Below are positions 1 to 64,000 of a DNA stretch of 64,000 nt, piece by piece (positions within the stretch are counted from its first letter, which is position 1; each line of letters begins with the position of its first letter). Origin of the DNA: Microterricola viridarii (GTDB lineage: Bacteria > Actinomycetota > Actinomycetes > Actinomycetales > Microbacteriaceae); contig NZ_LT629742.1 of NCBI RefSeq assembly GCF_900104895.1, positions 3,472,001-3,536,000 of the forward strand, given 5' to 3'. The translations under genes and the position numbers were made by a program. The notes beneath the pieces are model-generated. The model did not search any database. It was given only the letters and a program-made list of their open reading frames with translations, and was not told the origin of the DNA.

Positions 1-1269
1 ACCGCGGCGAATGCCGCCGAGCAGACCACCCGCGCCCTCGAGCGCGCCATCGCCGGCCGCGCGCCCGTCGTGCTCGCCATCCCCTACGACCTCTCCTCGA
101 AGCCGGCCACCGACACGGCGGCGCTCCGCCCCCTCGCCCTGCCGGCGCCGCTGCGCGCCGACACGCTCGACACCAACGCCGCCGCCGCAGCCCTGGCCGC
201 CGCGCAGCGCCCGTTCATCTTGGCCGGCCGCGGTGCCTGGCTCGCCGGCGCCGGCGAGGACCTCAGCCGCCTCGCCGATCTGACCGGCGCCGTGACGGCG
301 AGCACCGCCCTCGGCCGCGGCCTCTTCGCCCGCGCCGAGTACGACCTCGGCGTCACCGGCGGCTTCGGCCAGGAGGAGGCGATGCGCCTCGTCGGCACCG
401 CCGACGTCGTGCTCGTCGTCGGCGCCGGGCTCAACCAGTTCACGATGCAGTTCGGCGCCCTGATCACGCCGGGCACCACCGTCATCCGCATCGACGACGA
501 GGAGCGCGCCCACCCCATCGTCACCCAGTTCGTGCGCGGCGACGCGAAGCTGAGCGTCGAGGCCATCGCGACGCGCATCGCGTGGCTGGGCGCCGAGCCC
601 TCCGGGTGGCGCGAATCGGTCGCCGGGCTCGCCGACGGCAGCCTGCGCGCTCGACCGGCCGGCCAGGTCGAGCTGCCGGATGGGCTGCTCGACCCACGCC
701 AGGTGGCCACCCGCCTGGCCGGTCTGCTGCCGGAGGACCGCGTCGTCGTCTCCGACGGCGGCCACTTCATCGGCTGGGCGAACATGTACTGGCCGGTCGC
801 CAGCCCGAACCGAATGCTGATGGTCGGCACCGCGTTCCAGACCATCGGCCTCGGCTTCCCGAGCGCGGTCGGCGCCGCCCGCGCGCTGCCGGACTCCACC
901 CTCGTCGTCACGACCGGCGACGGCGGCGGCCTGATGGCCCTCGCCGACCTCGACTCCGTGATCCGCACGGCAGACCGTGCCATCATCGTCGTCTGGAACG
1001 ACGCCGTCTACGGCGCCGAGGTGCACCTCTACGGCCGGCTCGGCCTCGGCCAGGAGGCCATGCGCATCGAGCAGGCAGACTTCGCCGCTCTCGGGCGCGC
1101 ACTCGGGGCGCGCGGCAGCGTCATCCGCTCGCTCGGCGACCTCGCCGAGTTCGAGCAGTGGCTCGCGGAGGACGGCAGGGGCACGTTCGTGCTGGACTGC
1201 CGGGTCTCCAGCAGCATCGTGGCGCCGTATCAAGAAGAGGTCTACGCGTTCAACACCCGCGCGCGTTGA
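1..1269 (+). CDS. Thiamine-diphosphate-dependent enzyme (acetolactate synthase-like), 5' partial
   Basis: The reading frame is open from base 1, so the N-terminal pyrimidine-binding domain is mostly outside the window. What remains is the central domain (roughly nt 190-560, with a VLVVGAGLNQF strand and an IDDE loop) and the C-terminal ThDP-pyrophosphate domain (roughly nt 700-1230). The ThDP motif starts at TTGDGGG and ends about 25 residues later at VVWNDAVYG; the usual NN is ND here. The family covers acetolactate synthase, oxalyl-CoA and benzoylformate decarboxylases and similar 2-oxoacid enzymes; the substrate cannot be told from sequence. It is convergent with the DMT transporter and lies upstream of the homoprotocatechuate genes, so a 2-oxoacid role in aromatic catabolism is possible but unproven. 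Confidence 0.85.
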   Translation, partial: TAANAAEQTTRALERAIAGRAPVVLAIPYDLSSKPATDTAALRPLALPAPLRADTLDTNAAAAALAAAQRPFILAGRGAWLAGAGEDLSRLADLTGAVTASTALGRGLFARAEYDLGVTGGFGQEEAMRLVGTADVVLVVGAGLNQFTMQFGALITPGTTVIRIDDEERAHPIVTQFVRGDAKLSVEAIATRIAWLGAEPSGWRESVAGLADGSLRARPAGQVELPDGLLDPRQVATRLAGLLPEDRVVVSDGGHFIGWANMYWPVASPNRMLMVGTAFQTIGLGFPSAVGAARALPDSTLVVTTGDGGGLMALADLDSVIRTADRAIIVVWNDAVYGAEVHLYGRLGLGQEAMRIEQADFAALGRALGARGSVIRSLGDLAEFEQWLAEDGRGTFVLDCRVSSSIVAPYQEEVYAFNTRAR

Positions 1270-1277
1270 GCGCCCGC

Positions 1278-1308
1278 GCGGCTGAGCGCTCCCGCAGCGC
1301 TCAGCCGC
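1278..1308. terminator. Bidirectional hairpin between convergent genes
   Basis: A perfect 13-bp stem (GCGGCTGAGCGCT, 1278-1290, with its complement at 1296-1308) closes a 5-nt loop between the ThDP enzyme and the DMT transporter. It overlaps the transporter's stop codon. No T-tract follows, as is common in high-GC actinobacteria. Confidence 0.6.
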
Positions 1309-2146
1309 CCAGCCGGATGGCCACGATTCCCGTCACCGCGATCACGGTCGCCGCCAACCGCCAGGTGCTGAATCGCTCACGAAACACGACGTAGCCGATC
1401 ACGCCTGCGGCGAGCACACCGGTTTCACGCAGGGCGGAGACGACCGCGAGCGGCGCCATCGACTGAGCCCAGACCACGATCGTGTACGCGACGAGGGAGA
1501 GCACGCCGCCGACGGCGCCCAGCGGCGCGTGCCGGCGCATGCCGCGGAGCATCTCGGAGCGATCCCGCGCGAGCAGGAAGCAGACCAGCGGGAGCGTCAC
1601 CCCCTGCAGCAGGAACAACCACGCCGCATAGCCGAGCGGGTCTCCCGCGATCCGCACCCCCATGCCGTCGATCACCGAGTAGGCGGTGATTGTGACGCCG
1701 ACGGCGACGGCCATCAGCGTTCCCGCGGTGGCGGTGCGCCCCCTCGGCGACCACGACAACGCGAACAGCGACACGGCCACAACCGCGACACCGCCGAACT
1801 GCGCCGCCGTCATCTGCTCGCCGAGCAGCGTCGTGGAGATCAGCGTCACGCCGAGCACGGCGATTCCGCGGGTCAGCGGGTAGGTCTTGCCGAACTCCGA
1901 CTTCGCATATGCCGCCGTCAGCAGCACCAGGTAGAGCGTCTGCACGGCCGCGGAGACGAGGATGTACGGCCAGGCGGCCGCGGGCGGGAACGGCAGGAGC
2001 ACACAGCCGACCGCCCCGACGACGAGGTAGACCAGGCCGATCAGGGCCGACGAGACGAGGCGGGCCGGGATCGCCTTGGCGATCGCGTTCCAGCTGCCGT
2101 GCAGCACCGCTGCGCCGAGCACGGCGAGGAGGACGCCCCCGCTCAC
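1301..2146 (-). CDS. DMT/EamA-family membrane transporter
   Basis: A protein of about 281 residues with roughly ten hydrophobic segments in two homologous halves, typical of EamA-type metabolite exporters: first half from VLLAVLGAAVLHGSWN, second half around GVTITAYSVIDGMG and ending VIAVTGIVAIRLGG. The substrate is unknown. I chose the GTG at 2146 because hydrophobic conserved sequence begins there; the frame stays open to 2296 but codes for low-quality sequence. The GTG overlaps the stop of a 20-codon upstream ORF (2143-2205) in a GTGA junction, so translational coupling to a leader peptide is possible. It is divergent from the homoprotocatechuate operon and may move a related metabolite (inference). 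Confidence 0.8.
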   Translation of the reverse strand: MSGGVLLAVLGAAVLHGSWNAIAKAIPARLVSSALIGLVYLVVGAVGCVLLPFPPAAAWPYILVSAAVQTLYLVLLTAAYAKSEFGKTYPLTRGIAVLGVTLISTTLLGEQMTAAQFGGVAVVAVSLFALSWSPRGRTATAGTLMAVAVGVTITAYSVIDGMGVRIAGDPLGYAAWLFLLQGVTLPLVCFLLARDRSEMLRGMRRHAPLGAVGGVLSLVAYTIVVWAQSMAPLAVVSALRETGVLAAGVIGYVVFRERFSTWRLAATVIAVTGIVAIRLGG

Positions 2147-2205
2147 AAGGCGCGCACCGGGACCCCCGCCGAGAGGCCGAAGCTGGCTGAGCTGGTCATC
2201 GTCAT
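2143..2205 (-). CDS. Possible 20-codon leader peptide upstream of the DMT transporter
   Basis: On the minus strand an ATG at 2205 is preceded by GAGGGAG and opens a 20-codon frame. Its TGA overlaps the GTG start of the transporter in a GTGA junction. The peptide is rich in Ser, Thr, Ala and Val and has no run of one amino acid that would suggest classical attenuation. It may serve only to couple translation, or it may be chance. I see no homology. Confidence 0.3.
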   Translation of the reverse strand: MTMTSSASFGLSAGVPVRAL

Positions 2206-2220
2206 GCACTCCCTCGCGAA

Positions 2221-2269
2221 TGTTTGCGTTATCAAGGCAGTGTACGCGCAGTTCATGTTTACGCAAACA
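2221..2269. promoter_or_regulatory. Inverted-repeat operator candidate in the divergent promoter region
   Basis: TGTTTGCGT (2221-2229) and its exact complement ACGCAAACA (2261-2269) face each other 40 bp apart, centre to centre, about four helical turns. They lie between the divergent transporter and the FAH-RraA gene. The spacing would suit a looping or dimeric repressor. The GntR protein encoded two genes away is the obvious candidate (inference). Confidence 0.45.
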
Positions 2270-2337
2270 AAGCGGCGGCCGAGGAGGCGCGGGCACCCCA
2301 CTGAGGTCGGGCTTGTATTCGCCGCCAGATCGTATAT

Positions 2338-2355
2338 CATTTGGAATAGCAAATG
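2338..2355. promoter_or_regulatory. Small palindrome at the start of the homoprotocatechuate operon
   Basis: CATTTG (2338-2343) and CAAATG (2350-2355) form a 6-bp inverted repeat with a 6-bp spacer, just downstream of a TATATC element (2333-2338). Its position over the likely transcription start suits a repressor site, probably for the GntR regulator. It also covers the upstream ATG at 2353, which supports using the later ATG at 2371. Confidence 0.4.
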
Positions 2356-2370
2356 AAGACGAGGATGTCC

Positions 2371-3921
2371 ATGAACGCAGATCTCAGCACCCAGGCGGCC
2401 GACGCCACCCCCGCCCACACCGCAGAACCCGGCACGCCGGGCGCTCCCGGCAAGATCATCGCGGTGCACCTGAACTACCCGTCGCGCGCCGCCCAGCGCG
2501 GCCGCACGCCGGCCAAGCCCTCCTACTTCCTCAAGCCGTCGAGCTCGGTCGCCGCCACCGGCGGCACCCTCGAGCGTCCGGCCGGCGCCGAGCTGCTCGC
2601 CTTCGAGGGCGAGGTCGCCCTCATCATCGGCCGGCCGACCCGCCGGGTCTCCCCCGCCGAGGGCTGGGCCGCCGTCTCCGGCGTCACCGCCGCCAACGAC
2701 TTCGGCATCTACGACCTGCGCACCGCAGACAAGGGCTCGAACCTCCGCTCCAAGGGCGGCGACGGCTTCACGCCGCTCGGCCCGCGCGTCATCCCCGCCG
2801 CCGGGCTCGACCCGGCCGCCCTGCGGGTGCGCACCTGGGTCAACGGCGAGCTGGTGCAGAACGACACCACCGCAGACCTGCTCTTCCCGTTCGGCCAGCT
2901 CGTCGCCGACCTCTCGCAGCTGCTCACCCTCGAGCCCGGCGACGTGATCCTCACCGGCACCCCGGCCGGCTCCTCCGTCGTGCTGCCCGGCGACGTCGTC
3001 GAGGTCGAGGTCGACGCCCCGGACGCCGCGGGCGCCCCGAGCAGCGGCCGCCTCGTCACGACGATCACCGCCGGCACCGAGCCGTTCGGCGACTTCGGCA
3101 GCAAGCCGGCCGTCGACGACCTGCAGCGCATCGAGGCCTGGGGCAGCGAGGACGAGCACGCCGCCGCGGTGGCCGCCGGCCGCGCCAGCGCGCTCGAGGG
3201 CGCGCAGGCCGCGCAGCCGGCATCCGTGCTCACCGAGGAGATCAAGGAGCAGATCGCGGGCGTCGCGGTCGCCACCCTCTCTGTGGCACTGCGGAAGCGC
3301 GGCTACCACGACATCTTCATCGACGGCGTCTTCTCCAACCACCCCGGCGCCCGCATGATCGGCACCGCCAAGACGCTGCGCTTCATCCCGTTCCGGCCCG
3401 ACCTCTTCGCCAGCCACGCCGGCGGCTTCAACGCCCAGAAGGTGGCGTTCGACACGGTCAACCCGGGCGAGGTGCTCGTGGTCGAGGCCCGCGGCCAGCG
3501 CGGCACCGGGACCGTCGGCGATGTGCTCGCTCTCCGCGCCCAGGTGCGCGGCGCGGCCGGCATCGTCACCGATGGCGGCGTGCGCGACTTCGACGCCGTC
3601 GCCCAGTTCGACATCCCCGTGTTCTCGCAGGGCGCCCACCCCAGCGTGCTCGGCCGCAAGCACGTGCCCTGGGAGGTGGACGCGACCATCGCCTGCGGCG
3701 GCGCGGCCGTGCAGCCCGGCGACATCATCGTCGGCGACGGCGACGGCGTGATCGTGATCCCGCCGCAGCTGCTGGCCGAGGTCGTCGCGGAGGCCGCCGA
3801 GCAGGAGCGCCAGGACGCCTACGTGGCCGAGCAGGTCGCGGCCGGCGAATCGGTGGACGGCCTGTTCCCGATGAATGCGGCCTGGAAGGCCCGCTACAGC
3901 GAATGGCTGGCCCAGCAGTGA
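2371..3921 (+). CDS. Fumarylacetoacetate hydrolase-family / RraA-family fusion protein
   Basis: About 516 residues with two domains. Residues ~20-240 are a FAH-fold enzyme: the metal-binding FEGEVAL pair of glutamates, a NDFGIYDLR segment, a SKGGDGFTPLGPR lysine loop, and a VILTGTPAG end. HpaG-type FAH enzymes decarboxylate and isomerise ring-cleavage products of homoprotocatechuate. Residues ~290-480 are an RraA/HMG-aldolase-like domain with GIVTDGGVRDFDAV and PVFSQGAHPS; this family includes divalent-metal pyruvate aldolases with a conserved R-D pair. The fusion could therefore join an early and the last (aldolase) step of the pathway, which is inference. I chose ATG 2371 because GAGG at 2361-2364 is well spaced; ATGs at 2353 and 2365 are alternatives. 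The GntR gene overlaps its stop. Confidence 0.85.
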   Translation: MNADLSTQAADATPAHTAEPGTPGAPGKIIAVHLNYPSRAAQRGRTPAKPSYFLKPSSSVAATGGTLERPAGAELLAFEGEVALIIGRPTRRVSPAEGWAAVSGVTAANDFGIYDLRTADKGSNLRSKGGDGFTPLGPRVIPAAGLDPAALRVRTWVNGELVQNDTTADLLFPFGQLVADLSQLLTLEPGDVILTGTPAGSSVVLPGDVVEVEVDAPDAAGAPSSGRLVTTITAGTEPFGDFGSKPAVDDLQRIEAWGSEDEHAAAVAAGRASALEGAQAAQPASVLTEEIKEQIAGVAVATLSVALRKRGYHDIFIDGVFSNHPGARMIGTAKTLRFIPFRPDLFASHAGGFNAQKVAFDTVNPGEVLVVEARGQRGTGTVGDVLALRAQVRGAAGIVTDGGVRDFDAVAQFDIPVFSQGAHPSVLGRKHVPWEVDATIACGGAAVQPGDIIVGDGDGVIVIPPQLLAEVVAEAAEQERQDAYVAEQVAAGESVDGLFPMNAAWKARYSEWLAQQ

Positions 3922-4622
3922 ACGCCCCCGACCCCACGCTGAGCAAGGCGCAGCGCTCCTACCGCTACATCCGCGAGCGCATCAACGACGGCCGCTACGT
4001 GCCCGGATTCCGGCTGGTGCTCGGCCAGATCGCCAAGGAGCTCGACGTCAGCGTCGTGCCGGTGCGCGAGGCCATCCGCCTGCTCGAGGCCGAGGGCCTC
4101 GTCACCTTCGAGCGCAACATCGGCGCGCAGGTGGCGATGATCAAGGAGACTGAGTACCTGCACACCATGCAGACGCTCAGCATCGTCGAGGGCGCGGCCA
4201 CCGCGATGTCGGCGCCGCACATCACCGCCGACCACATCGCGCGCGCCAGGGCGATCAACCAGCGCATGATCGACTGCCTCGGCGACTTCGACCCGCACAG
4301 CTTCACCGCGCTCAACCTCGAGTTCCACTCCGTCCTGTTCGAGGAGTGCCCCAACCCGCACATCCTCGACCTGGTGCACCGCGGCTGGAACCGGATGAAC
4401 GTGCTGCGCGACTCCAGCTTCAGCTTCGTCCCCGGACGCGCCCGCGCCTCGGTCGAGGAGCACGAGGAGCTGCTGCGCCTCCTCGAGGCGGATGCCCCGG
4501 CGCTCGAGATCGAGTTGGCTGCACGCGCGCACCGCACCCGCACCCTCGACGCCATGCTCGCTTACCAAGCCGAGCACAAACGCGCAGCCCCGGTCGGGGA
4601 GCTCGACGCGCCGGTCGCCTAG
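3918..4622 (+). CDS. GntR-family (FCD-type) transcriptional regulator
   Basis: About 234 residues. An N-terminal winged helix (residues ~10-75; QRSYRYIRERINDGRYVPGFRL, then DVSVVPVREAIRLLEAEGLV) is followed by an all-helical FCD ligand-binding domain with the usual histidines (LNLEFHSVLFEE, VEEHEELL, ARAHRTR), which bind a metal and a small carboxylate in this family. The GTG start overlaps the upstream TGA as GTGA, so it is translated with the FAH-RraA fusion; an ATG at 3903 is the alternative. It probably senses 3,4-dihydroxyphenylacetate or a ring-cleavage product and represses this cluster, perhaps through the repeats at 2221-2269 or 2338-2355. Confidence 0.85.
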   Translation: MNAPDPTLSKAQRSYRYIRERINDGRYVPGFRLVLGQIAKELDVSVVPVREAIRLLEAEGLVTFERNIGAQVAMIKETEYLHTMQTLSIVEGAATAMSAPHITADHIARARAINQRMIDCLGDFDPHSFTALNLEFHSVLFEECPNPHILDLVHRGWNRMNVLRDSSFSFVPGRARASVEEHEELLRLLEADAPALEIELAARAHRTRTLDAMLAYQAEHKRAAPVGELDAPVA

Positions 4623-4715
4623 CCGCGGCATCCGCCCCCGCCAGCGGGGGCACCCCAGACAGCATCGCCAGCCCAGCCCGCACCGTGGCCAGACCACGGC
4701 CTCAGCAATGGAGTT

Positions 4716-6221
4716 ATGAGAACCATGAGTCACTACATCCCCGAGAACCTGCCCAGCAAGATCCAGCACTTCATCGACGGCCAGTTCGTCGACTCGATCG
4801 GCGGCGAGACGTTCGACGTGCTCGACCCCGTGTCGAACGAGAGCTACGTGCAGGCCGCGGCCGGCCAGAAGGCCGACATCGACCTCGCCGTCGCCGCAGC
4901 CCAGCGGGCGTTCAAGACCGGCCCGTGGCCGCGCATGCTGCCGCGCCAGCGATCCCGCGTGCTGCACAAGATCGCCGACCTCATCGAGGCCCGCGACCAG
5001 CGCCTCGCCGAGCTGGAGACCTTTGACACCGGTCTGCCGATCACGCAGGCGCTCGGCCAGGCCAACCGCGCCGCCGAGAACTTCCGCTTCTTCGCCGACC
5101 TGATCGTGGCCCAGCGCGACGACACCTACAAGGTGCCCGGCCGCCAGGTGAACTACGTCAACCGCAAGCCGATCGGCGTCGCCGGCCTGATCACCCCGTG
5201 GAACACCCCGTTCATGCTGGAGTCGTGGAAGCTCGCCCCCGCGCTGGCCACCGGCAACACCGTCGTGCTCAAGCCGGCCGAGTTCACCCCGCTCTCCGCC
5301 TCGCTCTGGGCCGAGATCTTCCGCGAGGCCGGCGTGCCCGACGGCGTCTTCAACCTGGTCAACGGCCTCGGCGAGGAGGCGGGCGACGCGCTCGTCAAGC
5401 ACCCCGACGTGCCGCTCATCTCGTTCACCGGTGAGAGCCGCACCGGCCAGATCATCTTCGGCAACGCAGCCCCGTTCCTCAAGGGCCTCTCGATGGAGCT
5501 CGGCGGCAAGTCCCCGGCCGTCGTGTTCGCGGATGCCGACATCGACGCCGCCCTCGACGCGACCGTGTTCGGCGTCTTCTCGCTGAACGGCGAGCGCTGC
5601 ACCGCCGGCAGCCGCATCCTGGTCGAGCGCCCGATCTACGACGACTTCGTCGCCCGGTACGCCGAGCGCGCGAAGAACATCGTCGTCGGCGACCCGCACG
5701 ACCCGAAGACCGAGGTCGGCGCGCTGGTGCACCCCGAGCACTACGACAAGGTGATGAGCTACGTCGAGATCGGCAAGACGGAGGCCCGCCTCGTCGCTGG
5801 CGGCGGCCGCCCGGAGGGCCTGGAGACGGGCAACTACGTATCCCCCACGGTGTTCGCCGACGTCGCCCCGGACGCCCGCATCTTCCAGGAGGAGATCTTC
5901 GGGCCGGTCGTGGCGATCACCCCGTTCGACACCGATGAGGAAGCCCTCGAGCTGGCGAACAACACCCGCTACGGCCTCGCCGCCTACATCTGGACGAACA
6001 ACCTCAAGCGCGCCCACAACTTCTCGCAGTCGGTCGAGGCCGGCATGGTCTGGCTCAACTCGAACAATGTGCGCGACCTGCGCACCCCGTTCGGCGGCGT
6101 CAAGGCCTCCGGCCTCGGCCACGAGGGCGGCTACCGCTCGATCGACTTCTACACCGACCAGCAGGCCGTGCACATCACGCTCAACGAGGCGCACTCCCCC
6201 CGCTTCGGCACCGCGAAGTAA
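4716..6221 (+). CDS. hpaE: 5-carboxymethyl-2-hydroxymuconate semialdehyde dehydrogenase
   Basis: A full-length NAD-dependent aldehyde dehydrogenase of about 500 residues. The NAD-binding region has the ITPWNTPFMLESWKLAPALATGNTV-type core, the glutamate motif reads MELGGKSPAV, and the catalytic cysteine lies in NGERCTAGSRI. C-terminal EEIFGPV and FGGVKASGLGHEGG segments are typical of the HpaE/BetB branch. In homoprotocatechuate degradation HpaE oxidises the semialdehyde made by HpaD, and the next downstream gene is hpaD, which fixes the assignment. Starts at 4716 or 4725 are both possible; GGAG at 4710-4713 lies close to the first. A 93-bp gap separates it from the GntR gene, so it may have its own promoter. 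Confidence 0.88.
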   Translation: MRTMSHYIPENLPSKIQHFIDGQFVDSIGGETFDVLDPVSNESYVQAAAGQKADIDLAVAAAQRAFKTGPWPRMLPRQRSRVLHKIADLIEARDQRLAELETFDTGLPITQALGQANRAAENFRFFADLIVAQRDDTYKVPGRQVNYVNRKPIGVAGLITPWNTPFMLESWKLAPALATGNTVVLKPAEFTPLSASLWAEIFREAGVPDGVFNLVNGLGEEAGDALVKHPDVPLISFTGESRTGQIIFGNAAPFLKGLSMELGGKSPAVVFADADIDAALDATVFGVFSLNGERCTAGSRILVERPIYDDFVARYAERAKNIVVGDPHDPKTEVGALVHPEHYDKVMSYVEIGKTEARLVAGGGRPEGLETGNYVSPTVFADVAPDARIFQEEIFGPVVAITPFDTDEEALELANNTRYGLAAYIWTNNLKRAHNFSQSVEAGMVWLNSNNVRDLRTPFGGVKASGLGHEGGYRSIDFYTDQQAVHITLNEAHSPRFGTAK

Positions 6222-6274
6222 CCCTTTTCACAATTTCGGCCCGAGTCCCCACTCAAGGAAGAGAACGCACCACA

Positions 6275-7390
6275 ATGACTGAACCAATCGTCACCACCGA
6301 CAGCCCGATCGCCGTGCCGGCCAACCGCATCGCGACGCCCACGTCGCCCGCACCCGACATCCTGCGCTGTGCCTACATGGAGCTCATCGTCACGGACCTG
6401 GCCGCCTCGCGCGAGTTCTACGTCGATGTGCTCGGTCTGGTCGTCACCGAGGAGGACGACGAGGTCGTCTACCTGCGCAGCTTCGAGGAGTTCATCCACC
6501 ACAACCTCGTGCTGCGCAAGGGCGATGTCGCCGCTGTGGCCGCGTTCAGCTACCGGGTGCGGAGCCCGCAGGAGCTCGACGCCGCCGTCGCCTTCTACAC
6601 CGAGCTCGGATGCCGCGTCGAGCGCAACCCGAACGGCTACAACAAGGGCATCGGCGACTCGGTGCGCGTCGAGGACCCGCTCGGCTTCCCGTACGAGTTC
6701 TTCTACGACGTCGAGCACGTCGAGCGCCTCGCCTGGGCCTACCACCTGCAGACCCCCGGCTGCCTGGTGCGCCTGGACCACTTCAACCAGGTCACCCCGG
6801 ACGTCCCCCGCGCCGTCGCCTACATGGAAGACCTCGGCTTCCGCGTGACCGAGGACATCCAGGACGAGGAGGGCACCACCTACGCCGCCTGGATGCGCCG
6901 CAAGCCCACCGTGCACGACACCGCCATGACCGGCGGCGACGGCCCGCGCATGCACCACGTCGCATTCGCCACGCACGAGAAGCACAACATCATCGCGATC
7001 TGCGACAAGCTCGGCGCCCTGCGCAAGTCCGACTCGATCGAGCGCGGCCCGGGCCGCCACGGCGTCTCGAACGCGTTCTACCTGTACCTGCGCGACCCCG
7101 ACGGCCACCGCGTCGAGATCTACACGCAGGACTACTACACGGGCGACCCGGACAACCCCGTCGTCACCTGGGACGTGCACGACAACCAGCGCCGCGACTG
7201 GTGGGGCAACCCCGTTGTGCCCAGCTGGTACACGGACGCCTCGCTCGTGCTCGACCTCGACGGCCAGGTGCAGCCGCTGGTCGCGCGCACCGACTCCTCC
7301 GAGATGGAGGTGACCGTCGGCGCCGACGGCTTCTCGTACACCCGCGAGGGCGACAACGAGAAGGGCTTCAAGCTCGGCAACACGCTCTAA
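6275..7390 (+). CDS. hpaD: 3,4-dihydroxyphenylacetate 2,3-dioxygenase (extradiol, VOC fold)
   Basis: 371 residues, homologous to the actinobacterial homoprotocatechuate 2,3-dioxygenases (Brevibacterium HPCD, Arthrobacter MndD). Metal ligands are H169 (RLDHFN), H228 (RMHHVAF) and E281 (HRVEIYT), matching H155/H214/E267 of HPCD with a constant offset of 14. Second-sphere residues are kept at the same offset: N171, W206, H214, H262 and Y271. The enzyme opens the ring of homoprotocatechuate next to the diol. The family uses Fe(II) or Mn(II), and the metal cannot be told from sequence. It is the last gene of the cluster, preceded by AAGGAAGAGA and followed by a strong hairpin terminator. Confidence 0.93.
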   Translation: MTEPIVTTDSPIAVPANRIATPTSPAPDILRCAYMELIVTDLAASREFYVDVLGLVVTEEDDEVVYLRSFEEFIHHNLVLRKGDVAAVAAFSYRVRSPQELDAAVAFYTELGCRVERNPNGYNKGIGDSVRVEDPLGFPYEFFYDVEHVERLAWAYHLQTPGCLVRLDHFNQVTPDVPRAVAYMEDLGFRVTEDIQDEEGTTYAAWMRRKPTVHDTAMTGGDGPRMHHVAFATHEKHNIIAICDKLGALRKSDSIERGPGRHGVSNAFYLYLRDPDGHRVEIYTQDYYTGDPDNPVVTWDVHDNQRRDWWGNPVVPSWYTDASLVLDLDGQVQPLVARTDSSEMEVTVGADGFSYTREGDNEKGFKLGNTL

Positions 7391-7403
7391 ACCGCAACAC
7401 CCG

Positions 7404-7437
7404 CGTCAGGCCCGGCCGTTCTCGGCCGGGCCTGACG
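7404..7437 (+). terminator. Hairpin terminator after hpaD
   Basis: A perfect 15-bp GC-rich stem (CGTCAGGCCCGGCCG and its complement) with a TTCT loop lies 13 bp after the hpaD stop codon. It ends the homoprotocatechuate operon. Confidence 0.8.
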
Positions 7438-7486
7438 TCGTTCGGGGCGCTGTCGCAGCCGGCATCCGCCCGCTCGTTGAGCCGCT

Positions 7487-8094
7487 CGAAACCCCGCTGG
7501 TCGAGTAGCGAGGAACGAGCGTGGCGAGACCCCGCACGAGACACAGCGCCCCACGAAAACCCGGTTCTCAACACGGCCCCGACGGGCCCACTCAACCGGC
7601 GGGATCTGCACGGCGGTGTTGGCTTCGGTCGCTGGCGCTCCCTCGAGCCAACGTGGTTAGGCACGGCGGTGTTGGCTTCGGTCGCTGGCGCTCCCTCGAG
7701 CCAACGTCGGTAGGCACGGCGGTGTTGGCTTCGGTCGCTGGCGCTCCCTCGAGCCAACGTGGTTGGGCACGCAGGTGTTGGCTTCGGTCGCTGGCGCTCC
7801 CTCGAGCCAACGTGGGGAGGCACGCAAGCTCGATGGGGCCGCGCCGCGACGAAGGAGCAGCGCAGCCCCCGAAGCCCCCGCGCCGACCCGAAACGGTCGC
7901 ACCGCTCCCGCCCGTTGCGCCCGCCGAAACCCCGCTGGTCGAGTAGCGAGGAACGAGCGTATCGAGACCCCGCACGAGACACAGCGCTCCGCACGAACCT
8001 GGTTCTCAATACGCCCCTGGATGGCCTCCTCGACCGGCGGGATCTGCACGCCGGTGTCGACTTCGGTCGCTGGCGCTCCCTCGAGCCAACGTGG
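7487..8094. repeat. Two 170-bp direct repeats built from REP-like palindromes
   Basis: Copies at 7487-7656 and 7925-8094 align along their whole 170-bp length with scattered substitutions. Each opens with a 33-bp palindromic core (7499-7531; 7937-7969) that begins GGTCGAGTAGCG and ends CGAGACC, and each closes with the GTTGGCT...AGCCAAC hairpin unit that is tandemly repeated at 7608-7819. Elements of this look are, as I recall, common between genes in Microbacteriaceae. Together with the tandem block they fill the gene-free stretch 7391-8110; frames through them only translate the repeat and are not genes. Confidence 0.85.
7608..7819. repeat. Four tandem copies of a 53-bp hairpin unit
   Basis: Units start at 7608, 7661, 7714 and 7767, exactly 53 bp apart, and are nearly identical. 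Each contains GTTGGCTTCGG and CTCGAGCCAAC, able to form a stem. A fifth start at 7820 decays at once, and one more diverged unit ends the second long repeat at 8046-8094. The array looks like recent tandem expansion of a REP-type element. Confidence 0.88.
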
Positions 8095-8110
8095 CGATGC
8101 GCGCCGGCGG

Positions 8111-8695
8111 CTACGGGGCGGAGTCGACGATCTCGGCCCCGGCGTGGCCGAGCTCCGCCAGCGCGGCCACGGAACTCGCGGCGGCCACCCCGGCTACGAG
8201 GTCCTGCAGCACGCGCACGTGCTGGCCGTGCTCGAGCGCGTCCAGCGCGCTGGCGCGCACGCAGTAGTCGGTGGCGATGCCGACGATGTCGATCTCGGTC
8301 ACGCCGCGCTCGGTGAGCAGCTGGGAGACGGTCTCCCCGTTCTCGCCGGTGCCCTCGAAGATCGAGTAGGCGGGCTTGCCCTGGCCCTTGCGGATGTGGA
8401 AGGTGACGGCCGTCGTGTCGAACGCCGGGTGGTACTCGGCGCCGATCGTGCCGGCCACGCAGTGCACCGGCCAGCTGTCGACGAAGTCCGGGGCGGCATC
8501 CGTGGCGAAGTGCCCGCCGTTGTCGTTGGCCTCGTCGTGCCAATCGCGGGAGGCGAAGATCGCGCCGTAGTCGCCCGCGTGTGCGGCGAGCAGGGCGCTG
8601 ATGCCGGCTGCGACGTCCGCGCCGCCGACCACCCCGAGCGCACCGCCCTCGGTGAAGTCGTTCTGCACGTCAACGATGAAAAGTGCCCGAGTCAT
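8111..8695 (-). CDS. pncA: Nicotinamidase
   Basis: 194 residues, isochorismatase fold. The catalytic triad is D9 (IVDVQNDF), K103 (IRKGQG) and C145 (ATDYCVRASALDA). The metal site is D51, H53 and H62 (RDWHDEANDNGGHF) with H78 in WPVHCV, the same spacing as Mycobacterium PncA. It converts nicotinamide to nicotinate for NAD salvage in the cytoplasm. The start codon lies 6 nt after a GATAAT element (8702-8707), so the mRNA is probably leaderless. It is 39 bp downstream of dacB on the same strand but appears to have its own promoter. Confidence 0.93.
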   Translation of the reverse strand: MTRALFIVDVQNDFTEGGALGVVGGADVAAGISALLAAHAGDYGAIFASRDWHDEANDNGGHFATDAAPDFVDSWPVHCVAGTIGAEYHPAFDTTAVTFHIRKGQGKPAYSIFEGTGENGETVSQLLTERGVTEIDIVGIATDYCVRASALDALEHGQHVRVLQDLVAGVAAASSVAALAELGHAGAEIVDSAP

Positions 8696-8734
8696 GCCCC
8701 CATTATCCCCGCCGAACGGGTGAATCGGCCGGGA

Positions 8735-10216
8735 CTACAGGTTGGAGAGCGTGTTTCCGCAGCTGTAGAAGCCGGCGGTGAGCGCGTCGATCGCCGTCTT
8801 GGCGCTGTCGCCGACGTCGTCCAGCGCGTAGATGGCGAACGTGAGCGGGGTGCCGTCGGCGGCGTGGATGACGCCGGAGAGCGTGTACCCGGTGTCGATC
8901 CAGCCGGTCTTGGCAAACACGGATCCGTCGGCGATCGCGCTGTCCCCGCCGAACCGGTCGCTGTAGGAGAGCGAGCCGCTCTGCCCGGCGACGGGCAGGC
9001 CGTCGAAGATCACGCCGAGGTTGCCCTCGCGGGCGTTGATCTTCATGAACAGCTGGGTGAGGTAGCTCGGCGGGATGGCGTTGTCGTCGCTCAGCCCGGA
9101 GCCGTCGACGGCCACGATGCCGGTGGTGTCGATGCCGTAGCCGGCGAGGCCGGCGAGCGTTCCGGCCTGGATCGCCTCGAAGCTGTTGCCTGCGCCGGAC
9201 TCCACGGCAACCAGGCGTGCGAGCATCTCGGCGATCGCGTTGTCCGAGACGATCAGCGTCTGCTGGATCAACGTCGAGACCGGCTGCGACTGCACGGAGC
9301 CGAGCACGGCCGCGCCGGCCGGGGCGGTGCCGCGCTCGACGCTGACGCCGCCGAGCTCATCGGCGAAGGCCTCGCCGGCGCGCCCGATCGGGTCCTCGCT
9401 GCGGCTGGAGGTGTTGCTGTAGGCGTTGTCACGGTCGCCGTCGACCTGCAGCGCGGTGATCGGGGGCATGTAGCCGTCCCAGAGTTCCTTGCTGTCCCAG
9501 CTGGGCTGCCACTCGGCTCCGCCGAACAGCGAGGAGTCCAGCACCAGCTTCGTCAGCGGCGGGTTGGCCGGGTTGGCGTCCCAGGCGGCGCGCACCTGCG
9601 CGGCGAGCTCGTCGAGGTGTGCGGCGCCGGCGTAGGCGGACTCGTCACCGCTCGGGGTGCGGCTGAGCGTGATGTCGCCGCCGCCGACGAGCACGACGGA
9701 GCCGGGCTCTGCACCCGCGACGACGGTGGTCGTCGCCCGGTAGTCGGGGCCGAGGACGTCGAGCGCCGCGGCCGAGGTGAGCACCTTCATGACGCTGGCT
9801 GCGCGGGAGGCGGTGTCGCCACCGCGGTCGTAGAGCACCTCGCCGGTGGCGGCGTTGCGCACCTGGGCCTGAAAGCTGCCGAGACGGGGGTCGCTGGCGA
9901 GATCGGCCACCGAGCACAGGCGCACGATGCTCGCGGCCGGTTCCGCGGCCGGCGCCGGCCGGCTCGTTTGCGTGGGGGTGGGCGTCGGGGTGTTGCTCGG
10001 GGTCGCCAGTGCGACGGATGCCGTCGCCGGGGCGCCGAACGCGCTGCCGGCCGCGACGGCGATGCCGCCGAACAGCACGAGCGCCAGCGCGCCGGCCGTG
10101 ATCAGTGTGGCGCGCGGGTGCTTGCGCAGGGTGCCGAGGAAGCCGCCGCGCTCGCGCGTGGCACCGCTGCCCTGGGCGGGAGACGGTGCAGGGCGGGGCT
10201 GGTCGGAATCTGGCAT
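8735..10216 (-). CDS. dacB: D-alanyl-D-alanine carboxypeptidase/endopeptidase (PBP4, peptidase S13)
   Basis: 493 residues. A cytoplasmic Pro-rich stretch, one membrane segment (residues ~37-62) and a Thr/Pro linker precede the S13 penicillin-binding domain. Catalytic motifs are S141-V-M-K144, SDN in the middle (SDNAIAEM) and KTG near the end (FAKTGWIDTGY). PBP4 enzymes trim or cut peptidoglycan peptides outside the membrane. The N-terminus appears to be an uncleaved anchor rather than a signal peptide. A TAAAAT element 6 nt before the ATG suggests a leaderless transcript. The usual tilS-hpt-ftsH neighbours of actinobacterial dacB are absent. Confidence 0.9.
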   Translation of the reverse strand: MPDSDQPRPAPSPAQGSGATRERGGFLGTLRKHPRATLITAGALALVLFGGIAVAAGSAFGAPATASVALATPSNTPTPTPTQTSRPAPAAEPAASIVRLCSVADLASDPRLGSFQAQVRNAATGEVLYDRGGDTASRAASVMKVLTSAAALDVLGPDYRATTTVVAGAEPGSVVLVGGGDITLSRTPSGDESAYAGAAHLDELAAQVRAAWDANPANPPLTKLVLDSSLFGGAEWQPSWDSKELWDGYMPPITALQVDGDRDNAYSNTSSRSEDPIGRAGEAFADELGGVSVERGTAPAGAAVLGSVQSQPVSTLIQQTLIVSDNAIAEMLARLVAVESGAGNSFEAIQAGTLAGLAGYGIDTTGIVAVDGSGLSDDNAIPPSYLTQLFMKINAREGNLGVIFDGLPVAGQSGSLSYSDRFGGDSAIADGSVFAKTGWIDTGYTLSGVIHAADGTPLTFAIYALDDVGDSAKTAIDALTAGFYSCGNTLSNL

Positions 10217-10292
10217 CCCGCTATTTTAGGCCGCCAGCCTGAGCGCCCCGTGGGCGCGCTCGCGCCCCGCCAGCGGGCGGCCGCACCCGCGC

Positions 10293-11285
10293 CTACTCCC
10301 CCGGGTAGACGAGGCCGATCTCGGCGCGCACGGCGTCGAGGGTCTCCATGATCTGCACGATCTCCGACAGCGGCAGGCGCGGGTCGTTCAGCTCGCCGCG
10401 GGCCACGAGCTCCTCGAGCGCGACGGCCTGGTAGTGCTTGCCGCCGCCGTTTTGCTCGGTCGTGAACTCCTCGATGACGGCGCCTGCGGCATCCACCACC
10501 CGGAAGCTCGTCTGGGTGTACCAGACCCCGTCGATATCGATGCGGCCGTTCGTGCCGATGACGCTGGCGCGGTTCGGGCCCTGCACGTCGCTGGCGGAGA
10601 GAGTGGTGGCGATCGCCCCGGAGGCGTAGCGGAAGGTGGTGGCGATCTGCGCGTCGGCGCCGGTCGGCCGGAAGCTCGCGGTGGCCTGGATGCTCTCCGG
10701 CTGGCCGAACAGGGAGGAGGCGAAGGAGATCGGGTAGATGCCGAGGTCGAGCAGCGCGCCGCCGCCGAGTTCGAGGGCGTTCAGGCGGTGGGCGGGGTCG
10801 TCGGAGAGCTTCTGGGTGTGGTCGGCGATGAGGGTGCGCACCTCGCCGATCGTGCCGGCGTCGAGGATCTCGCGGATCCGCTGCATGTGCGGCAGGAAGC
10901 GCGTCCACATGGCCTCGAGCACGACGAGGCCCTGCGCCTCGGCCAGGGCCACGACCTCTCGGGCCTCCTCGGCGTTCAGGGCGAACGGCTTCTCGACGAG
11001 CACGTGCTTGCCGGCGTTCAGCGCCATGGTGGCGTGCTCGGCGTGGAACGGGTGCGGCGTCGCGATGTAGATGACGTCGACGTCCGGGTCGGCGACGAGC
11101 TCCTCGTAGCTGGCGTGCACGTTCGGGATGCCGAACTCGGCGGCGAACTGCGCCGCGCTCTCTGCACGCCGCGAACCGACTGCCTGCACCGTGATCCCGT
11201 TCGCAACCAAGTCGGAGGTCACCGCGTGAGCGATGCCACCGGTAGCGAGAATTCCCCAGCGCAGTGATGTCGTCGTTGTGTTCAC
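10293..11285 (-). CDS. Gfo/Idh/MocA-family oxidoreductase
   Basis: About 330 residues. The N-terminal Rossmann fold begins RWGILATGGIAHAVTSDL, and the hallmark EKP motif lies in HVLVEKPFALN. The C-terminal half is the mixed alpha/beta substrate domain, with GGGALLDLGIYPI close to the family catalytic region. Members oxidise or reduce sugars, inositols or dihydrodiols with NAD(P); the substrate is not predictable here. I start it at GTG 11285, since upstream codons in frame are non-conserved and a TATGCT element (11292-11297) sits 6 nt before this GTG, pointing to a leaderless mRNA. It is divergent from the IclR-linked catabolic cluster. Confidence 0.85.
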   Translation of the reverse strand: MNTTTTSLRWGILATGGIAHAVTSDLVANGITVQAVGSRRAESAAQFAAEFGIPNVHASYEELVADPDVDVIYIATPHPFHAEHATMALNAGKHVLVEKPFALNAEEAREVVALAEAQGLVVLEAMWTRFLPHMQRIREILDAGTIGEVRTLIADHTQKLSDDPAHRLNALELGGGALLDLGIYPISFASSLFGQPESIQATASFRPTGADAQIATTFRYASGAIATTLSASDVQGPNRASVIGTNGRIDIDGVWYTQTSFRVVDAAGAVIEEFTTEQNGGGKHYQAVALEELVARGELNDPRLPLSEIVQIMETLDAVRAEIGLVYPGE

Positions 11286-11355
11286 GCGCCCAGCATAGTG
11301 CGGCCCATCGCGCGGCGCGTGGCAACGACCGGGCGCGATCGCTTGGCGGCGCACC

Positions 11356-11390
11356 CGGAAGCTCGTTCCGGCAGGCGGAACAGGCTTCCG
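11356..11390. promoter_or_regulatory. Phased TTCCG/CGGAA operator array, site 1
   Basis: Four pentamers alternate in orientation with exact 5-bp spacers: CGGAA (11356), TTCCG (11366), CGGAA (11376) and TTCCG (11386), one per helical turn. The same pattern occurs at 15484-15518 before the permease gene. The array ends 10 bp before the predicted -35 of the downstream operon, a position suited to an activator. The IclR-family protein encoded between the two sites is the likely ligand, as IclR proteins bind as dimers or tetramers to inverted repeats. Confidence 0.7.
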
Positions 11391-11400
11391 CCTGCTGGCG

Positions 11401-11429
11401 TTGTCCGCTCCAGGCACCGAATCTAGTCT
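11401..11429 (+). promoter_or_regulatory. Promoter of the PaaH-like dehydrogenase operon
   Basis: TTGTCC (11401-11406), a 17-bp spacer and TAGTCT (11424-11429) make a good SigA-type promoter. It predicts a start near 11436 and a leader of about 30 nt carrying AGGAGAGG. Confidence 0.6.
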
Positions 11430-11464
11430 GGAGATCGGCCCCAAGCGGGGCCAGGAGAGGCTGG

Positions 11465-12961
11465 GTGCACCACATGATCGTAGGCGTTGTCGGCGCGGGT
11501 GCCATGGGGCGCGGAATCGCGCAGGTCTCGGCCGCCGCCGGACACGACGTCGTGCTCTTCGACAGCAACGCGGATGCCGTCACCTCCGGCCTGGACGCGA
11601 TCTCCGCGAGCCTGGGCCGGGCCGCCGAACGCGGCCGCATCACTGCGGACGCCGCGGCGGCAACGGTGGCGCGCATCTCCGGCGTCGACGCGATCGAGCG
11701 GCTTGCCGGTGCCGAGCTGGTGATCGAGGCGATCGTCGAACGGCTCGACGTCAAGCGCTCGGTCTTCGCCCAACTCGAGGCAGTCGTCGGCCCGGACACG
11801 ATTCTCGCCAGCAACACCTCCTCGCTCTCCATCGCTTCCATCGCAAGCGCGGTGCAGCGGCGGACGCGATTGATCGGCCTGCACTTTTTCAACCCCGTCC
11901 CGGCCATGGCGCTTGTGGAGGTGGTCGGCACCCCGTACAGCGCCGACGCCGTGCTCGAGCGCGCCAAGGCCTGGGTCGCCGGGATCGGCAAGACGGCGGT
12001 CGTCGTGCGCGACTCCCCCGGGTTCCTGGTGAACCTGGCCGGCCGCGCCTACGCGACCGAGGCGCTCGCCATCCTGCAAGACGGCATCGCCAGCGTCGAG
12101 CAGATCGACCGCATCGCCACCGCGAACCTGGGCTTCCCGCTGGGCCCGTTCGAGTTGATGGACCTCACCGGGCTGGACATCAACTACACCGTCACCGCCA
12201 ACCTGTACGAGCACAACTTCGGTGACCCACGGTTGCGCTCCACCTGGTACCACCGCTACCTCTTCGACGCCGGCCTGCTCGGCCGGAAGACGGGCAGGGG
12301 TTTCCACGATTATGCGGGGCCGGACGCCACAGCCGAGCAGCCGGCGCCGACTGCTGTCAGCAGCGTCCGCGCGATCGGCGTCGCCCTGGCCGGCGACAAC
12401 CGTGAGGCGCTCTCCTCCCTCTGCGCGCGGGCGGGCATCCCGGTGGTCGCGGCAAACGAGGCCGATCTGGTGCTGATCGCGCCCTGGGGATCCGACGCCT
12501 CCGCAAGCGCCGCCCGTTTGGGGCTCGACCCTCTGCGCACCGTCGCCCTCGACCTGCTCGTCGCCGAGCCGTCCGTGCACACCGTGATGGTCCCGCCCGG
12601 TGTGGACGCCGAGGCGGTCCACGCTCTCGCCGAGCGGCTTCGCGGCATCGGCGGCGTCGAGGTGATCCGGGACTCGCCCGGCTTTATCGCCCAACGGCTG
12701 CTGGCCGCCATCGTGAATCTGGCCGCGGACGTCGCCCAGCGCGGCATCGCCTCCCCTGGCGACATCGACACCGCCGTCACCCTCGGCCTTCGCTACCCGC
12801 ACGGGCCGCTGGAGTGGGCCGACCGCGTCGGCCTCCACACCATCACCGCGATCCTGGCCGGCATGCACGAGACCACGGCCGACCAGCGGTACACGACGAG
12901 CGCCTGGTTGCGCCGTCGGGCAAACGCCGGGCTCTCGGCGCTCACCCCAGACTTCTCCTGA
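11465..12961 (+). CDS. 3-hydroxyacyl-CoA dehydrogenase, PaaH-like with duplicated C-terminal domain
   Basis: About 498 residues. The NAD-binding domain starts VGVVGAGAMGRGIAQ, with catalytic-site segments SNTSSLSI and GLHFFNPVPAM. The first C-terminal domain follows RDSPGFLVNLAGRAY; a linker of about 100 residues leads to a second copy beginning RDSPGFIAQRLLAAIVN. This two-tail architecture is that of PaaH/PaaC-type dehydrogenases, which oxidise 3-hydroxyacyl-CoAs in aromatic and beta-oxidation pathways. GTG 11465 is chosen because AGGAGAGG (11452-11459) lies 5 nt upstream; ATG 11474 lies 14 nt away. It opens an operon with two crotonases and is convergent with the IclR gene. Confidence 0.88.
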   Translation: MHHMIVGVVGAGAMGRGIAQVSAAAGHDVVLFDSNADAVTSGLDAISASLGRAAERGRITADAAAATVARISGVDAIERLAGAELVIEAIVERLDVKRSVFAQLEAVVGPDTILASNTSSLSIASIASAVQRRTRLIGLHFFNPVPAMALVEVVGTPYSADAVLERAKAWVAGIGKTAVVVRDSPGFLVNLAGRAYATEALAILQDGIASVEQIDRIATANLGFPLGPFELMDLTGLDINYTVTANLYEHNFGDPRLRSTWYHRYLFDAGLLGRKTGRGFHDYAGPDATAEQPAPTAVSSVRAIGVALAGDNREALSSLCARAGIPVVAANEADLVLIAPWGSDASASAARLGLDPLRTVALDLLVAEPSVHTVMVPPGVDAEAVHALAERLRGIGGVEVIRDSPGFIAQRLLAAIVNLAADVAQRGIASPGDIDTAVTLGLRYPHGPLEWADRVGLHTITAILAGMHETTADQRYTTSAWLRRRANAGLSALTPDFS

Positions 12962-12976
12962 ACCACCCCGACTCTG

Positions 12977-13016
12977 CCACCACACCACACCACACCGCAC
13001 CGCACCGCGCTGCACC
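12977..13016. repeat. Pentanucleotide repeat before the first crotonase gene
   Basis: Successive ACACC units (three) and then GCACC units (two, plus degenerate copies) fill most of the gap between the dehydrogenase and crotonase genes. The block sits just before the AAAGGGA ribosome-binding site. Length changes would alter operon spacing but no reading frame. Confidence 0.6.
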
Positions 13017-13033
13017 AAATGAAAGGGACAGCG

Positions 13034-13843
13034 ATGTCTGCCTACGACTCCTACGAATACCTCCTCACCGACATGGTGGAGGACGGCATCCTGCGCGTGA
13101 CAATGCACAGTCCCGGGCGGCTGAATGCCGCGCACGCCGGCATGCACACCGAGCTCGCGAAGATCTGGCGTGACATCGACGCTGACCCGGACGTCAATGT
13201 CGTCATCCTCACCGGTTCCGACGGTGCGTTCTCGGCCGGCGGCGATCTGGAGCTGGTCAAAGACATGTCGGAGAACTTCGACACACTGACCCGGGTGTGG
13301 AAGGAAGCCCGCGACCTCGTCTACGGCGTCATCAACTGCGAGAAGCCGATCATCTCCGCCATGGAGGGCCCCGCCGTCGGTGCCGGGTTGGCCGCCGGGC
13401 TGCTCGCCGACATCTCGATCGCCGCCAAGGACGCCCGCATCATTGACGGCCACACCCGCCTCGGCGTCGCCGCCGGCGACCACGCCGCCATCATCTGGCC
13501 CTTGCTCTGCGGCATGGCCAAGGCCAAGTATCACCTGATGCTCTGCGAGTCGGTCACCGGCGAGGAGGCGGAGCGAATGGGTCTCGTCTCGCTCTGCGTC
13601 GAGCAGGACCAGGTGCAGGAGAAGGCCCTCGAGGTCGCCCGCAAGCTCAACCGCGGGTCCAAGACGGCGCTGCGCTGGACCAAGTACTCCCTGAACAACT
13701 GGCTGCGCATGGCCGGCCCCACCTTCGACGCCTCGCTCGCCCTCGAGTTCATGGGCTTCAACGGCCCCGACGTGCGCGAGGGCCGCGCCTCGCTGGTCGA
13801 GAAGCGGCGCCCGCAATTCGGTGCGGCAGCTGAGACGCGCTAG
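13034..13843 (+). CDS. Crotonase-superfamily protein lacking both hydratase glutamates
   Basis: 269 residues with the crotonase fold. The oxyanion-hole regions are clear ([12 protein letters not shown] and [13 protein letters not shown]). The two glutamates used by enoyl-CoA hydratases are absent: the GGGxEL motif reads GAGLAAG, and the QPE segment reads DGHTRLG. It probably catalyses another reaction on an acyl-CoA (isomerisation, hydrolysis or decarboxylation), which I cannot specify. The start at 13034 is set by GAAAGGGA at 13021-13028. It lies between the PaaH-like dehydrogenase and a canonical hydratase, 3 bp before the latter's start, in one operon. Confidence 0.85.
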
Positions 13844-13846
13844 GCC

Positions 13847-14668
13847 ATGACGAGCCCCGATGGCGCGCCCGGCGCGCCCGCAACCGAGGACGAGGCGCTC
13901 GACCAGGTGCTGGTAGAACGGCCAGCGCCCGGCGTGGTGCTGGTGCGGCTCAACCGGCCCGAGGCGCGCAATGCGCTCTCGATGCCGCTGCGCCGACGAC
14001 TCGCCGCCGTGTTCTGGGAACTGGAGGAGGACGCCACCGTGCGAGCTGTCGTGCTCACCGGGGCCGGGCGCTCCTTCGCCTCCGGTGCCGACATCAACAG
14101 CATGATCGGCGTCTCCGGCGTGGAGATGTACCAGCGGCATACGGAACGTCTGTGGGCCGCCGTCGGCCGCTTCTCGCGCCCTGTCATCGCCGCCCTCAAC
14201 GGCCACGCGCTCGGCGGCGGGCTCGAGCTCGCGATGAACGCCGACATCATCATCGCTGGGGAGAGCGTCACCCTCGGCCAGCCCGAGGTACGACTCGGCA
14301 TCCTGCCCGGCGCCGGGGGCACGCAGCGCCTGCTCCGCGCCGTCGGCAAGTTCCACGCAATGCGCCTCTGCCTGACCGGCGAGCTGATCAGCGCCCGCGA
14401 AGGCTACGACATCGGACTAGTCTCGCGACTCGTTGCCGACTCGGATGTCGAGGATGCCGCGATCGAGATGGCGACGGGCATCGCAGCCCTGCCCGGCATC
14501 GCCGTCGAGCAGATCAAGGAGGTGCTCCAACTGGGCGCCGACGCCTCGCTCGAGACCGCGATGGCGCTGGAGCGCAAAGCCCTGCACATCCTGTTCTCCA
14601 CCCACGACAAGGAAGAGGGCCTGCGCGCCTTCACCGAGAAGCGGCAGCCGCAGTTCCGCGGGGAGTGA
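13847..14668 (+). CDS. Enoyl-CoA hydratase
   Basis: 273 residues of the crotonase family with both catalytic glutamates: GHALGGGLELAMNAD and GQPEVRLGILPGAGGTQRL. The oxyanion hole is formed by RSFASGADI. It hydrates 2-enoyl-CoA to 3-hydroxyacyl-CoA, feeding the dehydrogenase encoded two genes upstream. It begins 3 bp after the previous stop, and the gene pair is likely co-translated. About 25 extra N-terminal residues (PDGAPGAPATEDEAL) are non-conserved. The operon appears to end here at a small hairpin facing the IclR gene. Confidence 0.9.
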   Translation: MTSPDGAPGAPATEDEALDQVLVERPAPGVVLVRLNRPEARNALSMPLRRRLAAVFWELEEDATVRAVVLTGAGRSFASGADINSMIGVSGVEMYQRHTERLWAAVGRFSRPVIAALNGHALGGGLELAMNADIIIAGESVTLGQPEVRLGILPGAGGTQRLLRAVGKFHAMRLCLTGELISAREGYDIGLVSRLVADSDVEDAAIEMATGIAALPGIAVEQIKEVLQLGADASLETAMALERKALHILFSTHDKEEGLRAFTEKRQPQFRGE

Positions 14669-14674
14669 CCGGGA

Positions 14675-14691
14675 GGCGTCCCACGGACGCC
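14675..14691. terminator. Short hairpin between convergent genes
   Basis: GGCGTCC and GGACGCC pair around a 3-nt loop between the hydratase and the IclR gene. The 7-bp stem without a T-tract is weak, but it is the only candidate in this 35-bp gap. Confidence 0.4.
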
Positions 14692-14703
14692 CGAGGCGGC
14701 GGA

Positions 14704-15438
14704 TCAGTCGGAGAGCTCGTCCGCCGTTTCCCGGAGCATCTCGGAGAGCTCGCCGGCGACGTCGGTCTCGGCGAGCTCGTCAGTACGCGCGATCAGGCTG
14801 AGCGCGTACAGCTCGCCTCCAGCGCGGAACGCGGTCGCCACGCCGCCGACATCCGAGTGCCAGCCGCCGAGGCTCACGTATACCGGTTTCTCGGGCTCGG
14901 CCAGGCGGCGCTCGAAGTCCTCGACCGGCTGGCCGCGACGCTGCAGGTCGGCGTAGATGGCGTTCGTCACGCGCGAGCGGGTCGGTTCGTGCGTCGCGCG
15001 CAGGAACGCGACGCCGGCGGCCGACATCGAGATCGGCAGGCGCCCGCCGACAGCAAGCGGCACGGCACGCGCCTTGCGCGGCCGGCGAATCGCGAGAAAG
15101 GACATGTGCAGGTCGTCCCGCACGGCGAGCGCCGCGGTCATCCCGGCCGCATCGCCCAGCCGGTCGACTGCCTGCTGGGCTCGGCCGGCGATGGGCATGT
15201 TCGCCAACACCGGGTAGCCGAGCCGGAGGTTTTTCGGCGTGAGCATGTAGGCGCCGGATTCCGGGCTCACCCGCAGGTAGCCGAGCTGCACCAGGCTGTC
15301 GGTCAACCGCGAGATCGTCGACGGCGGCAGACCGGTCGCGCGGGACAGCTGGCCGTTGCCCATCGAGCCGCTCGCGCTCGACAGAACCTCGAGGACTCGC
15401 AGGCCCCGAGCGAGCGCTTCGATCGGTTGGCCAGCCAT
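14704..15438 (-). CDS. IclR-family transcriptional regulator
   Basis: 244 residues. An N-terminal winged helix (residues ~5-65; ARGLRVLEVLSSASGSMGNGQLSRATGLPPSTISRL-type region) precedes the GAF-like effector domain (AGMTAALAVRDDLHMSF, SAAGVAFLRATHE). It lies between two catabolic transcription units whose promoters share the phased TTCCG/CGGAA array, so it is the probable regulator of both; the array position upstream of -35 suggests activation. The inducer is likely the imported acid or its CoA ester. A TAGGAT element (15445-15450) is 6 nt before the ATG, so its own mRNA is probably leaderless and its promoter lies close to the second array. Confidence 0.9.
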   Translation of the reverse strand: MAGQPIEALARGLRVLEVLSSASGSMGNGQLSRATGLPPSTISRLTDSLVQLGYLRVSPESGAYMLTPKNLRLGYPVLANMPIAGRAQQAVDRLGDAAGMTAALAVRDDLHMSFLAIRRPRKARAVPLAVGGRLPISMSAAGVAFLRATHEPTRSRVTNAIYADLQRRGQPVEDFERRLAEPEKPVYVSLGGWHSDVGGVATAFRAGGELYALSLIARTDELAETDVAGELSEMLRETADELSD

Positions 15439-15483
15439 TCTGCCATCCTACCGACAGGCCGCCGTGCGGCCGGCGGGCGACCG

Positions 15484-15518
15484 TTCCGGCAGGCGGAAAG
15501 GGCTTCCGGCAAACGGCT
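15484..15518. promoter_or_regulatory. Phased TTCCG/CGGAA operator array, site 2
   Basis: TTCCG (15484), CGGAA (15494), TTCCG (15504) and a partial CGG (15514) alternate with 5-bp spacers, as at 11356-11390. The first spacer (GCAGG) is the same in both sites. The array abuts the predicted -35 (TTGGAG, 15518-15523; -10 TAGTGT, 15542-15547) of the permease operon and lies about 30 bp from the IclR promoter, so autoregulation is also possible. Confidence 0.68.
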
Positions 15519-15547
15519 TGGAGCGGTGCAAATCCCCCGGATAGTGT
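15518..15547 (+). promoter_or_regulatory. Promoter of the permease operon
   Basis: TTGGAG (15518-15523) and TAGTGT (15542-15547) are spaced by 18 bp directly after operator array 2. The arrangement mirrors the promoter at 11401-11429. Confidence 0.5.
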
Positions 15548-15615
15548 GACTGCGGGCTCGTCCCCCTGGCCGTTTCAGCATGGCCGTTCCCCCCACTGTG
15601 AACTGGAGTTCTTCT

Positions 15616-17022
15616 ATGTCAACGATGACAAGACAGCGAGTGAAAACGTCGGCTTCGGAGAGGGTCGCCAGCTGGTACGCCCGTTACTTCCCCGACTCAC
15701 TCATCTTCGCGCTCGTGCTCACCGTGGTCGCCATGGCGCTGGCCCTCATCTTCACGGACTCCGGCCCCGGCGATGTGCTGGACGCCTGGTTCGTCGGCAT
15801 CCCGATGCTCTTCACGTTCGCCTTCCAACTCGCCTTCACCTATGCGGCCGCGCTCGTGCTCGTGGACACCCCCAAGGTGCAGCAGGGCATCAAGTGGGCC
15901 GCCAGCAAGATCACCCGCCCGCAGACCGCCTACATCGCGACCGGCGTGCTCGGCGCGCTGACCTCCTTCATCGGCTGGTACATCGGCCCAGTGGTGACGG
16001 CCATCTTCGCCCGGGCCATCGCCAAGGAGATGAAGAACGTCGACTACCGGCTCATCTCGGCCATCGCGTACTCCTCGTTCGTCATCTCCCTGACAGGAAT
16101 CTCCGGCACCATCCCGCTGTTCGTCGCTTCCGAGGGCCCGCTCACCGAGACCATCGGCGGGCTCATCGGCCTGGAAGACACAACGTTCTCGGTGATGAAC
16201 CTCGTCTCGGCGGCAGCCATCGTCATCGCGACCACCGTCACCTTCTACTTCATCGCCCGCAACAAGAAGGAGATCGTCTCCTTCGCCGACCTCGCCGTGT
16301 CCGGCGGCGTCCCGGCCTCGGCTGAGGCCGGCGGCAGCGAAGGTGAGGGCGACGACTCGCTCGGCGGCAGCAACACCTTCGCCGACCGGGTCAACAAGAG
16401 CCGGATCCCGATCCTCACGATCGGCCTGCTCGGCCTCGGCTACCTCGTCTACTTCTTCGCGCAGAACGGCCTGGCCGGCCTCAACCTGAACACGGTGGCC
16501 TTCATCGCCCTCGTCATCGGATTCCTCGCGCAGAAGAATGCGGTCGCCTATGCGGCATCCTTCGCCCGCAACCTGGTGTCGACGGGCTCGATCATGCTGC
16601 AGTTCCCGATCTACGGCGGCATCGCCTCCATCTTCGCGGCGACCGGTCTGGCCGGCGTCCTGACCGACGGCCTCGTCAGCGTCGCCACCCCGGAGACCTA
16701 CCTGACGATCACCTTCCTGATCACCGGCGTGCTCAACCTGTTCGTGCCGTCGGCGGGCTCGCAGTTCGTCGCCACCGCGCCATTCCTCATTCCCGGCGGC
16801 GAGGCCTTCGGCATCGACAACACACTCACGGTCATGGCCATCACATACGGCGACATCTGGACCAACCTGATCCAGCCGTTCTGGGCCCTGCTCTACTTCC
16901 CCATCCTCGCCGTCGGCACCAAGCTGCGCGTGCGCGACTTCATGGGGTACTGCCTGCCCATCCTCATCATCGTCGGAATCATCTGGATCCTGGCGCTGAA
17001 CTTCCTCCCGCTGCACCTGTAG
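15616..17022 (+). CDS. AtoE-family short-chain fatty-acid permease
   Basis: About 468 residues and some 11-12 membrane segments, matching the AtoE/SCFA transporter family: ASWYARYFPDSLIFALVLT at the start, GWYIGPVVTAIFA, and the conserved C-terminal GVLNLFVPSAGSQFVATAPF and DIWTNLIQPFWALL. A charged Gly/Glu-rich loop (EAGGSEGEGDDS, around residue 245) separates the halves. Family members import butyrate-like acids. ATG 15616 is chosen for GGAG at 15605-15608. It is the first gene of the second operon and precedes the ligase that would activate the imported acid. Confidence 0.88.
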   Translation: MSTMTRQRVKTSASERVASWYARYFPDSLIFALVLTVVAMALALIFTDSGPGDVLDAWFVGIPMLFTFAFQLAFTYAAALVLVDTPKVQQGIKWAASKITRPQTAYIATGVLGALTSFIGWYIGPVVTAIFARAIAKEMKNVDYRLISAIAYSSFVISLTGISGTIPLFVASEGPLTETIGGLIGLEDTTFSVMNLVSAAAIVIATTVTFYFIARNKKEIVSFADLAVSGGVPASAEAGGSEGEGDDSLGGSNTFADRVNKSRIPILTIGLLGLGYLVYFFAQNGLAGLNLNTVAFIALVIGFLAQKNAVAYAASFARNLVSTGSIMLQFPIYGGIASIFAATGLAGVLTDGLVSVATPETYLTITFLITGVLNLFVPSAGSQFVATAPFLIPGGEAFGIDNTLTVMAITYGDIWTNLIQPFWALLYFPILAVGTKLRVRDFMGYCLPILIIVGIIWILALNFLPLHL

Positions 17023-17078
17023 GGCGCCGCACCCCGCACTACATCGCGCGGCCACACCGCGCCCCGGCTTGACCAGAA

Positions 17079-18509
17079 ATGAGCACTCGAACAATGCGCG
17101 AACAGACCCGTCCCCCCTACTACCACGAGAGCATGGACTGGGACCGGCTCACCGCCGAGTACGAGCCGCCGTTCGAGTTCATGACCGGGGCTCGGCTGTG
17201 GTCGCCCGAACGCATCGCCGAGGAGCAGCTCCGCCGGCTGCGCGGCGCCGTCGAGCGGGCGGCCAGCGTGCCGTTCTACCGGCGTCTGTGGGCCGAGCAC
17301 GGCTTCTCGCCCGCAGACATCACCTCGCTCGACGACCTGCGCCGCATGCCGAGCTACACCATCGACGACATCCGCGACAGCATCGAGCGCCAGCCGCCGC
17401 TGGGCGACTACCAGGGGGTCGGTTTCGCGGACGCCGCGCACACCCCGCTGCGCATCTACACCTCGGGCGGCACCACCGGCACGCCCAGGCCGACGATCTA
17501 CACGCAGTGGGACCGCGAGGTCGGGGCGATCCTTTCCGCCCGCACCTTCTACATGCAGGGCATCCGGCCCGGCGACGCCGTGATCAACGCCTGGGCTTAC
17601 TCCACCCACAACGCGGCCTGGATCATGGACCACGCGCTCTGGCATTGGCTGGGCGCAATCCCCATCACCACGAGCACCGGCAACGTGACGCCGACCGAGA
17701 AGCAAATCGAGTTCGCCCAGCTCTACGGCGCGGCGTCCATCACCGCCACCTCGGACTACCTGCTGCACATCGCTGACACCGCTCGCCGCATGGGCCTGGA
17801 CCCGCGGACGGACTTCGATTTCAAGACGATTCTCTCCTTCGGCGATACCGCCGCCGTCGAGGAGGCCTTCGGTGTGCCCACCTACGACTCCTACGCCTTC
17901 CACGAGGTGCAGTACCTCGCCGCGGAGTGTGAGGCGAAGGACGGCCTGCACATCTTCGAGGACGCCTTCATCATCGAGATCGTCGACTTCGAGACGGGCG
18001 AGGCGCTGCCCCCGGGGCACAAGGGCAACATCGTCGTCACAGCGCTCTACAAGACCGGCACCTCGCAGTTGCGCTACAACATCCAGGACATCTCGGCCAG
18101 CTACGAGCTCAGCCAGTGCTCCTGCGGCAGCTGGCACAAGAAGCTGGACTACTTCCAGGGCCGCAGCGACACTATGGTGAAATTGCGCGGAGTCAACGTC
18201 TGGCCCGAGGCCTGCGGCAAGATCGTCGCCGGCCACCCCGGGGTCACCGGCGAGTATTACTGCTACGCGGAGCGCGTCGCCCCAGAGGGCAAGGTCGCCC
18301 GCGACGAGATGACGATCATGGTCGAGAAGGCCGACGGCACCGGCGACTCCGCTGTGCTGCGGGCCGAGCTCGCCGCCCTGCTCAAGCAGAAGACGGGCGT
18401 CGCCATCGGCGTCGAGCTCGTCGAGCGCGACGGACTGCGCGAGCTCACGGGGCACGGCCACCGGGCCAAGCTCAAACGCTTCGAGGACCGGCGGGAGGCC
18501 GGCCGATGA
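17079..18509 (+). CDS. Phenylacetate-CoA ligase-like acyl-CoA ligase
   Basis: 476 residues of the PaaK branch of adenylate-forming enzymes. The ATP-binding loop reads YTSGGTTGTPRPTIYT, a second core motif lies near DSYAFHEVQYLAAEC, and the hinge region is FQGRSDTMVKLRGVNVWPEA. A CSCG pair resembles the cysteines of PaaK enzymes. The C-terminal lysine is probably in GHGHRAKLKRF. It should ligate CoA to the acid brought in by the adjacent permease; the divergence from true PaaK leaves the acid open. It overlaps the next gene by ATGA. Confidence 0.85.
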   Translation: MSTRTMREQTRPPYYHESMDWDRLTAEYEPPFEFMTGARLWSPERIAEEQLRRLRGAVERAASVPFYRRLWAEHGFSPADITSLDDLRRMPSYTIDDIRDSIERQPPLGDYQGVGFADAAHTPLRIYTSGGTTGTPRPTIYTQWDREVGAILSARTFYMQGIRPGDAVINAWAYSTHNAAWIMDHALWHWLGAIPITTSTGNVTPTEKQIEFAQLYGAASITATSDYLLHIADTARRMGLDPRTDFDFKTILSFGDTAAVEEAFGVPTYDSYAFHEVQYLAAECEAKDGLHIFEDAFIIEIVDFETGEALPPGHKGNIVVTALYKTGTSQLRYNIQDISASYELSQCSCGSWHKKLDYFQGRSDTMVKLRGVNVWPEACGKIVAGHPGVTGEYYCYAERVAPEGKVARDEMTIMVEKADGTGDSAVLRAELAALLKQKTGVAIGVELVERDGLRELTGHGHRAKLKRFEDRREAGR

Positions 18510-19561
18510 GGGCCCAGGTGCAAGAGCAGCACAGCAGCCCGCTCGTCGCCCGCGATCGGCCCTCCCCGATCGCGGGGCCCGGCGAGGTCGTCCTGCGCGT
18601 CGTCGCGGCCGGCCTCAACCACCTCGACCTGTGGTTGCAGCAGGGCGACACCGGCGACGCCCTGAGCCTGCCCCGGGTGCCCGGCAGCGATGTGCTCGGC
18701 GACGTCACGGCCGTCGGCGACGGTGTCTCCGACGCGCTCCTCGGCGAGCGAGTCATCCTCTACCCAGGCCGCGCCTGCGGCAGCTGCGCCTTCTGCACCG
18801 AGGGCAGCCTCTCCGCCTGCCGGCAATTCGAGATCCTCGGCTACAACTACGACGGCGGCTACGCCCAGGAGATCGCGGTCGCGGCCGACGCCGTCGTGCC
18901 CGTCGGCGCGGACGCCTCGCTCGCGTGGGCGGCCGTGCCGGTGTCCTACATCACCGCGTGGAACGCGCTCGTGCGCACGGGCGGCATCGCGCGCGGCGAC
19001 GTCGTCGCCATCTGGGGCGCCAGCGGCGGTCTCGGCAACGCGGCGCTGCGCATCGCGAGCGCGCTCGGGGCTCGCGTGGTTGCAATCGTCGGCTCGGCGG
19101 AGAAAGCGCTCTGGCTCGCGGCCACGGGCTTCGACGGCGACGTGCTGGTGCGCGGGGACGACCTGGTGAAGCGCGTCCGCGCCGTGACTGGGGGGCGCGG
19201 CGTCGACCTCGTGCTCGATCATGTGGGCGCGGCCACGTGGAATGACAGCCTGCGCATGCTCTCCGTCCGCGGGCACCTGGCCTTCTGCGGCGTCACGACC
19301 GGGCACAGCGTGCAGACCGACCTGCGCCAGGTGTTCGGCAAGCAGCTGACCATCGCCGGCAGCTGGATCGGCGACCCGGCAGACCTGATGGCCGTGGTCG
19401 AGTTGCTGCGCGCCCACCCGGACGCGCTGCCGGTCATCCAGAATAGTTTCACCCTCGACAATGCCGTCGCCGCTCAGGAGGCTATCGCCGACTCCGCGGG
19501 CAACGGCAAGACGATCCTGCGCTGTGTCGAGGCCAGCACCGTACAAGGAGAAGACAGATGA
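18506..19561 (+). CDS. Zinc-type MDR alcohol dehydrogenase/quinone reductase
   Basis: About 351 residues of the medium-chain dehydrogenase family. The structural zinc lobe has four cysteines in ACGSCAFCTEGSLSAC, the substrate side shows AAGLNHLDLW and VPGSDVLGDV, and the NAD(P) fold has IWGASGGLGNAAL. It probably reduces or oxidises a C=C or C-OH group in a CoA pathway intermediate, but its substrate is unknown. The start is firm: ATG overlaps the ligase stop (ATGA), with GGGAGG at 18493-18498. It overlaps the thiolase the same way, so four genes form one tightly coupled operon. Confidence 0.87.
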   Translation: MRAQVQEQHSSPLVARDRPSPIAGPGEVVLRVVAAGLNHLDLWLQQGDTGDALSLPRVPGSDVLGDVTAVGDGVSDALLGERVILYPGRACGSCAFCTEGSLSACRQFEILGYNYDGGYAQEIAVAADAVVPVGADASLAWAAVPVSYITAWNALVRTGGIARGDVVAIWGASGGLGNAALRIASALGARVVAIVGSAEKALWLAATGFDGDVLVRGDDLVKRVRAVTGGRGVDLVLDHVGAATWNDSLRMLSVRGHLAFCGVTTGHSVQTDLRQVFGKQLTIAGSWIGDPADLMAVVELLRAHPDALPVIQNSFTLDNAVAAQEAIADSAGNGKTILRCVEASTVQGEDR

Positions 19562-20778
19562 CCGAGGCCTTCCTCGTCGGCGGGGCCCGCACCCCAGTCG
19601 GCCGCTACGGCGGCTCCCTGAGCTCGGTCCGCCCCGACGACCTCGCTGCCATCACCATGCGGGCCGCCGTCGAACGGGCCGGCATCGACCCGGCCGACGT
19701 CGACGAGGTGATCTTCGGGAATGCGAACGGCGCGGGCGAGGAGAACCGCAACGTCGCCCGGCTGGCTTGGCTGCTCGCCGGCTTCCCCGACACCGTCCCC
19801 GGGATCACGGTCAACCGGCTGTGCGCCTCCGGCATGAGCGCCATCACCATGGCGAGTCACATGATCAAGGCGGGTGCGGCCGACCTCGTCGTCGCCGGCG
19901 GCGTCGAGTCGATGTCGCGCGCACCGTGGGTGTTGGAGAAGCCAGCTAAGGCCTTCTCTGGCCCCGGCGCGAGCTTCGACACGTCGATCGGCTGGCGCTT
20001 CACGAACCCGGCCTTCCTCTCCGGCGAGCTCTCCCGCGACGGCAAGATGGTGTACTCCATGCCTGAGACTGCCGAGGAGGTCGCCCGCGTCTACGGCACC
20101 AGCCGGACGGACTGCGACGCCTTTGCAGTGCGCTCGCATGAGCGCGCCCTCGCGGCGATCGCTGCCGGCCACTTCGCAGAGGAGATCGTGCCGGTCAGCG
20201 TAGCCCAACGCCGCGGCGCGGCCGTGCTCATCGACACGGACGAGGGTCCGCGCTCCGGCACCAGCCTCGACGTACTCGCGGAACTCCGCCCCGTGGTGCG
20301 CGGGGGAACCGTCGTGACCGCGGGCAACGCCTCCACTCTCAACGACGGGGCCTCTGCCATCGTCGTCGCCTCGGAACGCGCGATCGAGCGCTACGGACTC
20401 ACTCCGCGCGCGCGGATCCTCGATGGCGCCGCCGCCGGCCTCGCGCCCGAGATCATGGGAGTCGGCCCGGTGCCGGCAACCCGCAAGGTGCTCGAGCGCC
20501 AGGGGCGCGGCATCGACGAGCTCGCGGCCGTCGAGCTCAACGAGGCCTTCGCCTCGCAGTCGCTGGCCTGCATGCGCGAGCTCGGTCTCGACGCCGAGAT
20601 CACAAACCGCGACGGCGGCGCGATCGCGCTCGGCCACCCGCTCGGCTCCTCCGGCGCACGCATCGTGATCAGCCTGTTGGGGCGCCTCGAACGCGAGGCC
20701 GCCGCGGGCGACCTCGGACTGGCCACGATGTGCGTCGGCGTCGGGCAGGGCACCGCCCTGCTGATCGAGCGGGTGTGA
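19558..20778 (+). CDS. Acetyl-CoA C-acyltransferase (thiolase)
   Basis: 406 residues with all thiolase catalytic residues: the nucleophilic cysteine in NRLCASGMSAI (residue ~90), the histidine in GGAIALGHPLGSSGARI, and the C-terminal cysteine in TMCVGVGQGTALL. It cleaves a 3-oxoacyl-CoA with CoA to acetyl-CoA and a shortened acyl-CoA, the last step after the PaaH-like dehydrogenase of the partner operon. ATGA overlap with the upstream dehydrogenase and GTGA contact with the next crotonase show translational coupling. AAGGAGAAGA just upstream is a good ribosome-binding site. Confidence 0.93.
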   Translation: MTEAFLVGGARTPVGRYGGSLSSVRPDDLAAITMRAAVERAGIDPADVDEVIFGNANGAGEENRNVARLAWLLAGFPDTVPGITVNRLCASGMSAITMASHMIKAGAADLVVAGGVESMSRAPWVLEKPAKAFSGPGASFDTSIGWRFTNPAFLSGELSRDGKMVYSMPETAEEVARVYGTSRTDCDAFAVRSHERALAAIAAGHFAEEIVPVSVAQRRGAAVLIDTDEGPRSGTSLDVLAELRPVVRGGTVVTAGNASTLNDGASAIVVASERAIERYGLTPRARILDGAAAGLAPEIMGVGPVPATRKVLERQGRGIDELAAVELNEAFASQSLACMRELGLDAEITNRDGGAIALGHPLGSSGARIVISLLGRLEREAAAGDLGLATMCVGVGQGTALLIERV

Positions 20779-20780
20779 AC

Positions 20781-21563
20781 ATGGCCAGCCGCGGCGCCCC
20801 GCCATTCTCAACGCTGCGCGTCACAGATCGCGACGACCACCTCGAGGTGCGGCTGCACCGCCCCGCCGTGCGCAACGCCATCGACCAGGCGATGGTCGAT
20901 GAGCTGCTCCGGGTCTGCGCCGAGCTCGAGGCGCGCCCGCGGATCCTCGTCATCGCTGGCACGCCCGGCGACCCGGCGACGGGTGCCCGCGGCGTCTTCG
21001 CCTCCGGGGCCGACATCGCCCAGCTGCGCGAGCGGCGTCGGGACGATGCCCTGGCCGGCATCAACTCCGGCGTCTTCGACCGGATCGCCAAACTGCCGAT
21101 GCCCGTCATCGCAGTGCTCGACGGGCACGCCCTCGGCGGCGGGGCCGAGCTCGCCTACGCAGCCGACTTCCGCATCGGCACCCCAGAGGTGCGCCTCGGC
21201 AACCCGGAGACGGGGCTCGGCATCATGGCGGCGGCCGGGGCGACGTGGCGACTCAAAGAGCTCGTCGGCGAGTCCGTCGCGAAGCAGATCATCCTCGCCG
21301 GCCGCGTGCTGAGCGGCGAGGAGTGCCTCGCCGTCGGCCTGCTCAGCGAGCTGCGACCGGCCGCAGAGCTCGTCGCGGCGACATCGGCCCTCGTCGCCCG
21401 CATCGCCGCCCAAGACCCGCTCGCGGTGCGGCTGTCCAAGTCGGTGTTCCACACGCCACGCGAGGCACACCCGGTGATCGACACGCTGGCCCAGGCCGTG
21501 CTGTTCGAGTCCGAGGCAAAATTCGAGCGGATGCAGGCGTTCCTCGACCGCAAGAGCAAGTGA
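20781..21563 (+). CDS. Enoyl-CoA hydratase/isomerase
   Basis: About 260 residues of the crotonase family, with both glutamates in place (GHALGGGAELAYAAD and GNPETGLGIM) and an oxyanion loop at GVFASGADI. It is the third crotonase of the locus and the last gene of the permease operon. Start options are GTG 20775, overlapping the thiolase stop, and ATG 20781, which I chose. Three crotonases with different active sites suggest a pathway with branching or double-bond rearrangement rather than plain fatty-acid oxidation. Confidence 0.88.
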   Translation: MASRGAPPFSTLRVTDRDDHLEVRLHRPAVRNAIDQAMVDELLRVCAELEARPRILVIAGTPGDPATGARGVFASGADIAQLRERRRDDALAGINSGVFDRIAKLPMPVIAVLDGHALGGGAELAYAADFRIGTPEVRLGNPETGLGIMAAAGATWRLKELVGESVAKQIILAGRVLSGEECLAVGLLSELRPAAELVAATSALVARIAAQDPLAVRLSKSVFHTPREAHPVIDTLAQAVLFESEAKFERMQAFLDRKSK

Positions 21564-21700
21564 CCGCTCGCAGCGCGGCCCATTCCTGGGACGGATGCCG
21601 CAGAAAACGGGTCGGCGAGGCCGGTGTGTACACGAACATCCAAAACGTCAGCTAAGCTTTATTGCTGTGCCATTCACACGAGAAATCGTGCGGTTGCCAC

Positions 21701-21776
21701 GCCGCCTTAGCTCAGTCGGCAGAGCGTCTCACTCGTAATGAGAAGGTCGTGGGTTCGATTCCCACAGGCGGCCCCA
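21701..21776 (+). tRNA. tRNA-Thr (anticodon CGT)
   Basis: A complete cloverleaf: acceptor GCCGCCT (21701-21707) with AGGCGGC (21766-21772), D-loop around AGCTCAGTCGGCAGAGC, anticodon stem TCTCA/TGAGA with loop CTCGTAA, and T-loop GTTCGATT. The discriminator base is C, and CCA is encoded (21774-21776). It reads the ACG threonine codon. Confidence 0.96.
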
Positions 21777-21781
21777 CCAAG

Positions 21782-21822
21782 AACGGCCAGGATCCAGATG
21801 GATTCTGGCCGTTTTTCTTTTC
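21782..21822 (+). terminator. Intrinsic terminator of tRNA-Thr
   Basis: AACGGCCAG (21782-21790) pairs with CTGGCCGTT (21805-21813), the stem continues partly inward, and a TTTTTCTTTT tract follows. It is a textbook rho-independent terminator 6 nt after the tRNA. Confidence 0.93.
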
Positions 21823-21858
21823 ACCCCTGGCGACACCCGCTCGGATGCGGGGCGGGGC

Positions 21859-22161
21859 CTAGGAGGCCATCGGCTCCCGCCGGAGCGGGCCCGACCCACC
21901 CGGCGCGCTCTCCCGCTCTGGGCCGGCGATCTCCGCCCACACCGCGTCGAGGGAGAGGCCGAGGGCCTGGGCGATCACCGCGACGGTCGGGAAGGCCGGG
22001 GCCGCCACGCGGCCGGACTCGATCTTCCGCAGCGTCTCCGGCGAGACCCCGGCCTCGAGCGCGATCTCGAGCATGGAGCGGCTCCCCCTGGCCTGGCGCA
22101 GCGCAGCGCCGAGGCGTTTTCCGCGCTCAACGTCCTCGGGCGCATGCGGCAGTCTGACCAT
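21859..22161 (-). CDS. XRE-family helix-turn-helix regulator
   Basis: 100 residues, essentially a single HTH_3 domain: GKRLGAALRQARGSRSMLEIALEAGVSPETLRKIESGRVAAP, followed by an ALGLSLDAVWAEIAG helix and a short tail. Such proteins bind short palindromes as dimers. It is divergent from the methionine aminopeptidase gene with only 62 bp between them, and a palindrome at 22184-22201 lies in that gap, so it probably controls itself and the peptidase. A TAGGAT element (22169-22174) 7 nt before the ATG indicates a leaderless transcript. Confidence 0.88.
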   Translation of the reverse strand: MVRLPHAPEDVERGKRLGAALRQARGSRSMLEIALEAGVSPETLRKIESGRVAAPAFPTVAVIAQALGLSLDAVWAEIAGPERESAPGGSGPLRREPMAS

Positions 22162-22183
22162 GCCTCCAATCCTAGTCCGGGAT

Positions 22184-22201
22184 AATAAGACCGGTATTGT
22201 T
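22184..22201. promoter_or_regulatory. Palindromic operator candidate between XRE and map genes
   Basis: An imperfect 18-bp palindrome centred on ACCGGT (22190-22195), flanked by AATAAG and ATTGTT. It covers the expected -35 of the XRE gene and lies just before the aminopeptidase start, a good place for an autoregulatory site. Confidence 0.45.
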
Positions 22202-22223
22202 ATTGGATTCTGAAAGGTGCCGC

Positions 22224-23006
22224 ATGATCGAGATCCTCACCCCCGCCGAACTGGTCAGAGCCGGGAGAACCGGTGCGCTCGTTGCCGACATCCTGCAGGC
22301 GCTGAAGGCACGCAGCACGGTCGGCACGAATCTCCTGGACATCGACCGGTGGGCGCAGGCGATGATCGTCTCTGCGGGCGCGCAATCCTGCTACGTCGAC
22401 TACTCGCCCTCGTTCGGCAGCGGGCCGTTCGGCCACTACATCTGCACCGCGGTCAACGACGCCGTCCTGCACGGGCTGCCGCACGACTACGCCCTGGCCG
22501 ACGGCGACCTGCTGACGCTGGACCTCGCCGTCATCCTGGATGGCGTCGCGGCAGACTCCGCCATCAGCTTCCTCGTCGGGGAGGCGCGGCCCCCGGAGAG
22601 CGTCGCGCTGATCGATGCGACCGAGCGCGCACTCCACGCCGGCATCGCCGCGGCGGGCCCCGGTGCGCGCATCGGCGACATCTCCGCCGCCATCGGCGCG
22701 GTGCTCACCGCGGCGGGGTACCCCATCAACACCGAGTTCGGTGGGCACGGCATCGGCTCAACGATGCACCAGGATCCGCACGTCTCCAACACCGGCCGCC
22801 CCGGCCGCGGGTACAAACTGCGCCCTGGACTGCTCCTCGCCCTCGAACCGTGGGCGATGGTCGACACCGCCGAGCTCATCACGGATGCCGACGGCTGGAC
22901 GCTCCGGAGCGCGACGGCGTGCCGGACGGCGCACAGTGAGCACACCATCGCGATCACCGGCGACGGGGCCCAGATTCTCACCCTCCCGTCGCAGCCGCAC
23001 TCGTGA
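22224..23006 (+). CDS. map: Methionine aminopeptidase, type I
   Basis: About 260 residues with the pita-bread fold. The five metal ligands are visible: D in LTLDLAVI, D in GVAADSAISF, H in FGGHGIGS, E in LALEPWAM and E in HSEHTIAI. The substrate histidine is in VNDAVLHGLPHD. It removes N-terminal methionine from new proteins. It lacks the N-terminal zinc-finger extension of some actinobacterial forms. The start at 22224 is supported by GAAAGG 6 nt upstream. The divergent XRE gene suggests this is a regulated secondary copy rather than the housekeeping enzyme (inference). Confidence 0.9.
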   Translation: MIEILTPAELVRAGRTGALVADILQALKARSTVGTNLLDIDRWAQAMIVSAGAQSCYVDYSPSFGSGPFGHYICTAVNDAVLHGLPHDYALADGDLLTLDLAVILDGVAADSAISFLVGEARPPESVALIDATERALHAGIAAAGPGARIGDISAAIGAVLTAAGYPINTEFGGHGIGSTMHQDPHVSNTGRPGRGYKLRPGLLLALEPWAMVDTAELITDADGWTLRSATACRTAHSEHTIAITGDGAQILTLPSQPHS

Positions 23007-23065
23007 TGCCCGGATCGCGCCGGCACCCCCTGCCGGGATCGGGCGCCGGCTCGTAGACTCTGGCC

Positions 23066-23266
23066 ATGACCAGCGATGACGTCTACACCGCGATCCTCTA
23101 CGGCGACGAGCTCGGGGCCGTGGGGTACGACATCCGCGTGCACTACCTTCCCGGCGACACTCCCCATGAGGAGCTGACGCATGCGGGGTTCACCTACCAG
23201 CTCATCGGCAGCACGGAGGGCGCGGACGACTCCTTCGACTACGGCCACCCGGTGCCCGCCGACTAG
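23066..23266 (+). CDS. Small hypothetical protein
   Basis: 66 residues, acidic, with no membrane segment or motif I recognise (starts MTSDDVYTAILYGDELG, ends GHPVPAD). It has actinobacterial codon use and a TAGACT element (23054-23059) 6 nt before the ATG, which suits a leaderless gene and is the main support for it being real. It lies between map and an esterase, with no operon link. Confidence 0.55.
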   Translation: MTSDDVYTAILYGDELGAVGYDIRVHYLPGDTPHEELTHAGFTYQLIGSTEGADDSFDYGHPVPAD

Positions 23267-23322
23267 GCACTCGGCCACGCCCAGCTAGCGGTGAGCGCGC
23301 TCCCAGCGCCCCGGCGTACCGT

Positions 23323-24333
23323 ATGGGCGTGAAGGTGCAGGGTCAGGCCGAGCCCTCGGCCGGCGCGGCCGTGGGGCGCCGCGCCCGGGGAGCGTTGCGC
23401 CGCGTGCCCGTCTGGGCGTGGCGGCTGCTGATGCGCGCCGTCAGCCCGGGCGAGCGGCGCCGATTCAACGTCGAACCGGTCAGCGGCGTCAGCTACTGGT
23501 TCGACATCGACTTCGTCGGCGACGGCATCCGCTCGCACCGGCTCGACGTCATGGCGCCGGCGAACACCGGCGGCCCGGTGAGCCCGCTGCCCGTCTACGT
23601 GTACTTCCACGGCGGCGGCTGGACCTCGGGCGACAAGGCGTCGCTCACGAAGTACTGCGCCACCCAGGCGGCCGACGGGGTGGTCGTGGTGAACGTCAAC
23701 TACCGGATGGCGCCGCACTTCCACCTCGGCCATGTGTTGGAGGATGCCAACGCGGCGCTGGCCTGGGTGAACTCCACCATCGGCGACTTCAACGGCGACG
23801 GGCAGCGCTGCGTGCTGGGCGGGGATTCGGCCGGCGGACAGATCGCGGCCCTGATGACCGCGGCCACGTTCCAGCCCGAGCTCGCCGAGCACTACTCCCT
23901 CGACCCGGCGCTCCGCCTCCCCCAGCTGCGCGGCCTGGTGCAGCACTGCAGCATCGTCGACTTCTCGGTGTTCTTCGACAAGGGCTTCGTGATGAGCCTG
24001 AACTTCATCCGGATGCTGCTGCCGCACGGCGACGGCCGCACGGCGTCCGAGCGGCACCGGCTGCGCGAGGCCGCCCACTACATGTCGCCCATCGAGTGGC
24101 TGGACTCCCGCTGCCCGCCCGTGTTCATCACCACCTCGGAGCGCGACTTCTTCTACGCCTCCAACATGAACCTGATCGCCCGGCTGAAGGAGCACGGGGT
24201 TCCCGTGGACTCGCTGGTCTATGGCTGGGACAATCCGAATACGGAGCACACCTGGCAGCAGAATTATCGCTACCCGGAGTCACAGGAGGTGTACCGCCGC
24301 CTAAGCTCCTTCATAACGACGGTGGCGGCATAG
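23323..24333 (+). CDS. Alpha/beta hydrolase (esterase/lipase, HSL-like)
   Basis: 336 residues. The oxyanion motif is YFHGGGWTSGD, the nucleophile is in LGGDSAGGQIA, the acid is probably the aspartate in TTSERDFFYAS, and the histidine is in NTEHTWQQ. These are marks of hormone-sensitive-lipase-type esterases (DUF/aes group). There is no clear signal peptide, though the N-terminus carries an amphipathic RVPVWAWRLLMRAV segment that could touch the membrane. ATG 23323 is given; GTG 23329 sits 6 nt after TACCGT and would be leaderless. A second alpha/beta hydrolase gene follows after 44 bp. Confidence 0.85.
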   Translation: MGVKVQGQAEPSAGAAVGRRARGALRRVPVWAWRLLMRAVSPGERRRFNVEPVSGVSYWFDIDFVGDGIRSHRLDVMAPANTGGPVSPLPVYVYFHGGGWTSGDKASLTKYCATQAADGVVVVNVNYRMAPHFHLGHVLEDANAALAWVNSTIGDFNGDGQRCVLGGDSAGGQIAALMTAATFQPELAEHYSLDPALRLPQLRGLVQHCSIVDFSVFFDKGFVMSLNFIRMLLPHGDGRTASERHRLREAAHYMSPIEWLDSRCPPVFITTSERDFFYASNMNLIARLKEHGVPVDSLVYGWDNPNTEHTWQQNYRYPESQEVYRRLSSFITTVAA

Positions 24334-24377
24334 CCAGAGCGTTCCGGGCTCGCCGCCCTGCGATGCGGAGGTGGGCG

Positions 24378-25274
24378 ATGGGCGAGCAGGCGACGGATCC
24401 CGCGGCCGCGGCCGACGCCCAGCTGCCCGACATCGACTGGGCGCGGCTGCCGGACGGGGTGCGCGCGAGCACGTTCGCGGCCCCGAGCGGCTCACTCGCC
24501 CTGATCTCCTGCGGCGACCCGGACGCCCCACCCGTGCTCCTGGTTCCGGGCGCCACTGGCTCCAAGGAAGACTTCCAGCTGATGCTGCCGGTGCTGGCCG
24601 CGGCCGGCTACCACGCGCTGAGCTTCGACCTCGCCGGGCAGTACGAGTCGGCCGCCGCCGGTCCGGAGCACCTCTCGCCGCCGCGCGAGCACTACGACTA
24701 CGAGCTGTTCGTCGACGACCTGCTCGCCCTGTTGGCGGATGTGGGCCGGGCGGCGCACGTCGTCGGCTACTCCTTCGCCGGCATCGTCGCCGGGCTCGCC
24801 TACGCTCGGGAGCCCGCCCGCTTCGCCAGCCTGACCCTGCTCAGCTGCCCGCCCCTGGCCGGGCAGAGCTTTCGCGGCGTCAGCCGGATCGGGCCGGTCA
24901 CCGGCCTGGCCACCGGCAACATCGGGGCGGCGCTCATGATCTGGGGCATCCGGCGCAACCTGGTGCCCGTGCCGCCCGGCAGGCTGCGCTTCGTCCGGGC
25001 TCGCTTCGCCCTCACCCGGCGGCAGTCGGTGAGCGACATCGTGTCGCTGATGAAGCGCACCCCCGACCTCGGCCCGATCCTGCGCGAGGCGCCGCTGCCG
25101 AAGCTCGTGGCCGTCGGCGAGCACGACCTCTGGCCGACGGAGCTGCACGCCGAGTTCGCACGCTCCCTGGACGCCGAGCTCGCCGTCTACCCGGCCGGGC
25201 ACAGCCCGTGCGAGACCTCGCCGCACCAGCTCTGCCGCGACCTGCTGCGCCTGTTCGCCGCGGCCGGGCGCTAG
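24378..25274 (+). CDS. Alpha/beta hydrolase
   Basis: About 298 residues. The nucleophile elbow is GYSFAGIVAG, the acid aspartate lies in VGEHDLWPTE and the histidine in PAGHSPCETS. The oxyanion region is LLVPGATGSKED. It has the plain cap-domain hydrolase layout, and the substrate is unknown. GGAGG (24367-24371) placed 6 nt before ATG 24378 fixes the start. It follows the esterase gene closely on the same strand and may form a two-gene unit with it. Confidence 0.85.
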   Translation: MGEQATDPAAAADAQLPDIDWARLPDGVRASTFAAPSGSLALISCGDPDAPPVLLVPGATGSKEDFQLMLPVLAAAGYHALSFDLAGQYESAAAGPEHLSPPREHYDYELFVDDLLALLADVGRAAHVVGYSFAGIVAGLAYAREPARFASLTLLSCPPLAGQSFRGVSRIGPVTGLATGNIGAALMIWGIRRNLVPVPPGRLRFVRARFALTRRQSVSDIVSLMKRTPDLGPILREAPLPKLVAVGEHDLWPTELHAEFARSLDAELAVYPAGHSPCETSPHQLCRDLLRLFAAAGR

Positions 25275-25333
25275 CCGTCCCGGGCTGCTTGCCCGCGCCC
25301 ACCCGCCTGCCCGTCTGACCGCCGGCCCGCCTG

Positions 25334-26116
25334 TTACGGCCGGTGGCTGCGCTCCCACTGCTTGCGCTCCCGCAGCCGGCTCCAGGGGCGCTCCCGGCGG
25401 AACTCGTGCGCGAGCGTGGTCCACGCCTTGCCGAGCCGCAGCCCGAGGGCCCCCCACGACTCGAACGGGCGGGCGGAGACCGGCATCCGCATGGCGGGGT
25501 CCACGCGCACCGACATGTCCGGCCGCACCAGGTAGGAGACGTCGAGGTCGTCGTGGATGCGGGGCTCGTCCCGCACGACCGCCGGGCCGATCCGCTCCCA
25601 CACGGCGGCGGTCATCGCGTAGTTCGAGCCGAACACCGGTGGGTGCCCGAGCATCGGCCCGACCACGTGGAAGTAGCCGCCCAGGTAGAGCACCCGTCCC
25701 GCCCAGCGCACGAGCGCCGTCCCGCCGTAGAAGTCGCCCGGCCCGGTGACGAGCGCGAGGTCGCCGGCGTCGCCGAGCGCCGCCTCCACCCGGGCGAGCC
25801 AGTCCGGGCCGGGCCTCGAGTCCGCGTCCAGCCGGGCCAGGATGCCGGCGCGCGCGGCGTCGAAGCCGACCGCCGAGGCGCCGCCGACGCCCGGCGCGGC
25901 CCAATAGATGCGCCGCACCCCGGCTGCCGCGCAGACCGCCGCCGTGTCGTCGCTGCTGGCGTTGTCGACGACGATGATCTCATCGGCCGGCCGGGTCTGG
26001 GCGGCGAGGCGGGCCAGGCAGACGGCGAGAAGCTGGGCGTCGTTGCGCGCCGGAATGACGACTGCGATCGTGATCGCGGTCGGATGTGCAGGCTGAGGCT
26101 CCCCGTCGGTGCCCAT
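25334..26116 (-). CDS. Family 2 glycosyltransferase
   Basis: About 260 residues with a GT-A fold: AVVIPARNDAQLLAVCL, then IIVVDNASSDDTAAVC and the DxD motif in ARLDADSRPGPDW. The acceptor side has HDDLDVSYLVRPD. There is no membrane segment, so it acts in the cytoplasm on a soluble or lipid-linked acceptor; donor and acceptor are unknown. The ATG at 26116 starts the conserved part and follows a TGTACT element by 8 nt; the frame extends to 26152. It is convergent with the hydrolase pair. Confidence 0.85.
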   Translation of the reverse strand: MGTDGEPQPAHPTAITIAVVIPARNDAQLLAVCLARLAAQTRPADEIIVVDNASSDDTAAVCAAAGVRRIYWAAPGVGGASAVGFDAARAGILARLDADSRPGPDWLARVEAALGDAGDLALVTGPGDFYGGTALVRWAGRVLYLGGYFHVVGPMLGHPPVFGSNYAMTAAVWERIGPAVVRDEPRIHDDLDVSYLVRPDMSVRVDPAMRMPVSARPFESWGALGLRLGKAWTTLAHEFRRERPWSRLRERKQWERSHRP

Positions 26117-26203
26117 CGGCACACAGTACAACAGCGCCGGTCGCCCAGTCACGATTCAGCGTCGGAACGGGCGCGGCGGCATCCGCCCTGTTTGACTGGC
26201 CGC

Positions 26204-26392
26204 ATGAACGAGCTCATCGCGCGGCTCTCCTGTGCGGCCCCAGCCACCGAGTGCGCAGACACCCACCCGGGCGCGCTGGGGCAGCTCGACCTGCTCACCG
26301 GTTTGTTGCAGCTGGGCGCCCTGGTGGCGATCGCACTCGTGGTCGTGTTCGTGGTTCGCGCGCACGGCGCCGCCTACCGGCGACGGCGCTGA
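26204..26392 (+). CDS. Small single-pass membrane protein
   Basis: 62 residues. An N-terminal region with two cysteines (MNELIARLSCAAPATEC) is followed by one strong membrane segment (residues ~28-52, LGALVAIALVVVFVV) and a basic RRRR tail, giving an outside-in topology. I do not recognise it. The membrane helix and basic end make chance unlikely, but it stands alone between a glycosyltransferase and a lipoprotein gene on the other strand. Confidence 0.45.
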   Translation: MNELIARLSCAAPATECADTHPGALGQLDLLTGLLQLGALVAIALVVVFVVRAHGAAYRRRR

Positions 26393-26405
26393 GGCCGCCG
26401 CCGGG

Positions 26406-27977
26406 TTAGCAGCGCGGGTCGGCCCCGGGCACCGTGCCGGCGATGAGGTAGTCGTCGACGGTGTTGGCGATGCAGGAGTTCGACTTGTTATAGGCGGTGT
26501 GGCCCTCGCCCTGGTAGGTGACGAGCACGCCGCTGTCGAGCTGGTCGGCCAGGGCCTCGGCCCAGACGTATGGGGTGGCGGGGTCGTTCGTTGTGCCGAT
26601 CACCATGATCGGCGGGGCGCCCTCGGCGTGAATCGGGCCGCGCTCGCCCTGGAAGGCGTAGGGCCAGTTGGCGCAGCCGATGTCGCCGTAGGACATGTAG
26701 GCGCCGATCACGGGGGCGGCCGCCGCGATCTCCGCGGCCTGCTCGCGCATCGAGGCGGGGTCGGCGTTGTAGCTGTAGTCCATGCAGTTGATGGCCATGA
26801 ACGCCTCGGTGGAGTTGTCCGAGTAACTGCCGTCGGGGTTGCGGCCGTTGTAGCCGTCGGCGAACTGGAACGCCAACTGCGCGTCGCCCTGCATGACGCT
26901 CTCGAGCATGTCGCTGAGCATGCCCCACGCGTTGGCGTCGTAGAGCGGGTAGATGATGGCAGTGAGGAGGGCGTTGGAGCCGAGCTCGCGGCCGTCCTCG
27001 GCCCGGATCGGGCTGGCGTCGACGGACTGCAGCAGCGCGCCGATCGTGGCCATGCCCTGGTCGACGGTGCCCTCGAACGGGCAGGAGGTGCCCGACAAGC
27101 AGTCCTTGAGGTAGGCGCGCAGCGCGTTCTCGAAGCCGACGGCCTGCACCTTGGTCACCTCGAAGTTGCTCGCGGCGGGGTCGAGCGCGCCGTCGAGAAC
27201 CAGGCGGCCGACCTTGCCGGGGAACAGCTCCGCATAGACGGCGCCGAGGAAGGTGCCGTAGGAGTAGCCCAGGTAGTACAGCTCGCTGTCGCCGAGCACG
27301 GCGCGCAGCAGGTCGAGGTCGCGGGCGGCGCTCTCCGTGTCGACGTGCTCGAGCAGCGGCCCGGTCTCGTCGGCGCAGGCCTCGCCGAAGTCGCGGGCCG
27401 AGGTGGTCATCTCGGCGATCCAGGCGTCGGTGCCGCGCTTGGTGGTGCTCACGTCGTAGAGGTAGGCGTCCATGCCGGCGGCGTCGTAACAGGTGACCGC
27501 GGTGGAGCGGCCGACGCCGCGCGGGTCGAAGCCGACCACGTCGAAGCGCTCCTGCAGGCGCTGGTCTGTGGCGTAGTTGACGGAGTCCTTCACGAAGTCG
27601 AAGCCGGAGGCGCCGGGGCCACCGGGGTTCACGAACAGCGAGCCGATCTTGTCACCGCTCGCGTTCTGGCGCACGATGGCCAGCTTGATGCTTCCGGATG
27701 CCGGATCTGCCCAGTCCAACGGGGCGTTGACGTCTGCACACTGCATCCCGCCGCCGCAGTTGCTCCACTGCACCGTCTGGCCGTAGAACGGCGCCAGCGA
27801 GGCGTCGACGTCCTCGCCGGTCGGCGTGGAGGTGGCGGGCGGCGGCTCGGGCAGGAAAGCGGTGACGCAGCCGGTGAGCGCGAGGGTGACGGCGAGGACA
27901 CCAGCCAGTGCCGCCCCGAGGCGTCGCGCGCGGCGGCGCGGCGTGGTGGTGGGTGTGGGGCCGGTGGCAGTCGTCAA
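26406..27977 (-). CDS. Secreted lipoprotein alpha/beta hydrolase (tripeptidyl aminopeptidase family)
   Basis: 523 residues. A lipobox LALTGC ends the signal peptide near residue 37, so the protein is lipid-anchored outside the membrane. The peptidase S33/TAP layout is clear: FVNPGGPGASG oxyanion loop, GFDPRGVGRS, nucleophile serine in YYLGYSYGTFLG, aspartate in GTTNDPATPY and histidine in GEGHTAY. Paired cysteines occur across the lid region (CLSGTSC and others). Streptomyces relatives trim short peptides from secreted proteins. It is followed 60 bp later on the same strand by holB's stop codon side, but is transcribed away from holB's start and is probably a separate unit. Confidence 0.9.
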   Translation of the reverse strand: MTTATGPTPTTTPRRRARRLGAALAGVLAVTLALTGCVTAFLPEPPPATSTPTGEDVDASLAPFYGQTVQWSNCGGGMQCADVNAPLDWADPASGSIKLAIVRQNASGDKIGSLFVNPGGPGASGFDFVKDSVNYATDQRLQERFDVVGFDPRGVGRSTAVTCYDAAGMDAYLYDVSTTKRGTDAWIAEMTTSARDFGEACADETGPLLEHVDTESAARDLDLLRAVLGDSELYYLGYSYGTFLGAVYAELFPGKVGRLVLDGALDPAASNFEVTKVQAVGFENALRAYLKDCLSGTSCPFEGTVDQGMATIGALLQSVDASPIRAEDGRELGSNALLTAIIYPLYDANAWGMLSDMLESVMQGDAQLAFQFADGYNGRNPDGSYSDNSTEAFMAINCMDYSYNADPASMREQAAEIAAAAPVIGAYMSYGDIGCANWPYAFQGERGPIHAEGAPPIMVIGTTNDPATPYVWAEALADQLDSGVLVTYQGEGHTAYNKSNSCIANTVDDYLIAGTVPGADPRC

Positions 27978-28037
27978 CTGTCTTCGCTTTCTGTCGGCTG
28001 CTTCAGGGGGTCGGCTGCGCGCGGTGTCGTGCTCGCG

Positions 28038-29249
28038 CTAGCCGCGGCGGAACGACACGAGCATCGCCTCGAGCGCCAAGAGCGGGGCGACGTTCGCCTC
28101 GATCCGATGCCTGGCGGTGGTGATCGCGTCGAGCGTAACGAGCGTTTCTGCGGGAGTGCTGCGTGTCGCGGCCGCGGCGATCTTGCCCTCGAGCTCGCGG
28201 TTGATGACGGCATCCGTGCGGCCGAGCTGCAGCATGATCACGTCTCGGAACAACGAGGAGAGGTCGACCAGGATGCGGTCGATGCCGTCGCGCAGGCTGC
28301 GCTTGGCGCGCCGCTTCTGGTCGTCCTCCATCGCCTTGATCTGGCCGCGCAGGGCGGGCGGGATGGCCTGGCCGGGCGCGATGCCGAGCGAGCGCAGCGT
28401 GTGCTCGCGCTCCTGGGCGTCGCGCTGCTCGGTGATGGCCTCGGCGTCGGCCCCGGCGATGGCCAGCAGGCGGGCGGCGGCGAGCACCGCGTTGCTGACC
28501 GAGCGCACCTCGAGGGCGGTGGTCAGGGTCTCCTGGCGGCGGTCGCGCGCCTCGGCGCTGGTGGCCAGGCGCTGCGCCATGCCGATGTGGCTCTGCGCCT
28601 CGCGGGCGGCGCGCTCGGCCAGCTCGGGGCTGATGTCGTTGCGCTTGACGAGCAGCTCGGCGACATCCGCGACCGTCGGCACGCGCAGGCGCACGCTGCG
28701 CACGCGGGAACGGATCGTCGGCAGCAGGTCGGCCTCGCTCGGCGCGCAGAGGATCCAGACGGTGCGCTCCGGCGGCTCCTCGAGTTCTTTCAGCAGCACG
28801 TTGGAGGCGTGCTCGGCCATGCGGTCGGCGTCCTCGACGATGATGACGCGGTAGCGACCGACCGACGGCGAGTAGTGCGAGCGGCGCACCGTCTCGCGCA
28901 CGTCGGCGATCTTGATGATGACGCCCTCGGTGGTGAGCACCTGCAGGTCGGGGTGGCTGCGCGCGGTGACCTGCGCCGCCGTTGCCTCGTCGCCATCGGG
29001 GTTGCCGCTGAGCAGCGCGGTCGCGAAGGCGAAGGCCAGGTTGGAGCGGCCGGAGCCGGCCGGGCCGGTGATCAGCCAGGAGTGCGTCATCTGGTTCGCC
29101 GGGCCGGATGCCGCGGCGCCCGACTCGCTCGCCGCCTGCGCGGCGTCGGCGCGGGCGGCGTCGCCCGCTGACCCCGGCTGGAAGCTCGCCGCGGCGCGGA
29201 ACAGCGCGATCGCCTCCGCTTGCCCCGTCAGTTCGCTCCACACCGTCAC
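28038..29249 (-). CDS. holB: DNA polymerase III delta-prime subunit
   Basis: 403 residues. A clamp-loader AAA+ core with ELTGQAEAIALFR, a P-loop-like GPAGSGRSNLA (arginine replacing the P-loop lysine, in line with a subunit that does not hydrolyse ATP), and the sensor/SRC region CAPSEADLLPTIRSRVRSV. It loads the beta clamp at replication forks. In actinobacteria topA, tmk and holB lie together, as here, but an IS and a 21-bp hairpin now separate tmk from holB, so holB probably has its own promoter between 29250 and 29350. Confidence 0.92.
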   Translation of the reverse strand: MTVWSELTGQAEAIALFRAAASFQPGSAGDAARADAAQAASESGAAASGPANQMTHSWLITGPAGSGRSNLAFAFATALLSGNPDGDEATAAQVTARSHPDLQVLTTEGVIIKIADVRETVRRSHYSPSVGRYRVIIVEDADRMAEHASNVLLKELEEPPERTVWILCAPSEADLLPTIRSRVRSVRLRVPTVADVAELLVKRNDISPELAERAAREAQSHIGMAQRLATSAEARDRRQETLTTALEVRSVSNAVLAAARLLAIAGADAEAITEQRDAQEREHTLRSLGIAPGQAIPPALRGQIKAMEDDQKRRAKRSLRDGIDRILVDLSSLFRDVIMLQLGRTDAVINRELEGKIAAAATRSTPAETLVTLDAITTARHRIEANVAPLLALEAMLVSFRRG

Positions 29250-29351
29250 CCCTCAAGGTTACCGGTCGGCCACCGACAGCCGCGCCCGCGCCGCCTGTCG
29301 GCTTCTGTCGCACGCTCTCTCGATCCGGCGGAGAACGGGGCGCCGACAAAA

Positions 29352-29407
29352 ACAGGATGAGAGCGGTGCCGCACCCCGTCTCGGGGGCGGCGCCGCTCTC
29401 ATCCTGT
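29352..29407 (-). terminator. Large hairpin between tmk/IS and holB
   Basis: Arms 29352-29372 and 29387-29407 pair over 21 bp with a single G-T type mismatch, around a 14-nt loop that can also fold. On the minus strand the stem is followed by TTTTT, so it should stop transcripts coming from tmk or from the insertion element before holB. Confidence 0.75.
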
Positions 29408-29454
29408 GTTTTCGCCCGTGCCCGCGATGAGGCGGGCGGGGCGTGTGCAGTGCG

Positions 29455-30447
29455 CTAGCTGTACTGCCCAGCAAGGTTGGTTAACCGGCTGATGGGTGGT
29501 TTGCTCCCGATGGCCGTGTGGGGCCTGTGGTGATTGTATTCGTGGAGCCAGACCGGGAGGGCGTTCCGGCGGGTTGACTCGGACGCGTAGAACCGTGAGA
29601 ATGCCCAGCCGTCGGCGAGGGTGCGGTGGAAGCGTTCGATCTTCCCGTTGGTCTGTGGCCGGTAGGGGCGGGTCTTCTTGGGTGTGATGTTCAACTCGGT
29701 GCAGGTGTCGCGCCAGAGGTGGGACTTGTAGGCAGAGCCGTTGTCGGAGAGGACCCGTTCGACCGTGATGCCTCGGGCGGCGAACCAGGACACGGCCCGG
29801 CGGAGCACACCCACGGCGGTGACCGCTTGCTCGTCGTCGTGGATCTCGGCGTAGGCGACGCGGGAGTGGTCGTCGATGACGGTGTGCACGAACGCCGTCC
29901 CGACCAGCGGCTGCCGGCGCTTGCTCCGGCCCGCGCCAACGGTCGCGGCCCGGTTCTTGCCGCCCTGCTGCTTGCCCAGGTAACGCCAGCCGCCGCCATC
30001 GGGGATGTTGCCGAGCTTCTTCACGTCGACGTGGATCATCGCCCCCGGCTTGTCGTGCTCGTAGCGCCGCACGACTTCCCCGGTGCGCTTGTCGACGTGA
30101 CTCAACCGGTTCAGCCGGCACCGGGTCAACACGGCGTGCACGGTCGACGCGGGCATGCCCACTTTCGCGCCGATCGCGACCGGCCCCAAACGCTTCTTCC
30201 ACCGCAGATGCACGATCTTCCGCACCAGCCGCTGCGGGGTCCTGTTCGGGTTCCGGTGCGGCCGGGAGGAGCGGTCCTGCATGCCGTCCTCACCCATCGC
30301 CGCGTAACGTTCAGCCCACCGCTTGGCGGTCGGCCAGGAGCAGTTGAACTGTCTCGCGGCCTGCGAGATCGGCCAACGGTCGTCCACGATCAGGCGCGCC
30401 ATGCGCAGCCTTTGGCGTGGAGTCAGCGCAGCGTTAGCGTGGGACAT
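29455..30447 (-). CDS. IS481-family DDE transposase
   Basis: 330 residues. An N-terminal HTH region (LTPRQRLRMARLIVDDRWPISQAARQFNCS-like) is followed by an rve integrase core. The catalytic triad is D in MIHVDVKKLG, D in VLSDNGSAYKS and E in TNGKIERFHRT. It starts at ATG 30447 with a strong AGGAGG. The reading frame crosses the end of the element: the last sense codon is half IS and half target, and the TAG stop lies wholly in the duplicated GCTAGC. Confidence 0.95.
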   Translation of the reverse strand: MSHANAALTPRQRLRMARLIVDDRWPISQAARQFNCSWPTAKRWAERYAAMGEDGMQDRSSRPHRNPNRTPQRLVRKIVHLRWKKRLGPVAIGAKVGMPASTVHAVLTRCRLNRLSHVDKRTGEVVRRYEHDKPGAMIHVDVKKLGNIPDGGGWRYLGKQQGGKNRAATVGAGRSKRRQPLVGTAFVHTVIDDHSRVAYAEIHDDEQAVTAVGVLRRAVSWFAARGITVERVLSDNGSAYKSHLWRDTCTELNITPKKTRPYRPQTNGKIERFHRTLADGWAFSRFYASESTRRNALPVWLHEYNHHRPHTAIGSKPPISRLTNLAGQYS

Positions 30448-30510
30448 GAGGGCCTCCTGGTCTCGCAGAACTGGTTTCTAAGCAGCTCCACTCTGCAGCA
30501 GGAGGTCCTC
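30448..30510 (-). promoter_or_regulatory. Inverted repeat masking the transposase ribosome-binding site
   Basis: On the plus strand GAGGGCCTCCTG (30448-30459) and CAGGAGGTCCTC (30499-30510) are complementary over 12 bp with one mismatch. In a transcript entering from outside the element the second arm would pair with the AGGAGG that serves the transposase. Such hairpins limit expression by read-through in other insertion sequences such as IS10 and IS50. Confidence 0.55.
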
Positions 30511-30575
30511 ACTCATTCCCGAAGGACTACAGCGAGTCGTCACACCGATTCAACCAACGTCCCTGGGCAGTACAG

Positions 30576-31229
30576 CTAGCCGAGCAGTGTGGCGACGCGG
30601 GCGCGGATGACGGCGGCGAGCTCCTCGACGGGCAGGGCGGCGTCCACGACGAGGAAGCGCTCCGGCTCGGCCGCAGCCAGCGCGAGGAACGCCTCGCGCA
30701 CGCGGGCGTGGAAGTCGCCCTTCTCGGCCTCGAGCCGGTCGAAGCGCTTCTGCGCGGCTTCCAGCCGGCCGCGCGCCACCGACTCGTCGAGGTCGAGCAG
30801 CACCGTGAGGTCGGGCAGCAGCCCCTCGGTCGCCCAGAGGGAGAGCTGGCGCACTTCCGCGCCGCCGAGCACCCGCCCGGCGCCCTGGTAGGCGACCGAG
30901 GAGTCGATGTAGCGGTCCTGGATGACGACCTCGCCGCGGGCGAGCGCGGGGCGCACGGCCGTCTCGATGTGGTGCGCGCGGTCGGCGGCGTAGAGCAGTG
31001 CCTCGGCCCGCGGGGCGATGTGGCCGCGGTGGTGCAGCACGATCTCGCGGATCTCGACGCCGACCTCGGTGCCGCCGGGCTCGCGGGTGCGCATGACCGT
31101 GCGGCCCTGCTCGCCGAGCCAGCCGGCCAGCAGCGCGGCCTGGGTCGACTTGCCGGAGCCGTCGCCGCCCTCGAGAGTGATGAACACGCCGGATGCCGCG
31201 CCGTTCAGCTCGGTGGGGAGGCCGGTCAC
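30576..31229 (-). CDS. tmk: Thymidylate kinase
   Basis: 217 residues. The P-loop is EGGDGSGKSTQ, the catalytic arginine motif is QDRYIDSSVAYQG, and a REPGGTEVG lid-side segment is present. It phosphorylates dTMP to dTDP. The GTG start overlaps the topA TGA (GTGA), so translation is coupled to topA. The stop codon TAG lies inside the right GCTAGC target duplication of the IS: the insertion landed exactly on the stop codon, and the duplication restored it. The residues before the P-loop (TGLPTELNGAASG) are a short non-conserved lead. Confidence 0.94.
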   Translation of the reverse strand: MTGLPTELNGAASGVFITLEGGDGSGKSTQAALLAGWLGEQGRTVMRTREPGGTEVGVEIREIVLHHRGHIAPRAEALLYAADRAHHIETAVRPALARGEVVIQDRYIDSSVAYQGAGRVLGGAEVRQLSLWATEGLLPDLTVLLDLDESVARGRLEAAQKRFDRLEAEKGDFHARVREAFLALAAAEPERFLVVDAALPVEELAAVIRARVATLLG

Positions 31230-34153
31230 TCGGCCGCTCCGGCGGCCGCGGCGGCTGCCTTGTTCGCGGCGCGCGTCGCCGCGGCCTTCTTCGCTGCCTC
31301 GGAGCGCGCGGCGGAGACGGCAGCCGTGGCCTTCGTGGCGGCCGGCTTCTTGGCAGCCGGCTTCTTCGCAGCCGGCTTCTTGGCGGGGGCCTTCTTGGCC
31401 GCCGTCTTCTTGGGCGCCGGGCCCTTGTCGCGCTTGATCTGCAGCAGCTCGACGGCGCGTTCGAAGGTGAGGTCGTCGACCGTCTCGCTCTTCGGGATGG
31501 TCGCGTTCGTCGTGCCGTCGGTGACATAGGCGCCGAAGCGGCCGTCCTTCACCTTGATCGGCTTGCCGCTGACCGGGTCGGCCTCGAACTCGCGCAGCGC
31601 GCTGGAGGCGGCACGGCCGCCGTACTTCGGCTGGGCGTAGAGCTCGAGCGCACCGGGCAGGTCGATGTCGAAGATCTGGTCCTCGCTGGTGAGCGAGCGG
31701 GTGTCGACGCCCTTCTTCAGGTACGGGCCGAATTTGCCGTTCTGGGCGAGGATCTCGGCGCCCGTCTCCGGGTCGATGCCGACGACGCGCGGCAGCGAGA
31801 GCAGCTTCAGCGCGGTGTCGAGGTCGATCGTGGCCAGGTCCATCGACTTGAACAGCGAGGCGGTGCGCGGCTTGACCGCCGCGGCCTTCTTCGCGGCCGG
31901 CTTCTTCTTGGCCGCGGGCTTCGTGGCGGTGCCGGACGCCGCGGCATCCGTCGCTGCCGCCTCGATGACCTCGCCGGTGGCGGCGTCGGCGACGACCTCG
32001 GGGGCCGGGTCGAGCTCGGTCACGTAGGGGCCGAAGCGGCCGTCTTTCGCGACGATCTCCTTGCCGTTCTCGGGGTTGATGCCGATGACGCGGTCGGTGA
32101 CGACCGGGGCGTCGACGATCTCGCGCGCCTTCGCCGGGGTCAGCTCGTCGGGGGCGAGGTTCAGCGGCAGGTTGACGCGGCGCGGAGTGGCGTCCGGGGC
32201 CGCACCCTCCTCGACCACCTCGAGGTAGGGGCCGTACTTGCCGATGCGCAGCGTGATGTCGTCGGTGATCGGCATCGAGTTGATGCTGCGCGCGTCGATC
32301 TCGCCCAGGTTGTCGATGACCTGGCGCAGGCCCTTGTGCTTGTCGGAGCCGAAGTAGAAGCTGTTCAGCCAGTCGACGCGGTCGGCCTCGCCGGCGGCGA
32401 TGTGGTCGAGGTCGCCCTCCATCTCGGCGGTGAAGTCGTACTCGACGAGGTCGCCGAAGTACTCCTCCAGCAGCCGGACCACCGAGAAGGCGATCCAGTT
32501 CGGGATGAGGGACTGCCCGCGCGGGGTGACGTAGCCGCGGTCGACGATCGTGGAGATGATCGACGCGAACGTCGACGGGCGGCCGATGCCGAGCTCCTCC
32601 AGGCGCTTGACGAGGCTGGCCTCGGTGAAGCGCGGCGGCGGCGTGGTCTCGTGGCCGTTGGCGTCGAGCTCGGCGAAGCTGAGCTGCTGGCCCTCGCTGA
32701 GCTGCGGCAGCTTGGACTCGCTCGGCTCGCTCGGGGCGTTGCGCTCCTCGTCGCGGCTCTCCTCGTACGCGTTCAGGAAGCCGCGGAAGGTGATGACGGT
32801 TCCGGATGCCGTGAACTCGGCGAGCGCCTTCGAGGCGCGCGGGTTCTCGGACTCGCCGGTCGGGCCGGCCACGATCGTGACGGACGCGGTCTGGCCCTTG
32901 GCGTCGGCCATCTGCGAGGCGACGGTGCGCTTCCAGATGAGGTCGTAGAGCTTGAAGTCGTTGCCGCGCAGCGAGCTGGCCAGCGACGCCGGGGTGCGGA
33001 AGGTGTCGCCGGAGGGGCGGATGGCCTCGTGCGCCTCCTGTGCGTTCTTGCTCTTGCCGGTGTAGATGCGCGGCTTGTCGGGGATGGTGTCCGCGCCGTA
33101 GAGGGCGGTGGCCTGGGTGCGCGCGGCGTTGATCGCCTGCTGCGAGAGCGAGGGCGAGTCGGTGCGCATATAGGTGATGTACCCGTTCTCGTACAGAGAC
33201 TGGGCGACGCTCATCGTCTGCTTGGCCGAGAAGCGCAGCTTGCGCGCGGCCTCCTGCTGCAGCGTCGAGGTGGTGAACGGTGCGGCCGGCTTGCGCGAGT
33301 ACGGCTTCGACTCGACCTTGGTGACGGTCAGGTCGACGCCGGGCTGCAGCAGGGCCTCGCGCAGCGCCATCGCGGCGGCCTCGTCGAGCACGGATGCCGT
33401 GCTCTTCAGCTGGCCGTTGTCGTCGAAGTCGCGGCCGCTGGCGATGCGCTCGCCGTTCAGGCGGGCGAGGCGGGCGGAGAAGTTCGTGCCGGCGTCCTCT
33501 GCCCCGTCGACGGCGGTGCTGAGGATGGCGCTCAGGTCCCAGTAGCCGGCGGCGGTGAAGGCGAGGCGTTCGCGTTCGCGGTCCACGACCAGGCGGGTGG
33601 CGGCGGACTGCACGCGTCCGGCGGAGAGGCCGGGGCCGACCTTGCGCCAGAGCACCGGCGAGATCTCGTAGCCGTACAGGCGGTCGAGGATGCGGCGGGT
33701 CTCCTGCGCGTCGACGAGTGCGGTGTCGAGTTCGCGGGTGTTGTCCTTGGCCGCGAGGATGGCGTCCTTGGTGATCTCGTGGAAGACCATGCGCTTGACG
33801 GGAACCTTGGGCTGGAGCACCTGGAGCAGGTGCCATGCGATGGCCTCGCCCTCGCGGTCCTCATCAGTGGCGAGCAGGAGCTCGTCGGCATCCTTCATCG
33901 CCCGCTTGAGCTCGGCGACGGTCTTCTTCTTGGCGTCGGACACCACGTAGTACGGCTCGAAGCCGTTCTCAACGTCGACGGAGAACTTGCCCAGCGAGCC
34001 CTTCTTCAACTCGGCCGGGAGGTTCTTGGGCTCGATCAGATCGCGAATGTGGCCCACCGACGCCAAGACCTCGTAGCCGTCGCCCAGGTACTGGGCAATC
34101 GACTTCATCTTGTTCGGAGACTCCACGATGACCAGTTTTTTCGTGCCCGGCAC
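31226..34153 (-). CDS. topA: DNA topoisomerase I
   Basis: About 975 residues. The TOPRIM domain starts KLVIVESPNKMKSIAQYL and has the acidic ATDEDREGEAIAWH motif. The catalytic tyrosine is in YITYMRTDSPSLS (residue ~325). The second half carries Topo_C repeats of the actinobacterial type (GPYLEVVEEG, GRFGPYVTEL, GKFGPYLKKG, GRFGAYVTDG), without zinc-finger cysteines. The last ~65 residues are a Lys/Ala-rich DNA-binding tail (AKKPAAKK repeats), as in mycobacterial TopA. The start is GTG 34153 with AAGAGGAA just upstream; the longer frame to 34375 is non-conserved. It relaxes negative supercoils and leads the topA-tmk unit. Confidence 0.95.
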   Translation of the reverse strand: MPGTKKLVIVESPNKMKSIAQYLGDGYEVLASVGHIRDLIEPKNLPAELKKGSLGKFSVDVENGFEPYYVVSDAKKKTVAELKRAMKDADELLLATDEDREGEAIAWHLLQVLQPKVPVKRMVFHEITKDAILAAKDNTRELDTALVDAQETRRILDRLYGYEISPVLWRKVGPGLSAGRVQSAATRLVVDRERERLAFTAAGYWDLSAILSTAVDGAEDAGTNFSARLARLNGERIASGRDFDDNGQLKSTASVLDEAAAMALREALLQPGVDLTVTKVESKPYSRKPAAPFTTSTLQQEAARKLRFSAKQTMSVAQSLYENGYITYMRTDSPSLSQQAINAARTQATALYGADTIPDKPRIYTGKSKNAQEAHEAIRPSGDTFRTPASLASSLRGNDFKLYDLIWKRTVASQMADAKGQTASVTIVAGPTGESENPRASKALAEFTASGTVITFRGFLNAYEESRDEERNAPSEPSESKLPQLSEGQQLSFAELDANGHETTPPPRFTEASLVKRLEELGIGRPSTFASIISTIVDRGYVTPRGQSLIPNWIAFSVVRLLEEYFGDLVEYDFTAEMEGDLDHIAAGEADRVDWLNSFYFGSDKHKGLRQVIDNLGEIDARSINSMPITDDITLRIGKYGPYLEVVEEGAAPDATPRRVNLPLNLAPDELTPAKAREIVDAPVVTDRVIGINPENGKEIVAKDGRFGPYVTELDPAPEVVADAATGEVIEAAATDAAASGTATKPAAKKKPAAKKAAAVKPRTASLFKSMDLATIDLDTALKLLSLPRVVGIDPETGAEILAQNGKFGPYLKKGVDTRSLTSEDQIFDIDLPGALELYAQPKYGGRAASSALREFEADPVSGKPIKVKDGRFGAYVTDGTTNATIPKSETVDDLTFERAVELLQIKRDKGPAPKKTAAKKAPAKKPAAKKPAAKKPAATKATAAVSAARSEAAKKAAATRAANKAAAAAAGAAE

Positions 34154-34364
34154 CAGGTTCCTCTTGTTTCTATTGAGTACGAGCGGATCGATCGCGCCCC
34201 CAGCGCATCCTGCATCGTGTGATCGGCGACCTGTAGGCCTGCCATGGCACACCATACACATACACGTCGAGTGCGTGCCTAATTGAGACATGCTCATGTG
34301 GGCGCCGTCAACCCCTCCGCCCGGCGCGCCCTCACCCCTTGCGGTTGCATATAAAGGGAGCACA

Positions 34365-34613
34365 ATGGCGAGCATGGAAACTACTTCGGCACGCAGCTAC
34401 ACCGCGAAACTCATTGACGGGCCGCTCGAGGGCAAGACCATCAGCACTGCCTTCCTCGACTCGGGAGAACCGCAACCGCTGATCGCCATCCCCGCCGAGT
34501 CGGGCGGCAAACGATTCTCCTACGCCCGCACCGCCGGGCTCGAGTTCGCCGGCGACTCCAGCGAGCTGCCGACGGCGGTCGAGTACCGCTACCGCGAGAC
34601 GCTCTTCGATTGA
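34365..34613 (+). CDS. Small hypothetical protein divergent from topA
   Basis: 82 residues, no membrane segment: SYTAKLIDGPLEGKTIS, then a likely beta-rich body ending YRYRETLFD. AAAGGGAG (34353-34360) lies just before ATG 34365; ATG 34374 is an alternative. I do not recognise a family. A real ribosome-binding site and good coding quality support it. It is alone on the plus strand between topA and the tad genes. Confidence 0.65.
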   Translation: MASMETTSARSYTAKLIDGPLEGKTISTAFLDSGEPQPLIAIPAESGGKRFSYARTAGLEFAGDSSELPTAVEYRYRETLFD

Positions 34614-34635
34614 GCTGATCGGCTGAGCCGTTCAC

Positions 34636-34689
34636 GGCGCTCAGTGTGTTCACGGCGTTCATGGCGCTCAGTGTGTTCATGGAGTTCCC
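34636..34689. repeat. 27-bp tandem repeat, two copies
   Basis: Units at 34636 and 34663 begin GGCGCTCAGTGTGTTCA and differ at only a few positions. The second copy runs into the 3' end of the TadE-like gene (stop at 34677). Confidence 0.7.
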
Positions 34690-35024
34690 GGCGGCCCCGC
34701 CCGCGCGGCGGCGCTCAGCGCGAACACCCACCAGCCCAGGCTGACCTCGACGCGCGCGACCGCGCCGCTCAGCTCACACGACGAGAGCGCGCCCCCGTTG
34801 GCGGTCGCCGCGGCGGCCGCGGCCGCGCACGGCTCCCCGGGGAACGCCCCCGACGCGACGTCGGCCGCGGCAAGCGCCGCGGCATCCGCCGCGTTCGCCG
34901 CGCGCTGGCTGGCCAGGAACGCCCCGGCGACCGGGATCAGCGCTGTGCTCAGCGCGAGCACCGCCCCGACCATGCCCACGGCGAGCACCGCGGCGGCACC
35001 GCGCTCACCGCGCGCGGTGGTCAC
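34677..35024 (-). CDS. TadE-like secretion-associated protein (Rv3654c-type)
   Basis: 115 residues with one N-terminal membrane helix (GAAAVLAVGMVGAVLALSTALIPVAGAF) after ARGERG, then an Ala-rich extracellular part with two cysteines (EPCAAAA, SSCELSG). This is the helicase/secretion-neighbourhood TadE-like family found at the end of actinobacterial tad loci. It probably acts as a pseudopilin. It overlaps the upstream TadE gene by 4 bp and is the last gene of the operon. Confidence 0.82.
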   Translation of the reverse strand: MTTARGERGAAAVLAVGMVGAVLALSTALIPVAGAFLASQRAANAADAAALAAADVASGAFPGEPCAAAAAAATANGGALSSCELSGAVARVEVSLGWWVFALSAAARAGPPGTP

Positions 35025-35395
35025 AAGCCACCGGCCAGCGCACAGGAGGATGCCGTCAGGCGCAGGCCGAAGCCGGCGGGGCCGAAGGACGCATCGCTGC
35101 TGAGCTCGGCGCAGACGAACTCGCCCCGCCGCTCCAGCCCGAGGCCCGCACCCGGAACCGCGCGCGCCACGAGCGCCAGCACCCGGGCCCCGTCGTCTCC
35201 ACGGCCGGCCGCCCTGGCGGCGTCCGCCGCGGCATCGCTGAGGCGCAGTTGCTGACCGAGCAGGCTCACCGCACCCAGACAGAGCGCGAGCACCAGGAAC
35301 AGCGCCGGCATGACGACCGCGAACTCGGCGGTGACACTGCCCCGGCTCCCCGTTGCACGTCGGCCGGGCGCCCTACCCCACGGTGAGCGCATTGC
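35021..35395 (-). CDS. TadE-family pseudopilin
   Basis: About 124 residues. GSRGSVTAEFAVVMPALFLVLALCLGAV is a typical prepilin-like start with the conserved glutamate five residues after the cleavage glycine, followed by one helix and an extracellular domain with two cysteines. The ATG at 35395 overlaps the DUF4244 gene by 23 bp; the frame extends to 35431. It is an accessory pilin of the tad/Flp-type apparatus. Confidence 0.82.
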   Translation of the reverse strand, partial: AMRSPWGRAPGRRATGSRGSVTAEFAVVMPALFLVLALCLGAVSLLGQQLRLSDAAADAARAAGRGDDGARVLALVARAVPGAGLGLERRGEFVCAELSSDASFGPAGFGLRLTASSCALAGGL

Positions 35396-35693
35396 GCACG
35401 AGCTCGGTGAGGATGCCGCGCACCTCGTCACCGCGCAGGATCACGATGAGGAGGCCGGCGAACCCCACCGCGGCCATCGTGGCCACGGCGTACTCCGCAG
35501 TCGCCGCGCCGCGCTCGCCCGCCACGCGGCGCAGCAGCCGCCGGTGTGGGGAGAGCGGCTCCGGCTCGAGCGATGCGTGCGCCCGGTGCCGCGCGGCTCG
35601 GGCGAGCACGAGGCCCCCGGTCGGCGCCGTGGGCGCGTCGTCCCGGAACGGGGCGGCGTGGCGGCCGGAAGCCCCAGCAAGCGTGTCAGTCAT
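35373..35693 (-). CDS. DUF4244 family protein (Flp-pilin-like)
   Basis: About 106 residues. The conserved C-terminal part, GERGAATAEYAVATMAAVGFAGLLIVIL, has the glycine and TAEY signature of Flp-type prepilins and one membrane helix. The first 50 residues are a variable Ala/Arg-rich cytoplasmic leader, unusually long for Flp pilins. AAAGGAGA before ATG 35693 is strong, stronger than for any other gene in this operon, which suits a major subunit. The position matches Rv3656c of Mycobacterium tuberculosis. Confidence 0.82.
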   Translation of the reverse strand: MTDTLAGASGRHAAPFRDDAPTAPTGGLVLARAARHRAHASLEPEPLSPHRRLLRRVAGERGAATAEYAVATMAAVGFAGLLIVILRGDEVRGILTELVRNALTVG

Positions 35694-35807
35694 GAGTGTC
35701 TCCTTTCGCACCCCGACGAAGCGAGGTGCTGCTCTGGGCCCGAGTCCCTCCAGCCTGCGCGCCCGCGGCCGGCTGTGCCGGTCCGGTGCAAATCTGTGCA
35801 CTACGCC

Positions 35808-36956
35808 TCAGAACAGCCGGAGTGTGGAGGAGAGGACCGAGAGCAGCAGCGGAAGCACCCCGAGCAGCATGAACGCCGGCAGCACGCAGAGACCGAGCGG
35901 GATCATCAGGGACACGCCGAGCCGGGCGGCACGCTGCTGCCCGGCGCTCCGCTCCCGCAGCCGCGCCTGTCGCGCCTCGCTGCGCAGCAGCTCGCCGGCG
36001 GGAACACCGGCGCGCCGCGAGAGAGCGAGCACCGCGTCGACCACCGCGAGCTCGATGCCTCCCGCGGCCGGGAGATAGCGCTCGGCCGCGCCCGCGGCGA
36101 GCGCCCGCGCCCGCTCGGCCGCCATCCCTCCTGTCATCGCGATGGCGGCGAGCTCCACCGTGAGGCCGAGGCCTCCCGTGTCCCGGGCGGCCCGCCGCAC
36201 GAGCGATGCACTCCATCTCCCGGCGGCCCAGACGAGGAGCGTCCCGAGCCCGAGGCAGGCCAACCCCGGCGGGGTGAAGAAGAGGGTGTGCACGGTGTCG
36301 AAGCCGAGGAGCGCGCCGAAGAGGACGGCGATCACCGGCATCGCCCCGACCAGGCGCGCCGTCGAGCGCGGGCCGGCGAGGGCGACGGCGAGCTCGCGCT
36401 CCAGCTGCGCCTGCTCGCGGAACGCCGTCGCCAGCTCGCGCAGGGTCGCCGCCAATGGGGCGCCGGCCTCGCCCGCGACGAACCAGGCCGCGGCCAGCGC
36501 CAGCCATGCCCGCTCCGAGCGCAGTTCCCTCCCGGTCCGGCCGGTCCGCCCGGGCCGCGTGGCCGGTTCGCTGCCCGCGGAGGGGGCCGTCCCGGTGCCC
36601 CCTTTCGCCGCGACCGCGGCTCGAATCGCCTCCGGAATGCTCCGCCCCTGTGCACCGGCTCGCGCCGCGGCTCGCACCACTGTCGCGGTCAGTGCCGTCA
36701 TCCGCTCGACTTCGCTCGCCGAGCGGGCGCCGAACCGGGTGTGCACGCGCGCGCTCAAGTGGGTTGCCCGGTGCGCGCGGCTGCCCGCGTGCCCGGGGCG
36801 CGGCTCGCCGGCGGCACCCAGACCCTGGCCCGCCTCTGCCGCCTCCTCCGCCAGGTAGCGCCAGGCGGCGTGCGGGCTCACGCCGGCCGCGAGCAACACG
36901 GCCAGCCGCTCGGTCACGGCGGCCACGGCCTCAATCGGGGGCTCTGCCGTGCTCAT
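35808..36956 (-). CDS. TadC/TadB-like type II secretion F-domain protein
   Basis: About 382 residues. An N-terminal cytoplasmic helical region (AVTERLAVLLAAGVSPHAAW) is followed by two membrane segments near the middle (LVGAMPVIAVLFGALLGF and LACLGLGTLLVWAAG), another cytoplasmic region and a last hydrophobic hairpin (PLGLCVLPAFMLLGVLPLLLSVL). It is the membrane platform of the tad machine. Most loci have separate tadB and tadC; only one gene is present here, probably doing both jobs. The start is ATG 36956; GTG 36965 would overlap the tadA stop. Confidence 0.83.
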   Translation of the reverse strand: MSTAEPPIEAVAAVTERLAVLLAAGVSPHAAWRYLAEEAAEAGQGLGAAGEPRPGHAGSRAHRATHLSARVHTRFGARSASEVERMTALTATVVRAAARAGAQGRSIPEAIRAAVAAKGGTGTAPSAGSEPATRPGRTGRTGRELRSERAWLALAAAWFVAGEAGAPLAATLRELATAFREQAQLERELAVALAGPRSTARLVGAMPVIAVLFGALLGFDTVHTLFFTPPGLACLGLGTLLVWAAGRWSASLVRRAARDTGGLGLTVELAAIAMTGGMAAERARALAAGAAERYLPAAGGIELAVVDAVLALSRRAGVPAGELLRSEARQARLRERSAGQQRAARLGVSLMIPLGLCVLPAFMLLGVLPLLLSVLSSTLRLF

Positions 36957-36961
36957 GCGAC

Positions 36962-38281
36962 TCACCCGGCCGGCTGTTGGCGTTCGGGCTCGACCGTCAG
37001 CCGGCCGCCAGCGTCGAGCGCGAAGTGGCCGAGCGCCGCCAGCCGACGCGCACCGCCGCGACGCTCCAGGTGCAGCACCAGCCCGATGGCGCTCACCGTC
37101 TGCCGGGCGACCGCGTCCGCGCTCATCCCGGCGAGTGCGCCGAGCGCCTCGAGGCGGGCGGGCACATCGGCGAGCGAGTTGGCGTGCAGGGTGCCCGCGC
37201 CCCCATCGTGGCCCGTGTTCAGCGCGGCGAGCAGCTCGCGGATCTCGGCGCCGCGGCACTCCCCCACGACGAGCCGGTCGGGGCGCATCCGCAAGGCCTC
37301 CCGCAGCAGCGCGTCCAGCCCCAGCCGCCCGGCGCCCTCGAGGTTCGCCTGCCGCGCCTCCAACCCGACGACGTGCGGGTGGCGGATGCGGAGCTCGGCG
37401 ACATCCTCGATCGTCACGATGCGCTCGACGGGCCGGGCCTCGGCCAGCAGCGCCGAGAGCAGCGTCGTCTTGCCGCTGCCCGCCGCCCCTGTCACCAGGA
37501 TGTTCTCGTGCTCCTCGACCGCCCGGAACAGCCGCGCGCCGCGCGGGCCGGCGGCGAACGTGCCGTCGTCGGACGTGCCGCCGTCGAACATGCCCAGTCC
37601 CGCCAGCTCGGCGAGGCTGAATCCCGCTGATTCCGGGAGCCGGATCGAGAGCAGCGTGCCCGTGCTCGACACGGGAGGGAGCACGGCGTGCACGCGGATG
37701 CCGTCGCCGAGGCGCACATCCACGCAGGGCGTAGCCTCATCGACGTGACGGCCGCCGAGGGCCACCAGGTGCACGGCGAGGGCGCGCACCTCGGCCTCGT
37801 CCAGGCTCCACGCAGCGACCCGCTGCGCGCCGCCGCCGCGATCCACCCAGAGCCCCGCGTCGCCGTTCACGAAGAGGTCGGTGACGGCCGGGTCTGCGGC
37901 GTAGCCGGCCAGCGGCCCGAGCATGGCCGCACTCCGAATGGGCGCCGGAGGAGCCGACGCGGCCTCCGCCGGCACCCCCGGGGGCGGCTGATCCCTCAGG
38001 ATCGCATCGAAATCGATGCGGCCCGCCGCGGGCGCATGCTCGTGCTCGTGCTCGTGCTCGTGCCCGGCGTCGGCGTCGGCGTCGGTCGCAGCTGCACCAG
38101 CGCCCCGCGCGCGCCAGGCGGTGGGAGTATCCCGGCCCGGGCTCGCCCGAGTGGCGGAGCCGGCCGGCACGCCCCTGCCTCCCGGCGGTTCCGCACGCGC
38201 CGGTTCCGGGCCGGCCGGCCGTTCCGCCCAGCGGAGAGACGGGGTGGGGATGAAGGGCTCAACTTCGCGAGGAACGTCCAC
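36962..38281 (-). CDS. tadA: TadA/CpaF-family secretion ATPase
   Basis: 439 residues. A variable, low-complexity N-terminus includes an alternating His-Glu run encoded by a 6-bp microsatellite (about 38037-38064). The VirB11-type core has the Walker A GAAGSGKTTL, the aspartate-box IVTIEDVAELRI, a Walker B-like RLVVGECRGAE and the histidine-box HDGGAGTLHANS. It powers assembly of Flp/tad pili. The start is GTG 38281 with a TAGCCT element 6 nt before it (38288-38293), so the operon mRNA is probably leaderless. The ssd gene that often precedes it in mycobacteria is absent. Confidence 0.88.
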   Translation of the reverse strand: MDVPREVEPFIPTPSLRWAERPAGPEPARAEPPGGRGVPAGSATRASPGRDTPTAWRARGAGAAATDADADAGHEHEHEHEHAPAAGRIDFDAILRDQPPPGVPAEAASAPPAPIRSAAMLGPLAGYAADPAVTDLFVNGDAGLWVDRGGGAQRVAAWSLDEAEVRALAVHLVALGGRHVDEATPCVDVRLGDGIRVHAVLPPVSSTGTLLSIRLPESAGFSLAELAGLGMFDGGTSDDGTFAAGPRGARLFRAVEEHENILVTGAAGSGKTTLLSALLAEARPVERIVTIEDVAELRIRHPHVVGLEARQANLEGAGRLGLDALLREALRMRPDRLVVGECRGAEIRELLAALNTGHDGGAGTLHANSLADVPARLEALGALAGMSADAVARQTVSAIGLVLHLERRGGARRLAALGHFALDAGGRLTVEPERQQPAG

Positions 38282-38293
38282 CCGGCGAGGCTA

Positions 38294-38712
38294 CGACGGC
38301 CGGGGCGCCGCGACCGGAGAACGCCGCCCGCTGTGCAGAACCGCGCTCCGGCACCACGCTGTGCACAGCTGGCCAACACGGGGCCGAAGCACAGCGGAGG
38401 TGCGGCGAAAGTGAAGCGGAGACGGATGCGGAAGCGGGAGCGAGAGCGGGAGCGGGAAACGGGCGCGTGAAACGGTTCCTCGCGGCCCTCGTTTTGTCTC
38501 GCGGCCCGCGACATACCGAGGGCCGCGAAACACAACGAGGGCCGCGAGACGAGACGGCATCCGCGGGGCCAGGGGCCGCGAACGCAACGCCGCCGAGTGC
38601 CCCGGCGAAGCGGGCTCCAGGCTGCCGAGCAGTCGGGCGGAGCGGCGGGCGAGCAGGCGGGCGACCAAGCGCCGAGCCGACCGCCGGAGCGCCGACATCC
38701 GGGCCGCCGGTT
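38294..38712. repeat. Gene-free stretch with nested inverted repeats and purine-rich block
   Basis: I see no convincing gene here. Positions ~38400-38462 are a purine-rich strand of degenerate GAGCGG units. At 38480-38548 a REP-like element has TCGCGGCCCTCG facing CGAGGGCCGCGA, with a third copy of the same half-site nested between them, able to form alternative stems. It lies downstream of the 6C RNA and upstream of tadA. Confidence 0.55.
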
Positions 38713-38812
38713 AAAAAAAGGGGGCGGCACCTATTGGGGGGAACAGGTGCCGCCTCAGCAGTGCCGGATTGGGGGGAATCGTGGGCACTGCGGTCTCTAC
38801 TTGCGCAGGACG
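38713..38812 (-). ncRNA. 6C RNA
   Basis: On the minus strand two stem-loops follow one another, each with six cytosines in its loop (complements of GGGGGG at 38771-38776 and 38736-38741), the defining feature of actinobacterial 6C RNA (Mycobacterium B11/Mcr7-type class). Stem 1 is GCAGTGCC/GGCACTGC (38758-38765, 38784-38791); stem 2 is GGCGGCACCT/AGGTGCCGCC (38723-38732, 38745-38754). Stem 2 is followed by seven U residues (38713-38719) and doubles as a terminator. A promoter with TTGCAA (38841-38846) and TACACT (38819-38824), 16 bp apart, places the 5' end near 38812. The RNA controls mRNAs through its C-rich loops in mycobacteria. The position beside the tad genes matches B11 beside Rv3660c. 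Confidence 0.9.
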
Positions 38813-38818
38813 TATCTC

Positions 38819-38846
38819 AGTGTACGCGTCCGGGGCGAATTTGCAA
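38819..38846 (-). promoter_or_regulatory. Promoter of the 6C RNA
   Basis: TTGCAA (38841-38846) and TACACT (38819-38824, read on the minus strand) are separated by 16 bp. This is the best SigA-type promoter match in the window. Confidence 0.7.
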
Positions 38847-39232
38847 CACAAATGGGTGCCCCCAGAACATGCGGCACGGGGCGCCTTCTCGCCACCCGAG
38901 CGAGACTACCCCGGAATTCCGCCAGAGTCCCGCCCGGTGGCGCAAAGCTCTCAGCCAAGAAACCCTCAGAATATTCACGGCGGCGCGCCCGGGAGCGGCG
39001 ATTCCCGCGTCCGCCTCGCCGGCGAGGCGGACGCGAACTCGCGCGTCGTTTCACCGACGGAATGCCACCGCCCGGCGTCTCACCGAGCCGCATAACGTTT
39101 GCGCATCGGCGAAAAGTGTAATGTCGCACAGGGCAGCTAGTCTGCCGATTGAATGCAGCGGAACGGCTGATTCACCGGAACGACATATCCACCGGCCGCC
39201 GGAGCCGGAACGCAAAGGAGCGGGACTCACCA
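38847..39232. other. Gene-free upstream region of acs with a 30-bp perfect palindrome
   Basis: No gene is seen. A perfect 30-bp palindrome, CGCGTCCGCCTCGCC and its complement, lies at 39006-39035 without a spacer or T-tract. At 39116-39129 GTG and CAC are separated by 8 bp, a partial match to CRP/GlxR sites (TGTGA-N6-TCACA), suitable for carbon control of acs. TAGTCT at 39138-39143 is a possible -10. Confidence 0.5.
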
Positions 39233-41182
<1,950 letters not shown>

Positions 41183-41196
41183 TTCTGTGACTGAAG

Positions 41197-41230
41197 AGGG
41201 GCGGATGCCGGCAGCTGCCGGCATCCGCCC
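41197..41230. terminator. Terminator after acs
   Basis: A perfect 34-bp palindrome, GGGGCGGATGCCGGCAG and its complement, begins 15 bp after the acs stop and is followed by TTGCTTT. The same stem core (GGGGCGGATGCCGG) is reused in the terminator at 44130-44166. Confidence 0.85.
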
Positions 41231-41317
41231 CTTGCTTTCGCCGAATGGCGCGTGGTAATAACGACCCAGTGCGCAACGGCGCGCATGGTGGAATTCGAGT
41301 CCGTGAGAGGACCCCCA

Positions 41318-44098
41318 ATGACCCAGACTCGTTTCCCCGCCGGGCCCCGGCGATGGCTCACCCTGGCCGTTGCCGTGGCGACCATCACCGTCGGCGCAAC
41401 CGCACCGGCCGCGTTCGCCGAACCGGGCGGAGACGCGCCAACGCCGCCTGCGGCTGCCGGTGACGCGGGAACCGAGCTCGCCATCACGGGGTCGCTCGCC
41501 GTGGTCATCTCCGAGCAGCCGGATGTCGGCCCGGCCGTGCTGCTGCAGGCCCCAGACGGCGCGCTCGTCGAGCTGCAGGGCGTCGACCCCGCCGAGGTGC
41601 GCACCGGCGACCAGTTCACCGGGGTGATCGCGCTCGACGCCGCCCTCGACGATGTTCAGGCGGAGGAGTCGGAGGGGCTTCCGGCTCCGGCAGCCGACGA
41701 GCCGGTCGATGCCGAGTCCGTGCTCGGCCAGGAGCTGCTCGCCCAGAGCATGGCCGCCGAGCTGCCCGTTGCCGCCGTGACGGCGGAGATCACCCCGAGC
41801 GCCGACACCGACACGGGGCTTGACGTCGCTTCCCGCGAGCAGGTGGTGGCCGGAGCAGTCCCCGCTCGCGCGCACAGCGTCGACGTCGCCATCGTCGGCC
41901 CGAGCGTCGGCGCGACCGGGTACTTCACCGACGCCCAGGTGAATGCCCTCGTCGCCGAGCTGAGCGGCTACTGGGCCGGCCAGTCCCAGGGCGCCATCCC
42001 CCAGATCACGCGGTCGACGCCGATCAAGCGCATTGCCGTCGCCAACCCCTGCAACGCCGAGGGCGCCTGGGTCGCCGCGGCCCAGGCGTTCGGGCAGTCC
42101 GATCCGATCGGCTACTACGCGAGCGGTCAGGGACGGCACCTCGTCACGATCGCGACGCCCGGCACCGCGCCCGGCTGCGGGGCCGGCTTCGGCCTCGGCA
42201 CCGTGGGCGGCGGCGTGCACACCGGCGGCTTCAGCTGGAACTCGGTCGCCGGCCCGGACGCCGCATCGATCGTCGGGCACGAGCTCGGCCACAACTTCGG
42301 CCTCGGCCACTCCAACAGCCACAGCTGCGCGGGCTCCACCATCGTCGAGGGCATCCCGGCCGGCAGCGGATACAGCAACGGCTGCGTCGACTATGAGTAC
42401 AACGACTACTACGACATCATGGCCGGCGGGCTCGCCGTCTGCGGCGGCCAGTGCTACACGACCGACAAGATCACGGCCCTCAACGTCGCGCACAAGGCGA
42501 GCCTCGGGTTCCTCAACGCGGCGTCGCTGGCCAATCTGGTGCTGCCCTCGTCCGCCTGGTCGGAGAACCACAGCGTCACCCTGCAACCGGCCTCCGCCGG
42601 CTCGGGTGTGCGCGGCATCCGCCTGGTGAACCCGCGCGACGGCGGCGTCTACTACGTGGAGTTCCGCAACGGCACCGGCATCGACGCCGGCGGCTTCTAC
42701 ACGAGCCCCGCTGGCGACGGGCCCGGCGTGCGCATCTTGCGCCTGGGCACCGGGCTCGGGCCAGACAGCCGTGTGCTCGCGCCTCTTCCGACCGCGGGCG
42801 GGCAGCGCAACTACCTGCTGGACAGCGGCGAGAAGTTCGCGACGGCGAACAACGGGGTGTCCGTCTCGATCACGAGCGCCACGGCGGCCGCCGTGACCCT
42901 CAGCATCCAGCTGAACAAGGCAGACCCGTTCGGCAGCGTCGGCGACCCGCGGCTCTCCGCGGCGACCGCGCGCTTCGACACGGCCCTGACCGTGACGCCG
43001 GGTGCCGCGAGCCCGGCCGCGACGGGCACGAGCTACCAGTGGCGGCGCAATGGCACCGCCATCCCCGGGGCGACGGGCAACCGGTACACGCCGACACTGG
43101 GCGACGTCGGGGCGAAGCTCTCCGCGACGGTGACCCTCACCCGCGCCGGCTATGTGCCGACGGCACGCACCACCCCGGAGACCAGCGCCGTGACCGGCCC
43201 CGTCGTGCAGCGAGTCGCCGGCGCCGACCGCTACGCGACGGCCGTTGCGATCTCCAAGCAGGGCTATCCGGGCACTGCGGATGTCGTCTATGTCGCGACC
43301 GGCGAGAACTTCCCTGACGCGCTGGCTGCCGCACCCGCCGCCGCGACGTTCGGTGGGCCGCTGCTGCTCACCCCCGCCGGCGGCCTGACAGAACAGGTCA
43401 AGGCCGAGATCCAGCGGCTCAAGCCGGCCCGCATCGTCGTGGTCGGCGGCCCGAGTGTCCTGAGCGACGCCGTGGTCAAGCAGCTCAAGGCGCTGCAGAA
43501 GAACACGGTGCGGCTGGCCGGTGCCGACCGCTACGCGACGGCGCAGGCGATCATCGACGACGCGTTCCCCGGAACGGTGAGCGAGAGCTGGCTGGCGACC
43601 GGCGCGAACTTCCCCGACGCCCTCTCGGCGGCGGCCGTGGCGGGCAGCCGCGGCGTCCCAGTGGTTCTGCTGGACGGGGCGCGCCCCGGCGTTGACCGCG
43701 GAACCAGCGCGCTTCTGAACCGGCTGAAGCCGACGAAGCTCGCGATCGCGGGCGGCACCGCCGTGGTGAGCGTCGGAATCGAGGCGGCGCTCAAGCAGAG
43801 CAAGTTCGCGGTGACGCGTCACGCCGGGGCCGACCGGTACACGACCAGCCAAGCCGTGAACGCGTCGACGTTCAGCAACCCGAAGGTCGTCTACCTCGCG
43901 ACCGGCGGCGGGTTCGCCGACGCCCTCGCCGGCGCCGCCATCGCCGGGGCGACCGCCGGACCGCTCTACGTGATCCCTGGCCACTGTGTGCCGGGCGAAG
44001 TCGTCGACAAGATCTCGGCCTGGGGAACCAGCCGCGTCGTCATCATCGGCGGGACGAGCGTGCTGACGCCCGCCGTGGAGAAGCTCACCCGCTGCTGA
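41318..44098 (+). CDS. Secreted zinc metalloprotease with three cell-wall-binding (CWB2) repeats
   Basis: 926 residues. A signal peptide ends near AAFAEPGG (residue ~38). The protease domain has the metzincin-like zinc motif HELGHNFGLGH (H321, E322, H325, H331) and a Met-turn in YYDIMAGG (M368). After a SYQWRRNGTAIPGATG Ig-like segment come three CWB2 repeats (from residue ~630), each with AGADRYATA- or AGADRYTTS-type starts and FPDAL or FADAL motifs, ending VVIIGGTSVL. CWB2 repeats hold proteins in the wall by charge in Gram-positives. It probably degrades external protein while bound to the cell surface. GAGAGG (41305-41310) supports ATG 41318. Confidence 0.9.
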   Translation: MTQTRFPAGPRRWLTLAVAVATITVGATAPAAFAEPGGDAPTPPAAAGDAGTELAITGSLAVVISEQPDVGPAVLLQAPDGALVELQGVDPAEVRTGDQFTGVIALDAALDDVQAEESEGLPAPAADEPVDAESVLGQELLAQSMAAELPVAAVTAEITPSADTDTGLDVASREQVVAGAVPARAHSVDVAIVGPSVGATGYFTDAQVNALVAELSGYWAGQSQGAIPQITRSTPIKRIAVANPCNAEGAWVAAAQAFGQSDPIGYYASGQGRHLVTIATPGTAPGCGAGFGLGTVGGGVHTGGFSWNSVAGPDAASIVGHELGHNFGLGHSNSHSCAGSTIVEGIPAGSGYSNGCVDYEYNDYYDIMAGGLAVCGGQCYTTDKITALNVAHKASLGFLNAASLANLVLPSSAWSENHSVTLQPASAGSGVRGIRLVNPRDGGVYYVEFRNGTGIDAGGFYTSPAGDGPGVRILRLGTGLGPDSRVLAPLPTAGGQRNYLLDSGEKFATANNGVSVSITSATAAAVTLSIQLNKADPFGSVGDPRLSAATARFDTALTVTPGAASPAATGTSYQWRRNGTAIPGATGNRYTPTLGDVGAKLSATVTLTRAGYVPTARTTPETSAVTGPVVQRVAGADRYATAVAISKQGYPGTADVVYVATGENFPDALAAAPAAATFGGPLLLTPAGGLTEQVKAEIQRLKPARIVVVGGPSVLSDAVVKQLKALQKNTVRLAGADRYATAQAIIDDAFPGTVSESWLATGANFPDALSAAAVAGSRGVPVVLLDGARPGVDRGTSALLNRLKPTKLAIAGGTAVVSVGIEAALKQSKFAVTRHAGADRYTTSQAVNASTFSNPKVVYLATGGGFADALAGAAIAGATAGPLYVIPGHCVPGEVVDKISAWGTSRVVIIGGTSVLTPAVEKLTRC

Positions 44099-44129
44099 GC
44101 GCGGCCCCGACAGGCAGGCAGAGACAGCA

Positions 44130-44166
44130 GAGGGGCGGATGCCGGTTCACCCGGCATCCGCCCCTC
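44130..44166. terminator. Bidirectional terminator between protease and ridA
   Basis: A 16-bp stem GAGGGGCGGATGCCGG (44130-44145) pairs with 44151-44166 around a 5-nt loop between convergent genes. Its core equals that of the acs terminator. Confidence 0.85.
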
Positions 44167-44180
44167 GTGGCGTGTCTGGG

Positions 44181-44651
44181 TTACGCGAAGGCGACGATCA
44201 GCTCGACCTCGACGGGCGAGTCCAGCGGAAGCACCGCAACGCCGACGGCGGAGCGCGCGTGCACGCCGATGTCGCCGAACACCTCGCCGAGCAGCTCGCT
44301 GGCGCCGTTGATCACGCCGGGCTGGCCGGTGAACGACGGGTCGGATGCCACGAAGCCGACGACCTTGACGATGCGGGTCACCCGGTCGAGCGAGCCGATC
44401 TGCGCGCGCACGGCGGCGAGGGCGTTCAGCGCCGACAGCCGGGCGTACTCCTTGGCGTCGGCGGCGGGAACCAGCCCATGGCCGTCGCCGACCTTGCCGG
44501 TGGCCGGCAGCGCACCCGCGACGAACGGCAGCTGGCCGGAGGTGAAGACGAGGTCACCGTGCTCCACGGCGGGCACGTAGGCCGCGACGGGAGGGGCGAC
44601 ATCCGGAAGCACCAGGCCCAGCTCAGCCAGGCGGGACTCGATCTGTGACAT
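44181..44651 (-). CDS. RidA/YjgF-family protein
   Basis: 156 residues of the RidA family, long form. Conserved segments are LVFTSGQLPFVAG, NALAAVRAQIGSLDRV and the C-terminal VEVELIVAFA. The arginine that binds enamine substrates in RidA is not obvious in the usual place (ARSAVGVAVLPLDSPVEVE is the equivalent region). RidA proteins deaminate reactive enamines or imines. It follows the DUF4177-like gene by 12 bp. The order ridA, small gene, ponA2, phosphoesterase also occurs in Mycobacterium (Rv3678c to Rv3683). Confidence 0.87.
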   Translation of the reverse strand: MSQIESRLAELGLVLPDVAPPVAAYVPAVEHGDLVFTSGQLPFVAGALPATGKVGDGHGLVPAADAKEYARLSALNALAAVRAQIGSLDRVTRIVKVVGFVASDPSFTGQPGVINGASELLGEVFGDIGVHARSAVGVAVLPLDSPVEVELIVAFA

Positions 44652-44663
44652 GCGGTGCTCCTT

Positions 44664-44891
44664 TTAGTTGTTGTTCTCGAATGCCGCGGCAGCCGCGCTG
44701 GCGGCAGCGGCCCCTGCTGCCGCAGCGGCGGAGGCCTCGCCGCCGACGGGGCGCTTGAGGTAGGCAACGAGGCCGCCCTCTGGGCCGGTGACGACCTGCA
44801 CCAACTCCCAGCCCTCCGAGCCCCAATTGTTGAGGATCGCGGCCGTATTGTGGATCATGAGCGGCGTCGTGATGTATTCCCAGCGAAGCAT
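44664..44891 (-). CDS. DUF4177-like small protein with Ala-rich tail
   Basis: 75 residues. The first 50 (LRWEYITTPL, then NNWGSEGWELVQVV and LVAYLKRP) match small DUF4177-type proteins found beside ridA in actinobacteria; function unknown. An Ala-rich tail (AAAAAGAAAASAAAAAF) ends in ENNN and looks like a recent simple-sequence extension. GAAAGG precedes ATG 44891; the frame extends to 44948. It is divergent from ponA2 and probably co-transcribed with ridA. Confidence 0.75.
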   Translation of the reverse strand: MLRWEYITTPLMIHNTAAILNNWGSEGWELVQVVTGPEGGLVAYLKRPVGGEASAAAAAGAAAASAAAAAFENNN

Positions 44892-44999
44892 GGAGATGCC
44901 TTTCAGAACGGGGGTTTGCGGGGTCTCCGAGCGGCTCGAGCGTGTCACGCGCGGGCCCGCTACGGTGGTTTTTCAGCTTTTCGCCTTAGGCTCCACTAT

Positions 45000-47618
45000 A
45001 TGTCTGAGCAAAAACGTACGGCCGGTCGCGCCCTTGGTGGGTTCCTCGGCTTCATCGGTATGAGCGCCGTCGCCGGTGTCCTTGTTGCCGCAGCAGTGAC
45101 CCCAGCCATCGCCCTCACCGGCGTCGCAGCAAACGGCACCATCGACATGTTCGAGAACCTGCCCGGCTACCTGGAGATCACCGACCTCGCCGAGAGTTCC
45201 AACATCTACGCCCTCAACGGAGAGGGTGAGCAGGTCCACCTTGCGACGTTCTACGACCAGAACCGCCAGTCCGTCGGCTGGGATCAAGTCTCCCAGTTCG
45301 CCAAGGACGCAGCCATATCCGGTGAGGACCCCCGGTTCTACGAGCACGGCGGCGTCGACCTGCAGGGAACCGTCGCAGCGACGATCGGCTACCTGGTTCC
45401 CGGCGGCAACGTGCGCGGTGGCTCATCGATCACGCAGCAGTACGTGAAGAACGTGCTCATCGAGACGAACATGAGCAAGGCCACGACCGAAGAGGACAAG
45501 CAGGCGGCCTACGAAGAGGCCACCAAGGAGTCCCCGGACCGCAAGCTCAAGGAGATGCGCTACGCGATCACCCTGGAGAAGACGTACTCCAAGGACGAGA
45601 TCCTGCTCGGCTACCTGAACATCGCCCTCTTCGGAGGCCGTGTCTACGGCATCCAGGCCGCGGCGGAGTACTACTTCGGCGTGAGCGCCGCCGAGCTCAA
45701 CATCGAGCAGTCGGCCGCTCTGCTCGCGATCGTCAACAACCCGGACAACCTGCGCCTCGACCGGCCCGACAGCGAGGAGAACGGCGCAGCCAACGGCTAC
45801 GCGAAGACCCTCGAACGCCGCAACTACATCATCGACAAGATGCTCCAGCACGACAAGATCACTCAGGAGCAGTACGACGTCGCGTACAACACGCCCATCA
45901 CGCCCAACATCGTCCAGCCGAGCACCGGATGCCAGACGGCCGGCGGCTCTGCCTACTTCTGTGACTACGTCACCAAGATCATCGAGAACGACCCGGCCTT
46001 CGGTGCGACAGAGGACGACCGCATGGCGCTGCTGCGCCAGGGTGGCATGGAGATCATCACGACGCTCGACCTCGACCTCCAGGTGGCATCCGAGAACGCC
46101 ATCGCGAACTACGTGCCGTTCTCAGCCGACGGCATCGATGTCGGAGGCGTGATGGTGAGCGTTGAGCCCGGAACGGGCAAGGTCCTCGCCATGGCGCAGA
46201 ACAAGATCTACAGCCAGGACAGTGAGGTTCTCGAGCAGAACCCCGACCACTCGGCCATCAACTACAACACCGACTTTGAGTACGGCGGATCCCTCGGATT
46301 CCAGCCGGGCTCGACCTACAAGGTCTTCACCGTCGGCGAATGGCTGAAGGAGGGCCACTCGCTCAACGAGAGCATCGACGGCCGCAAGCGCAGCGACTGG
46401 GGATCCTTCCGCGCCAGCTGCGCGCCCGGCGGCACCGAGAGCTACCCCGGATACGCCCCGGGTAACGACGAGGGCGGCAACGGCGGCACCTACACCGCGC
46501 TCAGCGCCACGACGAGCTCTGTCAACACCGGCTTCATCGCGATGGCCAAGCAGCTCGACCTCTGCGGCATCAAGTCCACCGCGGAATCGTTCGGCGTGCA
46601 CCGCGCCAACGGCGACCCGCTCGGCTACAGCGCGAGCACCGTGCTGGGCACCGAGGAGATCGCCCCCCTGACGATGGCCAACGCCTTCGCGAGCATCGCC
46701 GCGAACGGCGTGGTCTGCAAGCCCAACGCGATCGCCAGCATCACGCACCGCGACGGCACCCCGGTCACGCTGAAGGACGGCTCCGAGCTGAAGATCCCCA
46801 ACGGCGACTGCGCGCAGGCCGTCGCGCCGGAGGTCACCTCCGGCATGGCCTACGCCATGCAGAAGGTCATGAGCGGCGGAACCGGCTCGTCCTCGGCCAA
46901 CCGCGTCGACACCTGGGTTCCGATGATCGGCAAGACGGGTACCACCGACGACAACGAGGCCACCTGGATGAGCGGCGCAAGCACCAAGGTTGCCACCGTC
47001 GCCGGCGTGTTCAACACCTCGGGCCACGTCAACCTGCGTCGCACCTACTTCAACGACACGCAGGCCGCCGTGCTCCGCCACTACATGTGGCCGGCCGTGA
47101 TGTCCGTTGCCAACGCGAAGTACGGCGGAGACGCCTTCCCCGAGCCGCCGAGCTCGGCGCTGAAGACGGTCTATGCGGCGGTGCCCGATGTGCGCGGAAA
47201 GAGCTTGGACGAGGCACGGAAGCTCATCGAGGGCGCAGGCTTCGGCTTCGAGGATGGCGGCCCCGCCGACTCCGAGCTGCCCGCAGGCCAGGTCTCCGGC
47301 ACCAACCCGGCCGGCGAGGCTCCCCGCGGCTCTGTCGTCACCGTGAACACCAGCAACGGCCAGATGGTGCTGCTGCCCAACGTCGTCGGAAAGAGCTTCG
47401 ACGAAGCCCGCAACTCGCTCGGCGGATTCAGCGTCAGCAAGTCTGAGCAGACCGTGACCGACAAGAAGCAGGACGGCAAGGTCATCGCCAGCGACCCGGC
47501 GGCCGGCAGCCCGGTCAAGTCCGGCCAGAACGTGACCCTGACGGTCGGCAAGTTCGAGGACAAGGGCAACAACGGCAACAACGGCAACGGAAACGGCGCC
47601 GGAGAGGGCAACAACTAG
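45000..47618 (+). CDS. ponA2: Bifunctional class A penicillin-binding protein with two PASTA domains (PonA2-type)
   Basis: 872 residues. A short cytoplasmic N-terminus and one membrane segment (GMSAVAGVLVAAAVTPAIAL) lead to the glycosyltransferase domain (GEDPRFYEHGGVD and GGSSITQQYVKN). The transpeptidase domain has S-T-Y-K in FQPGSTYKVF, SVN in TTSSVNTGF and KTG in GKTGTTDDNEATWM. Two PASTA repeats follow (VPDVRGKSLDEARKLIEGAG; LPNVVGKSFDEARNSL), and a Gly/Asn tail ends the protein. It builds and cross-links peptidoglycan. A TAGGCT element (44987-44992) 7 nt before the ATG indicates a leaderless mRNA. The phosphoesterase gene overlaps its stop by one base. Confidence 0.95.
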   Translation: MSEQKRTAGRALGGFLGFIGMSAVAGVLVAAAVTPAIALTGVAANGTIDMFENLPGYLEITDLAESSNIYALNGEGEQVHLATFYDQNRQSVGWDQVSQFAKDAAISGEDPRFYEHGGVDLQGTVAATIGYLVPGGNVRGGSSITQQYVKNVLIETNMSKATTEEDKQAAYEEATKESPDRKLKEMRYAITLEKTYSKDEILLGYLNIALFGGRVYGIQAAAEYYFGVSAAELNIEQSAALLAIVNNPDNLRLDRPDSEENGAANGYAKTLERRNYIIDKMLQHDKITQEQYDVAYNTPITPNIVQPSTGCQTAGGSAYFCDYVTKIIENDPAFGATEDDRMALLRQGGMEIITTLDLDLQVASENAIANYVPFSADGIDVGGVMVSVEPGTGKVLAMAQNKIYSQDSEVLEQNPDHSAINYNTDFEYGGSLGFQPGSTYKVFTVGEWLKEGHSLNESIDGRKRSDWGSFRASCAPGGTESYPGYAPGNDEGGNGGTYTALSATTSSVNTGFIAMAKQLDLCGIKSTAESFGVHRANGDPLGYSASTVLGTEEIAPLTMANAFASIAANGVVCKPNAIASITHRDGTPVTLKDGSELKIPNGDCAQAVAPEVTSGMAYAMQKVMSGGTGSSSANRVDTWVPMIGKTGTTDDNEATWMSGASTKVATVAGVFNTSGHVNLRRTYFNDTQAAVLRHYMWPAVMSVANAKYGGDAFPEPPSSALKTVYAAVPDVRGKSLDEARKLIEGAGFGFEDGGPADSELPAGQVSGTNPAGEAPRGSVVTVNTSNGQMVLLPNVVGKSFDEARNSLGGFSVSKSEQTVTDKKQDGKVIASDPAAGSPVKSGQNVTLTVGKFEDKGNNGNNGNGNGAGEGNN

Positions 47619-48598
47619 TGCCCTCCGGCGCGCTCTCCCGGTCCGCTGCGGTGGCCACCTCGGTGGTCGCCGCAGCGGGACTCGCCGCCCTCGCATGGGG
47701 CTCGCTGGTGGAGCGCAAGCGGTACACCCTCCGTGAGGTCACCGTGCCCGTTCTGCCGGCCTGCTCGGAGCCGCTCAAGGTGTTGCACCTCTCCGACCTG
47801 CACATGGCGCCCTGGCAGCGCGACAAGCAGGATTGGGTGCGGGGCCTCGCCGATCTGGAGCCCGACCTCATCGTCGACACCGGCGACAACCTCGGCCACC
47901 CAGACGGCATCAGCGGCATCGCCCGCGCCTTCGAGCGGTTCCGCGGCATCCCCGGCGTGCACGTCAACGGCTCCAACGACTACTTCGGGCCCAGCCCGAA
48001 GAATCCGCTGCTCTACTTCGGCGGTCCCTCCGGCGTGCCCCGCAAGGTCGCGCACCTCGACATCGATGCCCTGCACCGCGTGTTCGACGAACTCGGCTGG
48101 GTCGATCTGAACAACAAGGCGGCTGCGCTCGACATCCGCGGGACTCACCTCGAGTTCTTCGGTGTCGACGACCCGCACCGCGGCTACGACAAGCTCGAGC
48201 TGATCACCGGGGCCATCGACGAGCTGCGCGCTGAAGACCCGCTGTTCGACGAGCAGTGGCCCGCTGGGCCGGATGCCGGGGCGTTCCGCCCGACCGTCAC
48301 CATTGGCGTGATGCACGCGCCGTACCAGCGCGTGCTCAACTCCTTTGTGAACCACGGTGCCCAGCTAATCCTCGCTGGCCACACACACGGCGGTCAGGTC
48401 TGTGTTCCCGGCTTCGGCGCGCTGGTGACCAACTGCGATATTCCGCGCGACAAGGTCAAGGGCCTGAGCCTCTGGCAGCACGGTCTGCGCACCGCGTTCC
48501 TCAATGTTTCCGCGGGTCTTGGCACCTCCATCTACGCCCCGGTGCGCTTCGCCTGCCCGCCGGAGGCGACGTTGCTCACCCTCGTCGCCGCTCCCTGA
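47618..48598 (+). CDS. Membrane-associated calcineurin-like metallophosphoesterase
   Basis: 326 residues. One N-terminal membrane segment (SVVAAAGLAALAWGSL) precedes a metallophosphoesterase domain with the metal motifs HLSDLHM, VDTGDNLG, VNGSNDYF (the usual GNHD is GSND), MHAP and AGHTHGGQ. Its GTG start shares a base with the ponA2 stop (TAGTG), with GGAGAGGG upstream, so the two are co-translated; the pairing is conserved in Mycobacterium (Rv3682-Rv3683). The substrate may be a lipid-linked wall intermediate (inference). Confidence 0.9.
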   Translation: MPSGALSRSAAVATSVVAAAGLAALAWGSLVERKRYTLREVTVPVLPACSEPLKVLHLSDLHMAPWQRDKQDWVRGLADLEPDLIVDTGDNLGHPDGISGIARAFERFRGIPGVHVNGSNDYFGPSPKNPLLYFGGPSGVPRKVAHLDIDALHRVFDELGWVDLNNKAAALDIRGTHLEFFGVDDPHRGYDKLELITGAIDELRAEDPLFDEQWPAGPDAGAFRPTVTIGVMHAPYQRVLNSFVNHGAQLILAGHTHGGQVCVPGFGALVTNCDIPRDKVKGLSLWQHGLRTAFLNVSAGLGTSIYAPVRFACPPEATLLTLVAAP

Positions 48599-48675
48599 CC
48601 GGGCCAGTGGTCAGAGCACCCAGAAAAATCGGGTATTCTTATTGAGGTCGTTAGCGACTATGACTCTCGGGTCAT

Positions 48676-48749
48676 CGGGGTATGGCGCAGCTTGGTAGCG
48701 CGCGTCGTTCGGGACGACGAGGTCGCAGGTTCAAATCCTGTTACCCCGA
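48676..48749 (+). tRNA. tRNA-Pro (anticodon CGG)
   Basis: Acceptor CGGGGTA (48676-48682) pairs with TACCCCG (48742-48748); the anticodon stem CGTCG/CGACG holds loop TTCGGGA, giving anticodon CGG; the T-loop is GGTTCAAATCC. The discriminator is A, and CCA is not encoded. Confidence 0.95.
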
Positions 48750-48755
48750 CATACA

Positions 48756-48791
48756 AGAGGATCAGGGCTTCGGCCCTGGTCCTCTTTTTTG
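48756..48791 (+). terminator. Intrinsic terminator of tRNA-Pro
   Basis: AGAGGATCAGGGC pairs with GCCCTGGTCCTCT around TTCG, followed by T6. Just after it a 17-bp segment (TTTTTTGTGTGCCAGCC) is repeated directly with a 20-bp period (about 48785-48821), giving a second T-tract without a stem. Confidence 0.92.
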
Positions 48792-48886
48792 TGTGCCAGC
48801 CCTGTTTTTTGTGTGCCAGCCAGGCCGCCACCAGCGCTGAGCGCCCGGCCAGCGACCCTCCCGCCGGGATCGCGTATATTCGGATC

Positions 48887-49357
48887 GTGCGAGCAGCGGC
48901 GGTGAGATGGGGCGTGTTCGCCGTCTATCTGGCCGCGCTGGCCTGGATCGTCTTCGCCCCTGGCGACGACGCGGAACGGGCCACCGGCATCGTCGCGCTC
49001 GTCGCCCACACCATCGAGGCCTGGGGCGTGCCGTTCGAGCTCGGCTACGGCGTGCTCGAGTTCACGGCGAACATCGCCCTGTTCGTGCCGTTCGGGGTCT
49101 TGCTCAGCCTGAGCGCCCCGCACTGGCATCCGTGGCTCGTCATCGCAACCGGCTTGGCGTCCAGCTGCCTGATCGAACTCGTGCAGACCGGGCTGCCCAC
49201 ACGCGTGGCGAGCCCCACAGACCTCCTGGCGAACACGGTGGGCACCGCAGTCGGCGTGGGATTGTTCCTGGCCTGGGAGCGCCTCAGAAGGCGCCCCAGG
49301 GCCGCCTCCCGGCCGCGCAGCACGCGGCTCAGCGCAACCGGCGGCAGCAGCGGCTAG
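48887..49357 (+). CDS. VanZ-family membrane protein
   Basis: About 156 residues and four membrane segments: WGVFAVYLAALAWIVFAP, FTANIALFVPFGVLLSL, WLVIATGLASSCLIELVQ and LLANTVGTAVGVGLFLAW. The ELVQ and SPTDLLANTVG motifs are typical of VanZ proteins, linked to low-level teicoplanin resistance in some species and otherwise uncharacterised. GTG 48887 follows TATATT (48875-48880) by 6 nt, a leaderless start; the frame extends back into the tRNA. Its stop codon shares CTAG with the convergent HAD gene. Confidence 0.85.
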   Translation: MRAAAVRWGVFAVYLAALAWIVFAPGDDAERATGIVALVAHTIEAWGVPFELGYGVLEFTANIALFVPFGVLLSLSAPHWHPWLVIATGLASSCLIELVQTGLPTRVASPTDLLANTVGTAVGVGLFLAWERLRRRPRAASRPRSTRLSATGGSSG

Positions 49358-50115
49358 GCCGCGAAGCGCTGTTCGAGCAGGCCCGTGACGACGCCGACGG
49401 TGTCCTGCCAGCCGTGCACGGCAATGCAGCTCACTCCCATCGCCTTGACCGGGTAGTCGTTGCCGCCCTCGTCGAGGCGGTCGCCGATGAAGAGCATGTC
49501 CTCAAGCGGGATGCCGGTGGCCTCGACGAGCTTGTTCATGCCGTAGGCCTTGTCGACGCCGCGCTTGGTGATGTCGATGGAGGTGGAGCCGCCGGAGCGC
49601 ACCTCGAGGTCGAGGAGCTCCAGGGCGACGGCGTCGCGCAGCGCGCCCTTCTTCACGCCGTCGGCGTCCCACGCGGCCTTGGCCTCGACGGGGGCCTGCT
49701 GGCCGAGGGCCGAGAAGGTGATCTGCGAGCCGCGGTCCTCCAGGATCGGGCCCCAGGTGTCGCTCTCCCAGTAGCCGAGCGCCTGCGCGTTGCGCTCCAC
49801 CGATTCCAGCGCGCGCGCCTTCTGGTCATCGCTCAGGACCTCGGCGTAGCGCTGCGCCCAGGCACCCTGCTCGAAGCGCAGATACTGTGTGCCGCAGGTC
49901 GGCATCAGGTGCAGGCGCGCGAGGAGCTGCTCGTCGTCGATGTCGAGCACCTGGAGAACCTGGTTCTGGAACTGGGCATAGTTGCCGCCGGAGATGATGC
50001 ACACCTCGGCCACCTCGAGCAGGCGCAGGAGCACGGCCGCCATCTCGGGTTCCAGCGGCGACTTCGATGCCGCCAGGGTGTCGTCAAGGTCAAAGGCTAC
50101 GAGCTGAGTAGTCAT
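49354..50115 (-). CDS. HAD-IIB family hydrolase
   Basis: 253 residues. HAD motif I is VAFDLDDTLAASK, motif II the serine of CIISGGN, the motif III lysine lies near TKRGVDKAYG, and motif IV is LFIGDRLDEGGNDYP. The cap is of the C2B type, as in phosphomannomutase- and sugar-phosphatase-like HADs. It is a cytoplasmic phosphatase or phosphomutase of unknown substrate. GGGGGAA precedes the ATG. Its stop overlaps that of vanZ on the other strand. Confidence 0.87.
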   Translation of the reverse strand: MTTQLVAFDLDDTLAASKSPLEPEMAAVLLRLLEVAEVCIISGGNYAQFQNQVLQVLDIDDEQLLARLHLMPTCGTQYLRFEQGAWAQRYAEVLSDDQKARALESVERNAQALGYWESDTWGPILEDRGSQITFSALGQQAPVEAKAAWDADGVKKGALRDAVALELLDLEVRSGGSTSIDITKRGVDKAYGMNKLVEATGIPLEDMLFIGDRLDEGGNDYPVKAMGVSCIAVHGWQDTVGVVTGLLEQRFAA

Positions 50116-50164
50116 GGTTCCCCCAGCTTAGCCGCGCCGGGCAGCGGCATCGCGCCCGCCCCAC

Positions 50165-51238
50165 CTAGCGCACGCGCCCGTCGTGCTCGACGACGAGGAT
50201 GCGCGCCGCGCCCTCGGCGGGGGCGATCACGATCGACGCCAACTCGCTGCGCCCCGGTGGCTGCAGACGCGCCGTCAGGCTGCCGGCCCGCAGCTCGCCC
50301 AGCTCCCGCGTGATCAGGGCCGCGACCGCCGTCGGGTCGCCCGTGCCGCCGGAATCGTCCAGCAGGGTCACCTCGACCCCGCGCGCCCGTGCCGCGTTGA
50401 CCGCGGCGAGCACGTCGGGAACGGCCAGCGTGCGGCCACGTACCAGGTCGCGCAGGGATGCCTCGGTCAGCAGGCACTCGCGCTTCTCGGCTGCGCTCAG
50501 CGGGGCGCCGCTGGCCACCCGCTCCATGATGGGCCGCGCCAGCTGGTCCAGGCGGGCGACCTGCTCGAATCGTTCCTCCTCCGCGGCCTGGGCGGTGGCC
50601 ACGGCGGCCGCCTCCAGCAGGCTGCGTCGGTTGAACTCCGCGATGCGCCGGGCGGTGCTGCGCAGCCCGAAGTAGATCGCCGTGCCGATGACGAGCGTCG
50701 CGGCATGGCGCACCAGCAGGTCGAGGCCGCCGCCGAGGCCGTGGCCGGTCGCGCTGGTCCACGCCAGCGTCGCGGCCGCCATGCCCAGGTATCCCACCCA
50801 GCCGACGAGCACCCTCCCGCGCAAGATCAGCATGAGGAGCACCGTGGTGACGGCCCCGAGGTGCCACGTCGCGTAGAGGGGCGCCCCTGGCGGCAGCGGC
50901 TGCACGCTCTGCACCACCACGGTTCCGATGCAGAGGGCGAGGATGCCGGCCCACCACGGCCTCGGAAACGGGTCGGCTGCCGGCTGCATCACCCAGATTG
51001 CGGCAACTGCGAGCGGCGCGAATGCGAGGGCGGACGCCCACGGCGCGTTCGACTCGCTGGCAAAAGCCAGCAGCGCCTGTGTGACGAGGAAGAGCACGAG
51101 GATGACGGACGCGTGCGCACCGTGCAGCATGAGCAGGCTGGAAACGTCTACGAAGCTGCGGGCAGCGGGTTCGCGCCGGGGATCGCCCGATGGTGCGGAT
51201 GGTGTCGAGCCGGAGCGCAGACCCCGCAACGCCGTCAT
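50165..51238 (-). CDS. Membrane protein resembling a histidine kinase but without catalytic motifs
   Basis: About 357 residues. Four to five membrane segments occupy residues ~35-190 (ASVILVLFLVTQALLAF and following), then a coiled region (RRIAEFNRRSLLEAAAVATAQAAEEERFEQ-like) and a domain of about 130 residues shaped like a kinase core. The phosphoacceptor histidine of the partner kinase (IHDGVL) corresponds to ARLDQLARPI, with no histidine, and no N- or G-box is present. It is probably an inactive partner or accessory sensor. The ATG overlaps the kinase stop (ATGA), making it the third gene of a response regulator-kinase-pseudokinase operon. Confidence 0.75.
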   Translation of the reverse strand: MTALRGLRSGSTPSAPSGDPRREPAARSFVDVSSLLMLHGAHASVILVLFLVTQALLAFASESNAPWASALAFAPLAVAAIWVMQPAADPFPRPWWAGILALCIGTVVVQSVQPLPPGAPLYATWHLGAVTTVLLMLILRGRVLVGWVGYLGMAAATLAWTSATGHGLGGGLDLLVRHAATLVIGTAIYFGLRSTARRIAEFNRRSLLEAAAVATAQAAEEERFEQVARLDQLARPIMERVASGAPLSAAEKRECLLTEASLRDLVRGRTLAVPDVLAAVNAARARGVEVTLLDDSGGTGDPTAVAALITRELGELRAGSLTARLQPPGRSELASIVIAPAEGAARILVVEHDGRVR

Positions 51239-52497
51239 CGTCGGAGCCAACCGAGCGTGACCAGGGTGCCCCGCCCCGGTCGCGAGTCGACAACGGCATA
51301 GCCGCCCTGCACCTCGTTCATCCGCCCGACGATGCTGCGAGCGACGCCCATGCGCTCCGGGCGCACCCGCTCCGGGTCGAATCCGACGCCGTCATCACGG
51401 ACGCCGAGGACCACGACATCCGCATGGAGCCAGAGCTCGGCGCGGCGTTCGACCCGGCGGGGCGGCTGCCGGAGTGCGGAGACGCCACTCTGGCGCCCCG
51501 CGGCGTGCGCGTTGGAGTTGCGCATCGCCTCACCACCGGCCGCGAGCAGCGCCTCGACGACCTCGGCCGGCAGCCGGAGGTCATCGATGGTGGTCTCCTC
51601 ACCGACCTCGACGACGAAGTGCACAGAGTGCTGACTCGCAAGCCTGCGCATCTCGAAGATCACGCGCTCCGCCGACAGCACGCCGGTGGCGCTTGTGCCG
51701 CTCGCGATGCGTTCCATCTGCGCCAGCGTGTTCCTCGCCTGTCGCACGTGGTCACCGTGCAGCTGGTCTGCACGGCCGGCCATCAGCAGCGTCGACAGCA
51801 CGCCGTCGTGGATGAGCCCGTCGAATCGTGCGCGCTCCCCCTCACGGGCCGCTCGGGCGGCGTTGCGGGCAGCGCCAACCCGTTCCCCCGCCTGCAGGAG
51901 GTCCAGCCGCTCGGCGCTCTGCAGCCCGACGAGCACGAGTCCGACGAAGATCGACGAGAAGGATGCCGCGTACAACCCGGTCTGGACGGCCAGCAGCAGC
52001 GCCTCCTCCGCCCCGTTGGAGACGAACATGACGTAGACCGTGAGCGCCCCGATCAGCCCGAGGTAGCCCCAGACGAACGCGCCCCGCGCGATCAGGGCCA
52101 GGCACACGATCGGCAGCGCAGAGATGCCAAGCGGCCACGGGATGCCGTCAGATTGGATGCTCGCGTCGCCGTGGGTGAGCGGCCAGGCGACAAGCACGAG
52201 GGGCAGCACAACGGATTCCAGCGCGGCCAGCGTCATGAGCACGGGCAGCGGCGCCCAGCTGCCCCACAGCCCGATAGCCACCGGAAGGCCGACGAGCACG
52301 GCGAAGCTCAGCACGGCCAGGGGCCGCATCTCGTGCTGGTGCTGTTCGACGAACGGCCCGATCGCGAGGATTCCGAAGACCAGGCCGGCCAGGCCGACCG
52401 CTCCGGCCGTCATCCGCATCAGGCGCAGGTGCGTCGGGCCCGGGTGCAGCCGCAGCCTGGACGGGCGGAACGCCCCCGGTGGACTGTACTCAGTCAC
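51235..52497 (-). CDS. Sensor histidine kinase (NarL-type partner, HisKA_3)
   Basis: About 420 residues. Six to seven membrane segments fill residues ~25-190. The HisKA_3 helix carries the phosphoacceptor in RFDGLIHDGVLSTLLM, and the ATPase domain has an N-box-like GEAMRNSNAHA and the G1 box DDGVGFDPE, ending SRPGRGTLVTL. No large external sensor domain is present, so the signal is probably sensed in the membrane. GTG 52497 overlaps the regulator's stop by 8 bp; the frame extends further but overlaps the regulator gene. Confidence 0.88.
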   Translation of the reverse strand: MTEYSPPGAFRPSRLRLHPGPTHLRLMRMTAGAVGLAGLVFGILAIGPFVEQHQHEMRPLAVLSFAVLVGLPVAIGLWGSWAPLPVLMTLAALESVVLPLVLVAWPLTHGDASIQSDGIPWPLGISALPIVCLALIARGAFVWGYLGLIGALTVYVMFVSNGAEEALLLAVQTGLYAASFSSIFVGLVLVGLQSAERLDLLQAGERVGAARNAARAAREGERARFDGLIHDGVLSTLLMAGRADQLHGDHVRQARNTLAQMERIASGTSATGVLSAERVIFEMRRLASQHSVHFVVEVGEETTIDDLRLPAEVVEALLAAGGEAMRNSNAHAAGRQSGVSALRQPPRRVERRAELWLHADVVVLGVRDDGVGFDPERVRPERMGVARSIVGRMNEVQGGYAVVDSRPGRGTLVTLGWLRR

Positions 52498-53182
52498 CGT
52501 CTGCAACCGCGGGTCGCAGAGTGCTCCGACCACCGGGGACGGGCAGGATGCCGTCCTCCAGGGCACGCTTGTACAGGTCGACCTTGGTGCTCGCCGGCCG
52601 CCCGACACGCTCGTACTTGGAGCGAATGCGGCGGATGTAGTCGATCACCGTCGACTCGGTGACCCCCGCCGTCGCGGCGACGAGCGGGGCCTTCGCCCCG
52701 GCCGCGTAGAGCGAGAGCACCTGGCGCTCCCGCGCGCTCAGGCCGGCGTCGGAGAGCTCTGGATCACCGTCGAGGGCCGCCGCCCACTCGGTGGAGGCGA
52801 CCGGCTCGCCCACCGTCGCCTGCCGCACGGCGTCGAGCAGCACCGTCGTCGGCTCAGACTTGCGGATGACGCCGAGCACGCCGCTGTGCGCGGCGGAGCG
52901 CACCAAGGAGGCGTCGTCGCCGCCCGTGAACGCCAGCACGGCGGAGCCGGCCTCGCGCAGGCGGCGCACGTTGAGTGCGGGGGTGGACCCGTCGGCCAGG
53001 CGCAGGTCGAGGATCACGAGGTCCGGGGCCGGCTGCGCAGTGCGCTGCAGCAGCTCGAGCAACTCATCGACGGTGCGCGCGAGGGCGATCACCGAGATTC
53101 CCGGGGTGCTGGCGAAGAGATCGGCAAAACCCCTGGCCACGATTTCGTGGTCGTCGACGAGTGCTACGCGGAAGGTGCTCAT
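52490..53182 (-). CDS. NarL/LuxR-family response regulator
   Basis: 230 residues. The receiver has the acidic pair in ALVDDHEI, the phosphoacceptor aspartate in LVILDLRLADGS, threonine in LAFTGGDD and lysine in VIRKSEPT. The C-terminal HTH is LSARERQVLSLYAAGAK, then AATAGVTESTVIDYIRRIRSKY. GAGGACAAATG gives a good start. It heads the three-gene operon with the kinase and pseudokinase. Its DNA-binding end (GRPASTKVDLYKRALEDG) resembles that of the degenerate regulator at 53892-54626, so the two are likely paralogues on either side of tdk. Confidence 0.9.
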   Translation of the reverse strand: MSTFRVALVDDHEIVARGFADLFASTPGISVIALARTVDELLELLQRTAQPAPDLVILDLRLADGSTPALNVRRLREAGSAVLAFTGGDDASLVRSAAHSGVLGVIRKSEPTTVLLDAVRQATVGEPVASTEWAAALDGDPELSDAGLSARERQVLSLYAAGAKAPLVAATAGVTESTVIDYIRRIRSKYERVGRPASTKVDLYKRALEDGILPVPGGRSTLRPAVADGD

Positions 53183-53247
53183 TTGTCCTCAGAGACAAGC
53201 TACCGCACGGGCGGAGGTTCCCCTCCCCCTCGTACGGGGCCACTCGC

Positions 53248-53892
53248 TCAGACGGCCGAGCTGATCGCCGCGCGCTGCGCGCGCCCGTTGAGCATGCCGT
53301 GGGACTCCTGGAGGTAGCACGAGCCGCAGAGCGATTCATAGCTGACGGCGTCCGTGGCGTCGATGGCCACCTGAGCGCCGTCGAAGACATAGCGGTCGCC
53401 GATCTTGCGGCCGTTGAAGACGGCCTTGCGCCCGCAGCGGCAGATCGTCTTGAGTTCCTCGAGGCTGTGCGCGACCTCGAGCAGGCGACGGCTCCCGGGG
53501 AAGGCGACGGTCTGGAAGTCGGTGCGGATGCCGTAGGCGAGCACCGGGATGCCCTCGAGCACGGCGATGCGCAGTAGGTCGTCGACCTGATCCTCGGTGA
53601 GGAACTGTGCCTCGTCGATGAGCAGGCAGCTCACATCGCGGTTCGTCGCCTCCAGCACCCGGCGGCGGTGTTCTTGCACGAGGCCGAGCGTGTCGGCGTC
53701 CGGGGCCAAGACGAAGTCGACGCTGCGGCTGAAGCCGAGCCGCGAGAGGATGCCGAGATCGCCTTTGGTGTCGACGGCCGGCTTGGCCAGCAGCACGGCG
53801 TGGCCGCGCTCCTCGTAGTTGTATGCGGCCTGCAAGAGCGCGGTGCTCTTGCCAGAATTCATGGCGCCGTAGCGAAAGTAGAGTTTGGCCAT
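53248..53892 (-). CDS. tdk: Thymidine kinase
   Basis: 214 residues, TK1 type. The P-loop is YGAMNSGKSTALL, the Walker B/active-site motif is LLIDEAQFL with the catalytic glutamate, the lasso region contains GRKIGDRYVFDGAQVAI, and structural-zinc cysteines occur in CRCGRKAVF and CGSCYLQ. It salvages thymidine to dTMP, feeding tmk. Its ATG shares one base with the stop of the upstream regulator gene (TAATG), which is unusual coupling for a salvage enzyme. Confidence 0.93.
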   Translation of the reverse strand: MAKLYFRYGAMNSGKSTALLQAAYNYEERGHAVLLAKPAVDTKGDLGILSRLGFSRSVDFVLAPDADTLGLVQEHRRRVLEATNRDVSCLLIDEAQFLTEDQVDDLLRIAVLEGIPVLAYGIRTDFQTVAFPGSRRLLEVAHSLEELKTICRCGRKAVFNGRKIGDRYVFDGAQVAIDATDAVSYESLCGSCYLQESHGMLNGRAQRAAISSAV

Positions 53893-54626
53893 TACTGCAG
53901 ATACCCGTCCTCAGCGGCTCGAATGATGAGTTCGGCGCGCCGACTCGCGGGCCGGTTTGCCCTGGCGTACTTCTCGCGCACGCGTCTCAAGTATGTCTTG
54001 GCCGTCTCGTATTTCACATTCATCAGCCGCGCAACGGCCGCCGTGGTGTTGCCGGCGGCGTAGAGGCGCAGCGATTCCAGCTCGCCCGGGCTGAGCTTGG
54101 GCCGGATGATCTCGGTTGCCTCCTCGGATGCCGCAGCACCCGCACCCGCTCCCGCAGCTGCCGCGACACGGCCGGTCGCCGGCGCGTCGGCCGGCACCGG
54201 CTCGCGCGGGTCGAGCCCCATGGCCTGCCGCGCGACGGCGTGGAACGTCTCCATCGAGTCGGCCTTGGAGAGGAAGGCGACCGCTCCGGCTGCCACGGCG
54301 CGCTCTGCGGCGCCCTCCGTGTCCTGGGCGCTCATCACGATCACCCGGGCCCCGGCTGCGCGGCAGGTGCGAATGCGCGCCTCCAACGACACCTGCTCCG
54401 TTGGCGCCTCCCCCATCAGCACCAGCGCTGTCGGGAAGTTCTCGTTCCGCACGAGATCGATCCACCTCTCGGCGCGCACGACGACGTCGAACTCCGGTGC
54501 TTTCTCGATGATCCACGCCGCGATGCTGTCCAACAGGAGCACGCGCTCGTCGCAGATGCCGATGCGGATCGGCCGAGTGGATGCGGCCGAGCGCCGCGTA
54601 CCGCCCGGGGCGTCGATCCTGGTCAT
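53892..54626 (-). CDS. LuxR-type regulator with degenerate receiver domain
   Basis: 244 residues. The N-terminal receiver keeps one acidic residue (IRIGICDERVLL), but the phosphoacceptor position reads ALVLMGEAPT with no aspartate; the serine and lysine switch residues are kept (IVMSAQDT, FLSKADS). It is thus probably not controlled by phosphorylation. The C-terminal HTH is LSPGELESLRLYAAGNTTAAVARLMNVKYETAKTYLRRV. A Gly/Ala linker joins them. TAAAAT (54633-54638) lies 6 nt before the ATG, giving a leaderless mRNA. It is co-transcribed with tdk through a TAATG junction. Confidence 0.85.
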   Translation of the reverse strand: MTRIDAPGGTRRSAASTRPIRIGICDERVLLLDSIAAWIIEKAPEFDVVVRAERWIDLVRNENFPTALVLMGEAPTEQVSLEARIRTCRAAGARVIVMSAQDTEGAAERAVAAGAVAFLSKADSMETFHAVARQAMGLDPREPVPADAPATGRVAAAAGAGAGAAASEEATEIIRPKLSPGELESLRLYAAGNTTAAVARLMNVKYETAKTYLRRVREKYARANRPASRRAELIIRAAEDGYLQ

Positions 54627-54683
54627 AACTGAATTTTAGTCGCAGTTTGGGGGCGTCCGGCACGACCGAGCAGCCCCGGGCGC

Positions 54684-55736
54684 TCAGAACAGCGTCGGCT
54701 CCGGCTCCGCCGGCGGTGCGGCGAAGGCGGGCTTCGCCCGGATGGCGCCGGGCAGGGCGACGCCGCCCGTCGCTGCCGAGGTCTCACCGCGCAGCAGGCC
54801 ATGCGCGCGGATCAGCGGCTCGATGCGGTCGGCGAGCCACCGCCGGTACTCTTTCGGGGCGTAGGCGCCGCCCGCGTAGAGCTGCGTGTAGCGCGGAAGC
54901 AGCTCGGGGTGCTCCTCACCGAGCCAGTGCATGAACCACTCCCGCACGCCGGGCCGCAGGAACAGCGCGGTGTAGACGACGGAACTGGCTCCGGCCGCGT
55001 GCGCCCGGCGCAGCGCCTCGTCGAGGTGGGCCCTGGTGTCGGTGAGGAAGGGCAGAATCGGCATCAAGAACACCGAGCAGTTCAGGCCGGCCTCGCGCAC
55101 CGCCGTCACCGTCGCCAGCCGCGCCGTCGTGCCAGGGGTGCCCGGCTCGATCGACTGCTGCAGGGCGTCATCATAGATGGCGATCGACATGGCGATGCTG
55201 ACGGGCACGGTGCGCGCGGCATCCGCGATCTTCGCCAGGTCGCGGCGCAGCAGGGTTCCCTTGGTGAGGATGCTGAAGGGTGTGCCGCTGGCTGCCAGGG
55301 CGTCGATGATGCCCGGCATCAGGGCGTAGCGGCCCTCCGCCCGCTGGTACGGATCGGTGTTCGTGCCGAGGGCCACCGGGTGCCGCTGCCAGCTGGGCTT
55401 GCGGAGCTCGGCGCGCAGCACCTCGGCGATGTTCGTCTTGACGATCAGCTGGCGGTCGAAGTCTTCGCCGGTGTTCAGGTCGAGGTAGCTGTGCGTCGGC
55501 CGTGCGAAGCAGTACACGCAGGCGTGCGAGCAGCCGCGATAGGGGTTGATCGTCCACTCGAACGGCATCGCGCTCTGGCTCGGCACCTTGTTCAGCGCCG
55601 ACTTGGCGAGCACCTCGTGGAAGGTCATGCCGGCGAACTCCGGCGTCTGCACGGAGCGCACCAGATTGCTCAGCCGGGCGAGCCCCGGCAGGGTCGAGGG
55701 CTGTTCAACGTCGAGTTCTTGCGCGCTCCACCTCAT
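54684..55736 (-). CDS. Radical SAM protein (Rv2578c/SplB-like)
   Basis: About 350 residues. The iron-sulfur cluster motif is CSHACVYC (CX3CX2C) in INPYRGCSHACVYCFAR, followed by SAM-binding segments VALGTNTDPYQRAEG and FSILTKGTLLRRD. This is the Rv2578c-type family distantly related to spore photoproduct lyase; its reaction is unknown. I chose ATG 55736; the frame extends to a GTG at 55754 inside the large palindrome at 55743-55785. LexA-like half-sites in that palindrome suggest control by DNA damage (inference). Confidence 0.87.
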   Translation of the reverse strand: MRWSAQELDVEQPSTLPGLARLSNLVRSVQTPEFAGMTFHEVLAKSALNKVPSQSAMPFEWTINPYRGCSHACVYCFARPTHSYLDLNTGEDFDRQLIVKTNIAEVLRAELRKPSWQRHPVALGTNTDPYQRAEGRYALMPGIIDALAASGTPFSILTKGTLLRRDLAKIADAARTVPVSIAMSIAIYDDALQQSIEPGTPGTTARLATVTAVREAGLNCSVFLMPILPFLTDTRAHLDEALRRAHAAGASSVVYTALFLRPGVREWFMHWLGEEHPELLPRYTQLYAGGAYAPKEYRRWLADRIEPLIRAHGLLRGETSAATGGVALPGAIRAKPAFAAPPAEPEPTLF

Positions 55737-55742
55737 ACGACA

Positions 55743-55785
55743 ATTCGAACACACATTCGCATGAAATGCGAATATGTGTTCGAAT
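55743..55785. promoter_or_regulatory. 43-bp near-perfect palindrome with SOS-box-like half-sites
   Basis: Two 20-bp arms with one mismatch close a 3-bp centre. The outer ends read ATTCGAAC and GTTCGAAT, and the inner part repeats ATTCGCAT and ATGCGAAT. The pattern TCGAAC-N4-ATTCGC occurs in each arm, close to the actinobacterial LexA box TCGAAC-N4-GTTCGA. It covers the promoter region of the radical SAM gene, 6 bp before its start. Confidence 0.65.
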
Positions 55786-55822
55786 CTGTCGAACGTGTTG
55801 AGCCGCGGCCGCGGCGCGAAGA

Positions 55823-57301
55823 CTACGCCGGGATGTTCAAAACCTTCGCGGTTGCCGCGAGCGAGGCCGCCGCGGCCTCCGGGTTGTCGGAGAGCTTGGT
55901 GCCGTAGCTGGGGATCATCTCGCGGATCTTGGGCTCCCAGCCCTTCATCTGCGCGGGGAAGCAGCGGGCCAGGACGTCGAGCATGATCGGCGCGGCGGTC
56001 GAGGCGCCCGGCGAGGCACCGAGCAGGCCGGCGATGCTGCCGTCGGCGCCGGTGATGACCTCGGTGCCGAACTGCAGCACGCCGCCCTTCTTGGCATCCT
56101 TCTTCATCACCTGCACGCGCTGGCCGGCGGTGATGAGCTCCCAGTCCTCCATCTTGGCGGTGGGCATGAACTCCTGCAGCGCCTTGAGCTTCTTCTGGCG
56201 GCCGGCCGTCAGCTCGCCGGCGAGGTACTTGACGAGGTCGAAGTTGTGCCAGGCGACCGCGAGCATCGGGCCGATGTTGTGCCAGCGGATCGAGAACGGC
56301 AGGTCGAACCAGGTGCTCGTCTTGAGGAACTTGGGCGTGAAGCCGGCGTACGGGCCGAACAGCAGCGCCGACTCACCGTTGACGACCCGGGTGTCGAGGT
56401 GCGGAACCGACATCGGCGGGGCGCCGACGGCGGCCTTGCCGTACACCTTGGCCTGGTGCTGCGCGACGACCTTGGGGTTCGTGGTGCGCAGGAACTGGCC
56501 GGAAATCGGGAAGCCGCCGAAGCCGCGGATCTCGGGGATGCCGCTCTGCTGCAGCAGGGCGAGCGCGCCGCCGCCCGCGCCCACGAACACGAAGCGGGCC
56601 GTGACCTGGGAGGGAGTGTTGCCCACGAGGTGCTTGAGCTTGAGCTTCCAGAGGCCGTCCTTCTGGCGCTTGATGCCGGTCACCTGGTGGTTCACGTGCA
56701 CCTCGCCGCCGCCCTTGACGACGTCGTCGAAGAGGTAGCGAGTCAGCGCGCCGAAGTCGACGTCGGTGCCCGCCTCGATGCGGGTGGCCGCGATCTTCTG
56801 CTTCGGATTGCGCTTCTTCGTGATGAGCGGGGTCCACTCGCCGATCTTCTCGGCGTCGGTGCTGAACTCCATGCCCTGGAACAGCGGCTGGTCTTTGAGT
56901 GCGTCAAAGCGCTTCTGCAGGTAGTCGATGTTCGACTGGCCGCGGACGAAGGTCATGTGCGGCGCGACGTTGATGAAGTTGTGCGGCTCCGGCAGCGCGC
57001 CGGTCTCCACGAGGTGCGCCCAGAGCTGACGGCTGATCTGGAACTGCTCATTGATGCTGACGGCCTTACTGGCGTCGACGCTGCCATCCGGCGCAGCCGG
57101 CATGTAGTTGAGCTCGCAGAGCGCGGCGTGGCCGGTTCCGGCGTTGTTCCACGGGTTGGAGCTCTCTTGGGCCACCTCGCCGAGTCGCTCATACGCCCGC
57201 ACAGTCCAGTCGGGTTGCAGCTGCTTAATCAAGGCGCCGAGGGTGGCGCTCATAATGCCGCCACCGATGAGAACGACGTCGACAGGTGTCTCAGAATTCA
57301 C
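55823..57301 (-). CDS. mqo: Malate:quinone oxidoreductase
   Basis: About 492 residues. FAD binding is shown by VVLIGGGIMSATLGALIKQ at the N-terminus, with RLGEVAQESSNPWNNAGTGHAALCELNY-type Mqo sequence following and FGPYAGFTPKFLK further on; the end is GTKLSDNPEAA. It oxidises malate to oxaloacetate at the inner membrane face and passes electrons to menaquinone, bypassing NAD-malate dehydrogenase. GTG 57301 lies 7 nt after a TAGACT element (57309-57314), so the mRNA is likely leaderless. It is alone on its strand. Confidence 0.94.
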   Translation of the reverse strand: MNSETPVDVVLIGGGIMSATLGALIKQLQPDWTVRAYERLGEVAQESSNPWNNAGTGHAALCELNYMPAAPDGSVDASKAVSINEQFQISRQLWAHLVETGALPEPHNFINVAPHMTFVRGQSNIDYLQKRFDALKDQPLFQGMEFSTDAEKIGEWTPLITKKRNPKQKIAATRIEAGTDVDFGALTRYLFDDVVKGGGEVHVNHQVTGIKRQKDGLWKLKLKHLVGNTPSQVTARFVFVGAGGGALALLQQSGIPEIRGFGGFPISGQFLRTTNPKVVAQHQAKVYGKAAVGAPPMSVPHLDTRVVNGESALLFGPYAGFTPKFLKTSTWFDLPFSIRWHNIGPMLAVAWHNFDLVKYLAGELTAGRQKKLKALQEFMPTAKMEDWELITAGQRVQVMKKDAKKGGVLQFGTEVITGADGSIAGLLGASPGASTAAPIMLDVLARCFPAQMKGWEPKIREMIPSYGTKLSDNPEAAAASLAATAKVLNIPA

Positions 57302-57593
57302 GAATGTCAGTCTACCGGGGCAAAACTGTGCGATTGACCGGCGGTGCACCCGCCCCCAGTTCGCGGGTGAAACTTTGGGAAACGCCGCAGGAATCCGGCC
57401 TTCTGTCGATCCTCAAGTGCGCCGATTGCAGTCTTGAGGCGAACTTTGGGGCGCGCTGAGGAGGCTTCCCTAGCGTGGTGCCCACAGTCGGGGGGTGACG
57501 GTGGGAGGGCCCACCCCGCTCCTCGGCTCTAACCGACCTCTAGCGAGACACGGGCCCTCAGCCGCCCTCGCCGAACCCAGAAAGGCAAGCCGA
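57302..57593. promoter_or_regulatory. Promoter region of the SipW operon with repeats
   Basis: This 292-bp gap between divergent genes holds two direct copies of AACTTTGGG (57371-57379 and 57442-57450, 71 bp apart) and a 7-bp inverted repeat CCTCAAG/CTTGAGG (57411-57417, 57433-57439) between them. They look like regulator sites. The OmpR-type regulator encoded at 60049 is a candidate. A hairpin GGTGGG/CCCACC lies in the long leader near 57500-57515. Confidence 0.45.
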
Positions 57594-58118
57594 ATGACTG
57601 CCAGCACCTCCTCCAAGCGCACCAAGCGCAGCACCGCCATCCGCCTCTCCCTCGCCGGCCTCGCACTGGTGGGCATCGGCGCCGCGGCCACCACGGCCGC
57701 CTGGACCGACAACGTCTTCTTCTCCGCGTCTGCGTCCACGATGACGTTCAACCTGCAGGGCAAGTACGCCGGTGGCACATTCGTCGAGGGCGACACCTCC
57801 GGCACCGCCATCGCCATCCCCTCCACGGCATTCGCCAACCTGACCCCCGGCGACACCAAGACCGCGGTCATCACGGTCAAGAATGCCGGCACGCTCACGG
57901 CGTACCTGAGCCCGGCATCGCTGTCGGCAACGGGTGACCTCTTCGCCGGGGGCACCCCGGCAACGGCCTCGATCACGAGCATCACTGCTGCGACGCCGCT
58001 GGCACCGGGCGCTGAGCTCGACCTGACCGTCACGGTCACGGCGCCGTCGGTCTGGGCCAACAGCTACCAGGGCAAGAGCGGCGCCATCACCGTTCAGGTC
58101 ACGGGCGCTTCGTCCTAG
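57594..58118 (+). CDS. SipW-dependent-type secreted protein (TasA/camelysin-like)
   Basis: 174 residues. The N-terminus is the special SipW-type signal peptide: a basic stretch (SSKRTKRSTAIR), a hydrophobic core LSLAGLALVGIGAAATTAAWTD and the AAWTDN motif. The mature part is a small beta-rich domain (STMTFNLQGKYAGGTF, AVITVKNAGTLTAYL). Related proteins such as TasA form biofilm fibres in Bacillus. AGAAAGG precedes ATG 57594. It is the first gene of the operon with the signal peptidase, and a long hairpin after it may set its level above that of the next genes. Confidence 0.83.
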   Translation: MTASTSSKRTKRSTAIRLSLAGLALVGIGAAATTAAWTDNVFFSASASTMTFNLQGKYAGGTFVEGDTSGTAIAIPSTAFANLTPGDTKTAVITVKNAGTLTAYLSPASLSATGDLFAGGTPATASITSITAATPLAPGAELDLTVTVTAPSVWANSYQGKSGAITVQVTGASS

Positions 58119-58125
58119 CCCACCG

Positions 58126-58172
58126 CTGGCTGAGCCTGCCGAGACTCCGCGAGTCTCCGCAGGCTCAGCCAG
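58126..58172 (+). terminator. Long hairpin between the first secreted protein and sipW
   Basis: CTGGCTGAGCCTGC (58126-58139) and GAGACTC (58141-58147) pair with their complements at 58159-58172 and 58151-58157, leaving one C-C bulge and a 3-nt loop. TTTT follows after 8 bp. It may be a partial terminator or an mRNA-stabilising stem inside the operon. Confidence 0.65.
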
Positions 58173-58211
58173 TCCCCCGATTTTGTCCACGCCGTTCGGA
58201 AGGAGCACTCC

Positions 58212-58793
58212 ATGCGCGCATTGCGTTCACTCGGCAACATCGTGCTCTGGATCCTCGCGGCGCTCGGTGTCGCGGCCGGGGCCCTGTGGCTTGCCAACAG
58301 CGCCGGCCTCGTGCAACCCCTCATCGTCGTCTCCGGCTCGATGGAGCCGGGCATCATGACCGGCGACCTGTTGTTCTCGACGCAGAAGGATGCCGCTGAG
58401 CTCCGCGTCGGCGACGTCACGACGCTCCCGTCGACACTGACCGGCAAGATGGTCACCCACCGCGTCATCGAGGTCACACCATCCGGCACCGCCGGCGAGT
58501 ATGTGGTGCGGATGCAGGGCGACAACAATGTGTTCCCCGACAGTCAGGACTATCTGGTGAGTGGGTCCGTCCTGGTGCCGTCTGCCCAGATCACCGGCGG
58601 CGGCTATGTCCTTGCCACCGTCTCCAAGCCCGGAGTCGTGATCCCCCTCACCGTCACCGTTCTCGCCCTCGTCGGGCTCAGTCTGCTTCCCCGCTCAGAA
58701 GGCGCCAGCTCCCTGGAGCAGCCGGCCTCCACGAACGAGGCGAGCGACGACCCACTCCCCCTTTCTGCCGAGAACTCGGAGGCACGAGCATGA
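58212..58793 (+). CDS. sipW: Signal peptidase I, SipW (Ser-His, ER type)
   Basis: 193 residues. An N-terminal membrane helix (IVLWILAALGVAAGALWLA) precedes the catalytic serine in VVSGSMEPGI; the second motif reads KMVTHRVIEV, with histidine in place of the usual bacterial lysine, as in SipW and archaeal or ER signal peptidases. A second helix lies near the end (VVIPLTVTVLALVGLSLL), and the tail is Ser/Glu-rich. It should cut the AAWTD-type signal peptides of the flanking genes. AAGGAG precedes its ATG, and the next gene overlaps it by 4 bp. Confidence 0.92.
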   Translation: MRALRSLGNIVLWILAALGVAAGALWLANSAGLVQPLIVVSGSMEPGIMTGDLLFSTQKDAAELRVGDVTTLPSTLTGKMVTHRVIEVTPSGTAGEYVVRMQGDNNVFPDSQDYLVSGSVLVPSAQITGGGYVLATVSKPGVVIPLTVTVLALVGLSLLPRSEGASSLEQPASTNEASDDPLPLSAENSEARA

Positions 58794-59395
58794 AGCTGCA
58801 CCCCCGCCGCACAGCCGTCCGTGGCGCGGCATCCGCACTCGCGATACTCGGCATTGCGACCGGCCTCGCCGTGGCTGGCGCCAGTGCCGGCCACGCCGCC
58901 GAGATCCCCATCCCGGTCGCCCTCGACTTCACCGAGCTGCAGCCGAACACCCCGGTCTCCAAGACGATCACTTTGGAGATCCCCCGCGCCGGCGAACTCG
59001 ACTCCCTGACCTGGGTCGAGCGCACCGGCATCCTGAGCTCCGCCACGATCGAGTTCGAGGTCTGCGACAAGACCGGAGCGTGCGTTCCCACGGCGAGCCT
59101 GCCCAAGCCTGTCGCGGTGCCTGCAGGCCCCCAATCTGTGCGCGTGACCGTCACCGTCTCCGAACAGGGCAGCGGCACCGCCCTCGGCCGACTGACCTTG
59201 AACAGCACGGCCGATCCAGTGCTCGACGCCGGCGGCGGAAATGGCCTCGCCTCGACGGGCAGCATCGCATCGACGCTCGCCCCGTGGGCGGTCGCCGTTC
59301 TCGCGCTCGGAACGCTGGCGGTGATGTGGCCGCGCGCCGTCATCGCGGCGAAGCGCCGCCCCGTCGGTGAGCACGATCAGGAAGGCACCAAGTGA
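58790..59395 (+). CDS. Secreted protein with LASTG sortase signal
   Basis: 201 residues. A conventional signal peptide ends near GHAAEIP. The mature part is beta-rich (VALDFTELQPNTPVSKTITLEI) with two cysteines in CDKTGAC. The C-terminus has NGLASTGS, a membrane helix (LAPWAVAVLALGTLAVMW) and a basic tail (KRRPVG). LASTG fits the LAxTG signal of class E sortases in high-GC Gram-positives, so the protein is probably fixed to the wall. It overlaps sipW and the next secreted-protein gene by 4 bp each, suggesting it anchors or assembles their products. Confidence 0.8.
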   Translation: MKLHPRRTAVRGAASALAILGIATGLAVAGASAGHAAEIPIPVALDFTELQPNTPVSKTITLEIPRAGELDSLTWVERTGILSSATIEFEVCDKTGACVPTASLPKPVAVPAGPQSVRVTVTVSEQGSGTALGRLTLNSTADPVLDAGGGNGLASTGSIASTLAPWAVAVLALGTLAVMWPRAVIAAKRRPVGEHDQEGTK

Positions 59396-59961
59396 ACAAG
59401 CGCACCCTCGCCGCCCTCGGCGCGATCTTCGGCTCCCTCATGCTTGTGCTCGGCCTGCAGCAGGCCGTCGTGTTGACGTCCGCAGCATGGACGGACTCCG
59501 TCAACTTCAGCGCGCCCGCTACCTCGGGCACCTGGGCGGTCGCGCAGGCTCAGCTGAGATTGGACGTGGGCACTGTGGCGTCTGATTCGGGCCCCGTCAT
59601 GATTCTGCGCGTGCAAGTCGCCAACCAGAAGCCGAACACCAGTTCAGGCGCCCCTGTCAATACGTTGAGCCTGAAGGCCACTGTCCCAACAGCGGCTCTC
59701 GGCAACCAAGCACTCATGACCATTCCTTCCGGATGGTCCCTGTTCGGGACTCCCGTCACCAGCGGCGCGAACCAGATCTTTGAATTCCGGCGGACCACCA
59801 CGATCGCCGTGTACGGCGACACGGGAACCGTCGAGTTCAAACTCCCACTTGCATGCAAGAAGGGCGACAAAGTGCCTGCATCCATTGAGATCACCTCCCC
59901 CGAAGCGGTGAACACCCTCAACTTCAGCGGTGACGCACACATTCTCGGCTGGCAGTGCTAG
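59392..59961 (+). CDS. SipW-dependent-type secreted protein, second copy
   Basis: 189 residues. The signal region NKRTLAALGAIFGSLMLVLGLQQAVVLTSAAWTDSVNF shares the SAAWTD processing motif with the protein at 57594. The mature domain is beta-rich (MILRVQVANQKPNTSSG, RRTTTIAVYGDTGTVEFKL) and has two cysteines (LACKKG and the terminal GWQC). It is the last gene of the operon, coupled by ATGA-type overlap to the LASTG protein. It probably forms a surface structure together with the first copy. Confidence 0.8.
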   Translation: MNKRTLAALGAIFGSLMLVLGLQQAVVLTSAAWTDSVNFSAPATSGTWAVAQAQLRLDVGTVASDSGPVMILRVQVANQKPNTSSGAPVNTLSLKATVPTAALGNQALMTIPSGWSLFGTPVTSGANQIFEFRRTTTIAVYGDTGTVEFKLPLACKKGDKVPASIEITSPEAVNTLNFSGDAHILGWQC

Positions 59962-60048
59962 CAGGGGCGTCCTCCGCCATATTTCAGAAGGCCTCGGCTA
60001 CGATGTTGACGCAACCGCGCATGCGGTCAGTCACGAGCGGGGGCGCAG

Positions 60049-60851
<803 letters not shown>

Positions 60852-60855
<4 letters not shown>

Positions 60856-63137
60856 CGCACCCCGACCCGGCGCCGGCGGTCGCCCTTGCGACGCAGGTCG
60901 CGGTTGAGCCTGCGGTCGCCGTGGTAGAGGATCGACGACCAGTCGACGGGCTTGCTGGGGTCGACGAGCAGGGGCGCCGCGACCGGTGCCTTCTTCTTGT
61001 CCACGTACAGCCAGTTCAGGAGCGCGAGCCAGACGTCGACGATGGAGTTGCGGACGCCGATGTACATCCACGTCGCGTAGGCCGCCAGCGTCGCGTTGAA
61101 TGCGGCGAACAGGGCGTTGCCCCAGTTGTGGGCCTGCAGATCGCGCGCGAAGGTCAACACGGAGAACGCGATGATCAGGTAGGGCACGATCACGTAAATC
61201 GCCGGCGCCGCGGTGCGGTCCTTCACCTTCGGCGTGCGCACGAAGGGGATCTTCTCCCCCGTGATCGCCTGCTGCAGCGACTTGACCACCCCGGCGAGAT
61301 TGACCGGCAGCAGAACCAGGTTGAAGCCGTAGATCCGGAAGATGTCGCCAAAGCGGTGCCCACAGTCGCGCAGGTCGCTGCCCATCGCGAGGAAGTACGG
61401 CAGCGCGGCCAGGAACACGACGGGCGAGAGCAGCCGGCTGTCATACGGGTAGGCCAGGAGGAACAGCAGACCGAAGCTGGCCCACGCGATGGAGGCCATG
61501 TAGTTGACGCGCAGCCACAGCTCGCGCGCCAGCACGCGCTCACGGCGGAAGCGGCGCTCCGACACCTGGTTCCACAGCTTCGGAAGGATCAGCAGGCCGC
61601 CGTTGGCCCAGCGGCGCCGCTGCACGATGAGGGAGCCGAAGTCCGGTGGGGTGGCCGAGTAGCTCAGGCGCTCCGGGTAGTTCATCAGCGTCCAGCCGTG
61701 AGTGCCCAGGTCGATGCTGGACTCCGTGTCCTCGATCACGGTGCGGTCCTGCACGTAGGTGGTGATCTCGAAGCCGCCGACGCTCTCCACCTCGGCGATG
61801 TCCTCGATCGCCTGCTTGCGGATGACGGCATTGGCGCCGACCCAGAAGGTGGCGCCGTAATGGCTCATCCCCTGGTGCAGGATGTGCTGGAGGTCGGTGG
61901 TGGCACCGGCGATGCGCTCGATGCGCGTCGGCGCCCCCCGGAACGAGGAGTACGGGGTCTGGGTCACCGCGATGCGCTCGTTGCCCGGCTCCTCCAGGAA
62001 GTACACGAGACGCAGGCAGTAGTCGCGCAGCAGCAGGGAGTCGGCGTCCAGCGTGAGCAGGTAAGGGGTGTCCGGCACGATCAGGTCGGCGTCGGCCGCA
62101 TCCTCGACCGGGCGCAGGATGACGCCGCCCGCCGTGTGCTCCTCACGCCAATCGCGCCCCATCAGCGAAATGTACGAGTTGAGGTTCATCGCCTTGTTCG
62201 CCTCGTGCGACAGCGACGCGTAGCTCTTGCGCTGGAAGCTGGTGAGCTTCGCCGTGAAGGTGCGCTCCAGTCGGAGCTGTAGCTCGAGCACTCGATCCGC
62301 GTCAGGGTAGGACGCCTGGTCGAGCGATGCGCGCAGCGCGAGCAGGCTGAGCCGCAACTCAGATGCCAGGCCCATCAACACCTGGTCGATGAAGAACTCA
62401 TCGACGTGGTCCTCCATCGGCTCGTTCTCGGCCATGTCCTCGAGCCAGATCGCGGCGGCCTCATAGTCGCCGGCCAGGTTCTCGATGTGGCGCCGCTCGA
62501 CGACGACGCCGGCCGCGCGCTCGGCGGCGAACGCCTCCCGCGCCCCGGCAAACCTGGACCGCGGCCCCTCCAGCGCCTCCTCGATCTGAGCGGGCAGGGC
62601 CAGCGTCGCATCCAGCCGGGCCCGGGCGGCCGGGTCCTTCTGGTTCGGGGAGTCATCGACCAGCAGCACGACCCGCACATTGGTGAATTCCTGCAGGGCC
62701 GCTGACCAGAGGGTTCCGCGCACGACGGCGGGCTCCTCCGCATAGGAGGGGACCAAAACGGTCACTGCGCTGTCGTAGTCGCGGAAGTGCCGGTCCAGCT
62801 CGGCGCGCGGCACCCGCACGTGGGCCCGGAAGCGGTAGAGCGCACCCTGCCTGGCCAGCAGGTACATCAGTGCAGAGAAGGTCAGGAAGGTGACGACGAT
62901 CAGGTAGCCGACGGCCTCCATCGTGAAACGGAATCCGCCGCTGCTCTCGATGAACTGTCGGATGATCGTGGTCACCACGTAGATCGCCCAGAAGACCACG
63001 GTGGCGAGGATCGCGATGCGGCCCCACATGACCTTCCGCACGCTGGGCCGGGGGTGCATGATCGAGAGCGGCTCCGAGCGCCGTTCCGATCCCCACTGGC
63101 GCCTGCGCGTGCGTGATTGCTGCTCTTGAGTTGTCAT
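60852..63137 (-). CDS. Cellulose-synthase-like family 2 glycosyltransferase
   Basis: About 761 residues. Two N-terminal membrane segments (ILATVVFWAIYVVTTII; AVGYLIVVTFLTFSALMYLLA), a large GT-A domain, then five or so C-terminal segments. Catalytic motifs are VVLLVDDSPNQKD, LLTLDADSLLL, the ED in TVIEDTESS and QRRRWANGG. About 190 extra helical residues lie between the first and second motifs (EALEGPRSRFAGAREAF onward), unlike plain BcsA. There is no PilZ domain. It should make and export a beta-linked polysaccharide. ATG 63137 has CGGAG upstream; the frame extends to 63254. A GH18-like gene is divergent from it. Confidence 0.88.
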
Positions 63138-63268
63138 TGCTCCGGTCAATTCCGCCTGATTCCGACTCCGCCGTCTTTTTGAAGGATAGAGCAGCCGGGC
63201 CGACAGCGGTGTCGACGCTATGGGAGCATAGGCGTTGTGGCATACAGCAGCCACCGCGCTTCATCATC

Positions 63269-64000
63269 ATGGCGGGGCCCTCCCGCACCACCCACTTGCG
63301 AGGTCTTGTGTCCCGGCGTTTCCCTGATCGGCGTCTCTCCCTTGTGCGCCTCACCATCCTGATCGGCGTGCTCACCGGCCTTGTATTCGCCGGATTTCAG
63401 GGCTGGAAGTGGTTCGAGAACGAGACGACGCCGACGCGCGCGGCCTGGTTCGCCGGCTACGTCGATGTGACGGCAACCCCGCAATTCGGCTTCGAGCAGC
63501 CGCGCAGCGACGCCGACAAGAACGTCGTGCTCTCCTTCGTCGTCGCCTCGCCGGACGAGCCGTGTACCCCGACTTGGGGTGGCGCGTACACCTTGGACGA
63601 GGCGAAGGACCAGTTGGATCTCGACCGCAGGCTCGCCCGCCTGCGCCAGCAGGGCGGGGAGGCCATGGTCTCCTTCGGCGGCCAGCTCAACGACGAGCTT
63701 GCCGTGTCCTGCACGAACACGGCACAGCTGAAGAAGGCCTATGCGAGCGTGCTCGACCGGTACGAGCTCGACGCGATCGACCTCGACATCGAGGGCGAGG
63801 CGCTCGGCAACACGGAGGCCAATGCCCGCCGTGCCAGCGCGATCGCGGCGCTGCAGACCGAGCGCGCCGCCGCCGGTTCCCCGCTCGCCGTCTGGCTCAC
63901 CCTGCCGGTCACGCCCGACGGTCTCTCGCCCGACGGCACCACGATCATCGCCGACGCCCTGGCGGCCGGTGTGGACCTCACCGGCGTGAACATCATGACG
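63269..64000 (+). CDS. Membrane-anchored GH18-like (chitinase-fold) protein, 3' partial
   Basis: The frame runs off the window after 244 residues. A basic N-terminus and one membrane segment (LVRLTILIGVLTGLVFAGF) act as anchor, followed by AAWFAGYVDVT and a GH18-type barrel. The catalytic motif is DAIDLDIEG, matching DxxDxDxE with the acid glutamate; the preceding strand AMVSFGG matches the SxGG motif. It would hydrolyse or bind a beta-linked glucosaminyl polymer outside the cell. Being divergent from a polysaccharide synthase, it may trim that polymer. Start ATG 63269 is inferred from frame and membrane segment; no strong ribosome-binding site is seen. Confidence 0.82.
   Translation, partial: MAGPSRTTHLRGLVSRRFPDRRLSLVRLTILIGVLTGLVFAGFQGWKWFENETTPTRAAWFAGYVDVTATPQFGFEQPRSDADKNVVLSFVVASPDEPCTPTWGGAYTLDEAKDQLDLDRRLARLRQQGGEAMVSFGGQLNDELAVSCTNTAQLKKAYASVLDRYELDAIDLDIEGEALGNTEANARRASAIAALQTERAAAGSPLAVWLTLPVTPDGLSPDGTTIIADALAAGVDLTGVNIMT

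Follow-up and report, generated by a model that had tools for sequence, protein, structure and literature searches.

Binding sites of three alternating boxes are a described operator type of the IclR family. They have been predicted for 32 orthologous groups with 199 regulators (Suvorova and Gelfand, 2021; PMC8222616), and PcaU, PobR and HmgR are given there as earlier cases. The same study reports the group 1 consensus GKTYCRYW3-4RYGRAMC and the group 2 consensus TGRAACAN1-2TGTTYCA, and two pairing modes of the IclR proteins have already been proposed in it; it leaves to experiment whether these proteins use two dimer arrangements on three-box sites (PMC8222616). Among the titles listed, literature searches returned no later work on IclR three-box sites beyond this study, and no operator of the exact TTCCG/CGGAA motif together with an IclR protein.

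The stretch of DNA analysed here (64,000 nucleotides from Microterricola viridarii, hereafter the window) contains two such arrays in a catabolic cluster with an iclR gene. Each array is predicted from its sequence and conservation to be a three-box operator of the IclR-family protein encoded at 14704-15438, and we put the probability of this reading at roughly 0.85. The arrays are thus a clean example of an IclR binding-site type already described, and represent no new kind of regulation. The features of the locus are as follows.

11356..11360, no strand: fourth box CGGAA, the most upstream of the operator 1 array; exact in the window genome only
11366..11390, + strand: predicted operator 1, core TTCCG-N5-CGGAA-N5-TTCCG, upstream of the dehydrogenase/hydratase run; same place in two other species
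11401..11429, + strand: predicted promoter-like pair TTGTCC-17-TAGTCT, 7/12 sigma-70 consensus positions
11474..12961, + strand: 3-hydroxyacyl-CoA dehydrogenase, PaaH-like (Pfam PF02737/PF00725; NCBIfam PRK08268 above cut-off, PaaH model below cut-off)
13034..13843, + strand: enoyl-CoA hydratase/isomerase, PRK07327 family (Pfam and NCBIfam)
13847..14668, + strand: enoyl-CoA hydratase, PRK08138 subfamily (Pfam and NCBIfam)
14704..15438, - strand: IclR-family regulator, the proposed binding protein (Pfam HTH_IclR 1.6e-15, IclR_C 1.7e-9)
15445..15450, - strand: candidate iclR -10 element TAGGAT, 6 bp before the ATG and without a good -35
15484..15508, + strand: predicted operator 2, core TTCCG-N5-CGGAA-N5-TTCCG, between iclR and the transporter run; same place in two other species
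15518..15547, + strand: predicted promoter-like pair TTGGAG-18-TAGTGT, 6/12 sigma-70 consensus positions
15616..17022, + strand: short-chain fatty acid transporter family protein (Pfam SCFA_trans 1.4e-91); start set by homology, as homologues align from residue 12-13 (start in the open reading frame list, 15580)
17079..18509, + strand: PaaK-like acid-CoA ligase (NCBIfam PaaK models 1.7e-59 and 7e-53, both below cut-offs; Pfam AMP-binding_C_2)
18461..19561, + strand: presumed alcohol dehydrogenase/quinone reductase-like protein (open reading frame 18116-19561, start placed by hand; homologues in both syntenic clusters)
19558..20778, + strand: thiolase, 3-oxoadipyl-CoA thiolase-like (Pfam Thiolase_N/C; NCBIfam 3-oxoadipyl-CoA thiolase models best, below cut-offs)
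20730..21563, + strand: enoyl-CoA hydratase/isomerase (Pfam ECH_1)

Judged by these genes, the cluster seems to break down an acid via CoA intermediates. No named pathway was found for it, and it now gains a likely regulator and two predicted operators. An oxidoreductase gene at 10293-11285 adjoins operator 1 in the window. The regulator belongs to the IclR family (PF09339, 57 bits with a cut-off of 22; PF01614, 37.9 bits with a cut-off of 24). Its best NCBIfam match is the PcaR/PcaU/PobR model (7.5e-22), but the score for that subfamily (TIGR02431) is 77.9 bits against a cut-off of 284.75, which places the protein outside it. A sequence search of the PDB gave distant IclR relatives only (best 5whm, 8.5e-28).

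At operator 1 there are four exact boxes on 10-bp steps at 11356-11390 (CGGAA-gctcg-TTCCG-gcagg-CGGAA-caggc-TTCCG), exactly the alternation with 5-bp spacers that the preliminary description had reported. The 'three and a half' boxes that it gave for 15484-15518 stand as far as three exact boxes at 15484-15508 are concerned (TTCCG-gcagg-CGGAA-agggc-TTCCG), whereas the half at 15514-15518 reads CGGCT and agrees at 3/5 positions; in two other species the agreement drops to 0/5 and 1/5, and this half box was rejected as a conserved part. On the other side of the core, the upstream register at 15474 reads CGGGC (3/5). Both inverted pairs are rare: CGGAA-N5-TTCCG occurs three times in the window (shuffle mean 0.08; 0/100 shuffles reach 3) and TTCCG-N5-CGGAA twice (shuffle mean 0.07; 0/100 reach 2), with all of these matches inside the two arrays, and with any other spacer from 0 to 30 neither pair was matched more than once in the window. 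Throughout the 3.84-Mb genome TTCCG-N5-CGGAA is found at three places (two of them within these arrays) and CGGAA-N5-TTCCG at eight (three within them), while the exact three-box form is present at operators 1 and 2 only, with about 0.007 such sites expected by chance per genome at its own composition.

Orthologous clusters with an array at both places were found in Mycetocola miduiensis, where the IclR protein is 80% identical, and in a genome from another family of the order (G1045; 67% identical). Nine of the ten query proteins match in the same layout in both species, the exception being the oxidoreductase. Conservation of the arrays near IclR orthologues had been suggested as a check, and both arrays, each beside the regulator and its target operon, are indeed present in 2/2 further species that have the cluster. 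The paired arrays occur in 2/396 genomes of the order, and these are the two whose IclR homologue reaches 67% identity or more; relatives of the same genus (three in one search, four in another) gave no match to the IclR protein at E up to 1e-30 and no array. When the six operators of the three clusters compared (two each from the window genome, M. miduiensis and G1045) are aligned, the invariant columns number 15/15 in the boxes, 0/10 in the spacers, 0/40 upstream and 2/45 downstream, and the polarity TTCCG-CGGAA-TTCCG towards the catabolic operon is the same in all six. The earlier proposal that the operators are shared and tied to iclR and the catabolic cluster is thereby supported, as arrays and iclR stay together in three species, though the orthologous clusters number no more than three.

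Set beside the published three-box sites (PMC8222616), the arrays are alike in having three alternating boxes upstream of an adjacent operon, with direction and spacing kept exactly in 6/6 operators from three species. Their upstream pair TTCCG-N5-CGGAA has the group 1 layout and their downstream pair CGGAA-N5-TTCCG the group 2 layout, and by eye the box letters and spacing agree with the two consensus motifs; the fit is not full, since the box is TTCCG/CGGAA and the spacers are G+C-rich instead of W-rich. The operators of PcaU, PobR and HmgR, IclR regulators of aromatic acid catabolism, likewise consist of a palindrome with an extra half-site, and the PcaU motif GTTCG-ATWAT-CGMAC has the same 5-bp boxes and 5-bp spacer, whereas the box sequence of these operators differs (PMC8222616). 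In the case of PcaU, binding depends on the third box. GenR of Corynebacterium glutamicum, another actinobacterial IclR regulator, is printed with the motif ATTCC-N7(5)-GGAAT; read with N7, its TTCC-N7-GGAA has the box and spacing of TTCCG-N5-CGGAA, but as listed it has two boxes and it serves gentisate genes (PMC8222616). The E. coli IclR site, TGGAAATNATTTCCA, shares the GGAA/TTCC geometry of the CGGAA-N5-TTCCG pair save for the outer base, and differs in its A+T-rich centre and in that the protein represses the glyoxylate bypass (PMC8222616).

The preliminary description had also placed a -35 element within 0-10 bp after each array, and promoter-like elements do lie there, with gaps from array to TTG of 10 bp at operator 1 and 9 bp at operator 2. 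In all six operators a TTG follows 9 or 10 bp past the array and a TAG stands at offset 33 or 34, the promoter pairs of the two other species being at like offsets within 1 bp. These pairs are weak, matching 6 or 7/12 sigma-70 consensus positions in every case; in a free promoter scan rival pairs do at least as well in several of these operators, and the pair at operator 1 of G1045 is absent from the four listed. Operator 2 also faces the divergent iclR gene and lies 45 bp from its start, which makes autoregulation probable. If the iclR -10 candidate is used, its message would be nearly leaderless, as the element is only 6 bp from the ATG.

Under the preferred reading, the three boxes of the conserved core would all lie on the same side of the helix, and the core stops 9-10 bp short of the -35-like element, so that the IclR protein would stand at about -46 to -70 from the transcription starts predicted near 11436 and 15554, next to RNA polymerase. 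A dimer would hold one pair of boxes, with the third box leaving room for another subunit or for pairing in a second way. Bound to a substrate or CoA-ester, the protein would most likely activate both operons. The position just upstream of the -35 suggests activation, which we consider probable. Simple repressors seldom bind upstream of a promoter without overlapping it, whereas activators usually do, and in 6/6 operators the core leaves the presumed promoter free. The same operators could also be bound by the IclR protein as a repressor or dual regulator that is released by a ligand, as in the case of E. coli IclR. This is a possibility to be taken seriously, if a rather doubtful one: the family includes repressors, activators and dual regulators, and only the outer bases distinguish CGGAA-N5-TTCCG from the E. 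coli site TGGAA-N5-TTCCA (PMC8222616).

All four boxes of operator 1 might instead be occupied, by a pair of dimers in tandem, by a tetramer or perhaps even by a chain of more subunits. IclR sites often stand in tandem 18-22 nt apart, which suits tetramers (PMC8222616), and the fourth box is exact in the window, but at operator 1 of the other two species its register reads AAACA (M. miduiensis) and TCCAG (G1045), each with 1/5 matches, and it was therefore discarded as a conserved part. At operator 2 the register matches at 4/5 positions in G1045, but only at 3/5 in the window and 2/5 in M. miduiensis, leaving three boxes alone as conserved, and we find such occupancy unlikely. It had been suggested that the array is longer than a simple IclR palindrome and may hold a tetramer or a filament. 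IclR sites of three alternating boxes in 10-bp steps are, however, already published, and an array of four boxes can be read as a tandem of two palindromes at a distance of 20 bp, for which there are published IclR precedents too (PMC8222616). The fourth box being unconserved, the only hint of a filament is a degenerate five-box array (3 mismatches in 25; 3e-6 expected in that stretch) adjoining an IclR homologue of 49% identity in genome G863, around which the cluster was not found within 17.5 kb; its place beside an IclR gene also speaks for the preferred reading.

To return to the three-box operator, a more speculative version of this reading, to which we give little weight, is a switch between pairing modes: without ligand the dimer would sit on one pair, and with ligand it would move to the other pair, or add it, turning both operons on. 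The strict number of three boxes, their polarity and their distance to the -35 at two promoters would then reflect the switch, and the four-box run and the five-box run of G863 would be extended forms. While the two pairing modes themselves are taken from PMC8222616, the ligand-driven shift between pairs is the new part. Mutational tests would be simple, since nature provides six operators in which the boxes are identical, the spacers free and the promoter distance nearly fixed, and the arrays offer a compact, well-conserved test bed for the two alternative dimer arrangements.

The motif was also surveyed in 1155 distinct genomes (398 from the family, 396 from the phylum and 396 from the order, shared genomes being counted once). 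The exact three-box array was present in 18 of them and a reversed control pattern in two, both in the phylum set. A total of 15 sites lie beyond the three orthologous clusters, and near these IclR genes were sought with an HMM built from three IclR proteins; such a gene was matched within 1.5 kb at two (G348 and G466, where IclR genes of clearly different sequence adjoin the same exact array, in favour of the preferred reading) and not at the other 13, eight of which were judged intragenic (site covered by a reading frame of 249 codons or more). Wider stretches were examined for G348, G069, G097, G437 and G466: the G069 array is followed by a run of genes in which an IclR gene comes about 4.4 kb further along, and in G437 an IclR gene lies about 6 kb away. 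The exact pattern is a weak general marker of IclR genes, and with 13/15 outside sites lacking one nearby the motif by itself is no proof of IclR control. Some other regulator of the genome could bind the arrays, iclR being a mere neighbour. The window genome does encode further IclR-type proteins (29 HTH_IclR matches at E up to 1e-3, some of which probably belong to other HTH families), and in M. miduiensis a gene that is presumably GntR-like ends 50 bp from operator 1. Against this, iclR and both arrays occur together in three species, the stretches from M. miduiensis and G1045 contain no match to the oxidoreductase adjoining operator 1, and the boxes agree with the consensus of the IclR family (PMC8222616); we regard another regulator as very improbable. 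That the arrays arose by chance, or are a repeat that regulates nothing, can practically be dismissed: isolated exact sites do lie inside apparent genes of other genomes and the reversed control was matched twice, but against this stand the invariant boxes with free spacers at two promoters in three species and the expectation of 0.007 sites per genome.

Further members of the regulon were searched for with up to 3 mismatches. The window genome gave 38 forward and 38 reverse sites, where the reversed control gave 23 and 10; for genome G200 the numbers were 56 and 86, compared with 16 and 22 for the control. Beyond the arrays and their overlapping registers, the window genome has only two sites with as few as 2 mismatches (contig positions 520450 and 3753973), and G200 has at least eight with 2 mismatches.

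The arrays of alternating CGGAA and TTCCG boxes on either side of an IclR-family gene are predicted, with a probability of about 0.85, to be operators of the linked IclR protein. The preliminary description had counted four boxes in one array and three and a half in the other; both arrays are present, with four and three exact boxes, and the supposed half box at 15514 reads CGGCT, a 3/5 match. The window (G000:C1:3472001-3536000) belongs to a single-contig genome of 3.84 Mb and contains:

11356-11390, operator 1: CGGAA-gctcg-TTCCG-gcagg-CGGAA-caggc-TTCCG, four exact boxes
11474-14668, three-gene run downstream of operator 1: 3-hydroxyacyl-CoA dehydrogenase and two enoyl-CoA hydratases
14704-15438 (-), IclR-family gene (iclR), after the three-gene run and on the opposite strand
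15484-15508, operator 2, between iclR and the rightward run: TTCCG-gcagg-CGGAA-agggc-TTCCG, three exact boxes
after operator 2, rightward run, in order: short-chain fatty acid transporter family protein, PaaK-like CoA ligase, alcohol dehydrogenase-like protein (our presumed name for the third gene), thiolase, enoyl-CoA hydratase

From the gene spacing we infer that each run is one operon, and the products look like a route for import, CoA activation and beta-oxidation of a carboxylic acid. The regulator's best NCBIfam match is the PcaR/PcaU/PobR model, at 77.9 bits far below the cut-off of 284.75. Elsewhere in the window, a tandem repeat of a 53-bp unit (7608-7824; 4.1 copies, 93% matches), whose second part is at 7907-8107, lies between genes which we take to be ring-cleavage dioxygenase-like and isochorismatase-like; a copy of the 201-bp stretch at 7469, 85% identical, is found at 7907.

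In the window, 5-bp-spaced inverted pairs are confined to the two arrays, with counts above those of 100/100 shuffles. Genome-wide, TTCCG-N5-CGGAA occurs at 3 places (2 within the arrays) and CGGAA-N5-TTCCG at 8 (3 within them), and 0.007 exact three-box sites are expected per genome at the composition of the window. One identical 25-mer with 3 mismatches to the motif, found at G000:C1 796476, 1384453, 2989893, 3004805, 3273584 and 3396851, is a dispersed repeat; Mycetocola miduiensis (G200) carries two similar copies, of which one lies 209 bases from the start of a contig.

Conservation of both arrays together with the regulator was found in two other species. The related-locus search returned one relative, M. 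miduiensis, in which the IclR protein is 80% identical, the genes stand in the same order and both places carry exact three-box cores. In 199 family genomes, a draw excluding M. miduiensis, the protein search (E up to 1e-30) recovered the own genome alone, three same-genus genomes being among the misses. In 396 order genomes (E up to 1e-35) it added G1045 (67%) and G863 (49%). G1045, from another family, matched 9/10 query proteins of the cluster, all except the oxidoreductase (10293-11285), and carries exact three-box cores at both operator places. In G863 the 17.5 kb around the IclR homologue yielded no such cluster; five in-register boxes (L028 8346-8390; CAGAA-TTCCG-TGGAA-TTCTG-CGGAA, 3 mismatches in 25, 3e-6 expected in the stretch) lie downstream of that gene, ahead of a dehydrogenase-like gene, and form an array longer and more degenerate than those of the window.

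Across all six operators, two in each of three species, box columns are invariant (15/15), as against 0/10 in spacers, 0/40 upstream and 2/45 downstream. When each operator is compared pairwise between species, boxes match at 15/15 in all six comparisons, spacers at 2/10 to 7/10, upstream flanks at 11/40 to 20/40 and downstream flanks at 8/45 to 21/45. Three boxes make up the conserved unit; the fourth, at 11356, was rejected as a conserved part, its register matching at 1/5 in operator 1 of both M. miduiensis and G1045; at operator 2 it scores 3/5 in the window, 2/5 in M. miduiensis and 4/5 in G1045.

The exact three-box pattern was searched in 398 family, 396 phylum and 396 order genomes (1155 distinct, partly covered by the protein search) and occurred in 18, the reversed control in 2. 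Paired operators about 4 kb apart were confined to the three genomes with the cluster. Among the order genomes, apparently the same draw in both searches, paired arrays are present in both genomes whose IclR homologue has 67% identity or more, as against 0/394 others; four others carry a single exact site. Of 15 exact sites outside the orthologous clusters, 8 were judged to lie inside genes and two adjoin IclR genes of different sequence (G348, G466); the pattern alone is therefore a weak marker, and the strong evidence is paired, conserved, promoter-linked arrays. The G348 array (L012 8004-8028) separates the IclR gene there from an ABC transporter-like run that diverges from it, and is an independent instance of this site type. 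In G069 (L013) a two-box array (7849-7863) and a three-box array (8035-8059), 186 bp apart, precede an ABC transporter-like run that includes an IclR gene and, presumably, a dihydroorotate dehydrogenase-like gene; in G437 an IclR gene lies about 6 kb from the exact site.

A published survey distinguishes two types of IclR motif, GKTYCRYW3-4RYGRAMC and TGRAACAN1-2TGTTYCA, and for 32 orthologous groups (199 regulators) it predicts three-box sites in which the two types are united and the direction of the boxes alternates; PcaU, whose binding requires the third box, PobR and HmgR are earlier cases, and tandem sites 18-22 nt apart occur in 94 groups (PMC8222616). The window arrays fit these three-box sites in box sequence, spacing and arrangement, except that their spacers are G+C-rich. 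They share half-site geometry with the GenR site, ATTCC-N7(5)-GGAAT, and the E. coli IclR site, TGGAAATNATTTCCA (PMC8222616). Because of this fit, they are assigned to an already known IclR site type.

All six operators have the polarity TTCCG-CGGAA-TTCCG towards the catabolic run, with TTG starting 9 or 10 bp past the core and TAG at offset 33 or 34; 17 or 18 bp separate the promoter-like hexamers. Matching the consensus at 6 or 7 of 12 positions, these pairs are weak, and in several operators a free scan found equal- or higher-scoring pairs elsewhere; what makes the former likely is an offset common to all six. If transcription starts about 7 bp past the -10, the core would lie at about -46 to -70. 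Most likely, the linked IclR protein would bind both cores and both operons would be activated with ligand present, activation being moderately favoured over repression. Operator 2 lies 45 bp from the iclR start and probably has a second role in setting the expression of that gene. A -10-like TAGGAT (15445-15450), 6 bp ahead of the iclR ATG, suggests by its position a nearly leaderless message; in M. miduiensis, TAGCAT lies 7 bp ahead of the iclR GTG.
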